From: Cenococcum geophilum 1.58
Taxonomy: Eukaryota > Ascomycota > Dothideomycetes > Gloniales > Gloniaceae
NCBI GenBank assembly: GCA_001692895.1
Contig: KV748199.1
Span: 1,612,001 to 1,676,000 of the forward strand
Direction of reading: 5' to 3'
DNA: 64,000 nucleotides
Shown here: one piece after another, positions 1 through 64,000 of the stretch
How positions within the stretch are numbered: the stretch's first letter is position 1
Layout of the letters: the number at the start of each line of letters is the position of its first letter
Notes under the pieces: generated by a model
What the model saw: only the letters and a program-made list of their open reading frames with translations
What the model was told of the DNA's origin: nothing
Database searches by the model: none
Translations under genes and position numbers: made by a program

Positions 1-825
1 AACTCGTGTGTTGCTGAGATATCTTAAATTATGTTCTTCCATATAAGAGTCAAAGGACGCTCCTTTTGCGATCGGTAGGTTAATTAAGTTGTCATCTTTA
101 ATCTCTTTGTGGAGCCGATCTAACGCCTTCCGCCGCCCTTCGCCGTAGATAAGCGGCATATAAATATTAAAAATGCCTAGTAGAGAGTATGCTGCATCTT
201 CTTCGCGTTTTGTCTGGCGTTTTGCTGCCCATAATATGCGCTTATTTATACTAAAATAAGACAAAGGCCTTCCTCGAAGGGCCTAGATAACGATTCCTGT
301 TATCTCATAAAGAGTTTGTTCTAGTGATTGCTTATCACCAAGCCGCGTTTCCTCCTTAGAAAAAAATTTAACTAATGCCGGTGTAATAAGCTCTTAAAGC
401 GTCCAACTACGAGTAAACCATCTGCTTTTCCGGAATGCCGGTTTCCATCTTTGGGAGAACTGGTCCTCTCCAACGGAGCTATTGTCTAAAACGTCAGACA
501 AATATACGTAGCACTTAGCTGTGTCCTGGTATAAGCGAAACATAGAGTTGATAGCTTCTGTAAGCTCAGCGCTGCTTGATTTGTTAATACAGCAAGTGTC
601 AACCCAGAAGTATAAGAGACCGTTCTTAGCAGCTTGCTTTCCGCAAAATCGGATCTTTGTATAGCCAGCTTTGCTCTTGCCTGTACCTTTTATTATGTCT
701 TTAAAAGTGACCTCCTTGTTATCCACTCCCCAAGTATGCGAAAGGATAGCATATTGCGGTGTCTCATTGTCAACAAACTCAATTAGGCTAAAATCGCCAT
801 TATCTTTAGATTTTAGAAGACGCAT
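1..825 (-). pseudogene. HET-domain (heterokaryon incompatibility) gene, RIP-inactivated, runs off the left edge
   Basis: Starts at ATG 825. The translation carries classic HET-domain blocks: YAILSHTWG near residue 25, FWVDTCCIN near 73, a YQDTAKCYVYLSDV block and FRKSRWFTRSWTL. The frame stops at 394-396 (TAA) exactly where the family has Gln (TLQEL becomes TL*EL), and again at 283-285 (TAG, IQAL becomes I*AL). Past both stops the same frame goes on through AAYSLLGIF, MPLIYGEG and GASFDSYMEEHN to the window edge, so the rest of the gene, often a NACHT/ankyrin or WD region in this family, lies outside. Both stops are C-to-T changes in a CpA context on the coding strand, as RIP produces. HET proteins trigger cell death on fusion of unlike strains; this copy cannot make a full protein. 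Confident about family and lesions; the domain after HET is unknown. Confidence 0.9.
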
Positions 826-1500
826 TATGCTGATAAGTCTATTAGAGAGTATTGGAAAATGTAAAGATGAGTATATGACAACTTACGTTAAGCAGGCGCA
901 ACGATGTTAGCTGTCAGACGTTGGGAAATGGTTTGGGGGGGTGGGGATAAGCGAAATAATGCGCAACTAGGCTGTCCCGAGTTTTCTTCTCTTGGCGTTC
1001 GGGGCCACCAATAGCGTCGCTGGTGCGCCATAGACTTAAGGGCCTCCACAGTTTGCCTGCGCTAGCAGGGTGGCCAACCCGCTCCGGCTATAGGGTCGTA
1101 AGCCGCTTGAAGATAGCGGGTGGGCATGTAGTTTTGTAACCTAGATCTAACGCTTTACCGGATATATAAAGTGGAAAGTTTGCAGCAGCACTCGAGGGGG
1201 AAGCCGGTTTCGCTAGCGACTATACCTCAAAGCTAACTGCTCGCACAGTCCAATCACTTACCTAATCATTTCCGGAACTTGGATAAACTTGTCTTGTTCC
1301 CAGACCTTCTTTGCCAAGGCTGACCTTGTCAAGACGCTACCCGCTTTTGGCAAGACCTTCGTAAGAAGGTCTGGTACACGGTTCGGATTTTTGTTAGTCC
1401 CGCGCGGGGTATTTAGGCCTATATACACCTACTTTAAGCCAAATTATCTTAACTTCCACAGCTCCCTAAGCTATTCCCGATGGCTAGAATTACTAAATTA
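826..1500. other. Spacer between HET relic and transposon block; short inverted repeat
   Basis: I see no gene here. Base composition is still near normal to about 1450 and then turns AT-rich. An exact 11-bp inverted repeat sits at 1301-1311 (CAGACCTTCTT) and 1363-1373 (AAGAAGGTCTG), flanking a 51-bp loop. A 70-codon open frame from about 1289 is unlike any family I know and is probably fortuitous. Confidence 0.4.
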
Positions 1501-1569
1501 AACCTGGCGAAGAAGACTACGTTACCCAATTTACCTAATTCTAATTTATTGTCTTATTGTCGCGCCCGA

Positions 1570-4400
1570 CGCCCCTAAGTTATAGCAGCCGCACCTCTCC
1601 TATAACTACTGCTGCCCTCTTCCTACCGTAGCTAGAGTACCCAAACTGACGAGCTAGCTTTAAATAACAATTGAGGACTATAAGCCTTTTATTTAGAACG
1701 CGAAAGAGTTAATTTAATATTAGAATAGCTGTATAAGCACCGCTGGAGCTTTATAACTTTTATTAAGCATTATATAACCGCTTCTAGCCCTTTTAATTAT
1801 AATATGCTAGAGCGACGTGTAAATAGGCTATAGAAGGCAATATTTAAAGAGCTAGAGGTTAAGGAACGGCTTATAGTGTATGGTGATTGCTGGCTAGGAA
1901 GGCTCTATTAAGAACCTTTGTGTAAGTAGATAGAGTAAGAGTTAGAGGATCTTATACGCCTAAGAGAAAAGAACGGGGTTATTATTCCTAGTAGGCTTAG
2001 ATGATTTAACGCTAAAGAACTAGTTAAAAAGCTCGAGCTTAATATAATTACTGCTAATGTATAGCGCCTTGCTCTAACACTATAGAGCTTCTTTATAGCT
2101 TTAGTTTAGCAAAGGTTATATACCAATTCTTGCGATATTACGCCTTACTATAATAAGCTCTTTATAGTGTGCGTAATCCTAGTAAATATACAAGCCCCTT
2201 AAGCTAGCTTTCGGTTCTATACTACTTTAGGGGTTTATTTATATAATATAGGTATTAAGCGAAGGTATATTGCACTTCTTTATAAGTTAGGAGTTATAAT
2301 ATTATATACTGGCCTTACTAAAATACAAAAGGAGCTAGAGGAAGTTAGTAGGGTATATACTTCCACACTAGAGGGTTTAGATAAGACGCCTCTATTACTA
2401 TAGGCGGAGGGTATAGTTAAGGTATCTCAGCTGTAGATCGCGTACTTTAGGCGTCTTGGTCACTACTAGTATAATAAATAGTAACTTTCTTATAGCGTAT
2501 AATTAAGGTAACTGCTTTAAAGAACTAGAACTAGCTAATAGTTATATATAATAACTTTAACTAGAATAAAAGGGTTTAATATAAGACTACGTTAAACACT
2601 AATAAGTACCTCTCTACTACTACTTCTAAGCTTATACTTAACCCTAAGTTTCTATATAATGGTTTTCGCACTTTTATACTTAAACCTACGGAACAGCTTA
2701 CTTATAGCGCAATCTTTAATTATCCTAGTAACTAGGTAGATAGCTATACGGAATAATGCTAGTTATATTAAATTACTAAGGCCATTGCGTATATAATACT
2801 AAAAGTTAAAGAGCTTAATATTGCCGCAGACTTCTAGCCTAGTATGCCTATTATAGATCGTCTCCTTCCACAAAAGCTACGCCACTTTATATTAGGTCCA
2901 ATTCTAAAGAATAAAGGCACTCTAGAGGGCACGTATGGTATTCTTAGGAATATATTTAGTGGCGATAACGGCGAATACGGCTTTTAAGAGGGCTAGCTAG
3001 GGTATAAGGATGGATCCTTTAACAATGGTAAATTAGTCTTAATTAATGGCGATTAGAAGACTATAGGCCTCCTCTAATCTATATAGCAAGAGCGCTATCT
3101 TAAAGAGCGTTACTATAAATAGCTAAAATGGTTTCTTCCTATAGCTGGATTGTTCTATTAGCGAACTAACTATATAGATATAATATACGATATTTACCGC
3201 GGACTATCTAACTGCTTTAAATCGTTAGATTATAGTAAGGTCTACCTTAGCGCGTATTAGGGTTATAAGACGCCGTTCTATTATAAAGAGGAGGTCGCAA
3301 TTAAGTCCTTTAACGCCTGAATTACTGCCTACTTCTTTAGTCTTCTTTCTTAAAATATTAGGGATAAGGGTAATAAGGGGGTTAATAATTGGATTACCGG
3401 ACAAGATATTAAAAGAGGTAATAAAACGGCAGTAGTAAGAGTAAGATTCCTTATTACCTTACAGCGTATTTAAGAGGAGTTCTTCTTATCTAGCTAACGG
3501 TCCTATGGTAATAAACTAGTTAATAAGGTGTTCTAAAACCATGTTCGATTTATATAAGATATGGAGGTCTACCTTATATTAAAGTTTACTATTAAGTACG
3601 CTAATATAGGGCTTATTAAACGGGTAATTATTTACTACTGTCTTCTCTTTACTAGTAGTGTAAAGAGTTAATATATATAGTTAGCTTTATACCTTACTAG
3701 ATTACTTATAACTAAAGCTATAGAATAAGTCCTCTAAAGATTATTACTTACTAGCATATTGGTTAATTATAGAGGCCAGTAGGATAGTTAGTTTAAGATA
3801 GATTAACTTAATAAATATTACAATCTTATTCTTAAGCTTCTTCTTTAAGGCCGATAGAGAACTAGCTCAGATATAACTGAGTTATTTACTTAAGTATTAC
3901 TTACCGCTAGTTACTGCCTAGATCTGCGGTATGCTATAGAGGACGCGTTTAGCTAGTTTAATAGCACACATTATACGCTAGCTGACGCAGCTACTAATAT
4001 ATATTACCTTACGCTTAAGCTATTAACTACTATTATAAGGCGGCCTAGCGGACGAAAGAGTTACCTTAGCTATAAGGATATTGTTAATATTGGAACTTGG
4101 AGGCTCTCTAGGGGTTTAAAGGAAGGATAGCCTATAAAGCTACCTTCTAAATTAACCTTATCGCAATTAGAACCTTCTAGAGCTAAAAAGTAAAGAATCC
4201 TAAAGTAACTAGCTTACTACGACTTGCTTATTAATGGCTTTAATATAAAGCTATAGGGGCGTACTACTATAGTAGAAGGCCTTAACGATATTGATATAGA
4301 TAAGCCTAAGATAATACTAATTAATACCTTACTTAATAGAGCTGCACTTAATACCTAATCTCGCGGACTTCCTATCTAGTTCTAGTGTTTTATTTAATTA
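1570..4400 (+). pseudogene. RIP-degraded DUF6589-like protein (probably transposon-borne)
   Basis: No open frame survives, but reading TAA/TAG as the Gln codons they replaced gives long coherent protein. Near 2130-2340 there is a block with IVCVILVNIQ then a LYNIGIKRRYI-like stretch; near 2880-3130 PQKLRHFILGPI, GDNGEYGF and LINGDQKTIGLL; near 3560-3990 ILKFTIKYANIGLIKR, LALYLTRLLITKA, LVNYRG and a TASYCLDLRYAIEDAF block. The order and spacing resemble fungal and basidiomycete DUF6589 proteins, which are multicopy and often transposon-linked. Stops are almost all TAG/TAA at Gln positions. Boundaries are approximate; the family call rests on remembered motif layout, not a search. Confidence 0.5.
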
Positions 4401-4639
4401 GTAAGTTAACTATCTACTTATAAGGTATAACACTAATTAATATATAACTATTTAGGTACTTATTTAGGTATTTATTATTTACCGCTGCTAGCTCTTTATT
4501 ATTTACTGCTATAATTAGATTAGTATCTATATATCGCCTTTTCTTTTAAAAAGTAGCTAGATCTAATTAACCTATAGCTTTGCCTATAAGCTTATTAAAA
4601 TATTAGATACTTAGTTTAACTTTAATTATATTCTTAACG

Positions 4640-5500
4640 AGATTCTTAAATCTATTCCTCTTCCTTAGCTTCTACTATAGCTTTTGCCGCTTCCTTTACC
4701 TTTATAGCGGCCTCCATAATAGCCTCCGCAACTACTATCCTTTACGCCGGCGTTATCCGGCCGCTTATCTCACCCCTTACGCTCTTACTAAATAGCTAGC
4801 TCTAGAGACGTGTGGGATATTCCTTTTTAGATAAGGAGAATCTTAAACGCGGCGGGCCTGCCGGTAGGTTTAGGTATATTATATTATATTAACACTAGCG
4901 TTTTACTATTAATTATGCTTTTATAGCTACTACTACTACTAAAGTAGCAGGGTCCTTCTGGATTAAAATGGCGTTAGAAAAAGGGTTCTATAAAATTAAG
5001 AATCTTAATAGTACTAAAATAAGAGGCATATAGCATGGGAATAGGCTGAAACGATTCCGTGTATAAGATCCTAAGGAAATTAGGCTAGAAGACCGTATAA
5101 ATAAAAGTAACTATAGTATAGAAGAGGCCTTTATAGAAAAAGAGACACCTAAGGAGGAGGCCGTAGCCTAGGCAGAGAAATTAATAACTGAACTACTGTT
5201 ATAATAGATAAGGGCGTAGAAGCGAGTATAAGAACTAGAGGAAGCCCTATAAAGGAAGAGGTTAATATAAGAGGTAGAGATAACTAGGCTGGCAATATTT
5301 AATAGAAGTAAGTATAAATACTTTAACTAGGGGACAGTTAAATTCTTAGGTGGGGGAGGGGGACTTACTCTGTATCCTATAAAATATAAAGTTAGGCTAA
5401 ACTCCAGTAGAGTATAAAGTAATATTAGCTGTCGGGAAAGGTGTTTTCTAGAAAAAATTAGCTAGGCCCTTGCCTATAAAGCCCTTCTACCCTCTTATTT
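4640..5500 (+). mobile_element. Relic of a Ty3/gypsy-type polyprotein tail
   Basis: A frame around 4840-5300 reads (stops restored to Gln) FRYIILYQHQRF, SFWIKMALEKGFYKI and then HGNRLKRFRVQDP near 5034-5075, followed by a charged coiled-coil-like tail rich in Glu/Lys/Arg. An HGNRLKRF-type peptide is typical of the end of fungal Ty3/gypsy pol polyproteins, just beyond integrase. The sequence before about 4640 cannot be assigned. It could equally be the tail of a gypsy copy whose front was lost by nested insertion. Confidence 0.4.
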
Positions 5501-5594
5501 AAATAACTTAATCGTCACCGCCTATTAAAGAGTTTCTTTATACCTGTCCTTTATATATATCCCTTCCTCCTAGCCATACTATAATCTTATTACG

Positions 5595-8500
5595 CCTTAA
5601 GGATTACAGTCCTACTAAGAGGTAGCCTTCTACGAAAATCCTTCTATAAGTAAGCTGTTACTTAAAATACCTATTACTATAAGCAGCAACTCGTTTTCTT
5701 TCTTCTCTTTACCTTTATAATAAATACGTAAAGTAATTATAAGGACTAAGAATCTTCTACTATAAGCCTATTTTATTTTATTGCCATAAGGAATTAGGAA
5801 AAGAAGTTTAGTTTTTATAAGAAATAACTTTACGCGTAGTCTTCTTCCTTTTATCTTTATTGCCAATAGCTATCTCCTATAAGTATTTTATATTCTTACG
5901 CCCTATAATTTTTAAATTAATATTTTTATTTCTTTTTAAGTTAAGAGGAGAGCTGCTTTACTTTAAGAAATTAAAGTTAAGTATATTAGAGGTTAAAGTT
6001 AAGTATTATCTAAGTCTCGTCCATCCTTTTAAAAATTGTTAATGTTAATATTATTATTATATGAAACTCTTGGCAAAGAAAATCTAACCAATTAGACAAC
6101 TTTAACCGCTGGTTAAAGTTCCTTAACATCTTAATATTTCACGTAACGACCCTTTTTTAATTTACCTTTTTAGTAGATACTATAAGATCTTTATTTTAAT
6201 TTCCTATTATCCTATCTTATTTAGTAATATACGCCCATTTACCTTTCTTTCGCGTTAAGAAGACACTATTGTTACTTTTCTCTTAAATTGCTATCTATAC
6301 GCCCGTTACGCACGCGGAATTTCACTATATAAATACCTAGAACCATAGAGCTCTGTTTAAAAGGAAAGCTACTACCTTTACCTTTTATCCGGTCAATAGC
6401 CCTCGTATACTAAGGAAAGATATAGATAATAGAAGTTATCCTTAAAGCTGCTTTGAACTAGGAGTATAATATAGTTAAAGCTACAAAAAATGCGATAATT
6501 GAGATTAAAAAGGATGGGGAGCTTAAAAGAAGTTTAGAAAGTAAAGAGTAGGAGAACACCTTTGCGGACATTAGAAAGCTCTCTAAGATTACCTATAAGA
6601 TTAATAAAATTAAGGCGGTGCGGGATATAATTAAGGAGTAGGGAAATAAGCTTTTGGAAGGTCCCTATAAGCTCTTCTATATATATTACGCACTAAAAAG
6701 CATCCGTATCTTTATCTATTAGGTAAAAAGAAGTTAGATCTCTAGGGAGGATGCGTTAGAAATAGTTAATAATGCAATACTAAACCGCCTAAAACTCTTA
6801 AAAGCCAAAATCTTAAGGACTCTATACCTAATACCCTTAGACTTTCTTACCGCCTATAAGTTTAGATTAGTAACTGTTAAGAAGCTAATTAAGAAGTAGA
6901 AACTTATTTATTATCTAAGCTAGGGCTATAAGCTTTTAGTGCTAGCCTCAACTATTAAAACTAAAGAAAAGGAATCTGCACTAGAGCTAGTTACCTTAAC
7001 CCTCTACTATTACCTTTTAAAGAGGTTAAAGGCTTAAATACGAAGATACTGCGTAGCTCGTTTCTATTTAGAGGCAAGGTACCTAAGGCGTAAGGAGTAG
7101 ACTCTAAATCTGATAAATCTACGTCTTTAAAGGATGACCTTGTCGTAAGCTCCCTATAAAAACGTAGGGCTAGAAAGGCTTCTAAGAGATCCCTAAGGAA
7201 GAAGTTAAAGATAGGGCCTATAGAACCTCTGGCTTCTAGTAGAGCTAACAGGCAGAAGGGAAAGGTGGCTATAATTGCTAAAGCTAATAGAGAGATAATC
7301 GTTAGGAAACTATAGCTAAAGTGGAAAATAAAATGCTTATATTATTCTAAAACGCTAGCTAAACTAATTAAGACTTTTAATTCTAAGAAAGAGCTAGAGG
7401 ACGGTATCCTTTTTATCTTATAATAGTTTATTATAGCCTAGCAATTATTTAGTAGACCACGTGGGGTTAAGAAAGCTTATATTAGGCTTAAAGGGAGAAC
7501 TTAAATAGGATTTTCTCGGAATCCACTATGCCGATTTATTTAAATAGTGGGAAGACGCTAGAATTCTAGGCATCTTTAAGGAAGAGTTTAATATATATAC
7601 ACACCATTTATAAAAGACCGCTAGGAAAGAGAAAGATGGTATCCTCCAGACTATATGTTATTCTTTACTATAATAGGTAGTTTATATAAATCTAGAGCAT
7701 TACAGACACACTATAGCTTTATGCACTAATAATGCTACTCATTTTATTGCATATCCAAGCTATACACTCTAGTTTCTTAATGGCTATCTCCCTAAAAAAC
7801 GGAACTTGGAAATTAATCTTCTTTAGGTATAAGAAGGAGTGCCAAATTCTAGGGAAAGCTGGCTTCGTTCTTGTGTTTCCTTAATTAATAAGGGGAGTTA
7901 GTCTTATACGGAACTCCTACCCGGAATAAATAAGCTTGCTTTAAGAGCGTAGGGAACTTAATAGTAGAGGGTATATTAAGAATATGGAGACAGCCTAGAC
8001 TAAGTCTAATGCTAAGAAGTTTAAACTTAACTGGATGCCTATTACGTTAAAAACTGGAGAAGTACAATTTATAAAAGCTACTATTGCATAAGAAGCACCT
8101 TAAGCAACATTAAGCCGCTTAATTATTACTCCAGATTTAATTGTATAGAAATCCCTAGGCTTAAGAGCTAGTAGGAAGTTATATAGATAAATCTGGCTAG
8201 CCTTCCCCTGGTATTAGCTCCTATTAGCAAACCTATTACTAATGCTCCTCCATATAAATTCCTGGCCTATATATAACTGCGGGCAAAGAGTGCCCTTTTA
8301 AACGCTTTAGTTAGAAGACTTTATAGGATAATCCTTAAGTAAGGGCAGAATAGCGGATAATCCTAGATTTTACCTTAAATAATAAATATAAAGCATTTTG
8401 GGAGAGATATAGGGCGCGTATTACTAAGGCTATTCGGGATATCTAGAAGTAAAGATAGAGCTACTACGCTTTAGAATATTAGGATTGCTACCCTAAATCT

Positions 8501-9009
8501 TGGTCCCGATATCCTTAATAATAGAGTAGTGCCTATAGAAGTTAACTAGGAGCTAAAAGATATAAGTAAGCCTAAAGAAAATGGCTTCTGGAGTGCTGTT
8601 TCTAAACATTTACTAGTATTTATTAATACTCCGGAGGTTGCTAATAAACTAGTAGTATTAAGCCGCCTAATACCTTCGCTAATTTCAGAAAAAGGCACTG
8701 TTTTAGGAGAACAGGTAATTGATTTTAGCGTTCTATAATCTTCTACGTAGAAGGAGATATAGGCGGAAATGGATACTGTTTAAGAAAGAGTGTCTTTAAA
8801 TCTCTAAGCTGGTGCTTTTAGTATAAATAATAATATAAGTGTAAAGCTTAAGGTGAAGGGCGTTACGGATAAGAATAATGCGGAAGAAATAGAAGTAATG
8901 ATTAAGGAGGGAGTGTAGGCGGCTTTAGAAAAGTTAAAGGAGTGTTAGGCATTAGGCTATTTTCTGTCTTTAGGTATTTATTACCTACTAAGGGGGTTAT
9001 AAGGAAACG
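5595..9009 (+). mobile_element. Unclassified degenerate repeat element, copy A
   Basis: Aligns by eye over its whole length with 10813-14817, copy B. Shared anchors: TACGCCTTAAGGATTA at the left end, a GTAAGCTGTTACTTA box, a GTTCCTTAACATCTTAA box, then a long degenerate plus-strand frame (from about 6440) with peptides such as DIRKLSKITYKINKIKAVRD, LRTLYLIPLDFLTAYKFRL, HYADLFK and LINKGSQSYTELL. I do not recognise the protein. Relative to copy B it lacks about 260 bp near 7450 (B 12755-13020) and about 220 bp near 8440 (B 14040-14300). TAG stops at Gln positions show RIP. It ends against an LTR-like sequence. Confidence 0.6.
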
Positions 9010-9254
9010 TTAGGGGACAACGTTTTAGGTAGGGGTGGTAATATAGTAGTATTAAATGCCTTAGTTATTTTGGTTTATTTTCTTATTATATATAGGAGGC
9101 TTAGGGTTATATATATTATAGAAGGAGCTTAGGTTTTAACCTTACCTTACCTTAATATAATATAATTCTTTCCCCCCTCTATTTATTCCTCCACTTCTCT
9201 AGTATAATAAAAATGTTTATTAGTAGATTATAAGCACCTCCTACTTCTACTAAC
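9010..9254 (+). repeat. LTR-like sequence (TGTTAGGGG...CTACTAACA type), after copy A
   Basis: Begins GTTAGGGGACAACG (the first T of TG appears mutated to C) and ends TCTACTAACA at about 9254, matching a TG...CA LTR layout of about 245 bp. Its first 90-100 bp match 14818-14912. No matching 5' copy with clear target-site duplication could be found, so this may be a solo or hybrid LTR. Confidence 0.4.
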
Positions 9255-9359
9255 AATATTAAACTTCTCTATTTTTAAGCCGTATAGCTTTTGCTTTTAT
9301 ATATAACTTATTCTATAACAAACGACGTTACCTATAAGAGGTATAAATTCGGTAGCCTA

Positions 9360-10815
9360 GTTTGTACTAGTAATTATAAAGATCCTAGAAAAGCATATCC
9401 CGAATATAGTAGCACCCTTTCTTAGTAATATTACGGTAAAAGGAGCTAAAACAACCTATAGAGGTGAGGAGGCTTTACTAGGTATACGCCGCTATATACT
9501 TAAATATATCTAGTAGTTAGACGCTATATTTGTAGATTTAGAAAAAGTAGGCTGTATAATTTCTAGTACTAAATCGCACTTCTATAAGTCTAAAATAGTA
9601 ATTATAGGATACCTCTATAATAGTAATAGACGACTACTAGAGGCCTTAAAGGTAGCGAAGATTATTTTATAAAAAGAATATAAAGACGTCTAGTTAGTTA
9701 GAGCATTCTTAAGGGTATATACGTACTATAGGATATAAGTTATTGACTTTTCCATTATGGCGGAGCCTCTGTTACGGTTGCTTAGGAAAAGTATAGTGTT
9801 TTACTAGGGACTAGAGTAATTATAAGCAATAGTGACTTTAAAGACAGCTATTATTATAGCGCTAGTACTAATCTAAATTAATAAAGAAGACAGGCGCTAT
9901 TTATATAGGTTTAAGAGCGGGATATAGTTAAAGGGAGAATGGAAGTATAATTCTAGAAAGCTTAAGTATAGAGCTCTACTTTATGCGCTTAAGAAGTTCT
10001 AAGTCTAGCTATATAGAGCGCGATTTACAGTCAAAATAGATGCTAATACCCTAGTAGCCTAGCTTAATAGGTCAGCGACAGATCTCCCTAGCTTATTAAT
10101 AACTTGTTAGTTAGCTTGGATTTAGTTATAGGATTTTAGTATACGGTATATACCTAGAAAGGAGGATAGCGTAGTAGACGGCTTGCCCCAACGGCCCGCG
10201 TAAGAGGGAGAATTAAAAGACAAACCTAAGGAGGATTTAGAGGACTTTATAGATTTAGAACTTAGGTATATTACATATATAATAAATTTAATAGTGCTGT
10301 AAAATAAAGATCTAAACGACAGCCCGCTTAATAATATATACTCTAAAGAATACCGGAAGATTACGCGATAGCTATTAACGCTTTAAAGACCTTAAGAGAT
10401 GACTATAAAAGAGTTTAAAAGCTTTAAACGCAAGGCAGTCAAATTTAAGATTAAGGAATAACTCCTACTTAGAAGAATAAGCAAGAATATACTACTACGA
10501 AAAGTAGTAGATAGCGAGGAATATTAGAAGGAAATAGTGTAATAGATATATAATAAGAACGGATACTATAGGAAGGAAGGAACGTATATAAAGGTATTAG
10601 CACGATATTAGTGGCCTAAACTCTATAAAACGGTTAAGAAATATATAGAAAAATACCCTAAGTGCTAGAGATATTTACTAAAGCGAGAGGAGGAAGCCTT
10701 ATATTAAACTTAAATAGCTACCCTTTAAGAACAGGTCTTAATGGATATTATCTATATACCAACGGCCAAATTTAGAAAGCAGTATTTAGCAGTAGCTAGA
10801 GAGTACTACGCCTTA
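9360..10815 (+). mobile_element. Ty3/gypsy retrotransposon pol fragment (RT C-terminus, RNase H, integrase start)
   Basis: One frame with TAG/TAA restored to Gln gives, in order: the end of reverse transcriptase (IVAPFLSNITVKG, then VRAFLRVYTYYRI and DFSIMAEPLLRLLRKS near 9690-9800), RNase H (about 9890-10190, with YRALLYALKKF, VKIDANTLVA, RYIPRKEDSVVDGLPQRP), a linker, and the integrase zinc-binding region plus the first part of the catalytic core (ARYQWPKLYKTVKKY, YPKCQRY, EQVLMDIIYIP, near 10590-10810). The frame breaks off at about 10815 where copy B begins, so the element is truncated in integrase by nested insertion or recombination. Heavily RIP-mutated and non-functional. Confidence 0.8.
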
Positions 10816-13800
10816 AGGATTATATAAACCCTACTAAGAAGTAGCCTCCTATAAAGATTCTTTTATAAGTAAGCTGTTACTTAGAATAACTGTCTATAAG
10901 AAGTAACTCTTTTATTTTCTTTACCTCTATATAGAACACATAAAGCAACTGCAAGGACTAAGAATCTTCTACTACACTCCTACCTTATCTCGCTGCTATA
11001 GAGAATTAAGAAAAGAAGCTTAGTTCTTTAAAGCTGGTTTTAAATCCTCTATCTCAATAACTGTTCTCATAAGAAATAACTTTATATATAGTCTTCTTCC
11101 CCCTATCTTTATTACTAATAGCTATCTCTTATAAGCATTTTACATTTTCACGCTCTATAGTTTTTGAATTAATATATTTATTTTCCTTTTAAGCTAAGAG
11201 AAGAGTTACTTTACTTTAAGAAATCTTGGTTAAGTATACCGAAGGTTAGAATTAAACGTTATCTAAGTCTTGTCAATTTTTTTAGAAAATTGTTAATGTT
11301 TAGGTTATTGACATGTAAAGTCTTAGTAAGGAGAATCTAACTAATTAAATAACTTTGACCGCCGGTTAAAGTTCCTTAACATCTTAAGATTTTACGTAAT
11401 AGCCCTTTTTAATTCACCTTTTTCTAGAAAATACCATAAGGCCTTTATTTTGATTTCCTATTATCTTATCTCGTTCAATTATATATACTTATTTACTTTT
11501 CTTAAGCGCTAAGAAGGCACTGTTATAACTCTTTTCTTAAAATACTACCTATACGCCCGTTATACACACGGAATTTCACTATAAAAATGCCTGGAACTAT
11601 AGAACTCCGCTTAAAAAGAAAGCCGCCGCCTCTACCCCCTACTATTTAATTAATGGCCCTTATATACTAAGGAAAGGCGTAAATAATAGAAGTTATCCTT
11701 AGAGCTGCCTAAAGCTATCTAGTTAATTAGCGCGTAAACATCTATTATAGTTTAACGTAGGTTATTTTAAACTAGGAGTATAATATAGTTAAGGCTATAA
11801 AAAATACGATAATTAAGATTAAGAAGGATGTGGAGCTTAAGGGAAACTTAGAAGGTAAAGAGTGGGAAAATGCATTTATAGACATTAGAAAGCTCTCTAA
11901 GATTACCTATAAGATTAATAAGATTAAGGCGGTGCGGGATATAATTAAGAAGGAGTAGGGAAAGGAGCTTTTGGAAGGTCCCTGTAAGCTCTTTTATATA
12001 TACTACACACTAAAGAGCATTTATATCTTTATTAATTAGGTAAAAAGGGGTTAGGTCTCTAGAAAGGATGCGTTAGAAATGGTTAATAATACAATACTAA
12101 GCCGCCTAAAACTCTTAAAGGTTAGGATTTTAAGGACCCTATACCTAACGCCTTTGGACTTCCTTACCGCATATAAGTTTAGATTAGTAGTTAATAAGGA
12201 GTTAGTTAAGAAATAGAAGCTTATTTATTATCTAAGCTAGGGTTATAAGCTCTTAGTACTAGCCTTAACTATTAAAACTAAAGAGGAATTTACACTAGAG
12301 CTAGTTACCCTGGTACCTTTACTGTTACCTTTTAAAGAGATTAAGGGGTTAAACGTAAAGATACTGCGTAGCTTATTTCTGTTTAGAGGTAGGGTTCTTA
12401 AAGCGTAAGGAGAAGACTCTATATTTAATGGATCTATATCTTTAGAGAATAGCCTTATTACTAGCTCCCCATAGAAATATAGGGCTGGAAAGGCCTCTAA
12501 GAGATTCCTAAGGAAGAAGCTAAAGATAGGGCCTACGGAACCTTTAGCTTTTAATAGAACTAATAAATAGAAAGGAAAGGCGGCTATAATCGCTAAAGTT
12601 AATAGAGAGGTAATTATTAGGAAAATATAGATAAAGCAGAAAATAAAATGCTTGTGTTATTCTAAAACGCCAGTTAAACTAATTAAGACCCTTAATTTTA
12701 AGAAAGAGCTAAAGGGCGGTATATTGGCTGTCTTATAATAGTTTATTACGGCCTAGTAAGGAAATGGAACGGAAGTCTACGCATTATACTAAATACATCT
12801 TTAGAAAATGGTAGGGTTATTAGGGTTAGATGCTAGCGTTTCTTCTATAAATTTATATTTGCGAATCTACTTAGTCTTTAAGAACTATAATACTGTTAAT
12901 ATTCTCTGGACGGCCAAAAGCTCTTACTTCTAGTTTAAAAGAGATAGTCGCCCCAAATATGCGAATAATAGTCTTAGAATTTATGCCTATTCTACTGTAT
13001 AGCCTAGCGATTACCTAGTAAACCTTATAGGGTTAAGAAAGCTTATATTAGGCTTAAAAGGAGAACTTAAATAGGACCTACTCAGAATCCACTATGCCGA
13101 TTTATTTAAATAGTAGATAGACGCCGAAATTCTAGATATTTTTAAGGAGGAATTCAACATATACGCGTATTATTTGCGTAAGACCGCTGGAAAGGATAAT
13201 AGCGGTATTCTTTAAACTATATGCCATTTACTACTATAGTAGGTGGTTTAAATAGATCTAGAGCACTACTAGTATATAGTGGCTCTACGCACTAATAGTG
13301 CTACTTGTTTTATTGCGTATCCAAGCTACGCACTCTAGTTCCTTAAAGGCTACCTTCCTAAAAAATAGAACTTAGATATCGACCTTCTCTAAGTATATAA
13401 AGGAGGGCCAAATTCTAGAGAAAGTTGGCTTTATTCTTATGTTTCCTTAATTAATAAGGGAAGTTAGTCTTATGCTAAGCTCCTACTTAGAATGCATTAG
13501 CATATACCGGAATGGGTAGGTTTACTTTAAGAGCGTAGAGAACTTAATAGCCGAGGGCGTATTAAGAATATGGAAACAGCCTAGACTAAAGCTAATACTA
13601 AAAAGTTTAAGCTTAACTAAACGCCCATTATATTAAGAACTAGTAAAGTGTAATTTATAAAAGCTACTATTACATAAGGAGCCTCTTAAGCCATATTAAG
13701 CCGCTTAATTATTATACTAGACTTAATCATAATCCTACTAAACACTAGAAGATTGGAGATCCCTAGGCTTAAGAGCTAGTAGGCGGTTATATAGATAAAT

Positions 13801-14817
13801 CTAGATGCCTTTCCCCCGGTATTAACTCCTACTGGCAGGCCTATTACTAATATTCCCCTATATAAATTCCCGGCCTATATATAGCTGTAGGCAAAGAGTG
13901 CTCTTTTAAATGCTTTGGTTGGGAGACTTTTATAGGATAACCCTTAAGTAAGGGTAGAACGGCAGATAATCCTAGATCCTACCTTAAATAATAAATATAA
14001 AGCATTTTGGGAAAGATATAGGGCGCGTATTACTAAGGCTGTTTAGAATAGCTTTAAAGAGCTAGAGGAATTTGAATGAGAAGTATTTAGAGCAAAGTCT
14101 TACTTTTTAGCAAAAGAATAAGGATATGGGCGTCCTATAGATAACCTAGAATATCCTAAAGACCTAATTTTAGATCTAGAAAATGAGAATAACCTAGTTG
14201 GTATAACTTCTAGCGCTCCCCTATTAACTAAGCATGGTTCTAAAGGCTATACTAAAGGTAAAGATAGGGCTGTTACGCCTTAAGGCGCTAGGACTACTGC
14301 TCTGTATCTTAATCCTAGTATCCTTAATAATAAAGTGGTGCCTATAGAAGTTAACCGTAAACTAAAGGATCTAAGTAAGCCTAAGGAAGATAGCCCCCGG
14401 GATACTACCCCTGAACGATTATTAATAGTTATTAGTACTTTAGAAGACACTAATAAACTAGTAGTATTACACCGCCTAACGCCTTTACCAATTTCGGAAA
14501 AGGGTGCTGCTTTAGGAGAGTAGGCAATTAATTCTAGTATTCTATAATCTCCCTTATAAAAGAAAATATAAGTAAAAATAGATGCTATCTAAATAAGAGT
14601 GTCTTTAAAACTCTAAGCTAGAGCTATTAATATATAAGAAGATGTAAGTGCGGAGATTAAGGCAGAGGACGTTATAGATAAAGATAATAGGTAAAATACA
14701 GAGACGATAATTGAGGAGGGAGTAAAGGCTGCTTTAGAGAAGTTAGGGGAGTATTAGGTATTAGATTATCTTCTTTTTTTTTAGGTATTTATTACCTACT
14801 AAGAAAATTATAAGGAA
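10813..14817 (+). mobile_element. Unclassified degenerate repeat element, copy B
   Basis: The longer of the two copies (about 4.0 kb). Degenerate plus-strand coding runs from about 11770 to 14750, with shorter stop-free stretches such as 14335-14523. Peptides recur at the same spacing as in copy A: DIRKLSKITYKINKIKAVRD, LDFLTAYKFRL, LGLRKLILGLKGELK, SYALQFLKGYLPKK, LINKGSQSYAKLL, LTPLPISEKGAALGE. It is followed directly by an LTR-like sequence. The conserved long frame plus LTR suggests a gag-like or accessory ORF of an LTR retroelement, but no RT, integrase, zinc knuckle or protease motif was seen inside it. Function unknown. Confidence 0.6.
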
Positions 14818-14915
14818 ATGTTAGGGGATAATATTTTAGGTAGGGGAGGCAATATAGTAGTATCGAATGCCCTTGGTTATTTTAGGTTGTTTCTCTTTTT
14901 ATATATAGGAGCCTA
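14818..14915 (+). repeat. LTR-like sequence start after copy B (truncated)
   Basis: TGTTAGGGGATAATATTTTAGG at the start matches 9010 onward over about 95 bp, through the TTATATATAGGAG box, then the two diverge. Only the first part of the LTR seems present. Confidence 0.35.
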
Positions 14916-15870
14916 TAGTAGTAGTAATATTAATCCGGCTATAAAGCTAAGCTCCCTATATACTACTATATATATATTAAGCAGCTTGTTAGTAAGGAGG
15001 CTTAGCGGAATATATATAGGGTGTAAAATAAAGGCTGAAAGGTAGGAAGTATTAAAATTGCTTAACTATTAAAAAGTTAGTAAATATGCTCTTAAAACGC
15101 CCTCTTTGGTTAACTCTAATATATATATAATTGCCTATTTAGGTTGGAATTAAGGATCTAGACTAAATTAAGATTTACCTATATCTATTAGACCAAATTA
15201 GGATCTACTTATATTTATTTGGATTTCGTATTAACCTTATTAAAATATTATCAGAATGGCAATAGCTTACCTTACCCTTTATAACCGCGATAAGGACTAG
15301 AACCTCTTCCTCTTCCTCTTTCTTATATCTAGTATGTTCTAAATATATTATATATTTAGGCTTTATAAGCTTAATAGGCTATAACTTATAGGTAATAGCA
15401 CCTAAGTATTATATAGAGTAGGCTAGCGTAGGGGTTGGCCTAGAGAGAGTTGCGGTTATATAGCGGATATAGTAGCGACTAATATAGCGACTAATATAGC
15501 AACAGATATAGCGATACTAGTGGTAGTAGTAGATATAGCAGTATTAAACAGGGAGTTAATTAATAAAGTTTAACTCTAGCTCGGCGTCGGATTAATACTA
15601 GAAATCCTAAATATCGCATCTATACCCTGTAATAAAGGGTATAGTATACAATTATATTTAAAACTAGCCGCACGCAACTCCTGCTATAGACTTTTAGATA
15701 GTAGATCTGCGTACTCCTATTTATTTATATAGTCGTTAAAGCGTTTACGTATAGTAATTAGGTGGAATTAATATGCTATTTAATATAGCAGAGTATATAG
15801 AACGGTAATAGTATAATGTATTAGAAATAGAGCAGATCTACTAATGGCTACAGGTACTACTAATATCTAA
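14916..15870. other. AT-rich sequence without recognisable coding content
   Basis: RIP-like composition (many TA dinucleotides). A run of short degenerate repeats reading ATATAGCGAC and similar lies at about 15464-15535. I could not assign the rest to any element; it may be tail sequence of copy B or of the helicase element. Confidence 0.35.
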
Positions 15871-15879
15871 GCCTACGTC

Positions 15880-17960
15880 TAAAGTCTCTTAAGGATATAA
15901 TTCTTTTTAGCATCTAGATTTGCCCCCTTTTTATTATATATTTTACGTTCAGGCGTTCTTAACTAAAGTAAATTATTATAGTAACTATAGTAGGAGCCTT
16001 TATTAGTATTAGCAGCAATTAAAGCGTTAGGCTCGGCGAAATACTTATATAGTGTTTTCTTAATATACTTGTAGTCGTTATATAGCTAAAAAAACTTATC
16101 TCTTATCTCTATACGCTTCTGTTTATCTTCCTTTTTATCTCCCTACTTTAATTAGATAGTATTATTAGCTAATAAGTTATCTAAGTTTATAGAGTTAACT
16201 AACGGTGATTAGGATTGGTGTAATAGTAATGGTTAAAAGGTAAAAAAAGGATAGGATAATAGTGCGTAAGACTGTTACTGTTAATAAGAATTTAAATGAT
16301 ATACTACCTTTGGCTTTAATTATAGGAGTAGATCTTATTCGCTAAAGCACTAGTGTTTAAATAGAAAGATTACTTTAGCCCTTCTACTATTACGGCTAGC
16401 TTAACCACCACGCTATAGAAGAAGAGAGAAATATAGTTTAGGCGCTGGTATTATATATATAACCACTCTACGGACGTTTAGAAGATTAATACTAACCCTA
16501 ATAGCCTCTATAGCAAAAATAATTTAAATCTTAGAAGACTCTACCAGTTTCCTAAACTTAGCTAGTATTAACTTCTTTCTAAATAATGAGATTGTTTAAT
16601 AAAATACGGCCATAATTAAGCTGGTAATATCCTTAGTATATTAAGCTGGATATAGCTGCTGTAGGTACTTGGATATGCTTTTATGCGCCTTTATAGCTTA
16701 GAGTTTAGTATTAAAAAATATAATAGTCTTTAGAATCTTATGCGGAGTAGCTAAGCGGCTCCCTCCCTAAAAGACGGTAGGATTAATATACGTTTTAATA
16801 GTTGGAGGATTAATAGCCTTATTAAGAAGGAAGCGGAGTAAGGTATATCTAGCAATTTTATCCTTTAGTATCTGGCTAAGATAAAAGATAAGCTCTTTAT
16901 AGGTAATAGAAGTCTGCTTAAGGTGTATATTAGTATTATTAAAGCCTAACGATTTTTTTACTGTTTTTAATATTTTTAGATCTAAAGTTATAGAGTAAGT
17001 AAACTATAGAACTGAGCTTCCAATTAGATTGCGTATATAGCGTAGCTGCGTATACTTAGGGCGAAACTTCTTGCCCTATTATGTAATAAGATAAGCTTTA
17101 TTGATAATAACTAAGGCTAATTACTTCTTAAACTTAGGGTCTTTAAGTAGAGAATAGAAATTTAGTGTACTGGTAAGCTTAGGGCTAATAAAGATATAGG
17201 TATATAGGCCGGCTCTTGCATTCTTAATTGCTTTATCTATATCCTTAACGTCGGCGTTAAGGAGTAGCGCATTACTACTAATCTAATTAACCTTTTAAAC
17301 TTGCTCTTTTGCAATCTCGTTTAGAGGAAGAAATACTAGTAATATAGTATTTTTATAAAGGATTAAAATTACTTATATAATAAGGCTTTTACCAAAGCTA
17401 GTTTGTGTAATAAGGATAATATTAATATAATTATAGATAAGCCTCCGAATACAGGTTACCTGCTCCTTTTTTGCATAGAATTTATTGCCGTATAGCAGTA
17501 ATATAGTATCCTAAATTACGTTATCTCATGCTTAAGTTGTTATATTGGGCTTCTTCTTATCTTGGATTTTTCTCTAAGCTCTAGCTACCCGTATCTTTAT
17601 TATATCCTAGCTGGCTAAGCTAGTAGAGAGTTAAGGTGTATCCTGGCTGGCCAAGCTAGTAGAGAGTTAAGATATTTGTTAGTCTACTATACTAATAGTA
17701 TTATCTACTACCTTGCTAGTAGTAGGACAGTCGCGTACTATACTGGGCGCATTTCCAACCTTTAGCCTCCTTATTAAGGCCTTTAAGCGTTTCTTTATAC
17801 CAAACGGCGTTATATAGCTTATTAGTAAACACGGAGTTAATAGGGGGTTTATAGGTTAGTATAGGCAGCGGAGAAGCAATAAAGCAGGTAATAAGGCACA
17901 GAATTAATCTAGATACAATATATTAGCTATTTAAGTGTTTATCTACTATAAATATTAATA
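15880..17960 (-). pseudogene. RecQ-like DEAD/DEAH helicase relic, RIP-degraded
   Basis: On the minus strand, reading TAA/TAG as Gln, a continuous frame runs from about 17840. An N-terminal region ends in a tandem QLSTSLASQD motif. Motif I follows (TSFGKSLII near 17395), then FISPKLTST, and motif II where the family has IDEAH but this copy reads INKAY (D to N, E to K, H to Y). Later blocks are FRPKYTQLRYIRNLIGSS, a TLDLKILKTVKKSLGF stretch and the C-terminal helicase lobe (KTIIFF, SLFRKKL, AIEAIRVSINLLNVRRVVIY near 16500). All changes fit C-to-T/G-to-A mutation. Such RecQ-like genes are common in fungal subtelomeres and mobile elements. Dead as enzyme; both ends uncertain. Confidence 0.7.
17608..17677 (-). 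repeat. Two tandem copies of a 36-bp unit inside the helicase relic
   Basis: TATCCTGGCTGGCCAAGCTA and the following bases are nearly repeated just to the left (TATCCTAGCTGGCTAAGCTA...). In the minus-strand frame the unit encodes QLSTSLASQD twice. Confidence 0.7.
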
Positions 17961-18183
17961 TAGGAGGTTAAACGTTAAGGATTGGTGATGGTTAATGGCT
18001 CTGGCTGAATATTTACTGCTTTGGTGGTAATATTTAAGGCGAAATATAGCGGTAACTACTAGGCCGTTTGTAGTAATTTTGGCAGCGTTAGAATTGCCTT
18101 ATAAAGTTCTAGAATATAACGTTGGCCAATTGTTTATAAAGGCGTTAGTTTGTTGTTAATTGATGGCTAAAAAATTAGTATAG

Positions 18184-18317
18184 CGCGCGAGTTTGTATGA
18201 GGATCACATACAAATTAGCGCGCGGGACTAATAAATTTCCGAACCGTGTACCAGACGATCATTATTGTAAGCTGATTAATCTTTATGTAAGCAGCTTGTG
18301 ATTGGATGATCGTCTGG
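18184..18317. repeat. Two inverted repeats at the right edge of the AT-rich block
   Basis: 18251-18262 (CCAGACGATCAT) is the exact reverse complement of 18306-18317 (ATGATCGTCTGG), a 12-bp stem with a 43-bp loop. Just left, 18184-18222 forms an imperfect stem of CGCGCGAGTTTGTATG against CATACAAATTAGCGCGCG. They lie exactly where composition changes from RIP-like to normal, so they may mark an element terminus, but no partner end was found. Confidence 0.5.
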
Positions 18318-18360
18318 GACCGAGATAAGGATAAACCGCCTTACTTTCAGAACCGCCTCG

Positions 18361-18598
18361 GTCGATCACCTTGGCCGCACGATCACCTTAGTCGCACGAT
18401 TTTCCAGCTCGTAATAATCACCTAGCTCGCAAGATCTCCTAGCTCGCACGATCACTTAGCTCCCACGGCCTCCTAGCTCCCACGATCTCCTAGCTCGCAT
18501 GATTACCCAGCTCACACGACCTCCAACTCGCAAGATCCCAGAGCTCCCAAACTCGCACGATTGCCTAGTTCGCACAACCCTCCCGGCTCGAACTTGAG
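18361..18598. repeat. Degenerate 17-bp minisatellite, about 14 units
   Basis: Consensus close to CCTAGCTCGCACGATCT, repeated head to tail with 1-4 substitutions per unit (for example CCTAGCTCGCAAGATCT, CCTAGCTCCCACGATCT, CCTAGCTCGCATGATTA). The period holds at 17 for most units with a few small indels. There are no spacers, so it is not a CRISPR array. It lies immediately right of the helicase relic and the inverted repeats. Confidence 0.85.
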
Positions 18599-20085
18599 CG
18601 GAGAATGCTTATTTATACTAGTGCGCAATTAATATTGCAGTCGTGCAAGCTAGGGTAGAAGGTCATACAGGACTGGATTCATGCTGTAAGCAGGAGGATC
18701 GCGGGCGTATATACACACATAGGGCGATCAAGGGAGCAAGGGCAGGCGTACAATAACTTTACGGCAAAGTGGAAGCATGGTACCGAAAGGCAGATAGGGC
18801 AAGACAGGCAATCAGGACGCTCCCTTACAGGAGTCTCAGAGCCGTTGATGTAATACAGGTGCTGCCTGGAGGGGTACGTGTAATTACCTCTCACGTCTCC
18901 CTTGGAGGTTTTTCGTACCTATAACTTATCGGTATTAGTCTGCATGGACCCTAATTTGGGACCTCACCAGACGTTAATCAAGAATCGAGAATAATATATC
19001 TACCTTAACTCTAAAAATATCTAATATTTAATATTTAATATCTCTCAGTATTGACCCTCCAATATTCAATATCAATATCCAATATCCAATACCAACAACA
19101 CCACCAGCTGAGAGCGTTAAAACCCGCGCACCAACGCGTGCATCGGAAGCCCGCGCGATCCAGGCAGACGCTTCTTGACCACTAAGAAGCCGCGGTCTTT
19201 GGCTGCAACAAAAACAACGTTTAGAGGATCTCGCCTTTCATATAGTAGGACGCCCAAGAGCACCACCTAGTCCCTTTGCTTTCATTCGGGTTTAAAAATA
19301 TTATTATCCCACGGAAGGGCACCCAAGAACGCCGCCCATAGTTATATGCCCCGATACAAGCAAAACATTCCATATTCTCTCGGAGCGATGCTCCCGAGGA
19401 AGCTTGCTTAAGCCAACCGCAAGTCCTCAGGTTTTGTTCCCCAGGGATTTTTGCAGTCTTGATGAAGTATCAAAGGGATATTTCAGGACAGGGACCGCAA
19501 GTTGATGGAGCAAAATCCTGACGTGGAATGATGCAACAGTATTGCTTGGCTTAATCTTGTCTAGTGTCAGGATGTGTGGTTACAAGCCTTTCGGTCAAAG
19601 ATAAATGTGACTCTTCTACCAGCTGTACTAGTTGAGGGTTTCTGTTGGTCCTCTGGAGGCTTCATTTTCCGATGAGACTTCTATCCTAGAATTGGAAGAA
19701 AGCGCCTTGAGAGGCTCGCCATTCATCTGAATTTGCTCCGGAATGATGACATGGCATAGGCGTCAGACCTGATGAGCGCTCATATCCTATTTCTCGAATT
19801 ATGGAATGGAACTTGGTCCTCACGTCAATCAAGTTGTGCAACGTGAGAATTTGTAGAAGCGATATAGAATATGCCACATCATTTTAAGATACTGCTGCTG
19901 TCCTAGTGAAACTCGGTGTCTGCTCCGAATTTGTTCAGAGGATTTTATCCCTAAGCCTAAATTATTCCGCACATTTTGCATCTGTGTAGCTGGGCTGCTT
20001 CCCTTGGGCGACAAAATCTTTGAACGGCCTTTAAAAGCACACAGGCGGGCTTTGACGTATAACTGCTCACATCCAGACGCGTCCT
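18599..20085. other. Intergenic, no convincing gene
   Basis: Short open frames exist on the minus strand (18679-18894, 19686-20014) but show no family features and no plausible splicing partners. 19010-19105 is low-complexity, built of AATATC/AATATT words. Composition is normal, so the RIP block has ended. Confidence 0.5.
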
Positions 20086-21760
20086 CTAAAATGGTAGCGC
20101 AATAAAGAACTTCCGTTTACATCCTATTATACTCGAGTCCAATGTCGAGATAAGAAGCTCTTGTGCCTGCTGTGTCTCAGCGGTTCTCTGAAATATAAAA
20201 CGATACTGCTTTCCGGTTGGTTCCAAATCCTGAGGCCCCAGAGGTTCAGGATGGTGGATTTCTACCTCTGGCGTAGCTGGATGACTGCTTCTTTGCTCTC
20301 CGATCTGACTCTCGGTTCCGGATGATGTAGTTGGCGTGGGTTTGCTTAGTTCATTTGGACGTAGGGCTTTTTGTATAGATTCAGAATCCTTAGAGCTACT
20401 CCCGTTGATTAGGGGGGAAGTTGAAACTGGTGAGGGCCGCTGGCAGTCCGCCAACACAGCTCCTCTAACACACTTGCCGAGGTGCTCGTAGAAAGCCTGC
20501 GGGTCAGCGAAGGGGATGGGACATATCGAGCAAGGTCCGCTCATGGAGGAACTCTCACGCGCTTCACCTGAGAAGCGGTGGTCGCGGGTATCCCCCCATG
20601 GTGGCTTCGGGGCTCCTGTGTGGTAGCGGACAGGGTCGGGATTCTTCCAAATGCTCAGGAGTGCCACGTCAACATCGTGAATACTGATCAAACGGCGCTT
20701 GAGGGAGTCAACAGGAAAAAAGCAAGCTTCGTTTTCTGTACCATACCCCGGACAGAAGGCGCACACTAGTTTCCTCATGCTGTGCGCAAGTATGTGCCTA
20801 TCCCTATCGTATTTACGCGCGAATTCTTTGATATAATATTCGCAATTCTCGACTAGACACTTCTCCAGCCGTGTATTCTCATGTGTCAGCATGTGCCCCT
20901 TAAGGTCTTTAAATATTAGTTCACATTAAGGGACGAAATACCTTCCTCCCTCATAACCTTCTTTTTCCCACGCGATGTTGGCGTATTTCCGTTTCCGAGT
21001 ATGCTCAGGATGCAGCTTGCTCGATACGCCCACAATATGCTCCCCCAGCTGCGGAAGTGACTGTATTTCAGTACAGTCACCGGAATCAATGGTTCTTAGA
21101 CTTATCGGTGCAGACGGTGGCGGTTGTAGCAAAGCTAGAGCCAGGGTTGGCCTAGGTCCATCATGATCCAGTAGCGGCGAGCGCTGTGGCTTGACAGAAG
21201 GGTCGGACTTCGCGAGGACTAGGTTATGCGGACTTGCAGCCTTTGTCCTAAGTAGTGTTATATCGGGCGTCTGAGGAATGGTATGTGGTCTGCGTCGCGC
21301 CAGTGAAAACGAATGTTTCTTAGGTAAAGTGGAGGGCCCACATGACGAACAGTCCTAAAGCCTTTAGTAGCTAAGTAGCTTAAAAAGCGGCACTTGCTAT
21401 TGATACTCAGATTGGCGCATATTCCCGGGCTACGTAAAGATGCTCAGCAATGAAAGACAGTTCTATAAAAAGGCCACACATGGATAATGGACTCAGTTTC
21501 CGCTGCTTTCCGCAGGTCTTAAAATGGAAAGTCAGGCGAGTATTGAGATGTACGCGAAATCAGGGCGGTAAATGGGGATCTAGTGCAGGTTGCAGTTGCT
21601 CGCGCGAGCCGCACCAAATCGGGAACGAGATCGGGTTTGTAGAAAGATAAGGGCTGGCCTTCAAGCTAGGTTCGTATGATCCACTCTTATTATACAAGAT
21701 GGGGGAGAAGCAGTGGGCCTCAGGAGGTGGCTTGCTCCAGATCTGGCTCGGGGCGTACAT
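20086..21760 (-). CDS. C2H2-type zinc-finger protein
   Basis: The last exon runs 20906-20086. A 51-nt intron 20957-20907 (GTTATG...ACTAATA...AAAG) joins WEKE to DLKGHMLTHENTRLEKC, creating a finger-like HMLTH segment. Then come CLVENCEYYIKEFARKYDRDRHILAH and VCAFCPGYG (more C/H pairs) and, near 20540-20470, GPCSICPIPFADPQAFYEHLGKC, a further C2-H-C finger. The C-terminus is Ser/Thr/Pro-rich. Upstream coding continues open to about 21371, where an acceptor (CTTTAG) sits before DCSSC. A first exon from ATG 21760 (MYAPSQIWSK) is likely, but its donor could not be fixed, so the 5' third is uncertain. The layout matches multicopy Pezizomycotina C2H2 proteins of unknown target, probably nuclear regulators. 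Confidence 0.7.
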
Positions 21761-22077
21761 GTAACTATCTCAAAAAATAATTATAAATTGTTGGACTTCA
21801 ATTGGGCGACTCTTACCTTTTAGTAAGGCTGGAAAATTACCTTTGAGAGTTTTTAAGCTATTTCACCCCTATCACGTGCTATACAAAAACCTCATCCAAA
21901 CGACGTCAGAAGCTTGGACCTCCACCCCCGCGGCAGCAATCCCACGGTGTGCATCATCGGCGGAAACTTGCATCAAGAACAGTCATGCGATGGCGGCCTA
22001 CTGATATCCCATAAGGGTCTTCTGAAAAAGGGTTGAGTTACGCTACCTCTCTAGTCAATGGAGAATAGCACATCAAA
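21761..22077. promoter_or_regulatory. Divergent promoter region of zinc-finger and kinase genes
   Basis: The two genes are divergent and share about 317 bp. A CACGTG-like word (ATCACGTGCT) lies at about 21870-21880 and a GACGTCA-like word (ACGACGTCAGAAG, CRE-type core) at about 21900-21912. These are sequence words only; no factor is proven. Confidence 0.35.
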
Positions 22078-22949
22078 ATGGAAGAGCAGGTTGACCGGCT
22101 AGTCAAAAAGACATGGGAAAAATTCGAAGACTTACCCAAATCGCAACGCCTCCTGATCGGGATATCAGGCATTCCTGGCTCAGGTACCACTTCCGTCTTT
22201 TCCCTACATAGGCCCAATTTTATCAACATTCTTCCGTTTGGAATCTACTAACACCAAGTTGTTTCTGCTTCATAGGAAAGACTACATTAGCCGCAATTGT
22301 CGTGAACAGGATCAATAAGCTATATCACCAGCAATCTCCAGGTACCTCTATTGGTAACCCCCTGGCTGCCTTCATCCCCATGGATGGCTATCACCTTTCG
22401 CGCGCCCAGCTCTCCGCAATGCCAGACCCTGTCTCCGCGCACGCTCGGCGCGGCGCAGCTTTTACTTTCGACGGGGGCTCTTTTCTTGCCCTCGTCAAAG
22501 AACTACGCAAGCCATTGCTCCCTGAGAGTCAAACGTTCTACGCGCCGAGTTTCGACCACGCGATTAAGGACCCTGTTGCTGATGATATTGCGATTACACC
22601 GTGTATGCGCGTGGTCATATTTGAAGGGAATTATTTAAGCTTGAGAAAGCCTCCGTGGAAAGAAGCTGCGGAGCTAATGGATGAATTGTGGTTTGTGGAT
22701 GTCGATTTCGAGGTGGCAAGGAAGAGATTGGTGGGACGGCACGTTAAGGCCGGAATAGCGAAGGATGAGGAGGATGCGAATAAGCGGGTTAGCGAGAATG
22801 ATTTAGTAAATGGAAAGGAGATTGTGGAAGAAAGGCTGGAGGTACATGAGCTGATTGTGAGTAAGGAGGATGATGCGTGGAAGCTGGAGAGGCAGGGAGT
22901 CGGAGAAGGGCAGGAGAGGGAGGTGCCTGCTATGGCAGAGTTGGCGTGA
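22078..22949 (+). CDS. YFH7-like P-loop kinase (uridine kinase/PRK-type fold)
   Basis: Two exons, 22078-22183 and 22276-22949, with intron GTACCA...TTCATAG splitting the Gly codon of the Walker A motif; the spliced product is 259 aa. The P-loop reads GISGIPGSGKTTLA (residues about 28-41). PMDGYHLSR (near 75) is the substrate/Mg region of the uridine-kinase and pantothenate-kinase superfamily; VIFEGNYL (near 150) is the Walker B-like strand; RHVKAGIAKDEEDANKRV is a lid region. The overall layout equals yeast YFH7, an ATP-dependent kinase with unknown physiological substrate. ATG 22078 is the only start giving the N-terminal helix before the P-loop. Cytosolic. A phosphoribulokinase-like activity on another small molecule is equally possible. 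Confidence 0.9.
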
Positions 22950-23455
22950 TATGGTCTATTATTGGATGGAACGGAGTTTGAGAGAGTGGGCTGGGCCCTA
23001 ATAGTTATTATGGCTTCCATGTATTGAGAGTGACCTATTAAGATAAATAGTACATTCTTGTGTGCTCTGTAAGAGTTTATAAATTGCCTGGCGGACAAGT
23101 TCGGTTTTACCAGAGAGTGAAGAGCTACCCTCTTCTTAGGAGCTGCACCTTAAAAGGGCGCTCCTTAAGGGGGGAAGAAACTGGAGGATCCTGAAAGTAT
23201 TGCATATTTTCTCAAGTATAATGTCCCCTTTGGAAATGTAGAGAATGTCCGCGAGCCGTAAGCCGATACGGGTGGATCTAGATAGTCTATGTAGAGCTGA
23301 ATTGATATAACAATATTCAAATTGAAACCATTTTATGGCATTTAGACTTTGTGTTTGGAGAGAAATGAATATATAAGAGAAGTTGTTTGTTGGCTTCTAG
23401 AGTTCGAGGGTTGAAGTGTCAACGCTCGGGCGTCTTGGCGTGCATCGTAAATGTT
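22950..23455. other. Intergenic, 3' region of the kinase gene
   Basis: No gene seen. Minus-strand open frames over 22631-23098 are shadows of the kinase exon. AT-rich 3' sequence. Confidence 0.4.
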
Positions 23456-23571
23456 GCCAAACAATGACGTGAGGAAGAAATGGCGATTGTAGGCTCGATG
23501 GGCTTCGTCGCATGCCAAACAATGACGTGAGGAAGAAATGGCGATTGTAGGCTCGATGGGCTTCGTCGCAT
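23456..23571. repeat. Perfect 58-bp tandem duplication
   Basis: 23456-23513 and 23514-23571 are identical (both start GCCAAACAATGACGTGAGGA and end TTCGTCGCAT). Each unit contains a TGACGTGA word, close to a bZIP/CRE-type site. It lies about 310 bp upstream of the next start codon. Perfect identity implies a recent slippage event, or an assembly artefact. Confidence 0.9.
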
Positions 23572-23882
23572 GGAAATTCCATCCAAATCCATGGCATGGC
23601 TAGGAATGGGCTAGCTAGGGGCACTGTGTCTATGCCATTCTCGAATTTAGCAGCAAAAATGCCTTGATGATGCAACGTTGGCGGGAAGTACACCAGCACC
23701 GAAGTCAACTTGGCAGCTATTCGTTACGTCACTGTGTCAGGTATCATCAAAAATTGGGGTACAAAAACTCCTGGCAAGCGCATTCCTTGTCTCCTCCAAC
23801 ACCTGTACTACACCAGTGACTCCAATTCCATCCACTTTTTCACACTCAAACTCAATCCTCCCATCACCACCAATCCATCACA

Positions 23883-24628
23883 ATGGCCACTCTTCACTGT
23901 AAGTTGTTCCCCACTCTCTTCCCTTGTCACTAAACATGGGAGCTTGCAGAATCATTCGAGACGAGATTTCAATGTAACGGGAGTACCCTGGGAAGACAGC
24001 TGCCTCTCCATTGAATGGTCTTAGCTTTACTCTGCTTGCTCTCGCCTACTTCGTCTTCCTGCTTCCGTACTCTCATAAAACTAACAGAAACTCCGCAGAC
24101 CTCCCACCTGTTAAACCCTCAGCCATTGCCCTTGGCACTTTCTTTAACCACGCCATCTCCCTCGCAGTTCTTGGCCCCGTCTTTGGCAACACCTACCGTC
24201 AAGCCCAAGCTGCTAACTCAAAGGAGGAATTCTTCAAGTCAAAGGAGGCTGCCACTGCCGCCGCTTCTTGGGGTAGCTCTCTCCTCGGCTCTGCCATCCA
24301 GTCATATGGCGTCGGCGCTCTTCTCAATGCCACCGGCACACTGACCTACAAGGGTGCGGCATACATGGGCAGCTTGATCTTCATGGCTAGCACGGCACCT
24401 TCGGTATGTCATCGCAGGATTGTTTCCTTTAATTGAACACCTGATTCAATTGTACATGGCGAATTAAAGAACAGACGACTAATCAATGAAAAGATCATCT
24501 CTCAAGTCGTTACCGAAAAGCGTCCCCTCGACACGATCGCCGTCAGCGCTCTCGCCCGCATCTTCGAAACCGTTGGTCTCAGCATGTTCCTCACCTACTG
24601 GGGCACCCGGACGAACGCATTCGACTAA
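23883..24628 (+). CDS. Small multi-pass membrane protein (possibly DUF1761-like)
   Basis: Three exons: 23883-23898, 24000-24403, 24470-24628; introns start GTAAGT and GTATGT; the product is 192 aa and all phases close. Exon 1 gives MATLH only; the acceptor GACAG before CTGCCTCTCC keeps the frame into SFTLLALAYFVFLLPYS. Hydrophobic segments lie near residues 10-28 (FTLLALAYFVFLLPY), 45-66 (ALGTFFNHAISLAVLGPVFG), 92-125 (SSLLGSAIQSYGVGALL then YMGSLIFMAS) and a C-terminal ALARIFETVGLSMFLTYWG. The FNH...LGPVFG block and overall size resemble fungal DUF1761 proteins, but I am not certain. No catalytic motif. Probably an integral membrane protein of unknown role. Confidence 0.7.
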
Positions 24629-26473
24629 ATTTTCTTTGAGTTGGGGAAGGGAGGAGATGGTGTGGTTGAGGCGATGGTAGCAGAGACAGACTTGACTTTG
24701 CGTTGGCTTTAAAACGATACAATGAATCGGATGAAGGCCCATCAAGTGGCTATTAGGATTTTTTTCCCTTGTAACAATAAACCACTATCCGATAAAACTA
24801 ATTGGGAGCTTGTGCATATTGTTTGATGGTGCTACAGAACCGTCTGATTGACATCTCTCTCTAGTCTGAAGTCAGGACATGACGCGGCTATTTTTTGGAT
24901 TATCTTTAATGCTTTGATACCTTGTAGTGGATACAGAAGGCTCTAAATTGATCAAGGTGTAGTGCCTTTTTTTAACCCCCGTGCAGTGCTAAATGAAAGC
25001 AGATAGGTGATTTTCAGCCGCATCCCAACTTATAATAATTTCCACGGACCTTTACTACTCCACCGTAACCTGCAACCTCATCAATTCGATCTCTCCTACC
25101 TTTCTCCACCGATTGACTACCGGGGGCATATGGGGCATCAAAGACTTGATTAATTCAGCAGCCCATCGGGCATCTCGTCAAGCAAACCACCAAACGACAC
25201 TGACAGCCTTTCACAACTCATTCCACTTGATAAAACATCATATCCCCTCTTGCCTTGCCTTTCCGCATGCTTAATTTATACCCATGCATCACTCCGTCTA
25301 CTAATCTCGGGCAGCGGAAATCATTTGCGCTGTGAGACCAGGTTTGAAGGGAGGATGTGGAGAACCAAGCTCGTAACGAGGATGACGATAGTAGAATCAC
25401 GGGAGGTCTAGCGACAGCCATTGAGGATTTAATTGTTCAGGTTTTGGTGATTGGCTTGTCGTGTCGGTAGGTGAAGGACTGCTGCTGATTTTGTTGGGAG
25501 CGAGTGGTTGCTCCCGTGGTTGCAGAAAAAGTGAAAAGGCGTCTTATGAGAGGGGATATGAGTCTACAGTAAGTGGGTAGGAAGAACATTGAAAACACTG
25601 AAGCCTGCTTATCCCATGCGCTGTCAAGATAGGCGTCCAAGTAGACGAGCCAACTAGAGGCTTTAGATCAAATGAAGTCTTGGCAAACTTAAAGTTCTGA
25701 TTCTATCAATATAAGGCCCATATTATTATAATAAATCTTAAATATGCTATATTATTGAGTTAATCATGATTAGATTAAGTTGAGGCGTTCCTGCTAACAA
25801 GGGCCTTCTTTGCAGAGCGGTGTGAAGCTATATAGATTCTATGGTGGAGACTAATTCATATTTTGGTGGTCGCGCACGGGCCATATCTATTGCATGGGAT
25901 AACCGTTAATTTTGTTCACCAGCAACACTCACAACGCAGTCATTAAACACATTAAGCAATACCAAGCTCAAGAAGCTTTTCATTCGTTGCGCCACTCAGT
26001 CTAGTATCTAGACCAGGAACGCAAAGCCTCTAGAATACACGACTCAAATGTGTGTGACCGTAAAATCCTTGCCTCAGATACCCATGGCTTTTCCGCACTC
26101 CTATCAAAGCGACTAGAAGACAGAGCGCGAAGCGAACTCCAGTTCAAACACCAGTACCCCCACGTCCGCCCGGCCAGGGAAGATAAACAAAAAGTGAAAA
26201 AGATAAAAGTGCCATTGCATACTGGCAGGCCGTCAATCAACTCCTGAAATCTGACATCGGTAGAAGGAAACAGCCAAAAAAAAATAAGCCGTATTCAAAT
26301 AAGAAAACAGGCCAAGAAAATATACGATGAATCCACAGCACAATGCGGGTGATCGTACAAGAGACATGGTAAGTGTCAAAAAGATATCAATAGGCCTCAG
26401 CCAGCCAGCCAGCCAGCTCGAGCCAGATCGTACACTCATCCCATATATTAGAAAGATTTATTAGTCAACTTCC
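24629..26473. other. Gene desert, about 1.8 kb
   Basis: No reading frame here shows family features or coding-like splicing on either strand. A short TA-rich patch at about 25690-25790 interrupts otherwise normal composition. Regulatory or UTR sequence for the flanking genes is likely. Confidence 0.45.
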
Positions 26474-28063
26474 TCATAGTCTCTCGCGCTGCAATCTCTC
26501 CACGCGCTCAGCCAGCGGTGGTGTCAGGCCTGCAGAGATCCAGAATTCCTCTGGGATGTCGTCTCTGCGGGCCAACCGCTCCAGTATCGATCTCATCTGC
26601 TCTAGCTCTGGGTCCTGAATATGCGCGTCATCTTCTACATCTCTGTCGCCAAGAGAGATGTCATCATCGAATGAGTGATTAGGTAGGCTATCTTCGCGCG
26701 GACCAGCACGCGAAGTGAATGAATAGAAATTACGGACGAAGCGACTGGCATCGCGAGAACGATTGCGCAGGTCGCGGGAATAACGATATGGGTTCCGGGA
26801 CGGTGGTTCATCAGCAAGGTATGGGGCCATGCGGGACGATGTATGTCGAGGGGCGCTAATTTCGCGAACTTCAATATCCTCGGGTTCCGTGTCCGAGGCC
26901 GTGTCTTCATCTGAAGTGTCGCAAACCCGAGCGATGACCTCATCCGGAGAGTTTCGCGATGGTATAGTCAAATGAGTACGCGAGGAGGATGCTGAGTTGG
27001 AGTTTGAACTTCCCGAACGAGAGCTCGGATGAGAATTTGAGAAGGATGCAGAAGCAGCCGCTGAGGTAAAAGAGGAGTCAGCACTGGGAAGATGAGGATC
27101 TGGAGCAACAGTGCTGAGCATAGTGTCCCAGTGATCATCGACTGGGCTGAAGCTGCGATCTCGGTCACCTAAGCCATCAACGGTGCTGGCTGGACTCCAT
27201 GACTCTCGAAGAGAACTTGAGGGAAGTGGTCCGTCTGCAATAGTACGGCGACCCATGCGGCGAAGTGGCGGAAATCCAAAAGCAACATGCTCATGTTCAT
27301 CTTCCTCTCCATCTTCAACGATGATAATCTCGTTTCTTAGATGCAGAGGAGCTTCTCTTTCTCCATCTCTCGAGTGAGGTCTCATTGGTGGCCTTCTCGA
27401 TTGGAACCTGATCGTATTTGTCTCCAGCATTTCTGCAGCTGGCACATGTCGCGATCCTGCATATCCTGCTGGTGCAAAATTTGGGGTATATGCCGGAAGT
27501 TCGCCGTATGCTCGTGGAGGCCGCGGTGCACGATGGTAGAGCGCATCTTCCAGTTCGGGCGGAGGTCGAGAGAAAGGATTCGGTTCATCACCGAGCCCGA
27601 AATACTGTGAAGACCGCTCATAGTCCCGGAAGTGATGTGAGTTTCTCGGGGTAGACATCTCATTTGCGCCACGAGTATAGTTCCTAGACTCAGGGACTGG
27701 AGGGAGAGGAGCATCTCGCTCAATAGGGTTGGGGCGGCGGTCACTGTACTCGAAGTCGAATGCAGGCGGTGTCCGGAAACCAAACTCGCCTCGCCTGGGG
27801 GAGCGTTGCGAAGTGCCACTGGGTGGCGCATGTGCGTTGCCAGATCTTCGGGCGCGACGGGGTATGACCGGAGAGCGCACCCGACGGCGGATGGTTGAAC
27901 GCGACGACGCAGTTAAATCAACCTTGATAGCATCTTTAGATTCCTCGGGCGACGGAGCGCGCCAAACTCTGAATGCGATGTTGTCAGTTAATGATGCGCG
28001 GATCTTGAAGGGGGGTAGAGGCGAGGCTGAAGCGCGAAGCCGCCGCGCAAAGCAAACAAGCAT
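26474..28063 (-). CDS. Intrinsically disordered Ser/Arg/Pro-rich protein, function unknown
   Basis: The frame is open from 28312 to 26474 (612 codons). I prefer ATG 28063 (MLVCFARRLRAS), or an unseen first exon before AFRVWRAPSP, because the frame upstream of 28063 reads like promoter sequence. The protein is dominated by low complexity: an Arg-rich patch (SSRSTIRRRVRSPVIPRRARR), Pro-rich parts (PLPPVPESRN), an acidic strip (IIIVEDGEEDEHEH), a Ser/Ala/Asn block around 27060-26980, and a conserved-looking C-terminus (DPELEQMRSILERLARRDDI, then EEFWISAGLTPPLAERV) ending at 26474. No known domain. The C-terminal helix may be a docking segment. Divergently placed to FOL3. Confidence 0.65.
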   Translation of the reverse strand: MLVCFARRLRASASPLPPFKIRASLTDNIAFRVWRAPSPEESKDAIKVDLTASSRSTIRRRVRSPVIPRRARRSGNAHAPPSGTSQRSPRRGEFGFRTPPAFDFEYSDRRPNPIERDAPLPPVPESRNYTRGANEMSTPRNSHHFRDYERSSQYFGLGDEPNPFSRPPPELEDALYHRAPRPPRAYGELPAYTPNFAPAGYAGSRHVPAAEMLETNTIRFQSRRPPMRPHSRDGEREAPLHLRNEIIIVEDGEEDEHEHVAFGFPPLRRMGRRTIADGPLPSSSLRESWSPASTVDGLGDRDRSFSPVDDHWDTMLSTVAPDPHLPSADSSFTSAAASASFSNSHPSSRSGSSNSNSASSSRTHLTIPSRNSPDEVIARVCDTSDEDTASDTEPEDIEVREISAPRHTSSRMAPYLADEPPSRNPYRYSRDLRNRSRDASRFVRNFYSFTSRAGPREDSLPNHSFDDDISLGDRDVEDDAHIQDPELEQMRSILERLARRDDIPEEFWISAGLTPPLAERVERLQRERL

Positions 28064-28796
28064 GCTGATAGAAGGAAAGCTTACGGAAGGCCCATTTTTT
28101 GGGGTAAAAACCGCGAAAGAGAGGAGATTCACAGCTGTAACCAAGAAGGGAGAGTCTGGGAGCAAAATTCGGATGAAAATGGGGATGAGTGGAGGGTTTG
28201 TTGTGGTCGGGTTGGCGATGGAGAGAGTGGAGGCCTGAGGAAGAAGTTGAGGAGGGAGGCGAAAGATTGACCCCAGGTGCCCGGTCGTGCCCGTCACAAG
28301 GCTGCCCTGCAACCCGTAAGCGAACTAAGATCTGCCCAGTGTAGCCGCCACAATGGGGCACTGCTCGTCCAGCCTTTCGACACGCTGAAAACACGCAAAG
28401 TGAGCCTTTGGGGTGATATGGCAAAAAGATAAATGGACGAGGCCGGCTCACGCTTTAGTATCGCGAGTGATATCCCTCTGGTAAAGTCCCGCGGTTTGGC
28501 GTCAAGTGTCCAGGGCTAGAGGTTGAAGATTCGGGTGAGCGGGCAGCGATTATTCTGGCCATCCCGAACCCCCGATCTACCTTTTAGGCTACTCTGCTGC
28601 AGGACATCTTCGAATCTCGCTCGCCCGCCATCCAGCCGTTGTTCTGACTCACCGCCTGTTCTTACAGCTGCAGGTACATGCACCAAGGCCGACGGAGACT
28701 CTGACTCTCCGTTTCAAAACACGCGTGTGCACTCCGTTTGCCTGGCAACACCAAGGCCAATGCCCTCTAGAGTCCCGGGAATTTCTCATGGTCGCG
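28064..28796. promoter_or_regulatory. Divergent intergenic region between the disordered-protein gene and FOL3
   Basis: Shared upstream sequence of the two divergent genes. The FOL3 frame is open upstream to 28725, but that part ([12 protein letters not shown]...) lacks family features and is probably 5' leader. No further gene seen. Confidence 0.4.
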
Positions 28797-30183
28797 ATGA
28801 TTCAGCCCGGTCTTGAGCGGATCAGCCTCCTCCTCAAACACACGCCGTTGCCGTGGAAAGCGATTCATGTTGCAGGCACTAATGGAAAAGGCTCAATATG
28901 CGCTGCTGCGTCTGCAATGCTGCTCCAGTCGAAGGTGCGGTGTGGGCGCTTCACGTCTCCTCACTTGATCGACAGGTATTCCCTCACTTGCATCTTCTCT
29001 GCGACATTTCCACTTTATGACTAGTGGCTAACGAGTGGTGCATGTTGGCTTTTGAAGGTGGGATTGCATTACCATCGACGACGTTCCAATTAAGCAGAAT
29101 CTATTCCGCGAAGTAGAAGACCAGGTCCTCAAGTATAATACGACAGAAGGAATCAAAGCGTCTGAGTTTGAGGTTCTTACCGCCACTGCATTTGAAATCT
29201 TCACACGAGAGGAGATTGAAGTAGGCGTTGTTGAGGTTGGCATGGGCGGGCGACTCGATGCCACCAACGTCCTCCAATCGCCTCTAGTCACTATCATCTC
29301 AAAAATCAGTCTAGACCATCAAGCATGGTTAGGAAACACTACAGATGAAATTGCAAGAGAGAAGGCGGGAATCTTGAAGCCAGGCGTCCCTTGTGTAATA
29401 GACCACACTAATGAGCCAACTGTGAAAAAGGTCATCGAGACCGTTGCGAAAGAGGTGGGAGCTGGCCCACTACTATATGGAGACAAATTGCCTGAAGAAA
29501 TAGAAAAATTCAAAGGATGGCGGGATAACGTAGGCAATCTCCCACTTCATCAGCAAGTCAATACTGCATGTGCTTATCTTGCGATCTGCCGAGCTTTGGA
29601 ATCCTTACGACGCCCTGCTCTAGACGTACATAGCATTATGTCCGCTTTAAAGCAGCAGAACTGGCCGGGCCGTTTACAAAAATTACATCTCGAACCGATC
29701 ACTGGTTGCTCCGAATCGGTCCTCCTCGACGGTGCTCATAATGCTGACTCTGCTCGAATTCTTGGTGGATATGTCAACAAGAGAGTTCGCGCAAATCGGT
29801 CGAACGAAAAGACAACCAAAATTACTTGGGTTTTGGCAATGTCTGATGGCAAAGCCGTTACAGAGATTCTGACCCCGTTGATTGCTGATGGTGACAACGT
29901 TGTCACTGTAGAATTTGGACCCGTCGATGGCATGCCATGGGTTCGGCCGATGTCTTCTGCAGACCTTCTCAAGGCTGCTTACGGGATTGCTAAAATCGAG
30001 CAAGGCAACCATTATGGAGATGACGTTTTAGCAGCTCTAGTATCAGCCGCAAAAATAGCGAAAGAGAGCCATATGGTAGTGGCTGGGAGCTTGTATCTGG
30101 TTTCAGATATTCTCCGCTTAAGGAGGAATTTTTCACAGCAGATGTCCCCCGAGGCAAAACCAACGGATGCAGGACAGCATTGA
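28797..30183 (+). CDS. FOL3: Dihydrofolate synthetase (FOL3, Mur ligase family)
   Basis: Two exons, 28797-28975 and 29058-30183, intron GTATTC...TTGAAG, product 434 aa (yeast FOL3 is 427). It joins L-glutamate to dihydropteroate to give dihydrofolate, using ATP. The N-terminus [20 protein letters not shown] leads into the P-loop [10 protein letters not shown], then GRFTSPHL before the intron and ITIDDVPI after it. Mur-ligase core motifs follow: [36 protein letters not shown] (the H and K that bind ligands), then [16 protein letters not shown] in the C-terminal domain. ATG 28797 fits the family start; 28788 is an in-frame alternative. A mitochondrial folylpolyglutamate synthase is less likely given the short N-terminus. 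Very confident. Confidence 0.95.
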
Positions 30184-30931
30184 GGGGTTTTTCTCACTCC
30201 GATGAAGGCCACCTCCTCGCCTAGATACGGAGACTTTGCAGAGAGAGTCGAGATAAATAAAGGTACGACCTACTTTCTTCAGAGACACACCCACAGTCTC
30301 GGTTCCAGAGATCAGAGTAGTTGGTAGCATTGTAGCAGACAAATACCGCTTTATCGCGTGCTGCTATATTCACGGTTGCTGTTAAAGTAGAAAGCCGCTT
30401 CATGTGTAAGAAACCATTGAGAAAGACCTTATTGTCATTCGTTTTCAATTCCTCTTTGCTTAACAAGGCCGATTTTTCCGACTAATTACCTTAACCCCAA
30501 AGCTCAGCAATACCAGGAACCATTATCTTACGTTATTTGCTACTATTTGTCTAAACCCTTCAACGCAATGGACAAAGTACCCTTACGGCACTGTTCTGAT
30601 ACAATCAGCCACTTCTCCTACAGTCAACATAGTGTCCTCAACTACTAAGACTGCAACAGGAGTTGCATAAATTTTGCATTTGCATTCGGATGGAATAGAG
30701 GGACAATTAGACGTCGATAACGTGAATTTCGATACGAGTTTCCCACGGTGTATGTTCCCATACTTTGTAAGCGCGCATCAAAAAGTAGCCGCTTGGTTGA
30801 TGCTTTTGATCAGCATATTTAAGCCTTAAGTTATTCTCATCTCAATATGTAATGATTCAAGGAAAATTCCTTGAAAAGTTTCCTCTTTCTTATAGTTACC
30901 TTCTTATGATTTTACTCAAGCAAGTCCTCAA
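30184..30931. other. Intergenic, no gene seen
   Basis: Only short frames antisense to the FOL3 end and AT-rich spacer. Confidence 0.45.
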
Positions 30932-31373
30932 ATGGCAAATTTTTCCGCCTACCTTCTCATCCTGCTTTTCATCGAACTCCCAAGCAGCTACGCTCAGAAA
31001 TGTTATTTTCCTGACGGGTCTTTGGCTAGCGGCCACCATCCATGCTACTTGAGCGCAAACGCATAGTGCATGTTGCAATGCTGATAACCCGCAAGGCGCC
31101 GACTACTGCCTCTCAAGTGGCCTATGCTGGGGTCGCGGCTATGGATTCACATGGAGAAATTCACATGAAAAAAGAATTTGGACGTTGGAAGGCGGCGAGG
31201 CTTTTTGGCGAAGCTTTAGGATTGGCCTGAGCGAGATATTCAAGCGAGGGAATGAGCATAGATTTGTAATCCTAGTGCTTTTTCGATGTATGGATCACTC
31301 CCATTCGTGCAGTTTATCAATATGTCGATTTTGCACTAGGCGGATGGGAGAAAATGATGGCGTCGATTTATAG
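30932..31373 (+). pseudogene. Secreted cysteine-rich protein gene with a frameshift
   Basis: ATG 30932 opens a signal peptide (ANFSAYLLILLFIELPSSYA) followed by QKCYFPDGSLASGHHPCYLSANA, then a stop at about 31061. One base later the family pattern resumes in the next frame: SACCNADNPQGADYCLSSGLCWGRGYGFTWRNS, and this frame stays open to 31373. Together these form the Cys pattern of small fungal secreted proteins (CYFPDGS, SACC, YCLSSGLCW). There is no GT..AG pair at the junction (CAAACGCATAGTGC), so a one-base gain, a two-base loss or a sequencing error is the simplest reading. Later Cys residues expected after WRNS are missing, which argues for true decay. Confidence 0.7.
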
Positions 31374-31596
31374 TACTTGATAAAACCTTTACAAAGGCTT
31401 TAGAGAAGCTTTATTGTAAACTAAACAGGCACGACTTGGGTAATACCCTTTTATTTTTTTCAAGCAAAACTACAGTAGTATTAGGGTACCCGTTTGGTTG
31501 GAAAAGGTAGCTACTCTGCGTATCGCCTGAGGATTTTCGACCTCGACATCAAAGAAACTCTCTCCCGCCAGCTTCCCTTTGGCTTCTGTCGGCCCG

Positions 31597-33119
31597 CTAG
31601 CTCGGTCTGAGCTGAGCCTTGTTGGCCAGGTTCGCACTACGGTGTGAGCTCGTAAAACTTTCGCTCCGTTGACGAGGCGAGGTTTTACTGACATTTCCTC
31701 TTTTCTTCCCATTCGCGCTAATTATGCTCCCCTCAGCATGNTAAGACTTTACTCGCTTACTCTGCTTCCGAAACTCCAACCGTCCCTCAATAAACAGATT
31801 CGCGTCTGACCAGAGAGCGTAGCCATGAAATAGTACTTCAGACTCATCTGGATCGTACATGTATATCTGAGGGAATAACATTGTCACAGGACGTGGGGAA
31901 CCGTTGATAACGTCCTCTTGGCTCTGGGTCGGCGGCGTAACTCCCTCCTGTCCGTTGTAATCTCCCCAATCCCCCACGCCTTGTGCAATATCAGCGGCTG
32001 CTACTATTCTGGACGAGCTCCTTTGTCCGCGATTCCAAAGTCCTTCGGCAGTCGTTACGAAACCGACCAGATCCTGGCGGAGAGATTCGATGGTAGATTG
32101 CTCTGGGAGCAGTGGAGCAAAGATGGCGACTATGTCACTTACCACAGAGTTTAAGAGAGACTGTGTTGCGTGTGGCCGATCTGTTGTGTGCGCCGTAGCT
32201 AATAGCGATCGCAAAATAGATTCTTTTGGGGGGCTTGTTTCGAGAAAGCTATCCAGCATACCGGTTAAGACAATCCGTTCATTTTGTGACCGAAGGTAGA
32301 GGTTTTGAAATATGCCCTCGACTATCTTCTTGGCAACCACTGCCTCAAACGCTGCCGCACGGAGGTGCGAAGATGCGGCAGAGTTCGAAATGGGAACTTG
32401 CTGATTTATCACAATAGGGGACCCTGAACTCTTAAGGCGCATAAAGAGATCATCCTGGATTGGTCAGCTTAGATGGAAGTGAGTGGTTATCAAACTCACA
32501 GTGTTGACATTAGTTGGGTATTGGGCATGGAAGTACTGTATTGATAAGCCATGCAAATTTTCTGCCAGCATTTGTAGTTTTCCAGGGCTGTGTTTGGTTA
32601 GCAGCTATCTTTCCCCTGGGGATAGACTAACAAATCATCACCCAATTCTTCTAAGCCGATATTTAGTTTAAGATCTCCGAGCTCGTCCTGGCATTCTTTA
32701 AGCTGTTCCTTGGCTCCACGAAGGGACGACGACGTGTCCGCTAGCTTTGCTTTGTTGCTTTCCAACTGTTTCAATGCTTCATCACGTCCCTCCATTAATT
32801 TCCGTTTTTCACCAAGCCAAGACGCTTCTTGTTTATGTTTAATCCTCTCAAGTTCCTTAGTGATTTGGGATTTCTCAAGCTTCCAGTTTGCGGTGTCTTC
32901 GGTGAACTGGGTGGTCAACGATTTGTTCGCGGCTTTATGTTCTGCAATCTCTTTGTCTTTTCCAGTAAGTTGGTTTTTAATGCGATTTATGTCGTTGGTA
33001 AGGCTTTCGCACTCGGCTATAACCTGTGAATATTTCATCACTTCTTTTCCAGCATCCTCAAACTTCTTCCAGCACTCAAGCAGCGCCTTACGATTGGGAC
33101 TGGGTGTTGCTGTTGACAT
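31597..33119 (-). CDS. Coiled-coil protein of unknown function
   Basis: Three exons: 33119-32632, 32587-32500, 32454-31597, with 44- and 45-nt introns (GTTAGT...AACACAG; GTGAGT...AATCCAG); phases close at 477 aa. Residues about 10-155 are a long coiled coil (KDKEIAEHKAANKS, LEKSQITKELERIKHKQ, LKQLESNKAKLADTSSSLR). The spliced middle reads DDFPGKLQMLAENLHGLSIQYFHAQYP followed by DDLFMRLKSSGSPIVIN. Next is a helical domain (AFEAVVAKKIVEGIFQNLYL, ILRSLLATAH) and a region ending VLFHGYALWSDANLFIEGRLEF. The last part depends on base 31741: the codon there is TAN, so the protein ends at that point if N makes TAA/TAG, or runs on 48 codons if Tyr. I do not recognise the family; similar proteins seem confined to filamentous fungi. 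Confidence 0.75.
31741..31741. other. Undetermined base (N) inside a codon
   Basis: The only N in the window. On the minus strand it is the third base of codon TAN in the coiled-coil gene, so two of the four possible bases create a stop. Confidence 0.95.
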
Positions 33120-35324
33120 TGCAGGAGCTAGGCCACAAACGCAGGTACCCAGGATGCAGTTTAAATGAAAAGAGCTGTAATTCAATTTGCGATCTGGCTG
33201 AAGTAAATGTCGGGTTCGTTACTCTAACGCGGGGAAAAGCCACCCCAAAGCCACCTAACACATGTTTAAGAGTCACCGAAGCTAGAGAGTATCTACTCCA
33301 ATAAGCATGAGGGGTGGCCTCCCACTGGCACTCTCAAGTTTGGGGGTTACGTGTTGGGACATTAGTGGAGGAGAGTTTGATCGCCCCGTTTGTATGATGG
33401 TTGATGAAAATGCTGTCGTATAACCTTCGTTATGCACTGGCGGGTATGGAATAGCTGTGTGATTGGGGTTAAACATTTATGACATGCAACAGGGCAGACT
33501 GCTTGACCAATCTACATGCAGGGTTGGGTGGTGTTACACAGCCTGAATGTGGGGTGACAAGCCCCGCACCACTCAGCCACCAGACAACCCTGCAATATGG
33601 TAAGCGGATAGTTATATAGCTCAATTGCCAGATACGCTGCGTAGAACATACCTGATACTGAAGACACAGCAGAAGCGACTAGAATGTCTTAGAGAGACTA
33701 GCCCTTATTGTAAAGATCTAAACTATAAAAGTAGAAAAAGATTAAGCTAGAAATAAAACTACTTATATTAAAAAGTCAGTATTAGAATATATTATTTCTA
33801 TTTAAAAGTAATTTAATTTATTACTATTATATATACGTTGAAGCTTTTATTAACTATTTTTAAACTAAACTAAATTACTTATTATTATTATTATTATTTG
33901 TTCTATTTATTGCCCGATTCGGTCCCTTTTCTAGGTCCATGCAGGCTTCTACCTATTTACAGGAAAAATCCCTAGTAAGGGAAAAACCCAGGTGTATCCT
34001 TCCAGCTAGTCTTGCGCGCTCCGCCTACGCCTAGCCTGTTTACCATTTTAGTGTGTCTGCCTTTCGTACCATGCTTCCAAGGTATCTTGGAAGGTCTAGG
34101 GGGTAGTGGGAGGGTCTGGTGATTCGCCTGCGTGCCGCCTTCGGCACAGCGGGGATTACTTTTCAACGGTTTTACTTTTTAAAAGGTATTATAAAAGAGC
34201 AGATAGGCTTCTCTCTAACCTGTAAGCTTTTCTTATTTTTACGTAAGAGCGGCAGAATTACGTATAACTACTTTAGTAGGTAACATATACTTTTAAGGAC
34301 TTCGAAAGCTACTTGTCTCTAGCAAAATATAAAGCGGAGTACCCCTTAAAATCTTTAGAATTCCCTCGTCGTGATCCGTTAGGGTACCTCAAATGCTTAG
34401 ATCTTGAAAGAATAGCACTGCCGGATCAATGGGTCAGAAAATTCACGGGCGAATTTTAGAATTGCACGAGAAGGTTGTTATGCCTTTGTGCCTTTAATTG
34501 TCTCATCACTAACCAAGGATTCAATGATGAGAGATAGCATTTCAAAATAGTGGGCGTCATTATCAATTCGTAATAGTGCTAGCTACTAAAGCAAAAGCAA
34601 TATAGTTCACCCTTGATGATAGCTATTAAGCATTATCACTAGTTTTCTTTGCCAGCGCATAACTCGACTCGTACGACAAGATCTGGTTGCCCCACTTCTA
34701 GCCTAGTAAATAGGCATACCGGATTGTGATTGCACTGGATAACAGTCAAACTATGGTCGAGTCTAGCACTACTAACCTGACCCTAAAACGCTTGCAGCAA
34801 TTATACACCTTTTAACTCTACTTGAAATTGTTTTGCGGCTCTAACGAAGACAGAAGAAGTCGTCCTTATTGCAGTCGGTTCTTCGCTCTTCCGGGATGGC
34901 GTCCTTAGCAAGAAGCTGAGTGTATCAAGAGGTATACCGCGTGCTCATGGACCAAGTCTAGCCGTCAGTTTGCAGAAATTTACATGCGCTGAGAACCGGA
35001 GGAGAGTTTAATCAGTTGTTGCCAGAATTCGGACGCAACATATCTGAAGACCTTCGGTTGCTTCAGAAAATTTGGATACATCTCCCAAAAGTTTGCGGGA
35101 TGCCTTTAGGTCTAAGTTGAAGAGTGATGAAACACCAAACATCAAACGTTGAGAATTGCTTTGGATTTTGCGCGGGAATACTGATGCAGTATCGCTGAGT
35201 AGTCGTGAGGACGTTGGGTTGATCAGAGCTTACTGGTTTTCCTAGGTATCATCACTCTAGAATGTATTATGAAGTCGCTGGATTCATAACTCATAAATAT
35301 GAAAGCTTTAATTAATCACACATA
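33120..35324. other. Intergenic with an AT-rich relic island and two perfect hairpins
   Basis: 33680-33910 is strongly TA-rich with an (ATT)n run near 33880-33900, like a small RIP-mutated insertion. Just after it, 34074-34093 forms CTTCCAAG-GTAT-CTTGGAAG, a perfect 8-bp stem with 4-nt loop, and 34132-34147 forms GTGCCG-CCTT-CGGCAC. No coding sequence could be supported over these 2.2 kb. The mix of AT-rich and GC-rich pieces suggests an old element relic. Confidence 0.5.
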
Positions 35325-36917
35325 TTACGATTCCAGATTTGCAATCAACTTCGCAAAAGCCTTATCCACCAGCTTAGCCCTCTCCACCGTCTCACTCATA
35401 ACCCTCAGTGCATCTGCGTCGACCGCAAGTACTTGGCCACCCTTCATACAACTCACATCCGCCTTTGTGGCGCCTTTCACCCACTCCGCATCAATCATCC
35501 ACCACTCAGGCACCGTAAACTCCTTTTGGTCAACCGCCTTATTTTTCAACAAGCTTCCATTATACCATAGGAGTTTGCCGTCCTCACCAGCATGCGCAAT
35601 GCTGAACCCGCAAACCTTCTCCTTCGGCATCTTGAGTCCAACAGACGCGGTGCCATTCCTCCTCACATTCGCCCCGGACCTAATTGGCACCTTATCTCCC
35701 AGAACAGCGCCATAGTGCTCCTCAAACGCAAACGGGACGCCGGACAGCTCCATGCCGAACCACCAGCTCTCCTTATCGCCATATGTCATCTTATACGTCC
35801 ACTCATCCCTCACCTCCCGGCTGTTCTGCCACGCCACATGCAGCAGCCCCGTCAGCACCTCCAAGCGCCTCTTATCTAGCACCACAACCCCGGAATCGCC
35901 CTCCTCCGCATATCCTTCCGTCCAGACCTTACTCTTCCTCAGCGCCTCCGATGGCGTCCGCCCCGCCTTCTTCAGCTCCCAACGCCACCACTCCGCGCGG
36001 TCCACAAACTTATTCTGCGACACCAGCTGATCATGATACAGCATCACGCCCGTCTCATTGTACCCCAGCGTCCGCAACACCGTGTCCTCGGGCCGTGCCG
36101 CAAACACCACATCCGCATCCAGCAGCACGACCTGCTCGAAGTCGCTCGCGAGCGCCGCAAACGGCTTGACGGCCCAGCCCGCCTTGCCGTCGCGCAGCTG
36201 CAGCGAGCGGTCGTCGAAGACGGACAGCACGTCGAGCGCGGAGACGTTGGCGGCGAGCCCGCACAGCGCGGCGCGGTACTCGTGCGGCAGGTCGCCGTCG
36301 CCCGCGTACGCGATCTGGATCGGCAGCGACGAGTTCAGCACCGCGCGCAGGTTCTGGATTAGGTGCGCTGCGAAGCGGAACTGGGGTTTGCCGGCGGGGA
36401 TGACGATGCCGCGGGTGCCTGAGCGGATGCGGTGGCGGAGGGCGGTGAAGGGCGCTCTGTTGGCTTGCTGGAGGGTGTGGAAGTCGGTCGAGGTGTAGGG
36501 CAGGCTCGGGTTGCGGAGGAAGGGGAAGGAGGCGAGCAGGGCGGTGTTGAGGGCGGAGTCGAGCGTGGCGGTTTCGTTGGGTGTGAAGGAGGGTGCGAGG
36601 GTGTCAGAGAGCTTTATCCACGAGGTTAGGAGCTCGGTGCGTCTGCCCAGCTCGCCGAAGGCGGAGGATGGGAGCGGGTAGTTTGTGAAGTACGATGCGG
36701 CATCGGAAACGATTGCGGTGAGGTTTGGAAGGCTGGAGGAACTGGAGGAGGCGCGGAAGGGGTTTCTGAGCCTGCTAGAGACTTCTAGGCCGTTTCTATC
36801 GATGTGGAAAAATGTGTACAGGAATAGGACGAATACAGCGGCGATTGCTATGTATTTATAGCGAGAACGCTGAAAAAATGGATATTTGGAAGTCAATTGA
36901 GCGTAGAGTGAATACAT
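35325..36917 (-). CDS. GT71-type alpha-1,3-mannosyltransferase (MNN1 family)
   Basis: Single exon, 530 aa, type II Golgi membrane protein: short cytosolic N-terminus (YSLYAQLTSKYPFFQRSRYK), TM at about residues 23-41 (YIAIAAVFVLFLYTFFHI), then a luminal stem and catalytic domain. The core shows GIVIPAGKPQFRFAAHLIQNL, PIQIAYAGDGDLP, WAVKPFAALASDFEQVVLLDADVVF (the DxD metal/nucleotide-sugar site, near residue 275), YHDQLVSQNKF, EGDSGVVVLDK and TYGDKESWWFGMELSG, the order seen in MNN1/MNT2-type transferases. It adds alpha-1,3-linked mannose to N- or O-glycans from GDP-mannose. Two NGT/NGS-type glycosylation sites occur in the C-terminal half. The 36000-36300 part is markedly GC-rich, producing long shadow frames on the other strand. 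Confidence 0.9.
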   Translation of the reverse strand: MYSLYAQLTSKYPFFQRSRYKYIAIAAVFVLFLYTFFHIDRNGLEVSSRLRNPFRASSSSSSLPNLTAIVSDAASYFTNYPLPSSAFGELGRRTELLTSWIKLSDTLAPSFTPNETATLDSALNTALLASFPFLRNPSLPYTSTDFHTLQQANRAPFTALRHRIRSGTRGIVIPAGKPQFRFAAHLIQNLRAVLNSSLPIQIAYAGDGDLPHEYRAALCGLAANVSALDVLSVFDDRSLQLRDGKAGWAVKPFAALASDFEQVVLLDADVVFAARPEDTVLRTLGYNETGVMLYHDQLVSQNKFVDRAEWWRWELKKAGRTPSEALRKSKVWTEGYAEEGDSGVVVLDKRRLEVLTGLLHVAWQNSREVRDEWTYKMTYGDKESWWFGMELSGVPFAFEEHYGAVLGDKVPIRSGANVRRNGTASVGLKMPKEKVCGFSIAHAGEDGKLLWYNGSLLKNKAVDQKEFTVPEWWMIDAEWVKGATKADVSCMKGGQVLAVDADALRVMSETVERAKLVDKAFAKLIANLES

Positions 36918-37508
36918 ATTTACATATTACAAGAAATAACGAACGACTTTTACAAGAGAAGGAGCGAAAGTAGCAAAAGAACAGCTAGAAAAGGTCGAAG
37001 ACAAATTTTGGAGGTTGCAGTGTCTTGCGTTTTCCACTAGCGCGGCTGACTGCTGATACTGCGGAGGACCCAGCACCGCCTTGATTGACCTATCCTGGTG
37101 TGCCTCACGGGCGATCATATGCTCTCACTAGACTTTCTATTGGATAAGAATAGGATGGCGTGCGCCATTGTGTTATCCAACCAAACGGGAGATGGGTTTA
37201 AGAAACATCCTGGGAGAAAGAAAAGGGGAGGTTATTGGTGGCTGCGTTAGCTGGAGGCCGGTGCAGCTGTAGGCCTCGTGTAGTGATTGCTCTCATAACG
37301 TCTGGAACAATGATTATTTTGCGATGAACCTTGGGCTGATCTACATGCTGACTGTGGCTTTGCGTGGGCTGAGCTTTCTGCTGTGGCACCGTGGTCAATC
37401 CGGGATCGTGGGATTAGGATCACGGACCGTGCGAGCCCGTCACCCCCATACCCAGCATCACCATTTAAATACACTCTCTAGATACAGGAATATCGCTCAC
37501 ATCTTTAC
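36918..37508. other. Intergenic, no gene seen
   Basis: Short unsupported frames on both strands; probable promoter of the GT71 gene and 3' region of the F-box gene. Confidence 0.45.
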
Positions 37509-38540
37509 TCATGCATTTAACTTCCCTAAATCCACCCCAGTCCAGATTTCATATTTGATTGACTTGCAAAGAGACAATCTCCTCGAAATCTCTGCGACAA
37601 AGACTTCATCTGGCCTCTCACTTCCCCCCGGTTCTATGTATGCAAACTGCACCCATTCAATATCCAAAGATTGAAGGCTATCCGCAAATTGCTCGAGAAA
37701 CACAGTCAATGACCGCTGTGTTGTTGGAACAGCTAGTTTCAATCGCCAGAGCCCTGGACATGAGACCTTCTGTTGCAGTTGTGCAGGAAGGTCGTCGTCA
37801 AGCATATATGCCCTATTTCCCAACATCGCAGTTGAGCCATACGAAATTTCCAGTTCCTCCAGTTTCCTGAGCTGCTGGATGAAAATCGCAACATGTCCCG
37901 CCATATAAATCTCATTTCTTAATTCTGTAATTTCGAGCCGACGGAGGTTGATAAAAGCCACTCCCATTTCTTGATACCCAAGTTTGACGCCTTCTTTGGG
38001 GACAAGAGGCCAGTAGCCCTTGTTTGATTGTGGAGGCCAGAAGAGGCTGCAATCAGCATTGATCTTGAGAGACTTTAACCTTTGACAGGCAGCCGCCTTT
38101 TTGATAACAGGGAGCAAGTAGTTAAATGACGTAAATTCTTCACCTTCCCCATAGTATTTTATCCAGTTTCTATAGTGTGTAGTGATAATAATGGATTTGA
38201 GGTTCGTAAAGAGACCTACTACCCTATGTAAATCCTCACTTGTGGTGTCAGTCCCCCTAGTCGTTCCTAGTGGTTGTATGTAGAAGACAATATGTTTGAC
38301 CATCTGACAGAAATTTTCGGTGGTAGCCAATGCAATAAAATCCCTCATCCTCCTCGGAGATGGATAAATATGCACCACGGAGAATAGCAGCGGACTGGCT
38401 ATGTGAGCTATTTTCCTACACGTACTGCGAAGTCGTTTAAGGGTTTTAGGGTCGCAATAAGTAAGAGTATGGTTGATGAGTTCTTCAGGGAGTTCCAGTA
38501 TCTTGAATGGGCACGGCCGGAGACGCTTGGCTGGGTTCAT
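37509..38540 (-). CDS. F-box protein with LRR-like C-terminus
   Basis: Single exon from ATG 38540 (MNPAKRLRPCPF), 343 aa; the frame also opens 19 codons earlier at 38597, but that part reads through intergenic sequence. The F-box lies near residues 11-50: ILELPEELINHTLTYCDPKTLKRLRSTCRKIAH. It is followed by ASPLLFSVVHIYPSPRRMRDF and loosely repeated Leu-rich strands (FINLRRLEITEL, LRKLEELEISY, LWRLKLAVPTTQRSLTVFLEQFADSLQSLDIEWVQF). F-box proteins link substrates to SCF ubiquitin ligases through Skp1. The protein shares architecture and several phrases with the F-box gene at 44415-46189, so the two are probably paralogues. Substrate unknown. Confidence 0.85.
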   Translation of the reverse strand: MNPAKRLRPCPFKILELPEELINHTLTYCDPKTLKRLRSTCRKIAHIASPLLFSVVHIYPSPRRMRDFIALATTENFCQMVKHIVFYIQPLGTTRGTDTTSEDLHRVVGLFTNLKSIIITTHYRNWIKYYGEGEEFTSFNYLLPVIKKAAACQRLKSLKINADCSLFWPPQSNKGYWPLVPKEGVKLGYQEMGVAFINLRRLEITELRNEIYMAGHVAIFIQQLRKLEELEISYGSTAMLGNRAYMLDDDLPAQLQQKVSCPGLWRLKLAVPTTQRSLTVFLEQFADSLQSLDIEWVQFAYIEPGGSERPDEVFVAEISRRLSLCKSIKYEIWTGVDLGKLNA

Positions 38541-39065
38541 GGTCGGCGGGAGGTTGGGCTGAAAGCAAAGCAGTGTTGTCCTAAAGACCTTGAGCATGAG
38601 GTTAGCTTCATTACGGGCAAAGCTTACCGGAAGCCCATGAGGTTAGCTTCATTACGGGCAAAGCTTACCGGAAGCCCATGAGGTTAGCTTCATTACGGGC
38701 AAAGCTTACCGGAAGCCTAGAGAAAGGCGGAGTGCAGACTGTCAAGGATGTCTCCACGTCGACGACGGAAAGTGGTCGAGGCACTCCGGAATCTACGCGC
38801 GTATGACGCTCAATGCCAAGACGCCCAATGCCAAGACGCCAAACCGACAGGTCGAGAACGCTCTGGCAGATTCTGGGATTCTAGAAAACCTGAACAGCTA
38901 TTAAATTATTAAATTATTTCGAGACTACTTAACCGGAATATGAATTTCAAAACACCGAAATTTTCATGCGGCTCCAAACCGACTACCACTCCAATGGACC
39001 CTGACCGCCCCCAGTTGTGCCGCAGAGGGACCTCAATCCAGCTAACTCATCCAGTTCTTTGCATA
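38541..39065. other. Intergenic upstream of the F-box gene
   Basis: Contains the 41-bp triplication annotated separately, and a short partial duplication (AATGCCAAGACGCC twice) at 38811-38841. No gene seen. Confidence 0.5.
38595..38717. repeat. Three perfect tandem copies of a 41-bp unit
   Basis: 38595-38635, 38636-38676 and 38677-38717 are identical; each starts CATGAGGTTAGCTTCATTAC and ends TACCGGAAGCC. The array starts 55 bp upstream of the F-box start codon, so it lies in its promoter or 5' leader. Perfect identity suggests a recent expansion. Confidence 0.95.
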
Positions 39066-40268
39066 CTAGGGGACGAGTATTAGCTTCGGATCCGTCGTGT
39101 GATTTTTTCCATGCTCGATCTCACCTTGTTCAGCCCTCCGGCACTCACTGCTTCTCCCTTCTCGTCTCGAGCCCGGTAGTATTTCTCCTCCAGACATCTG
39201 CTCAAGCTTGAGATGAGCTTTGAGTAAAGGTAAAAATACGGGCTTATCCGATAATGGTTCGTCCTTCAGCTTAGCATACTTGCATTCGAGCTCTCGAACC
39301 CATCCTTGGAAGTTGTTTGAGAGAGCATTCTGGTAAGCTTCTCCAACCGATATTTTACGTGTTGAGTATACGTCGCATCGCACAGAACTTTTGGAAGCGG
39401 AGACGGGAAGCACAGTCAAAGCAACCCAAAGCGAGGTTCCGGCAATGGTCTTTACGGTGGTTAATGGGGATAAGCTTAGCCTATCATCTTCCCGAATGGC
39501 AACACTGGTACCTCGAAACATGAGCATATATGCAAAAATTGAATTTGATCTCTGCTGAGTGCGTTGTGTGACTTTATTTTCGATTGGATCTTGCGCTGCT
39601 TAAACTGATGAGTATGGCCATGCTATAATAAATATATTTTAAAGTTTAAATGGCTCACCTGCGGCTTTCCAGTTGAAGTCTCCTCTAATTTCCCATCCCG
39701 CTACCCATGAGCTTTGCGCAGTGATACCATATTGAGTAGAGAAGCTGATAATCTGTTCACAGCTCGGAGGCTCTACAATCTCACCGGCATCTAGATTGAT
39801 GTGGATAAACCCGCCCTTGTCAGTACAGGTATGAATCTTGAAAAGACTATTTTGGGCCTTGTCAAAACCGGCAATACCGTCGAATTGCGGCGCCTTTACA
39901 AGATTTCCTTTAGTATCATAGCTCCAACCATGATATTTGCAACCAAGGACTAGAGAAGACCCAGCAACTTTCTTGGTTACGGCATATGCTCGGTGTCTAC
40001 ACACGTTATGGAAAGCTCGAGGAATGTTGTCCTTGCCAAGGATGATGAAGATTGGGAAGCCTGCCATTTCCATAGATATATAATCACCGCGTCTGGTGAA
40101 ACGGCTTCGATGCACGACACAAATCCATGTCTATTACAAGGTCAATTTGATTACAAAGGATAATTTTGATAACATTACTTTGCTGAATATTGCCCGCCTC
40201 TCAAGCATGAACAATTTTTCATCTGTCCACCATCCTTCAGGAAAGCCTGGTTCTTTAGACACTTCCAT
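39066..40268 (-). CDS. Rieske [2Fe-2S] protein with degenerate ring-hydroxylase catalytic domain
   Basis: Three exons: 40268-40179, 40130-39659, 39598-39066 (introns GTAATG...AATAG, GTGAGC...TTTAAG); phases close at 364 aa. The N-terminus ([20 protein letters not shown]) and the Rieske domain match ring-hydroxylating oxygenase alpha subunits. Cluster ligands are present: CRHRAY (C-x-H) and, 18 residues after that His, CKYHGWSY (C-x2-H). After GDFNWK, where the family has the NYxECYHCxxxH iron-binding helix, this protein reads [11 protein letters not shown] and has no His pair. The later strand [23 protein letters not shown] still matches the catalytic-domain sheet. It should carry an electron-transfer cluster but no mononuclear iron. 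Adjacent to, and on the same strand as, the complementary gene at 40958-42010. Confidence 0.85.
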
Positions 40269-40957
40269 TGTTGGCTCGTCAAAGAAAAGGTGATGAGCCC
40301 AACTGAACTTGCGTCACTAACAAGTAATATGAAATTAGCCTGCGCAAGATATTAGCAAGCTAGGAGGTCTTGATGCTCGAAGTCCAAATAATGGCGTAAT
40401 TAACGGATTCAGAAGAAACAAGACTATTATTGGATTGAGTAGCACAACTATGAACGGTGAATGCGAATTTCTATACCAAGTAGGAATCAAATACCATGAC
40501 TCTAAATCAAATCAATAATATACATATCAAGCTGCATGAGTTCCAGACTGGGCCATGTTATGGAAATTCTCCGGAGTTCTTTGTGGGGTGCGGTAGACGT
40601 CTGGGATTACCACAAACAATTTACATAATCTAAACGACTTTATTCGTCAAAGGAATAAGAAAAGTTAGCAGAGGAATTGAACGCCGATAGAGGTAGGACG
40701 AATGAAACCGAGTTGCCTTTTTTGGTTATATTTTCCCGCTTGCACACCCAACAAAAAAGCCGAGATCTATCCATTCATGCAGGTCATGATCGACGCTAAG
40801 AGGAAGAAAATAGGTCGTTGAGCTACAGCATGCGCATGTCGGGCCGCAACCCTAATTCAAAGCCTTTCAACTTGTCAAATGATTCATGGCAAGCCTACCA
40901 GAAGCAAACCAGTGTTCGTGCATATAAGCCAGCAAATACTCGTGATTTTCTGGGACC
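40269..40957. promoter_or_regulatory. 689-bp spacer between the two Rieske-family genes
   Basis: Serves as 3' region of the upstream gene and promoter of the Rieske gene. No coding sequence; a plus-strand frame at 40818-41021 is a shadow. Confidence 0.5.
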
Positions 40958-42010
40958 CTATGAAGCTGCAAGCTCCACAAGGCTGGAGCGTGCCACGTAT
41001 TTGTTGCTTGGAACCGTGTGACTGGGGTTAACGCGTTTCTCTCCCTCGTGCTGCGAGCAAACAAGGTCGAGAACGCGTTGCTGATAGACTTTATGTAACA
41101 CATCAATATCTTGAAAAATACGTTCTTAACCGGGAATTGCTTACAGACTACTCCAGTCTCTTTGACCGGATTAAGTATCCCTTCAGTATAGATACCCTTT
41201 TCCAGATTTTCTTGGGCCTTTTCACAAAGCTCGAAATCTTCTATGGCGACCTGTCTTACAAACTTGAAGTATTCTTCAAATTTATCGCCCGATTCCGTAT
41301 GGTAATAGTCAAATTCCATCCGGGTGACCCCAGGCTTCTCCGTCGGGCAAATCCGGAACGATGACATACCACCACCGTAAACATTGAGTGTACAATTAGG
41401 AAAGAAGTAGAGGAAGAGGCCGTCATTCCGTTTTTTTGGATCCGCTACATGTTGGGAAAAGTTCTTGTGGTTGTATACAGTATAAAATGTTGGCGGATAA
41501 TATATGGAAAATGAAGGATGAGTGTATTGGCAGTGCAGGCATTCTTGATATCCATCCACCCTAAATTAATTAGCAACTTGTTTCGTTAAAAATCCGTCTA
41601 GTTGACTTACATTGTCTTCCAGTTGAAGTTGCCCTCGTACTTGATGCTTCGCCGGTATGGAAGTTTTGTGAAATCTACTGTCGCAAGCAAAGGTTCCAAA
41701 TCCGGAAAGAATTCATCAAAAGTTGGTGCGTGGGCTGATATTGTAGTAAAAAGAAGCCCGGTCTCTGTCAAATGGCTTCGCATTTCGACACTCTGCTCAA
41801 CTCGATGAGTGTTGCTTGCAGGATAATTGGCAGCGCCAGGTGACGCGCAAGCATACTGACATCTGCTGTGTAGACCTTGATATCTCGAACTCCCTCGGAG
41901 TTGCGGCGAACTGTCAACCTAATCTGAGCTATCTCATAGTCTACCTCTTCCCCAATGTTCCGAAATCGAGTTGCCGGTCCTAGAAGGTACCATGACTGTC
42001 CGGAAGTCAT
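40958..42010 (-). CDS. Ring-hydroxylating oxygenase alpha-subunit homologue lacking the Rieske cluster
   Basis: Four exons: 42010-41861, 41795-41611, 41560-41145, 41088-40958; introns GTCAGT...TTGAG, GTAAGT...TTTAG, GTAAGC...ATAAAG; phases close at 293 aa. ATG 42010 follows an in-frame stop. The catalytic domain is intact: EGNFNWKTMVDGYQECLHCQYTHP gives the E-x2-H-x4-H iron ligands and inter-subunit bridging Glu, and VAIEDFELCEKAQ gives the third carboxylate ligand, as in choline-monooxygenase-type enzymes. The C-terminus FYQQRVLDLVCSQH fits too. The N-terminal half aligns with the frame of a Rieske domain (WYLLGPATRFRNIGEEVDYEIAQ, then SHLTETGLLFTTIS), but both C-x-H and C-x2-H loops are absent. 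Its first intron is the least certain; its acceptor (TTGAG) is not pyrimidine-rich. Confidence 0.8.
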
Positions 42011-42776
42011 TATGGGGTGTTACGGCTACGGTTTTGTTGGAATGATACTAGCCTTCATAAAGACCGCACGACGCTCAAGTTGATAGAGAGGTGAGCTACA
42101 GTACCAGGACGCAGGAAGGGTCTTAGTGAGGGAAGCCATATCGAGACCTGAATGCACACAAACGAACGAAAAATTCTGGGGGTTCTTCTTTCAGCTTACT
42201 CAAGTGCGAGTCTTGGAATTATGTTTTCACGACATAGCATTGCATAAAATATATAATTGTGACTGTAAATGGATAAAACGTCCCGATACGTGATGAAGCA
42301 TGGTACCCGCATGCCGGTTTGTCATGGAAGCCTCGTATTACGTGCCTGGTCTCTTTATTGCGCCAGGAGCAAGGCCTGGAGTTGATAATGCTTATCGCGA
42401 GTTGGACGAAATCTACACTTCAGGGATCACCAGCTTATCGCAAGTCGGCTGCAAAGCAGCAGTGACCCGGTGACTGCGCGATTCAAGCCGGCATCTCCGG
42501 TATCGATCCACATTGAAGAGATGTGTTATTGTTGCAGGACCACGTAAGACAAGCGTGTTGATCCTTCGGTTGTGCATTTTGGAGAGGGGTTAGGTTGGTG
42601 GCTCTAGCAAATCAGTAGGATTTATTTCTCCGCGGGAAGAGTGGGTTGATAGTGTTCACTAGCAAGGGGAATATAAGCTTGTCAGCAGCTCATATATAAT
42701 AGATATCTGAAAGTTTGGAGATACTTTACCGGCTTTACCAGATTAGGGTTTCAATACGCTTGGCTTGAAACATCAT
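42011..42776. other. Intergenic, no gene seen
   Basis: Probable promoter of the oxygenase gene. No coding frame could be supported. Confidence 0.45.
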
Positions 42777-43990
42777 GCTTGCCCTCGAGTTCCTTACTCA
42801 AATGATATATTTTGTCATCGTAGTTTATTGCATGACTTTGATAGCGTCCGAAAATGGTAAAAGGAATCCTAGCCATCCTCAGATTGTCACCTCTAATCCG
42901 TAGATCTATTCTATACACATCTTTCCGGGCATCGTCGCAGTCTACTTTTTGGTCATTGGTACCTTTGGCCTTCAGTGCAGTGACTTAGCCGGCCGGAAAA
43001 GTCTGCGGTTATCCATCACAATTCCGGACGTATCTTCCAGGCTCTCTGATATTTTGCCTAGCTGATGCATTATCTGGGATCTTTTGGTCCATTTCTTCCG
43101 CGTTGCACTGGATCCTCCTACGTACGACTAGGTGTAATATTTTAAAAACTCGATTCGCCGATATGAGCCAAGAACAGCAGGTTTCGAAGGGTTTCCAAGC
43201 TTTGGAGAAAGTTTCCTTTCTCTGCTGGCTGCTTTTTGTAACCGGTACCATCCCACAGGTCATCAGAGTTCTATCTCTTAGCGGAGTTTGCTGGACAAAG
43301 ACACGGGGTTGCATGTACTTGGTTTCGTTTGGAATACTTGAACTACTCTTACTCGTGACAAGACCGCGTTCAAGCCTCCGCGCACGGCAAACAATGTTCG
43401 CTGTTAAATTTGACTATGGCATCGAAAAAGCTATCGGACGAGTTACTTTGGCCGTACAGCTATCTTTTCTCGCCTGGGATATCCGCCAAATATGGCATCC
43501 TGATCTAGTAGTTTGTGTAGAGAGGGTTAAGTGGCTTTATGTGGCTGCTGGTCCATATGGGCAATAACATGTATCCTTAGTAGACTTATGTTATTTACTT
43601 GCATCGTGTATTTACCGGCAGTGGCGATCTCATAATTCTTTGGCTTTTCCGAAGGATCTCGGGATGAATTTGATGCTCTGAATCACACTCTGTTCATAGT
43701 CCTCCTGGTGATTGCTCCACTGGCTTCTATTTGCTATATCTACTCTAGACGAGCTAGCTCAGCGTGCATGTTAAAACCTTTGGCTGGGATGATCTGCGTG
43801 ATCCAGCGCTTCTAATATCTTTTGGTGTAATGTTTTTGGCCTCTTTGGTCCTATCTCATTCTCGCTCTTGGCAGCGCCAGGGCTCAAGCATAGATGCTAA
43901 TCACGGGTCTGACGCACTGATCTTCTCTATTCATATCTTCGTCTTAAGGCAGTTTTGGTATAACTTGCGGTATGAACCTTCCTGCATATA
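42777..43990 (+). pseudogene. Decayed polytopic membrane protein
   Basis: Starts at ATG 42777 (MLALEFLTQMIYFVIVVYCM), a probable signal peptide or first TM. The same frame continues past a TAG at about 42901 (IYSIHIFPGIVAVYFLVIGTFGLQCSDLAG) and a TGA near 43066. Then SFLCWLLFVTGTIPQVIRVLSL, CMYLVSFGILELLLL, LTLAVQLSFLAWDIRQIWHPDL-type segments lie in the frame that ends at 43567. A shifted frame carries TCILSRLMLFTCIVYLP, a TAA, then FFGFSEGSRDEFDALNHTLFIVLLVIAP and a last shift into HVKTFGWDDLRDPALLISFGVMFLASLVLSHSR. At least three stops and two frame changes without splice signals make this a pseudogene of a multi-TM protein of unknown family. Some stops could be hidden by unrecognised introns. 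Confidence 0.65.
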
Positions 43991-44414
43991 AGCTTGCATG
44001 GACGAATGATTTTGGATAAATAATAAACGTCTCCGTAGCGCAACGTTAATAAAATGTTAATAGAAGGATTCTATACTCCGCGAATAGGAAATAAAGCCCG
44101 CGCAGTTTAATATGCATAGTACTTCATTGCATCCTAGTTCATTGCATCTTAGTTTCTCATTTCGTAGGCTTCGTCTGCCTAAGACAAAGCATGGCCAATT
44201 AGATGGTGAGAATTTTCGCGTCGTCGGGTTCGAGCCTGGGCCCTTTCCACACTAGCAAAATCTCAAAGAGGTCCTTGGACGCTGTCACTTGATCGTCGAA
44301 CCCTCAACTACCATCTTCGGGTATCGATATAATAAGCTCCATTCTCTCCTTAATAGCCTATTATCAATTCATGCGAATATTCGGATGCTGAAAAGAAATC
44401 AAATTGGGCTGGAT
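43991..44414. other. Intergenic; weak tRNA/SINE-like internal promoter pattern
   Basis: At 44190-44256 a TGGCCAATTAGATGG word (A-box-like) is followed by GGGTTCGAGCC (B-box-like), with a spacing too short for a normal tRNA. No cloverleaf could be drawn. Possibly a tRNA-derived relic. Confidence 0.25.
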
Positions 44415-46189
44415 ATGCCCGCCCGATCAGCTCTTCCAGGGTGAGTGTCTGGAACCGAAACATTCAGCCACAAGCTTTACTAATCTATTACCATAGCAGC
44501 TATAGCACTCTGCAATTGCATCGTTTTCTAACCCTGCTTAACCTCCCCGAAGAACTTTTAGACCACATCATTGTTTACATTTGTGACGATTTCATCTCCC
44601 TCAAGAAGACACGCGCTACATGCAGGGGGCTAGCCCGGATAACTACACCTTATGTTTTTGGAACTGTTCACATTACTTTGTCAAAAAAAAGTATAGAGAA
44701 CTTCATCAATATTGGGTTGAACAATGCCCTGGCTCCACTGGTCAGGGAGTTGGTTTTCCATGGGCAAATACCGCGCAAATTTCCCGATCAAGAGACATGG
44801 GAAAGGTATATCCATCTAGGCCTCGAGGAGGACGGCCTCGGGTCTGGAAACCTGTCTTGGTATGAGTATGATAGGTATGGATATGAGAGTGAGTCTGCCT
44901 AACTCTATTTATGGCTTATTACCAATCACAGGTTGCCGAGTGCCCTATCTCTTACAATATTTCGGGACCTCAATGTGTATGAATTGTTATCTTTCTAACA
45001 CTGTATGAATATAGATAAAAACCCACCGCATGAACCGGAAAAACTTATGCGAGATCTCAACCGATATTACCAAGCGTATAAAGAATATCAGCATGCCCCC
45101 GAGCACTTCAACGATTGCTATTCCCTTAACACGATATCCGCCGATAATCCAATGCTCTATTCTTATCGGTACTTCTCAGTAGCCATCGGAATGCTGAAGA
45201 ACCTGCGGTTTGCACAAGTCACATGTCATGATCCAATGGACAATTTTCATCCTGTATGGCGGAACTTTCGCCGAGAGATCTTACAGGGTCCTTCTGACTG
45301 GACTTCATATACCGAAAAATCGCTAGCAAGCTTTGAATATGCTGACCACCAACTTGAAGGCGTTACTCAACTTACTTGTCTATTGCATGCTCTCGGTGTT
45401 GCTGGGCCGAGGGTCAATTTAAGGTCCCTGAAGTTCTCCACTGATGGGCACTACTTTTGGCTTCAAGACCAAATTAAAATACGCCATGAAAACAAAAAGT
45501 TAGTCAAGAATAGCTTAGCTCTAATGGCGCCAGCCTTCATAAATCTGCGAGAACTCGACGTATATGTAATCTATTCAACCACGAATAGGTATAACTACCC
45601 CATGGTGACTACCCTTGCTGGGTTTCTCCGGTCCGCTTTAAATTTGGAGATGCTTCGTGTGGAGTTTAGAGAAGCGGACTGGGCCGAAAATAGTGCAGAA
45701 GATCCCCATTTCGACCTGTTGGCTCATCTTATTTCCGGATCCTGGCCCCAGCTTAAGCGGCTTACTCTTAATCTATCAACTACCGAGCAGTCATTGAAAT
45801 CATTCCTTAGAAAGATCGGGTTAAGCCTACGAGCGTTAAACCTCGAAAGCGTTACCTTCTTCGAGAATTGCGGGTCATGGGAAAACTTGCTCATCGAAAT
45901 GCCGAAACTCCTAGCTTTAGATTCTGTGTACTTAGAGAATCTCTGCGAATTTAGGCAAGGCCGGCTCGCTGACAGTCTGGTATTCTTTAAGGATGCAGAA
46001 AATTCATCAGCCCCGTTTTCCTGCCATTACCAGGCCATGGAGAGATACATTCTCCGTAAAACCTCTGAGAGACCGCCCTTGGATTTGGAAGAATTTAGCA
46101 GATTTCATGGAGAGTGCAATCTTTGTACACCCTCTGATGGCAGGGATTTTCCCGGTGAAGATATGCCGATGTTTAAATTGCAAGGTTGA
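44415..46189 (+). CDS. F-box/LRR-like protein
   Basis: Three exons: 44415-44440, 44497-44888, 45015-46189 (GTGAGT...CCATAG; GTGAGT...ATATAG); phases close at 530 aa. The first exon (MPARSALPG) is chosen because the frame otherwise starts inside a GTGAGT donor. The F-box is LLNLPEELLDHIIVYICDDFISLKKTRATCRGLAR (residues about 19-55), followed by TTPYVFGTVHITLSKKSIENF. The C-terminal part has Leu-rich repeats: RVNLRSLKFSTDG, FINLRELDVYVIY, LNLEMLRVEF, WPQLKRLTLNLSTTEQSLKSFLRKIGLSLRALNLESVTF. The STTEQSLKSFL / LRALNLE segment parallels TTQRSLTVFL / LQSLDIE in the F-box protein at 37509-38540, supporting paralogy. Probable SCF adaptor. A mini-exon inside the second intron is possible. Confidence 0.8.
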
Positions 46190-46878
46190 CATGTTGTAGA
46201 GGACCATGGCGGCCGTGGACTGCAATTCTTATACGAAGCCTAAAGTAAGTCAAGGCTTTCTCAAAACTCCATTATCTCTTTCCTTAGTATGTGGTAAAGT
46301 TTTGGAAACCGATTGCGAACAATCGGAACCCACATAAATCTACGCGTCGATAGCATATGAGAAACTGGGCTTTGGGAACGTCCGACGAGAAGAATATCTA
46401 TTCAAATTGCTTGATGAGTGGCTTTAGCCCCACATTGATGTCAAGCTACTAATACTATCATAGATTTATAGAATTTTCTTGTAGTTGCATTTCGCTCTTC
46501 TTGCAGCAAACATCCACCCTAATCATATCCACTCAAACCCCTTCCTGACATTAAACCGTGACAATTCATAAAATTGTACTGCGCACTCGTCGTTCCAAAA
46601 TCTCCACTGCTCCATCCGTTGACCCAGTCTTTCATTAAGATGGAAGATTAATTCCTTTCAAATATTCTTGTGCCGGCAGGTCCTACTGCCTCGACAGCAT
46701 AGCCACCTTCCCAACCTGCGAGACCAACCTGGCCATCTCCACTTGAGTGACACCGCCGGTATTACTATTCTCTTCCTACACGTCCTCGAGAACGACGTCC
46801 ATCCTGGCAACACTCAGCCTCTGGAGAACCCAATCCTTCTGCGCTCGGAAAATTCCTCCTGTTGCTCTCGCTCTGCCT
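46190..46878. other. Intergenic, no gene seen
   Basis: Plus-strand frames over 46668-47009 are shadows of the minus-strand gene that follows. Confidence 0.45.
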
Positions 46879-47466
46879 TTAGGTTCGCCTTCCGTTCCTC
46901 CTTCGCCGCACCTTCCGCTCTTCTTCGTTGTCGAAGTGTAGACGCATGCCATGATAACGCACACCGGCGTGGTGGTCCGGGCCGACGGGGAGATGCCTCT
47001 CCAAATTAGTCGTGCACGCCAAGTGGCGCTTCAGGACTTCCCGCTGCAGCTCGAGGTACTGCGCAGAGGAGGACTGCATGGGGAAGCGTCGGACGGGGAC
47101 GGGGGGCCCGCTCTGGTACTCCTCCATGAACCCGAGGCCAGAGTCGTAGGTGGCGTTGGCGTCGGCGTCGGGTTCTGCAGGCGGCGAGGCGCAGACGTTC
47201 TTGCCTTCAGGCTCTGCTGTTGGTGACGCCTGGCTGTTGAGGAAGCGGTAGACGGGGAGGCTATTCCACTCTTCAGGATCCTCGTCCGGTCCGTTAGACC
47301 AGCGAGAGGTGAGGTGAAGGACGGAGCTGATTTCTTCCTCGGGCGACGGCGCGTCCTGGGTGGCTTCGTCCTCTTCTAAAGTGTAGTCGTGGATATGACT
47401 TGGGCGTTTGAAAAGCATGTCGAGTGCTTCATCCATTGCGTACATTGCTTCAAGATGTGTTGACAT
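46879..47466 (-). CDS. Small acidic hypothetical protein
   Basis: 195-aa frame from ATG 47466 (MSTHLEAMYAMDEALDMLFKRP). Acidic, low-complexity middle (TLEEDEATQDAPSPEEEI; PPAEPDADANA), then YLELQREVLKRHLACTTNLERHL and a basic end (ERKVRRRRNGRR). An intron with donor AAG|GTGCGG near 46910 and acceptor CAACAG near 46865 would replace the basic tail by EEFSERRRIGFSRG; I cannot choose. No family recognised. Sustained Glu/Asp bias and absence of stops make coding likely, not certain. Confidence 0.5.
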   Translation of the reverse strand: MSTHLEAMYAMDEALDMLFKRPSHIHDYTLEEDEATQDAPSPEEEISSVLHLTSRWSNGPDEDPEEWNSLPVYRFLNSQASPTAEPEGKNVCASPPAEPDADANATYDSGLGFMEEYQSGPPVPVRRFPMQSSSAQYLELQREVLKRHLACTTNLERHLPVGPDHHAGVRYHGMRLHFDNEEERKVRRRRNGRRT

Positions 47467-49716
47467 GGCGATTTTTTTGGGGGATGGCTTTAGAGAGCTT
47501 CTTTGTAACGTGTAAAGGAAAATGTAGTGTGGAACGCTTCAAAGTCTTTTGAAGGGCCTATTTGAGAAGTGCGGAGGCCTGCAAAGAGTTTTGGGGGGTT
47601 TAGCAGGTCAGCATAGTGCCAGGAGGAAGTTGATGAAGTGAGTAGGCGAGATATAGGACAGTATTTATGCACCGCATTGTGCGTCAGAAAAGTTCGTAAC
47701 ATCAGAGCGCCTTGAGGGCAGAGCATATATAACGCTCTGTTAAAGTCTATTTGGATCCAAAATGGTGGGCTAGCCTATATAGGTAACTATTATTCCTATC
47801 TAGGTATGGTGCATTGGATTTGGACTGAAGCATTGGAGTGGATTCGACCTCACCACGCCGGTCCAAATACTGGTGTGAGTTTAAAGGTTGAGCTTCCGAA
47901 TCAAAGTTTTAGCCAATGAGGACTACATATGGGCCTAGCGAAAGCTCATATTTAGCATTGAAACCATACTAGAGGATTTTTGAAGGTACAATGATGCCTG
48001 CAAATGTGTGGAATTTGATCCGAGTCAGTAATATTAAGACTCAGGCACTAGTATACTTCTAGGACCTTGATGAAAACGTCTAGGTCACCTCATACCTAGA
48101 TCACTCTAGCAAAAATAGCATTGTCTTATAAACGGACTAGACTTAATAAGCTTTGACTAAGGGGGGATACTATAATAACTCTATGATCAGGACACTTTAA
48201 CTTATTTTAATTGTGGTTGTCGTCATTGTAAGCTTCACTTATGCCAAGACCAATGCGACTCGCTCAGCCTAGCAAAAATTCATTGTAGCAATAGAGCACG
48301 TCCACGCTGTTTACCTGGTACAGGCGCTTTCAGACTGGCACCGCATTTCGTTTTCCGATTTGGGCGCTGGAGAGTGAGTGCCTCCGACCGAGTCCGTCAT
48401 TCCGAACGCTATGTTTACGGATCCATTACGCTTGCGGCTTTAGCAAAATACTTTATCTACCTGACTGCTGCGGGCTCTGCTTGCACTGATTTTTCTCTAT
48501 TCAGCAGTTGTACACGCTATAGCGAAGAGTACGGGCCTATTACCCAAGGAGCCTGACTGCGTCGCTGCTGTTGCGAATCCGTATGCAGATAGCGAGAATG
48601 AGTAGTGAAGAATACTAAGTGCGCCCGAAAGTTTATTTAAGGTCATGCCGTTCCAGAACAACATAGAGTCAAGTCTAGCTTACCGTTTCAATGCATCAGT
48701 GAGAATGCTATCTAGTGCCTTGATGCAGGCTTACCTTAACAGATTCTAAGTTCCCTGTATTCTACGAGGGAGAGCCTCTCTAGATCGTAAGTACGGTACT
48801 GGAGAGTGAAAGCCCAGAAGACTGCAATGGCAAGGCATTTAAACAGACACAGTACATACTACCACCGCTCCACACGAAGATACAGCGAGATGGAAAAGAG
48901 AGCAGAAATAGTCTTTGATAGTGTCATTGCTTGCAGCAGTACTCCTTAATATTGGGGGGATATGGGGCCACCAAAGACATATGGTTGCCTTGAAGGAATA
49001 TGTGGAATGCTCGTGGGATTTGAGGCCACATTAACCTTGCGCTTCTTGACATGCTGGATACTTTTTCCTGATAGAAGTAATGGCCCCCAAATTGTGGCCT
49101 TTCTAGAAGCTATAATCTCACCGGACAGGAAATTGCCGATAAAATTTCCTGAAAAGATATAAGTGACCGTGATAAAGTTTTGTTTCATAGGTTAGCACTT
49201 GAAGCCCGGGGATGGCTGCCGCAAGCTAGGCTTCTTCACCTGATACTAGAGACGCTGTTAAGCAGTCCCTTACAATTGATCAGCTTCAATTCGATTTTAG
49301 CAGCCTTTCGATCGTTATAGAATAGGTGTTAGGAGGATATTTAAGGGAAGATGTTGTACAATGATTGCCGTTACGGGTGGGCCTTGATGCATCTCCAGGT
49401 CAACGCTGGTGTTTAAGTTTTAGCATTCTCCTCCACTTCCACATCGTGAGAACTCGCATGCTTAGAACTTGTCCTCAAACACAAACTGTACAATATCTTT
49501 GCGCTTGTTGTAAATTTTCTTTTAATATTGATCGCTACTTTTTGACGTTAGGAGCAATTAGGCCACACCTACAGGCAAAAGGGTCACATCTCTGGAATTT
49601 ACCAACGGGGCAATCACAACACCTCTTTTCGCATTCCTCAACTCCTTACGGTGGCTACAAGCTTTTCAAAACGCTACTCCCACATGTTATAGCATTCCAG
49701 GGACCTAGCCGCTCGC
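47467..49716. other. Long gene-poor stretch, about 2.2 kb
   Basis: Several short frames (48374-48556, 48946-49188, 49365-49730) show no family features. The frame ending at 49730 overlaps the next start codon and is probably 5' leader. No repeats or mobile-element motifs recognised. Confidence 0.45.
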
Positions 49717-52185
49717 ATGGCAACCTTTAATTTCAAGCCACTACAAGTGGCGAAACGAAAGTTGCAACCTTACAACACTGTACCGGCTTATGATCACGAA
49801 GGCGACTCTTGCGATGTTGAGAAACGCTTATCTGACGACGATGGTGAATATCTCTCCTCTCCTTCCTCCGCTTTCTCCTCCCGAGCGTCTTCGGGCGTGC
49901 ACCAGCAGATGGTCCGGCGGCATTCGACGGCGAGACCGACAATTAATGCATACTCCTATCGAAATCCGCGAGCCTTCTCCCGATACTTTACGCTGGCGCT
50001 AGGATCTACAATAATAATATTTATACTCTTCTTGACGAAGATGGGATGGTCATCGACGAAGAGTGTGCAATTGGGATTATCGAAGCCACCTCCGCCGCCA
50101 CCGGTGTGGGAAAGCTTCCCATTTCTAAAGAGGTATCATGGAGGCATACGGGCATTAACATCGCGGCCTCAGAATGTGCCGGAATATCCAGGGGAAGGAG
50201 ATGAGGCTCCCATACCGTCATCATCACCTGTGGCCGAGGAAGGACGAGATCAGAATTCAAAATTTGAGCGTCGATTGGAAGGCGGAGGCGTGCCACCCAG
50301 CGACCGGTTTAATCCTTATCCAAACTATGAGTCGGAAGCATATCTCAACGAATTCCCTCCCGTGCAGCCCTGCTATCTCGATGCTGAAGAAACAACCAAG
50401 ATACCTCCCCTGCGCGCTTATCATGGTGTCCCGCGAGGCATGCCAGACAATGTGATGGGATCCTATGAGGTTCTTGGATTGAGGAACGATGTCTGCTTCG
50501 AGCGATTTGGCAGGTTAGGACCGTACGGATTGGGATATAGCAGAAAGCTGGGCGGGACAGGAGCTGGTATGGAAGGAGACAGAGAGGGCATAGATAAGGT
50601 GTGGGAAGACGATCAAGAAGTTGATTTCAGGGAGGTCAAGTGGGCAGAAGTACAAGACCGTTGCATGGAGAAGAATCATCTTCGCTTCAAAGCCAAGCCC
50701 AAAGGCAAGAACCACTTTTACCAGACAATGGCGATGGGAGGTCCAGATGCAGAGTTACCTGACGCTACCTCAGGGGAATTGCATGAGCTGGCCAAGGAAG
50801 GGAAATATACCAATTCTACCGGCAACAAACCTCCAAAATCCCCACCTCATCACAGTCTTATATCTCGCACTGTTGTTTTGATTCGCACATGGTGGGACTA
50901 CAACTACGATGACGAAGATCTTATGTTCCTGCGAGCTCTCATCTCTGAGCTTTCTGTCCAATCCGGCGGCGAATACACAGTCCACTTTCTCGTCCACGTA
51001 AAAGACGATAATAAACAGATTTGGTCAGACGATGCCACCTACCAAGAAGTCCTTGATAATGCCCTTCCAGCTGAATTCAAAGGTATGGGAACTCTCTGGT
51101 CTGAACGTCAAATGGGTCTTATCTACGGTGGCCTGGAGGAATCACTCTACCGCAACCTACCCGTCCACGGAGCATACCGCTCTACCTTCATGCCGGTCCA
51201 ATACTTCGCACACCAGCACCCTGAATTTGACTACTTCTGGCACTGGGAAATGGACATCCGCTACACAGGTCATTTCTACCATCTCTTCGACCGCATTTCC
51301 AACTGGGCTAAAGCGCAACCACGTAAAGGGTTATGGGAACGTAATTCGCGTTTCTACGTCCCAGCTGAGCATGGCTCGTGGGAAGATTTCACGCACATGG
51401 TGCGCGTGCAGACAGAGCATGGCACAAACAACAAAGCAAACACATGGTCTAAGCACCTTCCCGAGAATCCAAATGTCCCCTCCACCGAACCCGCAAAACC
51501 GGAGAAGCCAATCTGGGGCCCCGAACCACCACTCGACGACGAAATCGACCTCTATGAATCTCCGGAAGTCACCGGGCCTTACAAAGACGATAATTACATC
51601 TGGGGCGTCGGCGAGGAGGCGGACCTCATAACCTTCAACCCACTCTTCGATCCCGACGGCACCAACTGGATCCTCGCTGAAGACGTGACAGGCTACAACA
51701 CTTCGCGCTCGTTGCCACCCCGACGCACAGCCATCATCACGGCGAGCAGACTGAGCAGGAGGTTGCTCGAGACGATGCACCGCGAGACGGCACTGCACCG
51801 CCGCACCATGTTTTCCGAGATGTGGCCGGGCTCCTGCGCGCTGCACCACGGGCTCAAAGCTGTCTACGCGCCACATCCCGTCTTCATCGACCGCCGATGG
51901 CCTACTGGTTATCTCGCCGCTATCTTCAACGGTGGACGGAACGGCGCGGCAGGCGGAGCGAGGTTGAGCGTTTTCAGCGATGAGAGGCAGCATAATTTCC
52001 GCGGTACGACGTGGTATTACGACGCGGGCTTCGCGCCGAATCTGTGGAGGAGGTGGCTAGGATATAAAGTTGATAATGATGGGGGCGAGGAAGAAGAGAT
52101 GGCGGGTGAAGGGAGGATGTGTCTTCCCGCCATGTTACTACATCCAGTGAAGCAGACAGATCTGGTGTTTGAGCATGAGGAATAG
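49717..52185 (+). CDS. DUF3405 family membrane protein (putative glycosyltransferase-like)
   Basis: Single exon, 822 aa. The N-terminal about 85 residues are cytosolic and Ser-rich; TM at about 88-106 (YFTLALGSTIIIFILFLTKMGW); then a long luminal domain. DUF3405 hallmarks are present: RTVVLIRTWWDYNYDDEDLMFLRALISEL, YTVHFLVHVKDD, the FMPVQYFAHQHPEFDYFWHWEMDIRYTGHFYHL block, TWSKHLPENP, WGVGEEADLITFNPLFDP, SRRLLETMHRE, FSEMWPGSCALHHGLKAVYAPHP. The fold resembles nucleotide-sugar transferases (WHWEMDIRYTG sits where a DxD would), but no activity is established for the family. Type II topology suggests Golgi. Start ATG 49717 is supported by the composition change there. Confidence 0.9.
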   Translation: MATFNFKPLQVAKRKLQPYNTVPAYDHEGDSCDVEKRLSDDDGEYLSSPSSAFSSRASSGVHQQMVRRHSTARPTINAYSYRNPRAFSRYFTLALGSTIIIFILFLTKMGWSSTKSVQLGLSKPPPPPPVWESFPFLKRYHGGIRALTSRPQNVPEYPGEGDEAPIPSSSPVAEEGRDQNSKFERRLEGGGVPPSDRFNPYPNYESEAYLNEFPPVQPCYLDAEETTKIPPLRAYHGVPRGMPDNVMGSYEVLGLRNDVCFERFGRLGPYGLGYSRKLGGTGAGMEGDREGIDKVWEDDQEVDFREVKWAEVQDRCMEKNHLRFKAKPKGKNHFYQTMAMGGPDAELPDATSGELHELAKEGKYTNSTGNKPPKSPPHHSLISRTVVLIRTWWDYNYDDEDLMFLRALISELSVQSGGEYTVHFLVHVKDDNKQIWSDDATYQEVLDNALPAEFKGMGTLWSERQMGLIYGGLEESLYRNLPVHGAYRSTFMPVQYFAHQHPEFDYFWHWEMDIRYTGHFYHLFDRISNWAKAQPRKGLWERNSRFYVPAEHGSWEDFTHMVRVQTEHGTNNKANTWSKHLPENPNVPSTEPAKPEKPIWGPEPPLDDEIDLYESPEVTGPYKDDNYIWGVGEEADLITFNPLFDPDGTNWILAEDVTGYNTSRSLPPRRTAIITASRLSRRLLETMHRETALHRRTMFSEMWPGSCALHHGLKAVYAPHPVFIDRRWPTGYLAAIFNGGRNGAAGGARLSVFSDERQHNFRGTTWYYDAGFAPNLWRRWLGYKVDNDGGEEEEMAGEGRMCLPAMLLHPVKQTDLVFEHEE

Positions 52186-52570
52186 TATGGATGCAGAGCT
52201 TCAAAAATGGAGATGAGAATGGAGTGAAGTGGGCGTTTTGGCGTTTTGCTAAGCTTGGTGGCGGCTGTATAGCTTGGTAACGTGGATCTTTCAGCGTTCA
52301 CATATGTTGCTGGATTCCTACGCATAATTTATTTGGAGCTATGAGCCGTATAGGAGCATGGTATTTAGAGCTTGTGCATGGAGTTTTGCGTCTACATCAC
52401 GGAAATCCCAGAGTACGTTTCGAGCAAGGTTTCGTGCAGCCTCCCTTTTGGCCAAGTTGGATTCCCTGCCGCTCAATTGAATGCCTCCCAGGACACCTTA
52501 CCCATTTAAAATTAGAACAGCGTTTACGAATGCAGGTACCCAACAATTTGTCATTTGGTACTTATTTCTT
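52186..52570. other. Convergent intergenic region
   Basis: Between convergent genes; only antisense shadow frames. No gene. Confidence 0.45.
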
Positions 52571-53183
52571 TCACTGGGGTATAATGCAAGTACACTTCTC
52601 ATCTACTTCATCATCATCCAATGTTTCAACTATTTCCTCTTCTCCAAACTCTCCGGCCACTGCCTCATCCCCTTCTACTTCCGTTACGCGGAACGTTACC
52701 TTCTCTTTCTCTTTCTCTTTATCATCCTCGGCTTCCGGCACCCCAAACAGGGCCCCTTCATTATGGTCGTCCTCCTCCGCCTCTCCCGTTTTCCTAACTT
52801 TAATCCTGCCCAACCGATACGCAAACACAAAATCATCACTCCCTCCAAACTCCACCCCATCCTCCTTCTTAATTTCGGCCTCCAACTTCGGGCCCACGCT
52901 TCCGGGCGCCACCATTAAAGTTCTGTCCACACTAACACTCAACCTACCTCCATTCGCCTTCGTGCGTAGCGTCTTGGCCGTAGCCCCACGAGCAATCTTG
53001 ACGCCTTTTACGATATACAGCGGCTTCCTCCCGCGACTCTTGCTGAGGTATCTAATGACGCCTGGCGCCTTCACCGCGCTCTCCAGATAACCCTCTACCG
53101 TATGCGGCTCGAAAAACGACGTCTCAAGCTTATCAAACTTATACTCGTTCTCCGTGCCGCGCTCCCAACTCGTGCCAACATCT

Positions 53184-53216
<33 letters not shown>

Positions 53217-53461
53217 ACAACTTCCAGGAATTTTGCCCAGATCCCAACTTTGCCCGAGTGGGATTTTGCTGCGGTGGACTTCCAGTCGGTCTTTGTTATT
53301 GTTTTCAGGGCGGCGGTGGGGATTGCGGGGCGGGTGGAAGCATTGTTAAGGGGCTTGTCGGGGTATCTCGGCGAGCTGATGATGTTTCCGAGGAGGATGG
53401 GGCCGGTGGGTGGGTAGTCGAAGGAGGGCGTTAGGAAATAAGTTTTTTGTGGGTTGGCCAT
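52571..53461 (-). CDS. Fungal-specific protein of YFLTP/LGNII type (possible gasdermin-like family)
   Basis: Single exon, 296 aa, ATG 53461. It begins ANPQKTYFLTPSFDYPPTGP, then ILLGNIISSP, a start seen in many uncharacterised Pezizomycotina proteins. Next are KVGIWAKFLEVVVGVGVGVG (a Val/Gly repeat from a hexanucleotide array), NEYKFDKLETSFFEPHTVEGYL, KPLYIVKGVKIARGATAK and DDFVFAYRLGRIKV. The C-terminus is highly acidic and Glu/Lys-rich, ending CTCIIPQ. From memory I associate this N-terminal pattern with the fungal gasdermin-like (RCD-1/HET-Q1) group, pore-forming cell-death effectors often encoded beside a protease; no protease gene is visible next door here. That link is a hypothesis; the gene itself is well supported. 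Confidence 0.7.
53186..53215. repeat. (GCCGAC)5 hexanucleotide repeat in a coding region
   Basis: Five perfect copies. On the coding minus strand it reads GTC GGC repeated, giving a Val-Gly run; unit gain or loss keeps the frame, so length polymorphism would change only the VG count. Confidence 0.9.
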
Positions 53462-54325
53462 GAGGTGTGCAGGGGTGCTTTTGAGGGTGATTACGAAGCT
53501 TAAATAACTGTATAAAAGAGGCAGTTTTATGCAAGAAGCTTTGAAAGGCTGTGTATGGCGAGATTATATTAAATATAGGTATGGGAAGGGTATCTCAGAG
53601 CTGTATATCAATTCAGAGAAATCGAGTTTCACCCCGCTATGGGCTTCAGACCCCACTTCAGCCACAAATCGTAAACTCTGCAAATCGCGTAGGGCTGTTT
53701 TAGTGTATTTCGCGAGTCATGCCCAACACCACGCTAAGTGAAAACGCGTCATGCTAGCAAGTCATATTGAATCTTTCGGAAATTTAGGAAGCTTGATCTA
53801 ATGCCAGGTAATTCCTTCCTGAGCGACAGTAAGCTGTAACTGGGTGAACCTCTGCTTCTTTCATTAGAGGATCCTAGGCTCTTGCATTTTTGATATTAGT
53901 CAAAATATTGTTCAAATAATCCGCCGACGGCTTGAAGCCTAAGCCCCTTAGATCCTTCAATAAGGTTCAGTACACCTCTTAGGGCAGCAGAGCAACCTTA
54001 ACAACCGTCTCTAAATTCGCCCGCGCTAGAATTGCAGTGTGCTAGTGCGATGTGTAGTTTGCTGCGGCTCCCTCATTGTTTCCAGCCTTATCGTCCTTCT
54101 CGGTAAGAATTGTGGCACGCTGAAGCAATATATTAATTGTATATCCCTCTTTGATCTGTTTCTCGAACTTATCATTCACTGGGCCTGCTTGGTGGTTGAT
54201 GTCGCTGAAGATATCGGGGCCAAAGTCTGTGCACGCGCTTGTTTGCTGTTTTGATGTGTATCCTGGAGCCTTTCTGCCAGTATTTCACGGCACATCTCTA
54301 GGACCAAATCGTTTGAGAGACAGCC
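53462..54325. other. Intergenic, no gene seen
   Basis: Short plus-strand frames (53529-53741, 54039-54254) have no features. Probable promoter of the YFLTP gene and 3' region of the 4-TM gene. Confidence 0.45.
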
Positions 54326-55070
54326 TCAGCTACGATTTATCCCATATAATTCTTGCTCTTCCAGTTCCCCAGCTTTCCTACCTCGTTCCACTCTAACTAA
54401 CTCCCAAACGGCTAAACCCGCCACCATTGCGGCTAAAACGAAAAGCGGCACCATCATCCACCGAGTGGCTCTTTCAATCATACATTGCCTGCCCATATCG
54501 CCACCTATATTGCTCTGCTCCTCCTCCGCAATTATGGTAACGCTATTCAATTCGCAAGTCCATGTCTCTAGATCGAAGACTCCTTTGTCATAAATATGTG
54601 ATGGGCCGTACCCAACATACTTTGAGGTGTAGTGAATATCGAAACGAGCGGATTTGGCATGTACTATGTTTAGAGTGATCAATAATGATAAAACTAGAAT
54701 GGTGTTCAAGATAGGAAGTGTAGTGTGGATACGGCGACGCGAAAACTTGTAATTCAACAGGATGTTAGCCTTTTTAGTGGGAGATTGCTTAATAGAACAG
54801 GGGTCCGGCTAGAAATTGGTCTTACCTGTACGCCACCTTTTCCAGTACAGAGCATAAAGATGAGAAAACCGATGCTAATGCCTGCCGAGGTGAATCCCGT
54901 AGCTGCGGTGAACTTGACGACGTCGTAGCTGCATCAAGATAGAACTCCTCGCCCATGTTGTTGGAGATGAACGTTATACTTGATTCTGAGAGTCCAATTA
55001 TTATGACAGAGAGGATGACGAGAAGGGGGATGACTATGAAGAGTACTTTTCGAACGAGAGAGGGCTCCAT
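54326..55070 (-). CDS. Four-TM membrane protein, unknown function
   Basis: Three exons: 55070-54973, 54928-54826, 54745-54326, introns GTTCAT...ATGCAG (44 nt) and GTAAGA...TTACAAG; phases close at 206 aa. TM1 is in exon 1 (KVLFIVIPLLVILSVIIIGL), TM2 in exon 2 (ATGFTSAGISIGFLIFMLC), TM3 at the start of exon 3 (TLPILNTILVLSLLITLNIV) and TM4 near the end (WMMVPLFVLAAMVAGLAVWELV). Between TM3 and TM4 is an extracellular-type loop with C residues (ETWTCELN, RQCMIE). The tail is short and charged. The tetraspan plan resembles SUR7/MARVEL-like fungal membrane proteins, but the signature motifs were not seen. The first intron position is inferred from frame and could shift by a few bases. Confidence 0.65.
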
Positions 55071-55925
55071 GGTGAAGCTTTAAGTACTCTAAATGAAAGG
55101 TATTCTAGCTTTCCAAGCACAAGACGATGACTGTTGGGAATGAATAGGACAATGAGGCAGTTGTGAGGATGAAGAAATCACGAGACAGAGCAAACCTGTA
55201 ACGCATATGCATTGACGGCCGCTACGTTGAGCTGGCAAGTGAGGCACGGTATGGGAGGCTTGCAACAGGGCTAATCAGCAGGACATTCATGCCTATGTAA
55301 GCGCTGTCTTGGTTACCAATTGAGCTATCCTCGAATCAATTTAAAAGTCAAGAGCGCGGAGGAAATAGCTCTATGCAGTCCTCTAACCTTAGGCAAGATG
55401 TAGAAAAGAATCGGCATGCCTCCGACTAAGGAGGCTGAATAATACCATGTTTGTTGTTATTGTTCCCACCGGCTGACGACTTCTTCGGAGGCGAACAATG
55501 TCGAAGGTTCTTTTGTGGTTGATGAAGGTACCCACCGGGAGCGTTTTGGCTTTTGACTGCAGAGGCTTACTATTATGCATGGAGCAAAATGCTTCAAGAC
55601 TCAGGAGGTGACAGGCGGAGAGAGGTTGGACTTCTGCGGCGCAGCAGCTGGTATTAATACAACAAGCCTAAAGGAAATGTTGGACGACCCTAGATGAACT
55701 AAACATAGAACGGAAAAATGAAACCTGAGTCAATGCTTCCTAAAACATACTCTTATATAAGAGCTATAGCAGTGGGTATTTCTACGAACGTTACGAGAAG
55801 ATTTTTGATGTTGAGGCGACCTTTGAAGGAAATAGCGCCTCGCTTCCGCCGCAGCGCGTCCATCATGTATGCAATACCGAACCTCCATCACGTCTTCTTC
55901 TCAGCCCTCATTTCCAATAATTAAA
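55071..55925. other. Divergent intergenic region
   Basis: Between the 4-TM gene and RTT106, which are divergent. No coding sequence; frames at 55389-55580 and 55718-55924 lack features. Confidence 0.45.
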
Positions 55926-57565
55926 ATGCCAGCAGGCATGCATCCTCCAGAAATTGACCTAGCTTTCTCTAGCAATCCTGAACTCAGAAAAAGAGTTCAC
56001 GATGCCATCAGTAAGTTGGCTTAGGCTCCAACATCTCCGCGTATGTATGCTTTAATCCTCCGAACTAACAATTACCGTGTTATTGTAGACGAATATCCAG
56101 CCCACAGCATTCTCTTCCGCGATATTTCCTCCTACATACTCAGCGCCCCTAGCTGTCAATCCACGCTCGTCAATGGTGAACCAGCCACGAAGAAGCGTAA
56201 AGTCGAGAACGGCGAGCGTGAATTGAATGGGGCTGCAGGCAGGTCCACAGCAGGCACTTGGGTCGATGCAGCGGTGCGGGCATCGTGGCAAGGCCGAGAC
56301 ACTAGCTTCTCCATACCCCAGCGGAAGAAGTTGACGCTGGAAATGGTGAAGAGGGGCGACGGGTGTAAGGAGGGAGGAATTAGGGGCATAAACCCTGCGA
56401 CCGGGGCTGTTGAATTCGGCGTTGGATGGAAGAATATTGGTGAGTCTACTACTGTGCTTCCCAGCAAATTTTTGGGATTTAACATGCAAAACTAACCGGT
56501 GCGTCCTTAAAGAGCAAATATTCTGTCTTCCCCTCCCGGAGAAAGCCAAGCGTCAGCATAACCTCATCGTAATACCAGTCAACGGCGATGGCGTAAACCC
56601 TGTTCCTGACTCTGTTACTGCGCCCCCCGAGCCGATTGTCTGGACATTCGCGGAGGCGACGGGCAAGGATGTTAAGGAGGGCGAGGATCCGGGACCTGCA
56701 CCTATCGCAGCAGTTATAAATGAATGCTTAGCGAAGGAAGGTGTAGGGAAGAAGGTAGTGTTCCCAGATGATAAGGAGTTTGCGAGTGCGATTGTGCAAA
56801 GCCATCGCAAGGGAGAGAAAGCATTTCATGTCAAGGCGTTTAGGGGAAGTAAAGACGGTGAGTTTGTTCAATTCCCACTTCATCTCACCCCTCATGTCAA
56901 CACTTGAACCATATATAAGAAATCGGTCTGAAGGCACTGTATCCCGAGCTACACATGCTGATAAGTATGCAGGCTTTCTCTTCTTCACCTCCGTTGGCAT
57001 CCTCTGGGCATTCAAAAAACCTCTCGCCTTCTTTTCCTTCGACACTGTGTCCTCAATATCTTATACATCCGTCCTCCAACGCACATTTAACCTCAATATC
57101 GCCGTTTCGCATCCTACCGATGCATCAAAAACTCCAGAATTTGAGTTCTCTATGTTAGACCAGGCAGACTATGCGGGTATCGATGGATACATCAAGAAGC
57201 ATGGGCTGCAGGATGCCAGCATGGCAGAGCAGAGAAAGGCCAAGAAATTAAATGTCAACCCCCCAGCTGTGAAAGCGGAGAATGGCGCTGCGGGTGATGG
57301 GGAGGAAGGGGAGGACGAGGAAACGGAGTTACAGAAGGCAGAGAGGTTACTGCAGGAGGAGGATGATGAGGAAGAAGAGGATTATGATCCTGGGAGCGAA
57401 GGAGAAAGTGAGGGGAGTGGGAGTAGTGATGAAGAGGATGAAGGGGGTGAAGGATATGAAGAGGGGGGCGAGGAAGAGGAGGGATACGAAGAGGGAGAGG
57501 GCTATGAGGAAGGGTACGAAGAAAGGTATGACGAGGGCGATGAGGAAATGGAGGAGCAGTATTGA
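55926..57565 (+). CDS. RTT106: Histone chaperone RTT106
   Basis: Four exons: 55926-56010, 56089-56439, 56513-56857, 56973-57565; all introns GT..AG and phases close at 457 aa, the usual RTT106 size. The N-terminus [18 protein letters not shown] leads to [17 protein letters not shown]; a nuclear-localisation-like [11 protein letters not shown] lies near residue 55. The tandem PH domains include [20 protein letters not shown] and [28 protein letters not shown] segments, then [21 protein letters not shown]. The C-terminal about 110 residues are almost purely acidic (Glu/Asp/Gly/Tyr), as in the family. RTT106 binds H3-H4, especially K56-acetylated H3, and deposits it during replication and in heterochromatin and histone-gene silencing. 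Nuclear. Confidence 0.93.
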
Positions 57566-58101
57566 GTGCATGTCGACGGTGATGTAATATCATGTATTGG
57601 GTAACGAACGGGCCAAGACGTCACCCCAGATAAATAGTTTGAAACATTACTAGCATACGGAGTGTCATAGACATGTCAGAACCCAAACTTCACGACAGCG
57701 TACTCTCTTCTTGAGCTTCATCCCTGAATTTGTTGCTTTAATATTTTCTTACTCCAAGCCAACCATCCCTAAATTCTTCGACGATCCGTTTTCGTGCCAA
57801 GGAAAATATGTGAGAGGTTACCACTTCACGATAATTTGGACACGGCAAAGTGTATCTCACCACGTTTCTCCATGGAAGAGCGAATGCCTTTCTATTCAGC
57901 TATGAATTACGAGTCCTCGCTCTGCGGAGAACCCTAATAACTTCCTCTACAGTCGTATCGAGATTGCGGGATCTCCGCACGAACCAGTGGCGTCCCCGTT
58001 TTTGCGCCTCGCCCAAGCCACGTCTATAGCAGATGTCGCGCAACCAAGCTCTGCCCTCGTACAGCAACAGTTTCAACACCATGATCTGATAGTCGTTCGC
58101 T
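57566..58101. other. Intergenic, no gene seen
   Basis: A minus-strand frame across 57900-58433 is antisense to the next gene and lacks features. Confidence 0.45.
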
Positions 58102-60157
58102 ATGCATTCTCCTAGTTTCCCTAAACCGTCCTGGCGGTTCCTGCAGTTCCTCGCCCTCACCACGGCCCTCCTCGTCGCTACTATCCTCCTCACCTGGACT
58201 AATGGCGCCCCGACCCACATCCCCTTGTCAATCCCCTCCCCGTTCCGGGACTCACCCATTGGGGTTTCAAACACCCTATCGATGAGCTGGTCGCGGCTGC
58301 AGAGGCAGATTTTGAGGCTCTGCTTGCGAAAGAGGTCAGGAGCTTGGATGCTGCAGCGAAGGCATACAGGAAGAGGCGCGGGAGACATCCGCCTCCTGGC
58401 TTCGAGGAGTGGTATAACTTCACCGTGGAGCACGGTGCGCTTGTGGTTGAAGACTTCTTCGACCGGATATACGATGACCTAGGTCCGTTTTGGGGGATTG
58501 AACCGAGAAAGATACGGCAGCAAGCGCACTCGTTTGATTTTGTGATTAGTGTGAGGAATGGGAGCACAACGCAGAAGACGGACCATGAAAGAGCTTGGAT
58601 GAATTTATGGGACCAGCTCATAGGCACGATTGAGAAGTTCCTGCCAGACGTAGATGTGCCTATTAATACGATGGACGAATCGCGCCTGCTTGTTCCTTGG
58701 GAAACGGTTAGTGACTATATGAATGATGCGCGGCACACCATGTCTCCAGCTTCCGATGTCATACCAGAGCTCTCTGGGCTTGGCGATCTCGATAATTCAA
58801 CCTTTGACTGGAAATGGCAAGGCCCACATATTACTTGGCCGGGCGTGGATAAGCGCCCACGTCCTTATTGGTCTTTTGTGCGCGCCGCGTGCGCTCCTGA
58901 TACTCCTACTCGGAAAACACCTGTATATGAGGATATCTGGAGTGACCATCCTCGTCCTGAACATGCGGCAGCATTGCTACTCCCGACGTCCTTCCCGACG
59001 TCCTTCCCGCCCAAAACGCTGCGTGGATATGTGCAGAACTGGACGCAAGCCACAGATCCGTGCTACCACCCGCACTTACAAGGTCTCCATGGCACATTTG
59101 TTGAGTCAATATCGTTATCTGTATCTGAAAAACTATTTCCGCTTTTCGGAGGCTCGAAACTACCCATGAACAACGAGATTTTGCTGCCTGCGGCTATGTA
59201 CTGGAGTGACATGGAACTCTACTCTGGTGGCGAAGAATCGCACGGTTTGCCTTGGCCCGAGAAAAGTAATAGCCTCATCTGGCGCGGCGCTGCGACAGGC
59301 GGCCGCAACAAGAAAGAAAACTCGCCGCGCTTTCAACGCCACCGCTTCCTCTCTATGGTGAATGGGACTCAAGTCTCGACCGCCGAGCTGCCGCCCGGAG
59401 AGGTCGACCCAAGCATTGCGGGCATCGGACCGGGTGGGAATTTTCGTCTACCACCTGGCAACCCGTACGGAGTCACCGCTGCATCAGAACGACACCTAAG
59501 CGACTGGATTGGCAGTTTCTCCGACGCCAAGTTCATGGACCTTGTCTGCTTTCCCGGCGAAGACGCGCCAACTTGCTCCTATACCAACGAATTCTACTCT
59601 GTGACCGGGATGATGCCGATGAAAGAGCAGTATGCGTATAAATACCTGCCCGACATCGACGGAAATAGCTTCTCTGGCCGCTAACGCGGCTTCCTGCGCT
59701 CCACCTCACTCCCCATCAAAGCTACCATCTACAAAGAATGGCACGACTCGCGCCTGTTCCCCTGGGTGCACTTCGTGCCCATGGAAATACATTCATAGAC
59801 TTCTACGGCATTATGGAATCTTTCATCGGCTCAGACCCTAAGCTCACGCCCATCGCTCCTCTGGCTGCCTCAGAACCCGAACCTGAACCCGAACCAGCGG
59901 AGGAATCAGAAGCGGAAGACGGGCTAGGCGGCGAGTCTCCTGAGGCCGCGGAAAAGCGGTCAGTGCACAAGGAGAAGAAAGACGGCCACGACGAGGCTGC
60001 GCGCAAGATCGCAGAGCGGGGGCAGAAGTGGGCTGAGATGGTGCTGCGGTGCGAGGATATGCAGATTTACGTTTACAGGCTGCTGCTCGAGTACGCGCGC
60101 GTCTGCGACAATCGCAGGGAGAGGCTGGGCTTCGTGGAGGATCTGAAGGCGGTTTGA
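58102..60157 (+). pseudogene. GT90 (CAP10-like) glycosyltransferase with disabling mutations
   Basis: A type II protein: ATG 58102, TM near residues 12-31 (FLQFLALTTALLVATILLTW). The catalytic part lies in another frame from about 58255 (THWGFKHPIDELVAAAEADF) through RRGRHPPPGFEEWYNF, WSFVRAACAPDTPTR, NSLIWRGAATGGRN and the C-terminal YAYKYLPDIDGNSFSGR. Three lesions break it. There is a frame change between TM and catalytic part, near 58200-58260, with no usable acceptor. A TAA at 59683-59685 stands where the family has Tyr (SGR-Y-RGFLRS). A one-base loss near 59785 breaks VPMDNTFIDFYGIMESF. Beyond it the frame is clean to 60157 (ARKIAERGQKWAEMVLRCEDMQIYVYRLLLEYARVC). GT90 enzymes include cryptococcal capsule xylosyltransferases. 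The lesions are not RIP-type; long intact frames mean recent decay or assembly errors. Confidence 0.8.
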
Positions 60158-60498
60158 GACATAGCAATAGCGTGGAATTAAGTACAATATTGAGGGCTAT
60201 GGCCCAGACGAGTGGGCGAACTCGCACAGTATCAGGCGCCGCGGATGCTGGAATCGCCTAGGTACGCTTGCAGGATTGGGGTGGCGGGAGCGAGGCATCC
60301 GGCGCGCTTGGGGAGGAGGAAAGGCGGTGGTGTTTGGGTGGTATACGGGATCTCAGATTCAGAGATTGAGGGCGCGGTTCTAGCCGCAAGGCAAGTCTTG
60401 AGGTTATATACACATGAGAATCTAGATATCATGAATGGTATGTTTTCTTCGACCATATCCTTCCATGTTTTAGGTTTCCGTTTGCTGATCATACGACT
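60158..60498. other. Short region with one protein-like frame
   Basis: A plus-strand frame at about 60320-60435 reads GGGVWVVYGISDSEIEGAVL then AARQVLRLYTHENLDIM, which looks protein-like (amphipathic helix) but has no clear start, splice partners or known family. Left unassigned. Confidence 0.2.
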
Positions 60499-61143
60499 CT
60501 ATCTCAGGCATGGTCTGAGATCCGATTCTGGCCTTTCCATATTCGAAAAGGGGGACCAGAGCGGAGATGTGGGATCATGCTTGTTCTTCGGTAAGCCAAT
60601 ATTCCTTTTTTGAGCGATAGCCATGGCGAGGTGCGAGCAGATCCAGTACTTGAAGGCTTTGCGCATGGAGCCATGAGCGGGAGACTTGACGTAAGTGTCG
60701 GCAATCAGTGTGCGCCAGAATACCACGCTAAGGCCCTGTTGTGTTGGTCCATATGGGTCCTCGAGGCCTGCGCAGATTTCAAACCATGTCGGGATATCAT
60801 GGCCGTCTAGAGTATCACTGATGGGCTCGGAGGCGGCGACAATGCGATCGAAAACTGCACCGCGCGTATCGAGAGACTCCTCGGGGGTTATGTTCGCAAA
60901 GGCAGGACCGTAGCGCTGTGGGCAGCACCCAAACTCCAGGCGTGGGATCGAAAGCGGTTGCGGAACGTCTGGGCAACTACAGTCAGGTGCCCACGATGGC
61001 AGATTCTGAATTCTGCGGCTACTTTTGTCTTCGACATATGGGGGGTTTGATAGGCGCGGATGCCTGATTAGAAGAATTGTGGCGACAAATTTATACAGTG
61101 TTTGAGGCATCGATGAAGACGAGTAGTTAGGTACTATGGGCAT
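60499..61143 (-). pseudogene. C-terminal half of a HET-type protein, no HET domain
   Basis: 214-aa frame from ATG 61143. The phrases LPSWAPDCS, a VFDRIVAASEPISD stretch, DGHDIPTWFEICAGL, YGPTQQGLSVVFWRTLIADTY and AFKYWICSHLAMAIAQKR follow the order of the region downstream of the HET domain in Pezizomycotina HET proteins. The HET domain itself (SHTWG, WVDAICINQ-type motifs) is absent upstream to 61493, and the usual ending (RRLF...GYxGLGP, GDEV) was not found below 60499. Either a relic or a remodelled short protein. The frame is clean, so recent truncation is more likely than RIP. Confidence 0.6.
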
Positions 61144-61493
61144 TGTCTTGCCTGGCGGTAATGCTTTTTGAGCGATTCCTAGGTATGCATATATCTTACC
61201 GCGCGGGTCTGAGGATAGATATGGCCGAGTAAGGTAGAGCAGGCGCTGGAAATATCCGAACTAATGAAGGTCTGGCTCATTGCCTTTGAGTACATCTGGC
61301 CTTTTTTTTTAAAATTTTTTTCACTCTATAATATATAACATAGGCAGATTCCAAGTAGAATTTCTTGAATTAATTGCCCTATAGGGCGCCCGAAGACCAT
61401 CCCCACAATACAAAGAAGAAATATCTCAACCCAGCATCTAAAATGGACGCTCTCCTCAGAGAGAATGCCAATCCAAGACTAGCTATGAGACAT
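61144..61493. other. Intergenic, no gene seen
   Basis: AT-rich patch with poly-T at about 61300-61330. No HET domain or other coding sequence. Confidence 0.45.
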
Positions 61494-62927
61494 CTAAGTA
61501 GAGGCCCATTTCGAACCACCCAACCCACCTTGCTTGACCCCAGGGCCCTTCAGAAAAGTCTCGGAGGTAACCAACATGCTCCTATTCCAGGCAATGGGGG
61601 CGCAGGCGGCGGCTGGGGCACGGGGGGGAGCTAGGCGTGCAGGAGGTGGAGGAACAGGAGGTAGAGGAACAGGAACCGCACGAACGGGAACCGCACGAAC
61701 GGGAGCAGGACGGGTGGGAGCGGGACGGGCGGGAGCAGGGCCGGCGGTAGCATGGCGGGGACGAGCGGCAGCAGGAGGCGGGAGGAGAGCGGCCCGGTTT
61801 ATCCTATGTAATTGGCCACCATGCAAGTCGCCCTTGGCGATCGCGTCCGCATCCTTCTGGTCTGTTGTCTCAGAAAATCCTATAAAGTCAGTGGACCGAG
61901 CGCTAAATGGCTGAGAGGATGGTGACTTACTGCTCCAAGCTGCGCAAGCTTCTTCAGCTCCCTTGGCGGGCTTGGGTTGCTGGAGAGTAGGAAGATAGCC
62001 GGTGCGGAATGCGTGGTCGCGTTCTGTGTACGCCGCAACGGTCTCGTTGTAACGCTCTATGCCAAGATCCGCGGTCGTGAAGTGGGGTTGGTCATCGTAA
62101 GCCCCGTCTAACTGTGGTGGGCCACAATAATCGGGGACATGGTCGTAGTTGCCAAGATAGTCGGGGCCGCAATAGTCGGGTTGGAAAAATGGAATGTGAG
62201 TTCTGGACAGCAAGTTCGGTGGGCTAATCATACTGACCGTGATGCCCCGCTCATGGCTGATGAAGATTGTGCCAGTTGTGGAGTAACGCCAAGAGAATTC
62301 GAATGGATGGATATCGTCGCGAGCTATAGAAAAAGCATAGATGATGAAGATAGAGGCGAATACGATTATATCGTAAGGGCCTGCCAGGTGCTTCGAAATG
62401 CAAACGAAGAAGCCGCAGGCGAGCATATCAATGATGGCCGTGGCGGAGTGTTCCATGACTCTAGCTCGGGGTATGATATGTACATCCAGGAGCTCGCCAA
62501 GAATTGACGTAGGGAGTGTTGGGTCGAAGATGCCGCAATCAGCAAACACAAATATTTCAGGTATCCAAGAATAGATGCACATGATAACTGCGGTTCGGAT
62601 GAAGGCGCCAAAGCTGCCTGCATCTAGGTTGGTGTAATATATTAGCTAAGAACGTTGGAGAGGCGTGATCAAAGGCGAAGATCATTCAGGATGAAGTTTA
62701 GCGGGTATAGATTGTCGTTTGTCGTCGATGCAGACAAAATAATTCGTTAGCCATCGAAGAGATAGATATAGGAAAGTATACAGTGATTTCTTTACGCAAG
62801 GCATGTCTGGAGAGAAGCAGAAAGATTGTCGTTCTTGGTGATGAGTTATTTTTGAATGCGACTTACTGCGAGCGTGTTGTCCGTCAAGCCAATACCCCAT
62901 GATTCCACCCAAGTCCATGTTATCCAT
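61494..62927 (-). CDS. Membrane protein with Pro/Ala/Arg-rich tail, unknown function
   Basis: Three exons: 62927-62867, 62623-61931, 61879-61494; introns GTAAGT...ACCTAG and GTAAGT...TTATAG (51 nt, in frame, so an unspliced form would also be open); spliced product 379 aa. N-terminal MDNMDLGGIMGYWLDGQ joins NAGSFGAFIRTAVIMCIYSW. Probable TM segments: AVIMCIYSWIPEIFVFADC, SATAIIDMLACGFFVCI and YDIIVFASIFIIYAFSI. After the membrane part is a Tyr/Asp/Pro soluble region (FFQPDYCGPDYLGNYDHVPD), then a tail with repeated RAVPV/PAPVR/PPP units encoded by short tandem DNA repeats. I recognise no family. The first intron, 243 nt, is long for this window and its acceptor is the least certain point. Confidence 0.65.
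61660..61745. repeat. Short tandem repeats (GAACGGGAACCGCAC-type) in a coding tail
   Basis: GAACGGGAACCGCAC occurs twice head to tail, followed by degenerate GGACGGGYGGGAGC units. On the minus strand it encodes RAVPV and PAPTR-type peptides. In-frame period, so variable copy number would be tolerated. Confidence 0.75.
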
Positions 62928-64000
62928 TGCGGTGTGTTGACTGATGAGCTGACGAAATGATATAACTTGTATTTGTTGCTTGATGATCGAGATAGTGTGA
63001 TGAGCCGAGAGGTTGCTGGTGGTGAAATGGGAAGGGAGAGGAAGTGAGGCAGACCACTCTAACTAGGAGGAAGGGAGCTTGGTATATACCAACTTGTCGC
63101 GTCTCATGTCAACCAGCCCCCACAAAAACGCAAGCTTGCAGTGCCCACCCCCAATTCAGTTAGGGCCAGCTCCGTAATCATATATCTTTGCCATAGGCCA
63201 TTCGCTAGAAATTGATTTCATCGTCTGTCGAAAAATCCGATTGCTGAAAGTTTGAGCCTTTACTAAAAGGCGTGCTGGACGGTGAGCCAGCATCGAGAAT
63301 TCTTCTGCAATGTCTCCCGCGCCTAGTAAGCGACACCCATATTCTTTGGAATAACCACTTATTCTCTTGGTAATGATTACTGACGATAAGAATAACCTAC
63401 CGTGACAGGATATATTCTAGAATATCCGCGAATCCACATCCAAACACAGATCGGATCGCTTGAGATTTTTTCATTGGTGGCAAACCTTTGCGCGAATCTT
63501 AACCGTGCGTTGTCTATGCGTAGCGTGCCATGAGCTACATACAGGTCATCACGTTAAGGGAGCAGTAATGAAAGAAATGCTGAAGACAGATCGATCTTAG
63601 TGCACACAGGCATCTGAGCCGCGACAAACGCTACTGGGAATGCTGGGCAAACAATGCGACCTACGCCACCAAAAAGCATACGAGCAACTCGCGCACCCAC
63701 AGATAACAAGTGAGAGGGGAATAGGACGAGCGTGCAATACCCCTTTCATGAACGGAAAATAGGCCTTAAGGGCCTTGATTCTGCCTAAGATAAGGTCAGC
63801 ATGTCTGTGCGCGACATAAGCACCTCCTTGGTGAAGCAATAATATCGATCATTGAGCGTACTGTTCCATGGCAGCGCAGCGCCGCAAATACAAAACAGGG
63901 TGGAAGGGAGACGGGGACAAATAGACATTAGCGTTTAAAGGAGAGAGTCTTAGAGAAAGAACTAGGCCTTAGAGCAGCAACCTGAGAATTTGCGATCCGA
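62928..64000. other. Right-hand end, no supported gene
   Basis: Begins with the promoter of the preceding minus-strand gene. A minus-strand frame of 80 codons at 63597-63839 has no ATG start in a sound context and no family features. Nothing else could be supported to the window edge. Confidence 0.45.

Follow-up and report, generated by a model that had tools for sequence, protein, structure and literature searches.

A conserved pair of neighbouring fungal genes that probably encodes the two halves of a single Rieske oxygenase

Rieske oxygenases move electrons from the cluster of one subunit to the iron of its neighbour; for NdmA/NdmB a review puts the two centres 44.7 angstroms apart within a subunit and 12.1 angstroms apart between neighbouring subunits (PMC10380055). 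Given such a path, a chain that carries the cluster and a chain that carries the iron can work together if they sit side by side. A Rieske oxygenase in two polypeptide chains is indeed described for the chlorophyllide a oxygenase (CAO) of Micromonas pusilla (PMC9615114). Similarly, NdmC, the catalytic subunit of the 7-methylxanthine N7-demethylase of Pseudomonas putida CBB5, has no Rieske cluster of its own, and the Rieske domain is supplied by NdmD (PMC10380055). With these two precedents, the two-chain principle is already known. In the Micromonas enzyme each chain reportedly carries one of the motif sets, and both genes are said to have been needed in a plant mutant (work attributed to Kunugi et al., 2013). 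Here we describe two neighbouring genes, C and R, in a window of 64,000 nucleotides (the whole stretch of Cenococcum geophilum DNA that we analysed, in whose positions all coordinates are given). We consider it likely that a single Rieske non-heme iron oxygenase from the quaternary-ammonium (CntA/choline monooxygenase) group has their products as its two subunits, with R feeding electrons to C.

Like Micromonas CAO, the fungal pair consists of two chains, and complementary metal sites are seen in it. CAO is an algal enzyme that has a chlorophyll substrate and forms its own subfamily. The fungal halves, in contrast, have CntA as their nearest solved structure, are encoded by neighbouring genes and occur in many fungi. 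C resembles NdmC in being catalytic without a cluster, with the Rieske domain on another protein. However, in NdmCDE it is the FNR-type reductase NdmD that bears this domain, and the GST-like NdmE is part of the complex, whereas the fungal R is a pseudo-alpha subunit: a Pfam scan (E up to 1) found no reductase family in R or in its Lepidopterella palustris relative P0001. In CntA itself (6y8j), both centres are on one chain, unlike in C and R.

C, a catalytic alpha subunit of 316 aa without a Rieske cluster, is encoded on the minus strand at 42139-40958 by a spliced model of five exons (42139-42053, 41995-41861, 41792-41611, 41560-41145 and 41088-40958), the first intron being a GC-AG intron of 57 bases. 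Both cluster-ligand loops are absent at 41908-41778 (RRNSEGVRDIKVYTAD / SVEMR; minus strand, including the intron 41860-41793), and in the profile alignment of the C family with CntA the CntA residues that bear these loops align to a gap in C, which nevertheless retains much of the Rieske-domain core. The bridging Glu and two His iron ligands are present as E141-x2-H144-x4-H149 (ECLHCQYTH, 41544-41518, minus strand), which aligns to ECYHCGPAH of CntA in this profile alignment. The third iron ligand, in this family the Asp of EDFELCE (41241-41221, minus strand), aligns to EDLNL of CntA, with the two ED pairs in register. PF00848 is the only Pfam family in the C relatives P0121 and P0124.

Three public C proteins, P0121, P0122 and P0123, are each 316 aa long and share 98, 94 and 91% identity with C; their short contigs of 1856, 1770 and 2010 bases look like spliced transcripts of C. 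Compared residue by residue, P0121 matches the spliced protein end to end with 7 substitutions. Read as transcripts, these short-contig records fit the four introns of the model, among them the GC-AG intron. The earlier note, from which this analysis started, had asked whether an unseen exon might supply the missing motif; in the transcript-like C records there is no hidden exon that would restore the Rieske loops. A reading of C as a frameshifted pseudogene was dropped once the GC-AG and the 68-base introns had been recognised and a transcript-like record was seen to match the spliced protein.

R, the Rieske-bearing pseudo-alpha subunit, is encoded on the same strand at 40268-38983. The spliced model of 372 aa has four exons (40268-40179, 40130-39659, 39598-39125 and 39065-38983) separated by GT-AG introns of 48, 60 and 59 bases. 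It replaces a model ending at 39066: the last exon, 83 bases joined across the intron 39124-39066, takes R to 38983 and encodes the family's conserved C-terminal Trp, which ends 95 of the 120 listed R proteins. The two Rieske ligand pairs, C74-x-H76 (CRH, 40001-39993, minus strand) and C94-x2-H97 (CKYH, 39941-39930, minus strand), are invariant in all 72 rows of the R alignment A5. Past GDFNWK (39683-39666, minus strand; placed by profile alignments with C and CntA), the iron-binding helix E-x2-H-x4-H of normal alpha subunits is absent. A C-terminal extension (39215-38983, minus strand, containing the last intron) holds H315-x3-E319-x3-G323 (P0001 numbering), with its H, E and G present in 72/72 rows of A5. 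The relative search and the Pfam scan of R used as query a 364-aa model lacking the fourth exon; in that model PF00355 is the only Pfam family above cut-off. No transcript-like R record from the window's species appears among the best 120 of 780 R matches.

The complementary arrangement reported in the earlier note is thus all present in the sequence: two neighbouring same-strand genes, one with the Rieske motifs and one with the iron motifs. The note's inner gene ends also stand; its outer ends move, with R extending beyond 39066 to 38983 and C starting at 42139 rather than 42010, the first exon having been missed.

Many R proteins begin with a hydrophobic segment, which is found in 71 of the 90 scored models (those of the 120 in which the beginning of the alpha fold could be located), mostly in genera of Eurotiomycetes and Sordariomycetes. 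The start of the window's R leaves no room for such a segment, and it is absent in most scored Dothideomycete relatives. P0020, P0027, P0038 and P0073 are examples in which the segment resembles a membrane anchor.

Relative searches returned 780 proteins for R and 342 for C, of which the best 120 were listed in each case, and the closest named relative among the listed matches was for both genes Lepidopterella palustris (the 364-aa R model is 70% identical to P0001, 372 aa). The motif C-x-H-x(12-25)-C-x2-H is found in 118 of the 120 listed R relatives (the exceptions are P0081 and P0084) and in none of the 120 listed C relatives, all of which have both E-x2-H-x4-H and ED-x2-LC. The E-x2-H-x4-H pattern is matched in three listed R relatives: in P0079 and P0083 the match belongs to the C part of a fused model, and in P0116 it is a chance match near the C-terminus. 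A search for complete close relatives of C among proteins of 334-1062 aa gave 56 matches: 44 of them lack any Rieske motif N-terminal to the iron helix, and the remaining 12 are members of the listed C set, with its count of 0/120. Averaged over regions whose limits we chose ourselves, the frequency of the commonest residue shows the same pattern: it is 0.85 in the cluster loops of R and 0.34 in its pseudo-catalytic part (72 of the 120 listed sequences), and 0.92 in the iron helix of C and 0.43 in its lost-loop region (25 sequences). Conservation is therefore reciprocal, each family preserving its own metal site, and the depth of this conservation across the listed relatives excludes a chance origin of the complementary motifs. 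Taken singly, each protein falls short of a complete alpha subunit; the two metal centres are on separate chains.

We found the two genes together in many fungi. In 21 of the 28 species present in both listed sets, R and C records are on equal-sized contigs, which we read as one contig; of the other seven species, five have locus tags of different assemblies, and the records of A. flavus and P. salamii allow no comparison. Wherever both locus tags are visible they are adjacent (5/5 pairs, one set numbered in tens), and in Mariannaea R (P0059) and a fusion of C with a transcription factor (P0262) are on equal-sized contigs. A search among longer proteins recovered 22 gene models that contain both Pfam domains, C preceding R in every case, as well as a 23rd model of the fused type (P0253) in which the R part is present and the cluster stretch absent. 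The genera of the 22 belong to the Dothideomycetes and Eurotiomycetes. These fusions are probably annotation artefacts, and they imply same-strand adjacency of C and R. On contig NYXK01000188.1 the two genes are side by side in opposite directions, head to head, which means that gene order has changed and the neighbourhood has stayed; its C resembles, by eye, the Leotiomycete rows. The expectation that the two families co-occur and remain neighbours was thus borne out as far as it was followed: in Dothideomycetes and Eurotiomycetes they share a contig or adjoin each other, and in one other fungal contig they are divergent neighbours. This evidence concerns species with both genes among the best 120 of 780 R and 120 of 342 C matches, and solitary halves are possible beyond these. 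Conservation of the reciprocal pair across many fungi suggests that R and C probably work together as one enzyme.

Contig NYXK01000188.1 is filed under a deltaproteobacterial MAG; it holds intron-bearing fungal genes and looks like fungal contamination. Fusions of C to R or to a Zn2Cys6 transcription factor are seen in the public models P0241-P0256, P0269-P0273, P0262 and P0280, and the five Aspergillus models P0269-P0273 are without the iron-ligand stretch, probably through gene-model error.

The window corresponds to positions 1612001-1676000 of contig C24 in a genome of 177.19 Mb and 162 contigs. Searches of this genome with C and R relatives found this locus only, with no second copy of either gene, and a six-frame search (E up to 1), in which introns can hide genes, recovered no further Ring_hydroxyl_A match. 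The same search gave three other Rieske matches, which by eye we take to be an assimilatory nitrite reductase (L001), an AIF-type reductase (L003) and the bc1 Rieske protein (L004). Of the 25 listed unspliced window ORFs of at least 160 aa, 19 were scanned with Pfam, and none of these is a reductase. A candidate FNR-plus-[2Fe-2S] reductase, recognised by eye on another contig (C12, L026), may be of the type that serves such oxygenases. A search of viral contigs gave no relative. Three perfect head-to-tail copies of a 41-base unit lie between R and an F-box gene (38595-38717). The F-box match is in the ORF at 37509-38597 (minus strand); other ORFs of the window encode a putative mannosyltransferase (PF11051; 35325-36917, minus strand), an 822-aa DUF3405 protein (49717-52185, plus strand) and an Rtt106-like middle domain (56768-57565, plus strand).

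By sequence, the carnitine monooxygenase CntA is the nearest solved relative of both C and R, and it is in this form, as proximity to a quaternary-ammonium enzyme, that the earlier assignment of the catalytic half to choline-monooxygenase-type enzymes holds. R aligns to CntA residues 40-329, that is along the Rieske domain and then into the catalytic domain. The C and R families can be aligned to one another along 262 columns (hhalign probability 98.75%) and belong to the alpha-subunit fold; the R part retains an alpha-like fold (2 of 50 rows listed). One bacterial match adjoins BetT and another adjoins CaiT. Our best guess from the sequences is that the substrate would be an N-methylated or quaternary ammonium compound. 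Fungal CMO-like proteins with both a Rieske and a non-heme iron domain are described in PMC6157903, so that complete enzymes of the CntA/choline group seem to exist in other fungi.

The origin of the pair was addressed with a phylogeny built from 14 C, 12 R and 13 prokaryotic sequences (12 complete alpha subunits and one loop-less haloarchaeal protein), hand-picked and compared over the 262 shared columns. In the best tree R is on a very long branch away from C and the two are not joined. A topology uniting the two passes the test (p-AU 0.25), and a placement of C and R together inside the quaternary-ammonium group narrowly escapes rejection (p-AU 0.067). The origin put forward earlier, a duplicated alpha subunit with reciprocal loss, is plausible and unproven. 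The haloarchaeal sequence is a 336-aa 'SRPBCC family protein' in which both cluster-ligand loops are lost and ECDHCQANH is kept (three such proteins were read). It is carried on plasmids of Haloterrigena turkmenica, Haloterrigena salifodinae and Halocatena salina (L020, L021, L022: 5941-6951), with matches of the same length and 82-85% identity in Natrinema, Natronococcus and Haloprofundus. In Halocatena salina an intact alpha subunit lies one small gene away, and the catalytic halves of the two are nearly identical. As this neighbour is a complete alpha subunit, the loss is one-sided, unlike the reciprocal fungal split, and the loop-less protein is a one-sided version of that split and possibly an intermediate.

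Both C and R keep the alpha shape, and each holds one metal site. If they are the two subunits of one enzyme, R would carry a [2Fe-2S] Rieske cluster on a pseudo-alpha subunit with a dead catalytic domain, would take electrons from an NAD(P)H reductase and would dock the tip of its cluster against C. In C the bridging Glu (E-x2-H) would then relay the electron to the mononuclear iron, and this iron would activate O2 on the substrate. The simplest arrangement would be a hetero-oligomer with R as the electron-entry and C as the catalytic subunit. Because C and R cannot simply alternate in the odd-numbered alpha3 ring, the complex would have to be a mixed trimer, a ring with an even number of places, or a trimer of C to which R docks from outside. 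AlphaFold predictions for two fused C-R models, taken as stand-ins for the heterodimer, disagree (pTM 0.78 and 0.53). The lower value is that of an Aspergillus model, and about 0.5 is what we would expect, by an estimate made with no control, for halves without a defined contact; in alignment A4, single R rows put on average 53 residues in the C half. Against the two-subunit reading stand this Aspergillus prediction, the odd number of places in a canonical ring, the best tree, in which C and R are not joined, and the missing transcript-like R record among the best 120 of 780 matches. The poorly conserved pseudo-catalytic part of R (0.34) also counts against it, since R could have an additional or different role.

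Part of our confidence in the two-subunit reading belongs to a variant that we regard as possible rather than likely, in which C forms a homotrimer with empty cluster pockets and R is a dedicated Rieske carrier that docks outside and is often membrane anchored. The persistence of much of the Rieske-domain core in C after loss of the loops fits this geometry, as do the hydrophobic N-termini of the R models, which would help R to dock from outside. NdmC, too, is served by the Rieske domain of another protein (PMC10380055). On the other hand, the alpha-like fold of R exceeds what a carrier needs, and neither the window's R nor most scored Dothideomycete relatives have the segment.

It seems to us unlikely that the two proteins have separate functions, with C fed by an unrelated donor, R serving as a redox or sensor protein, and the neighbourhood inherited from a tandem duplication. 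In favour of it, the former catalytic part of R is poorly conserved, and the Aspergillus prediction gives no sign of a defined contact. However, the loss is reciprocal, the neighbourhood survives a change of orientation and is kept in both Dothideomycetes and Eurotiomycetes, and a common tandem duplication is not what the best tree favours, though it is not rejected. We judge it very improbable that either gene, or both, is a pseudogene in decay in this genome: C appears frameshifted if left unspliced, its first intron has a rare GC donor and R lacks a transcript-like record among the best 120 of its 780 matches, but the spliced frames of both genes are complete to the C-termini common to relatives, both losses are common to the listed relatives, and transcript-like C records of near-identical sequence exist.

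A search of the open-licence literature by titles and abstract openings, with most subscription papers outside its reach, found no report of a split fungal Rieske oxygenase, and public annotations of the halves among the listed matches read only 'choline monooxygenase, chloroplastic', 'Bet v1-like' or 'ISP domain-containing'. What seems new here is the occurrence in fungi, the CntA/choline-monooxygenase group, the conserved neighbouring pair and the alpha shape of both halves. If the two-subunit reading is true, the pair shows that the two metal sites of a Rieske oxygenase have been separated genetically in nature, and widely so, and the inter-subunit electron-transfer model becomes directly testable, since each site can be purified, mutated or swapped alone. 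More tentatively, fungi may, independently of algae, have turned a dead alpha subunit into one dedicated to injecting electrons, often from a membrane tether, into a catalytic trimer that has no clusters; were that so, the electron-entry and oxygen-activating halves could be regulated or localised separately. Finally, a functional pair would point to an uncharacterised metabolic step common to many Pezizomycotina, industrial moulds included.
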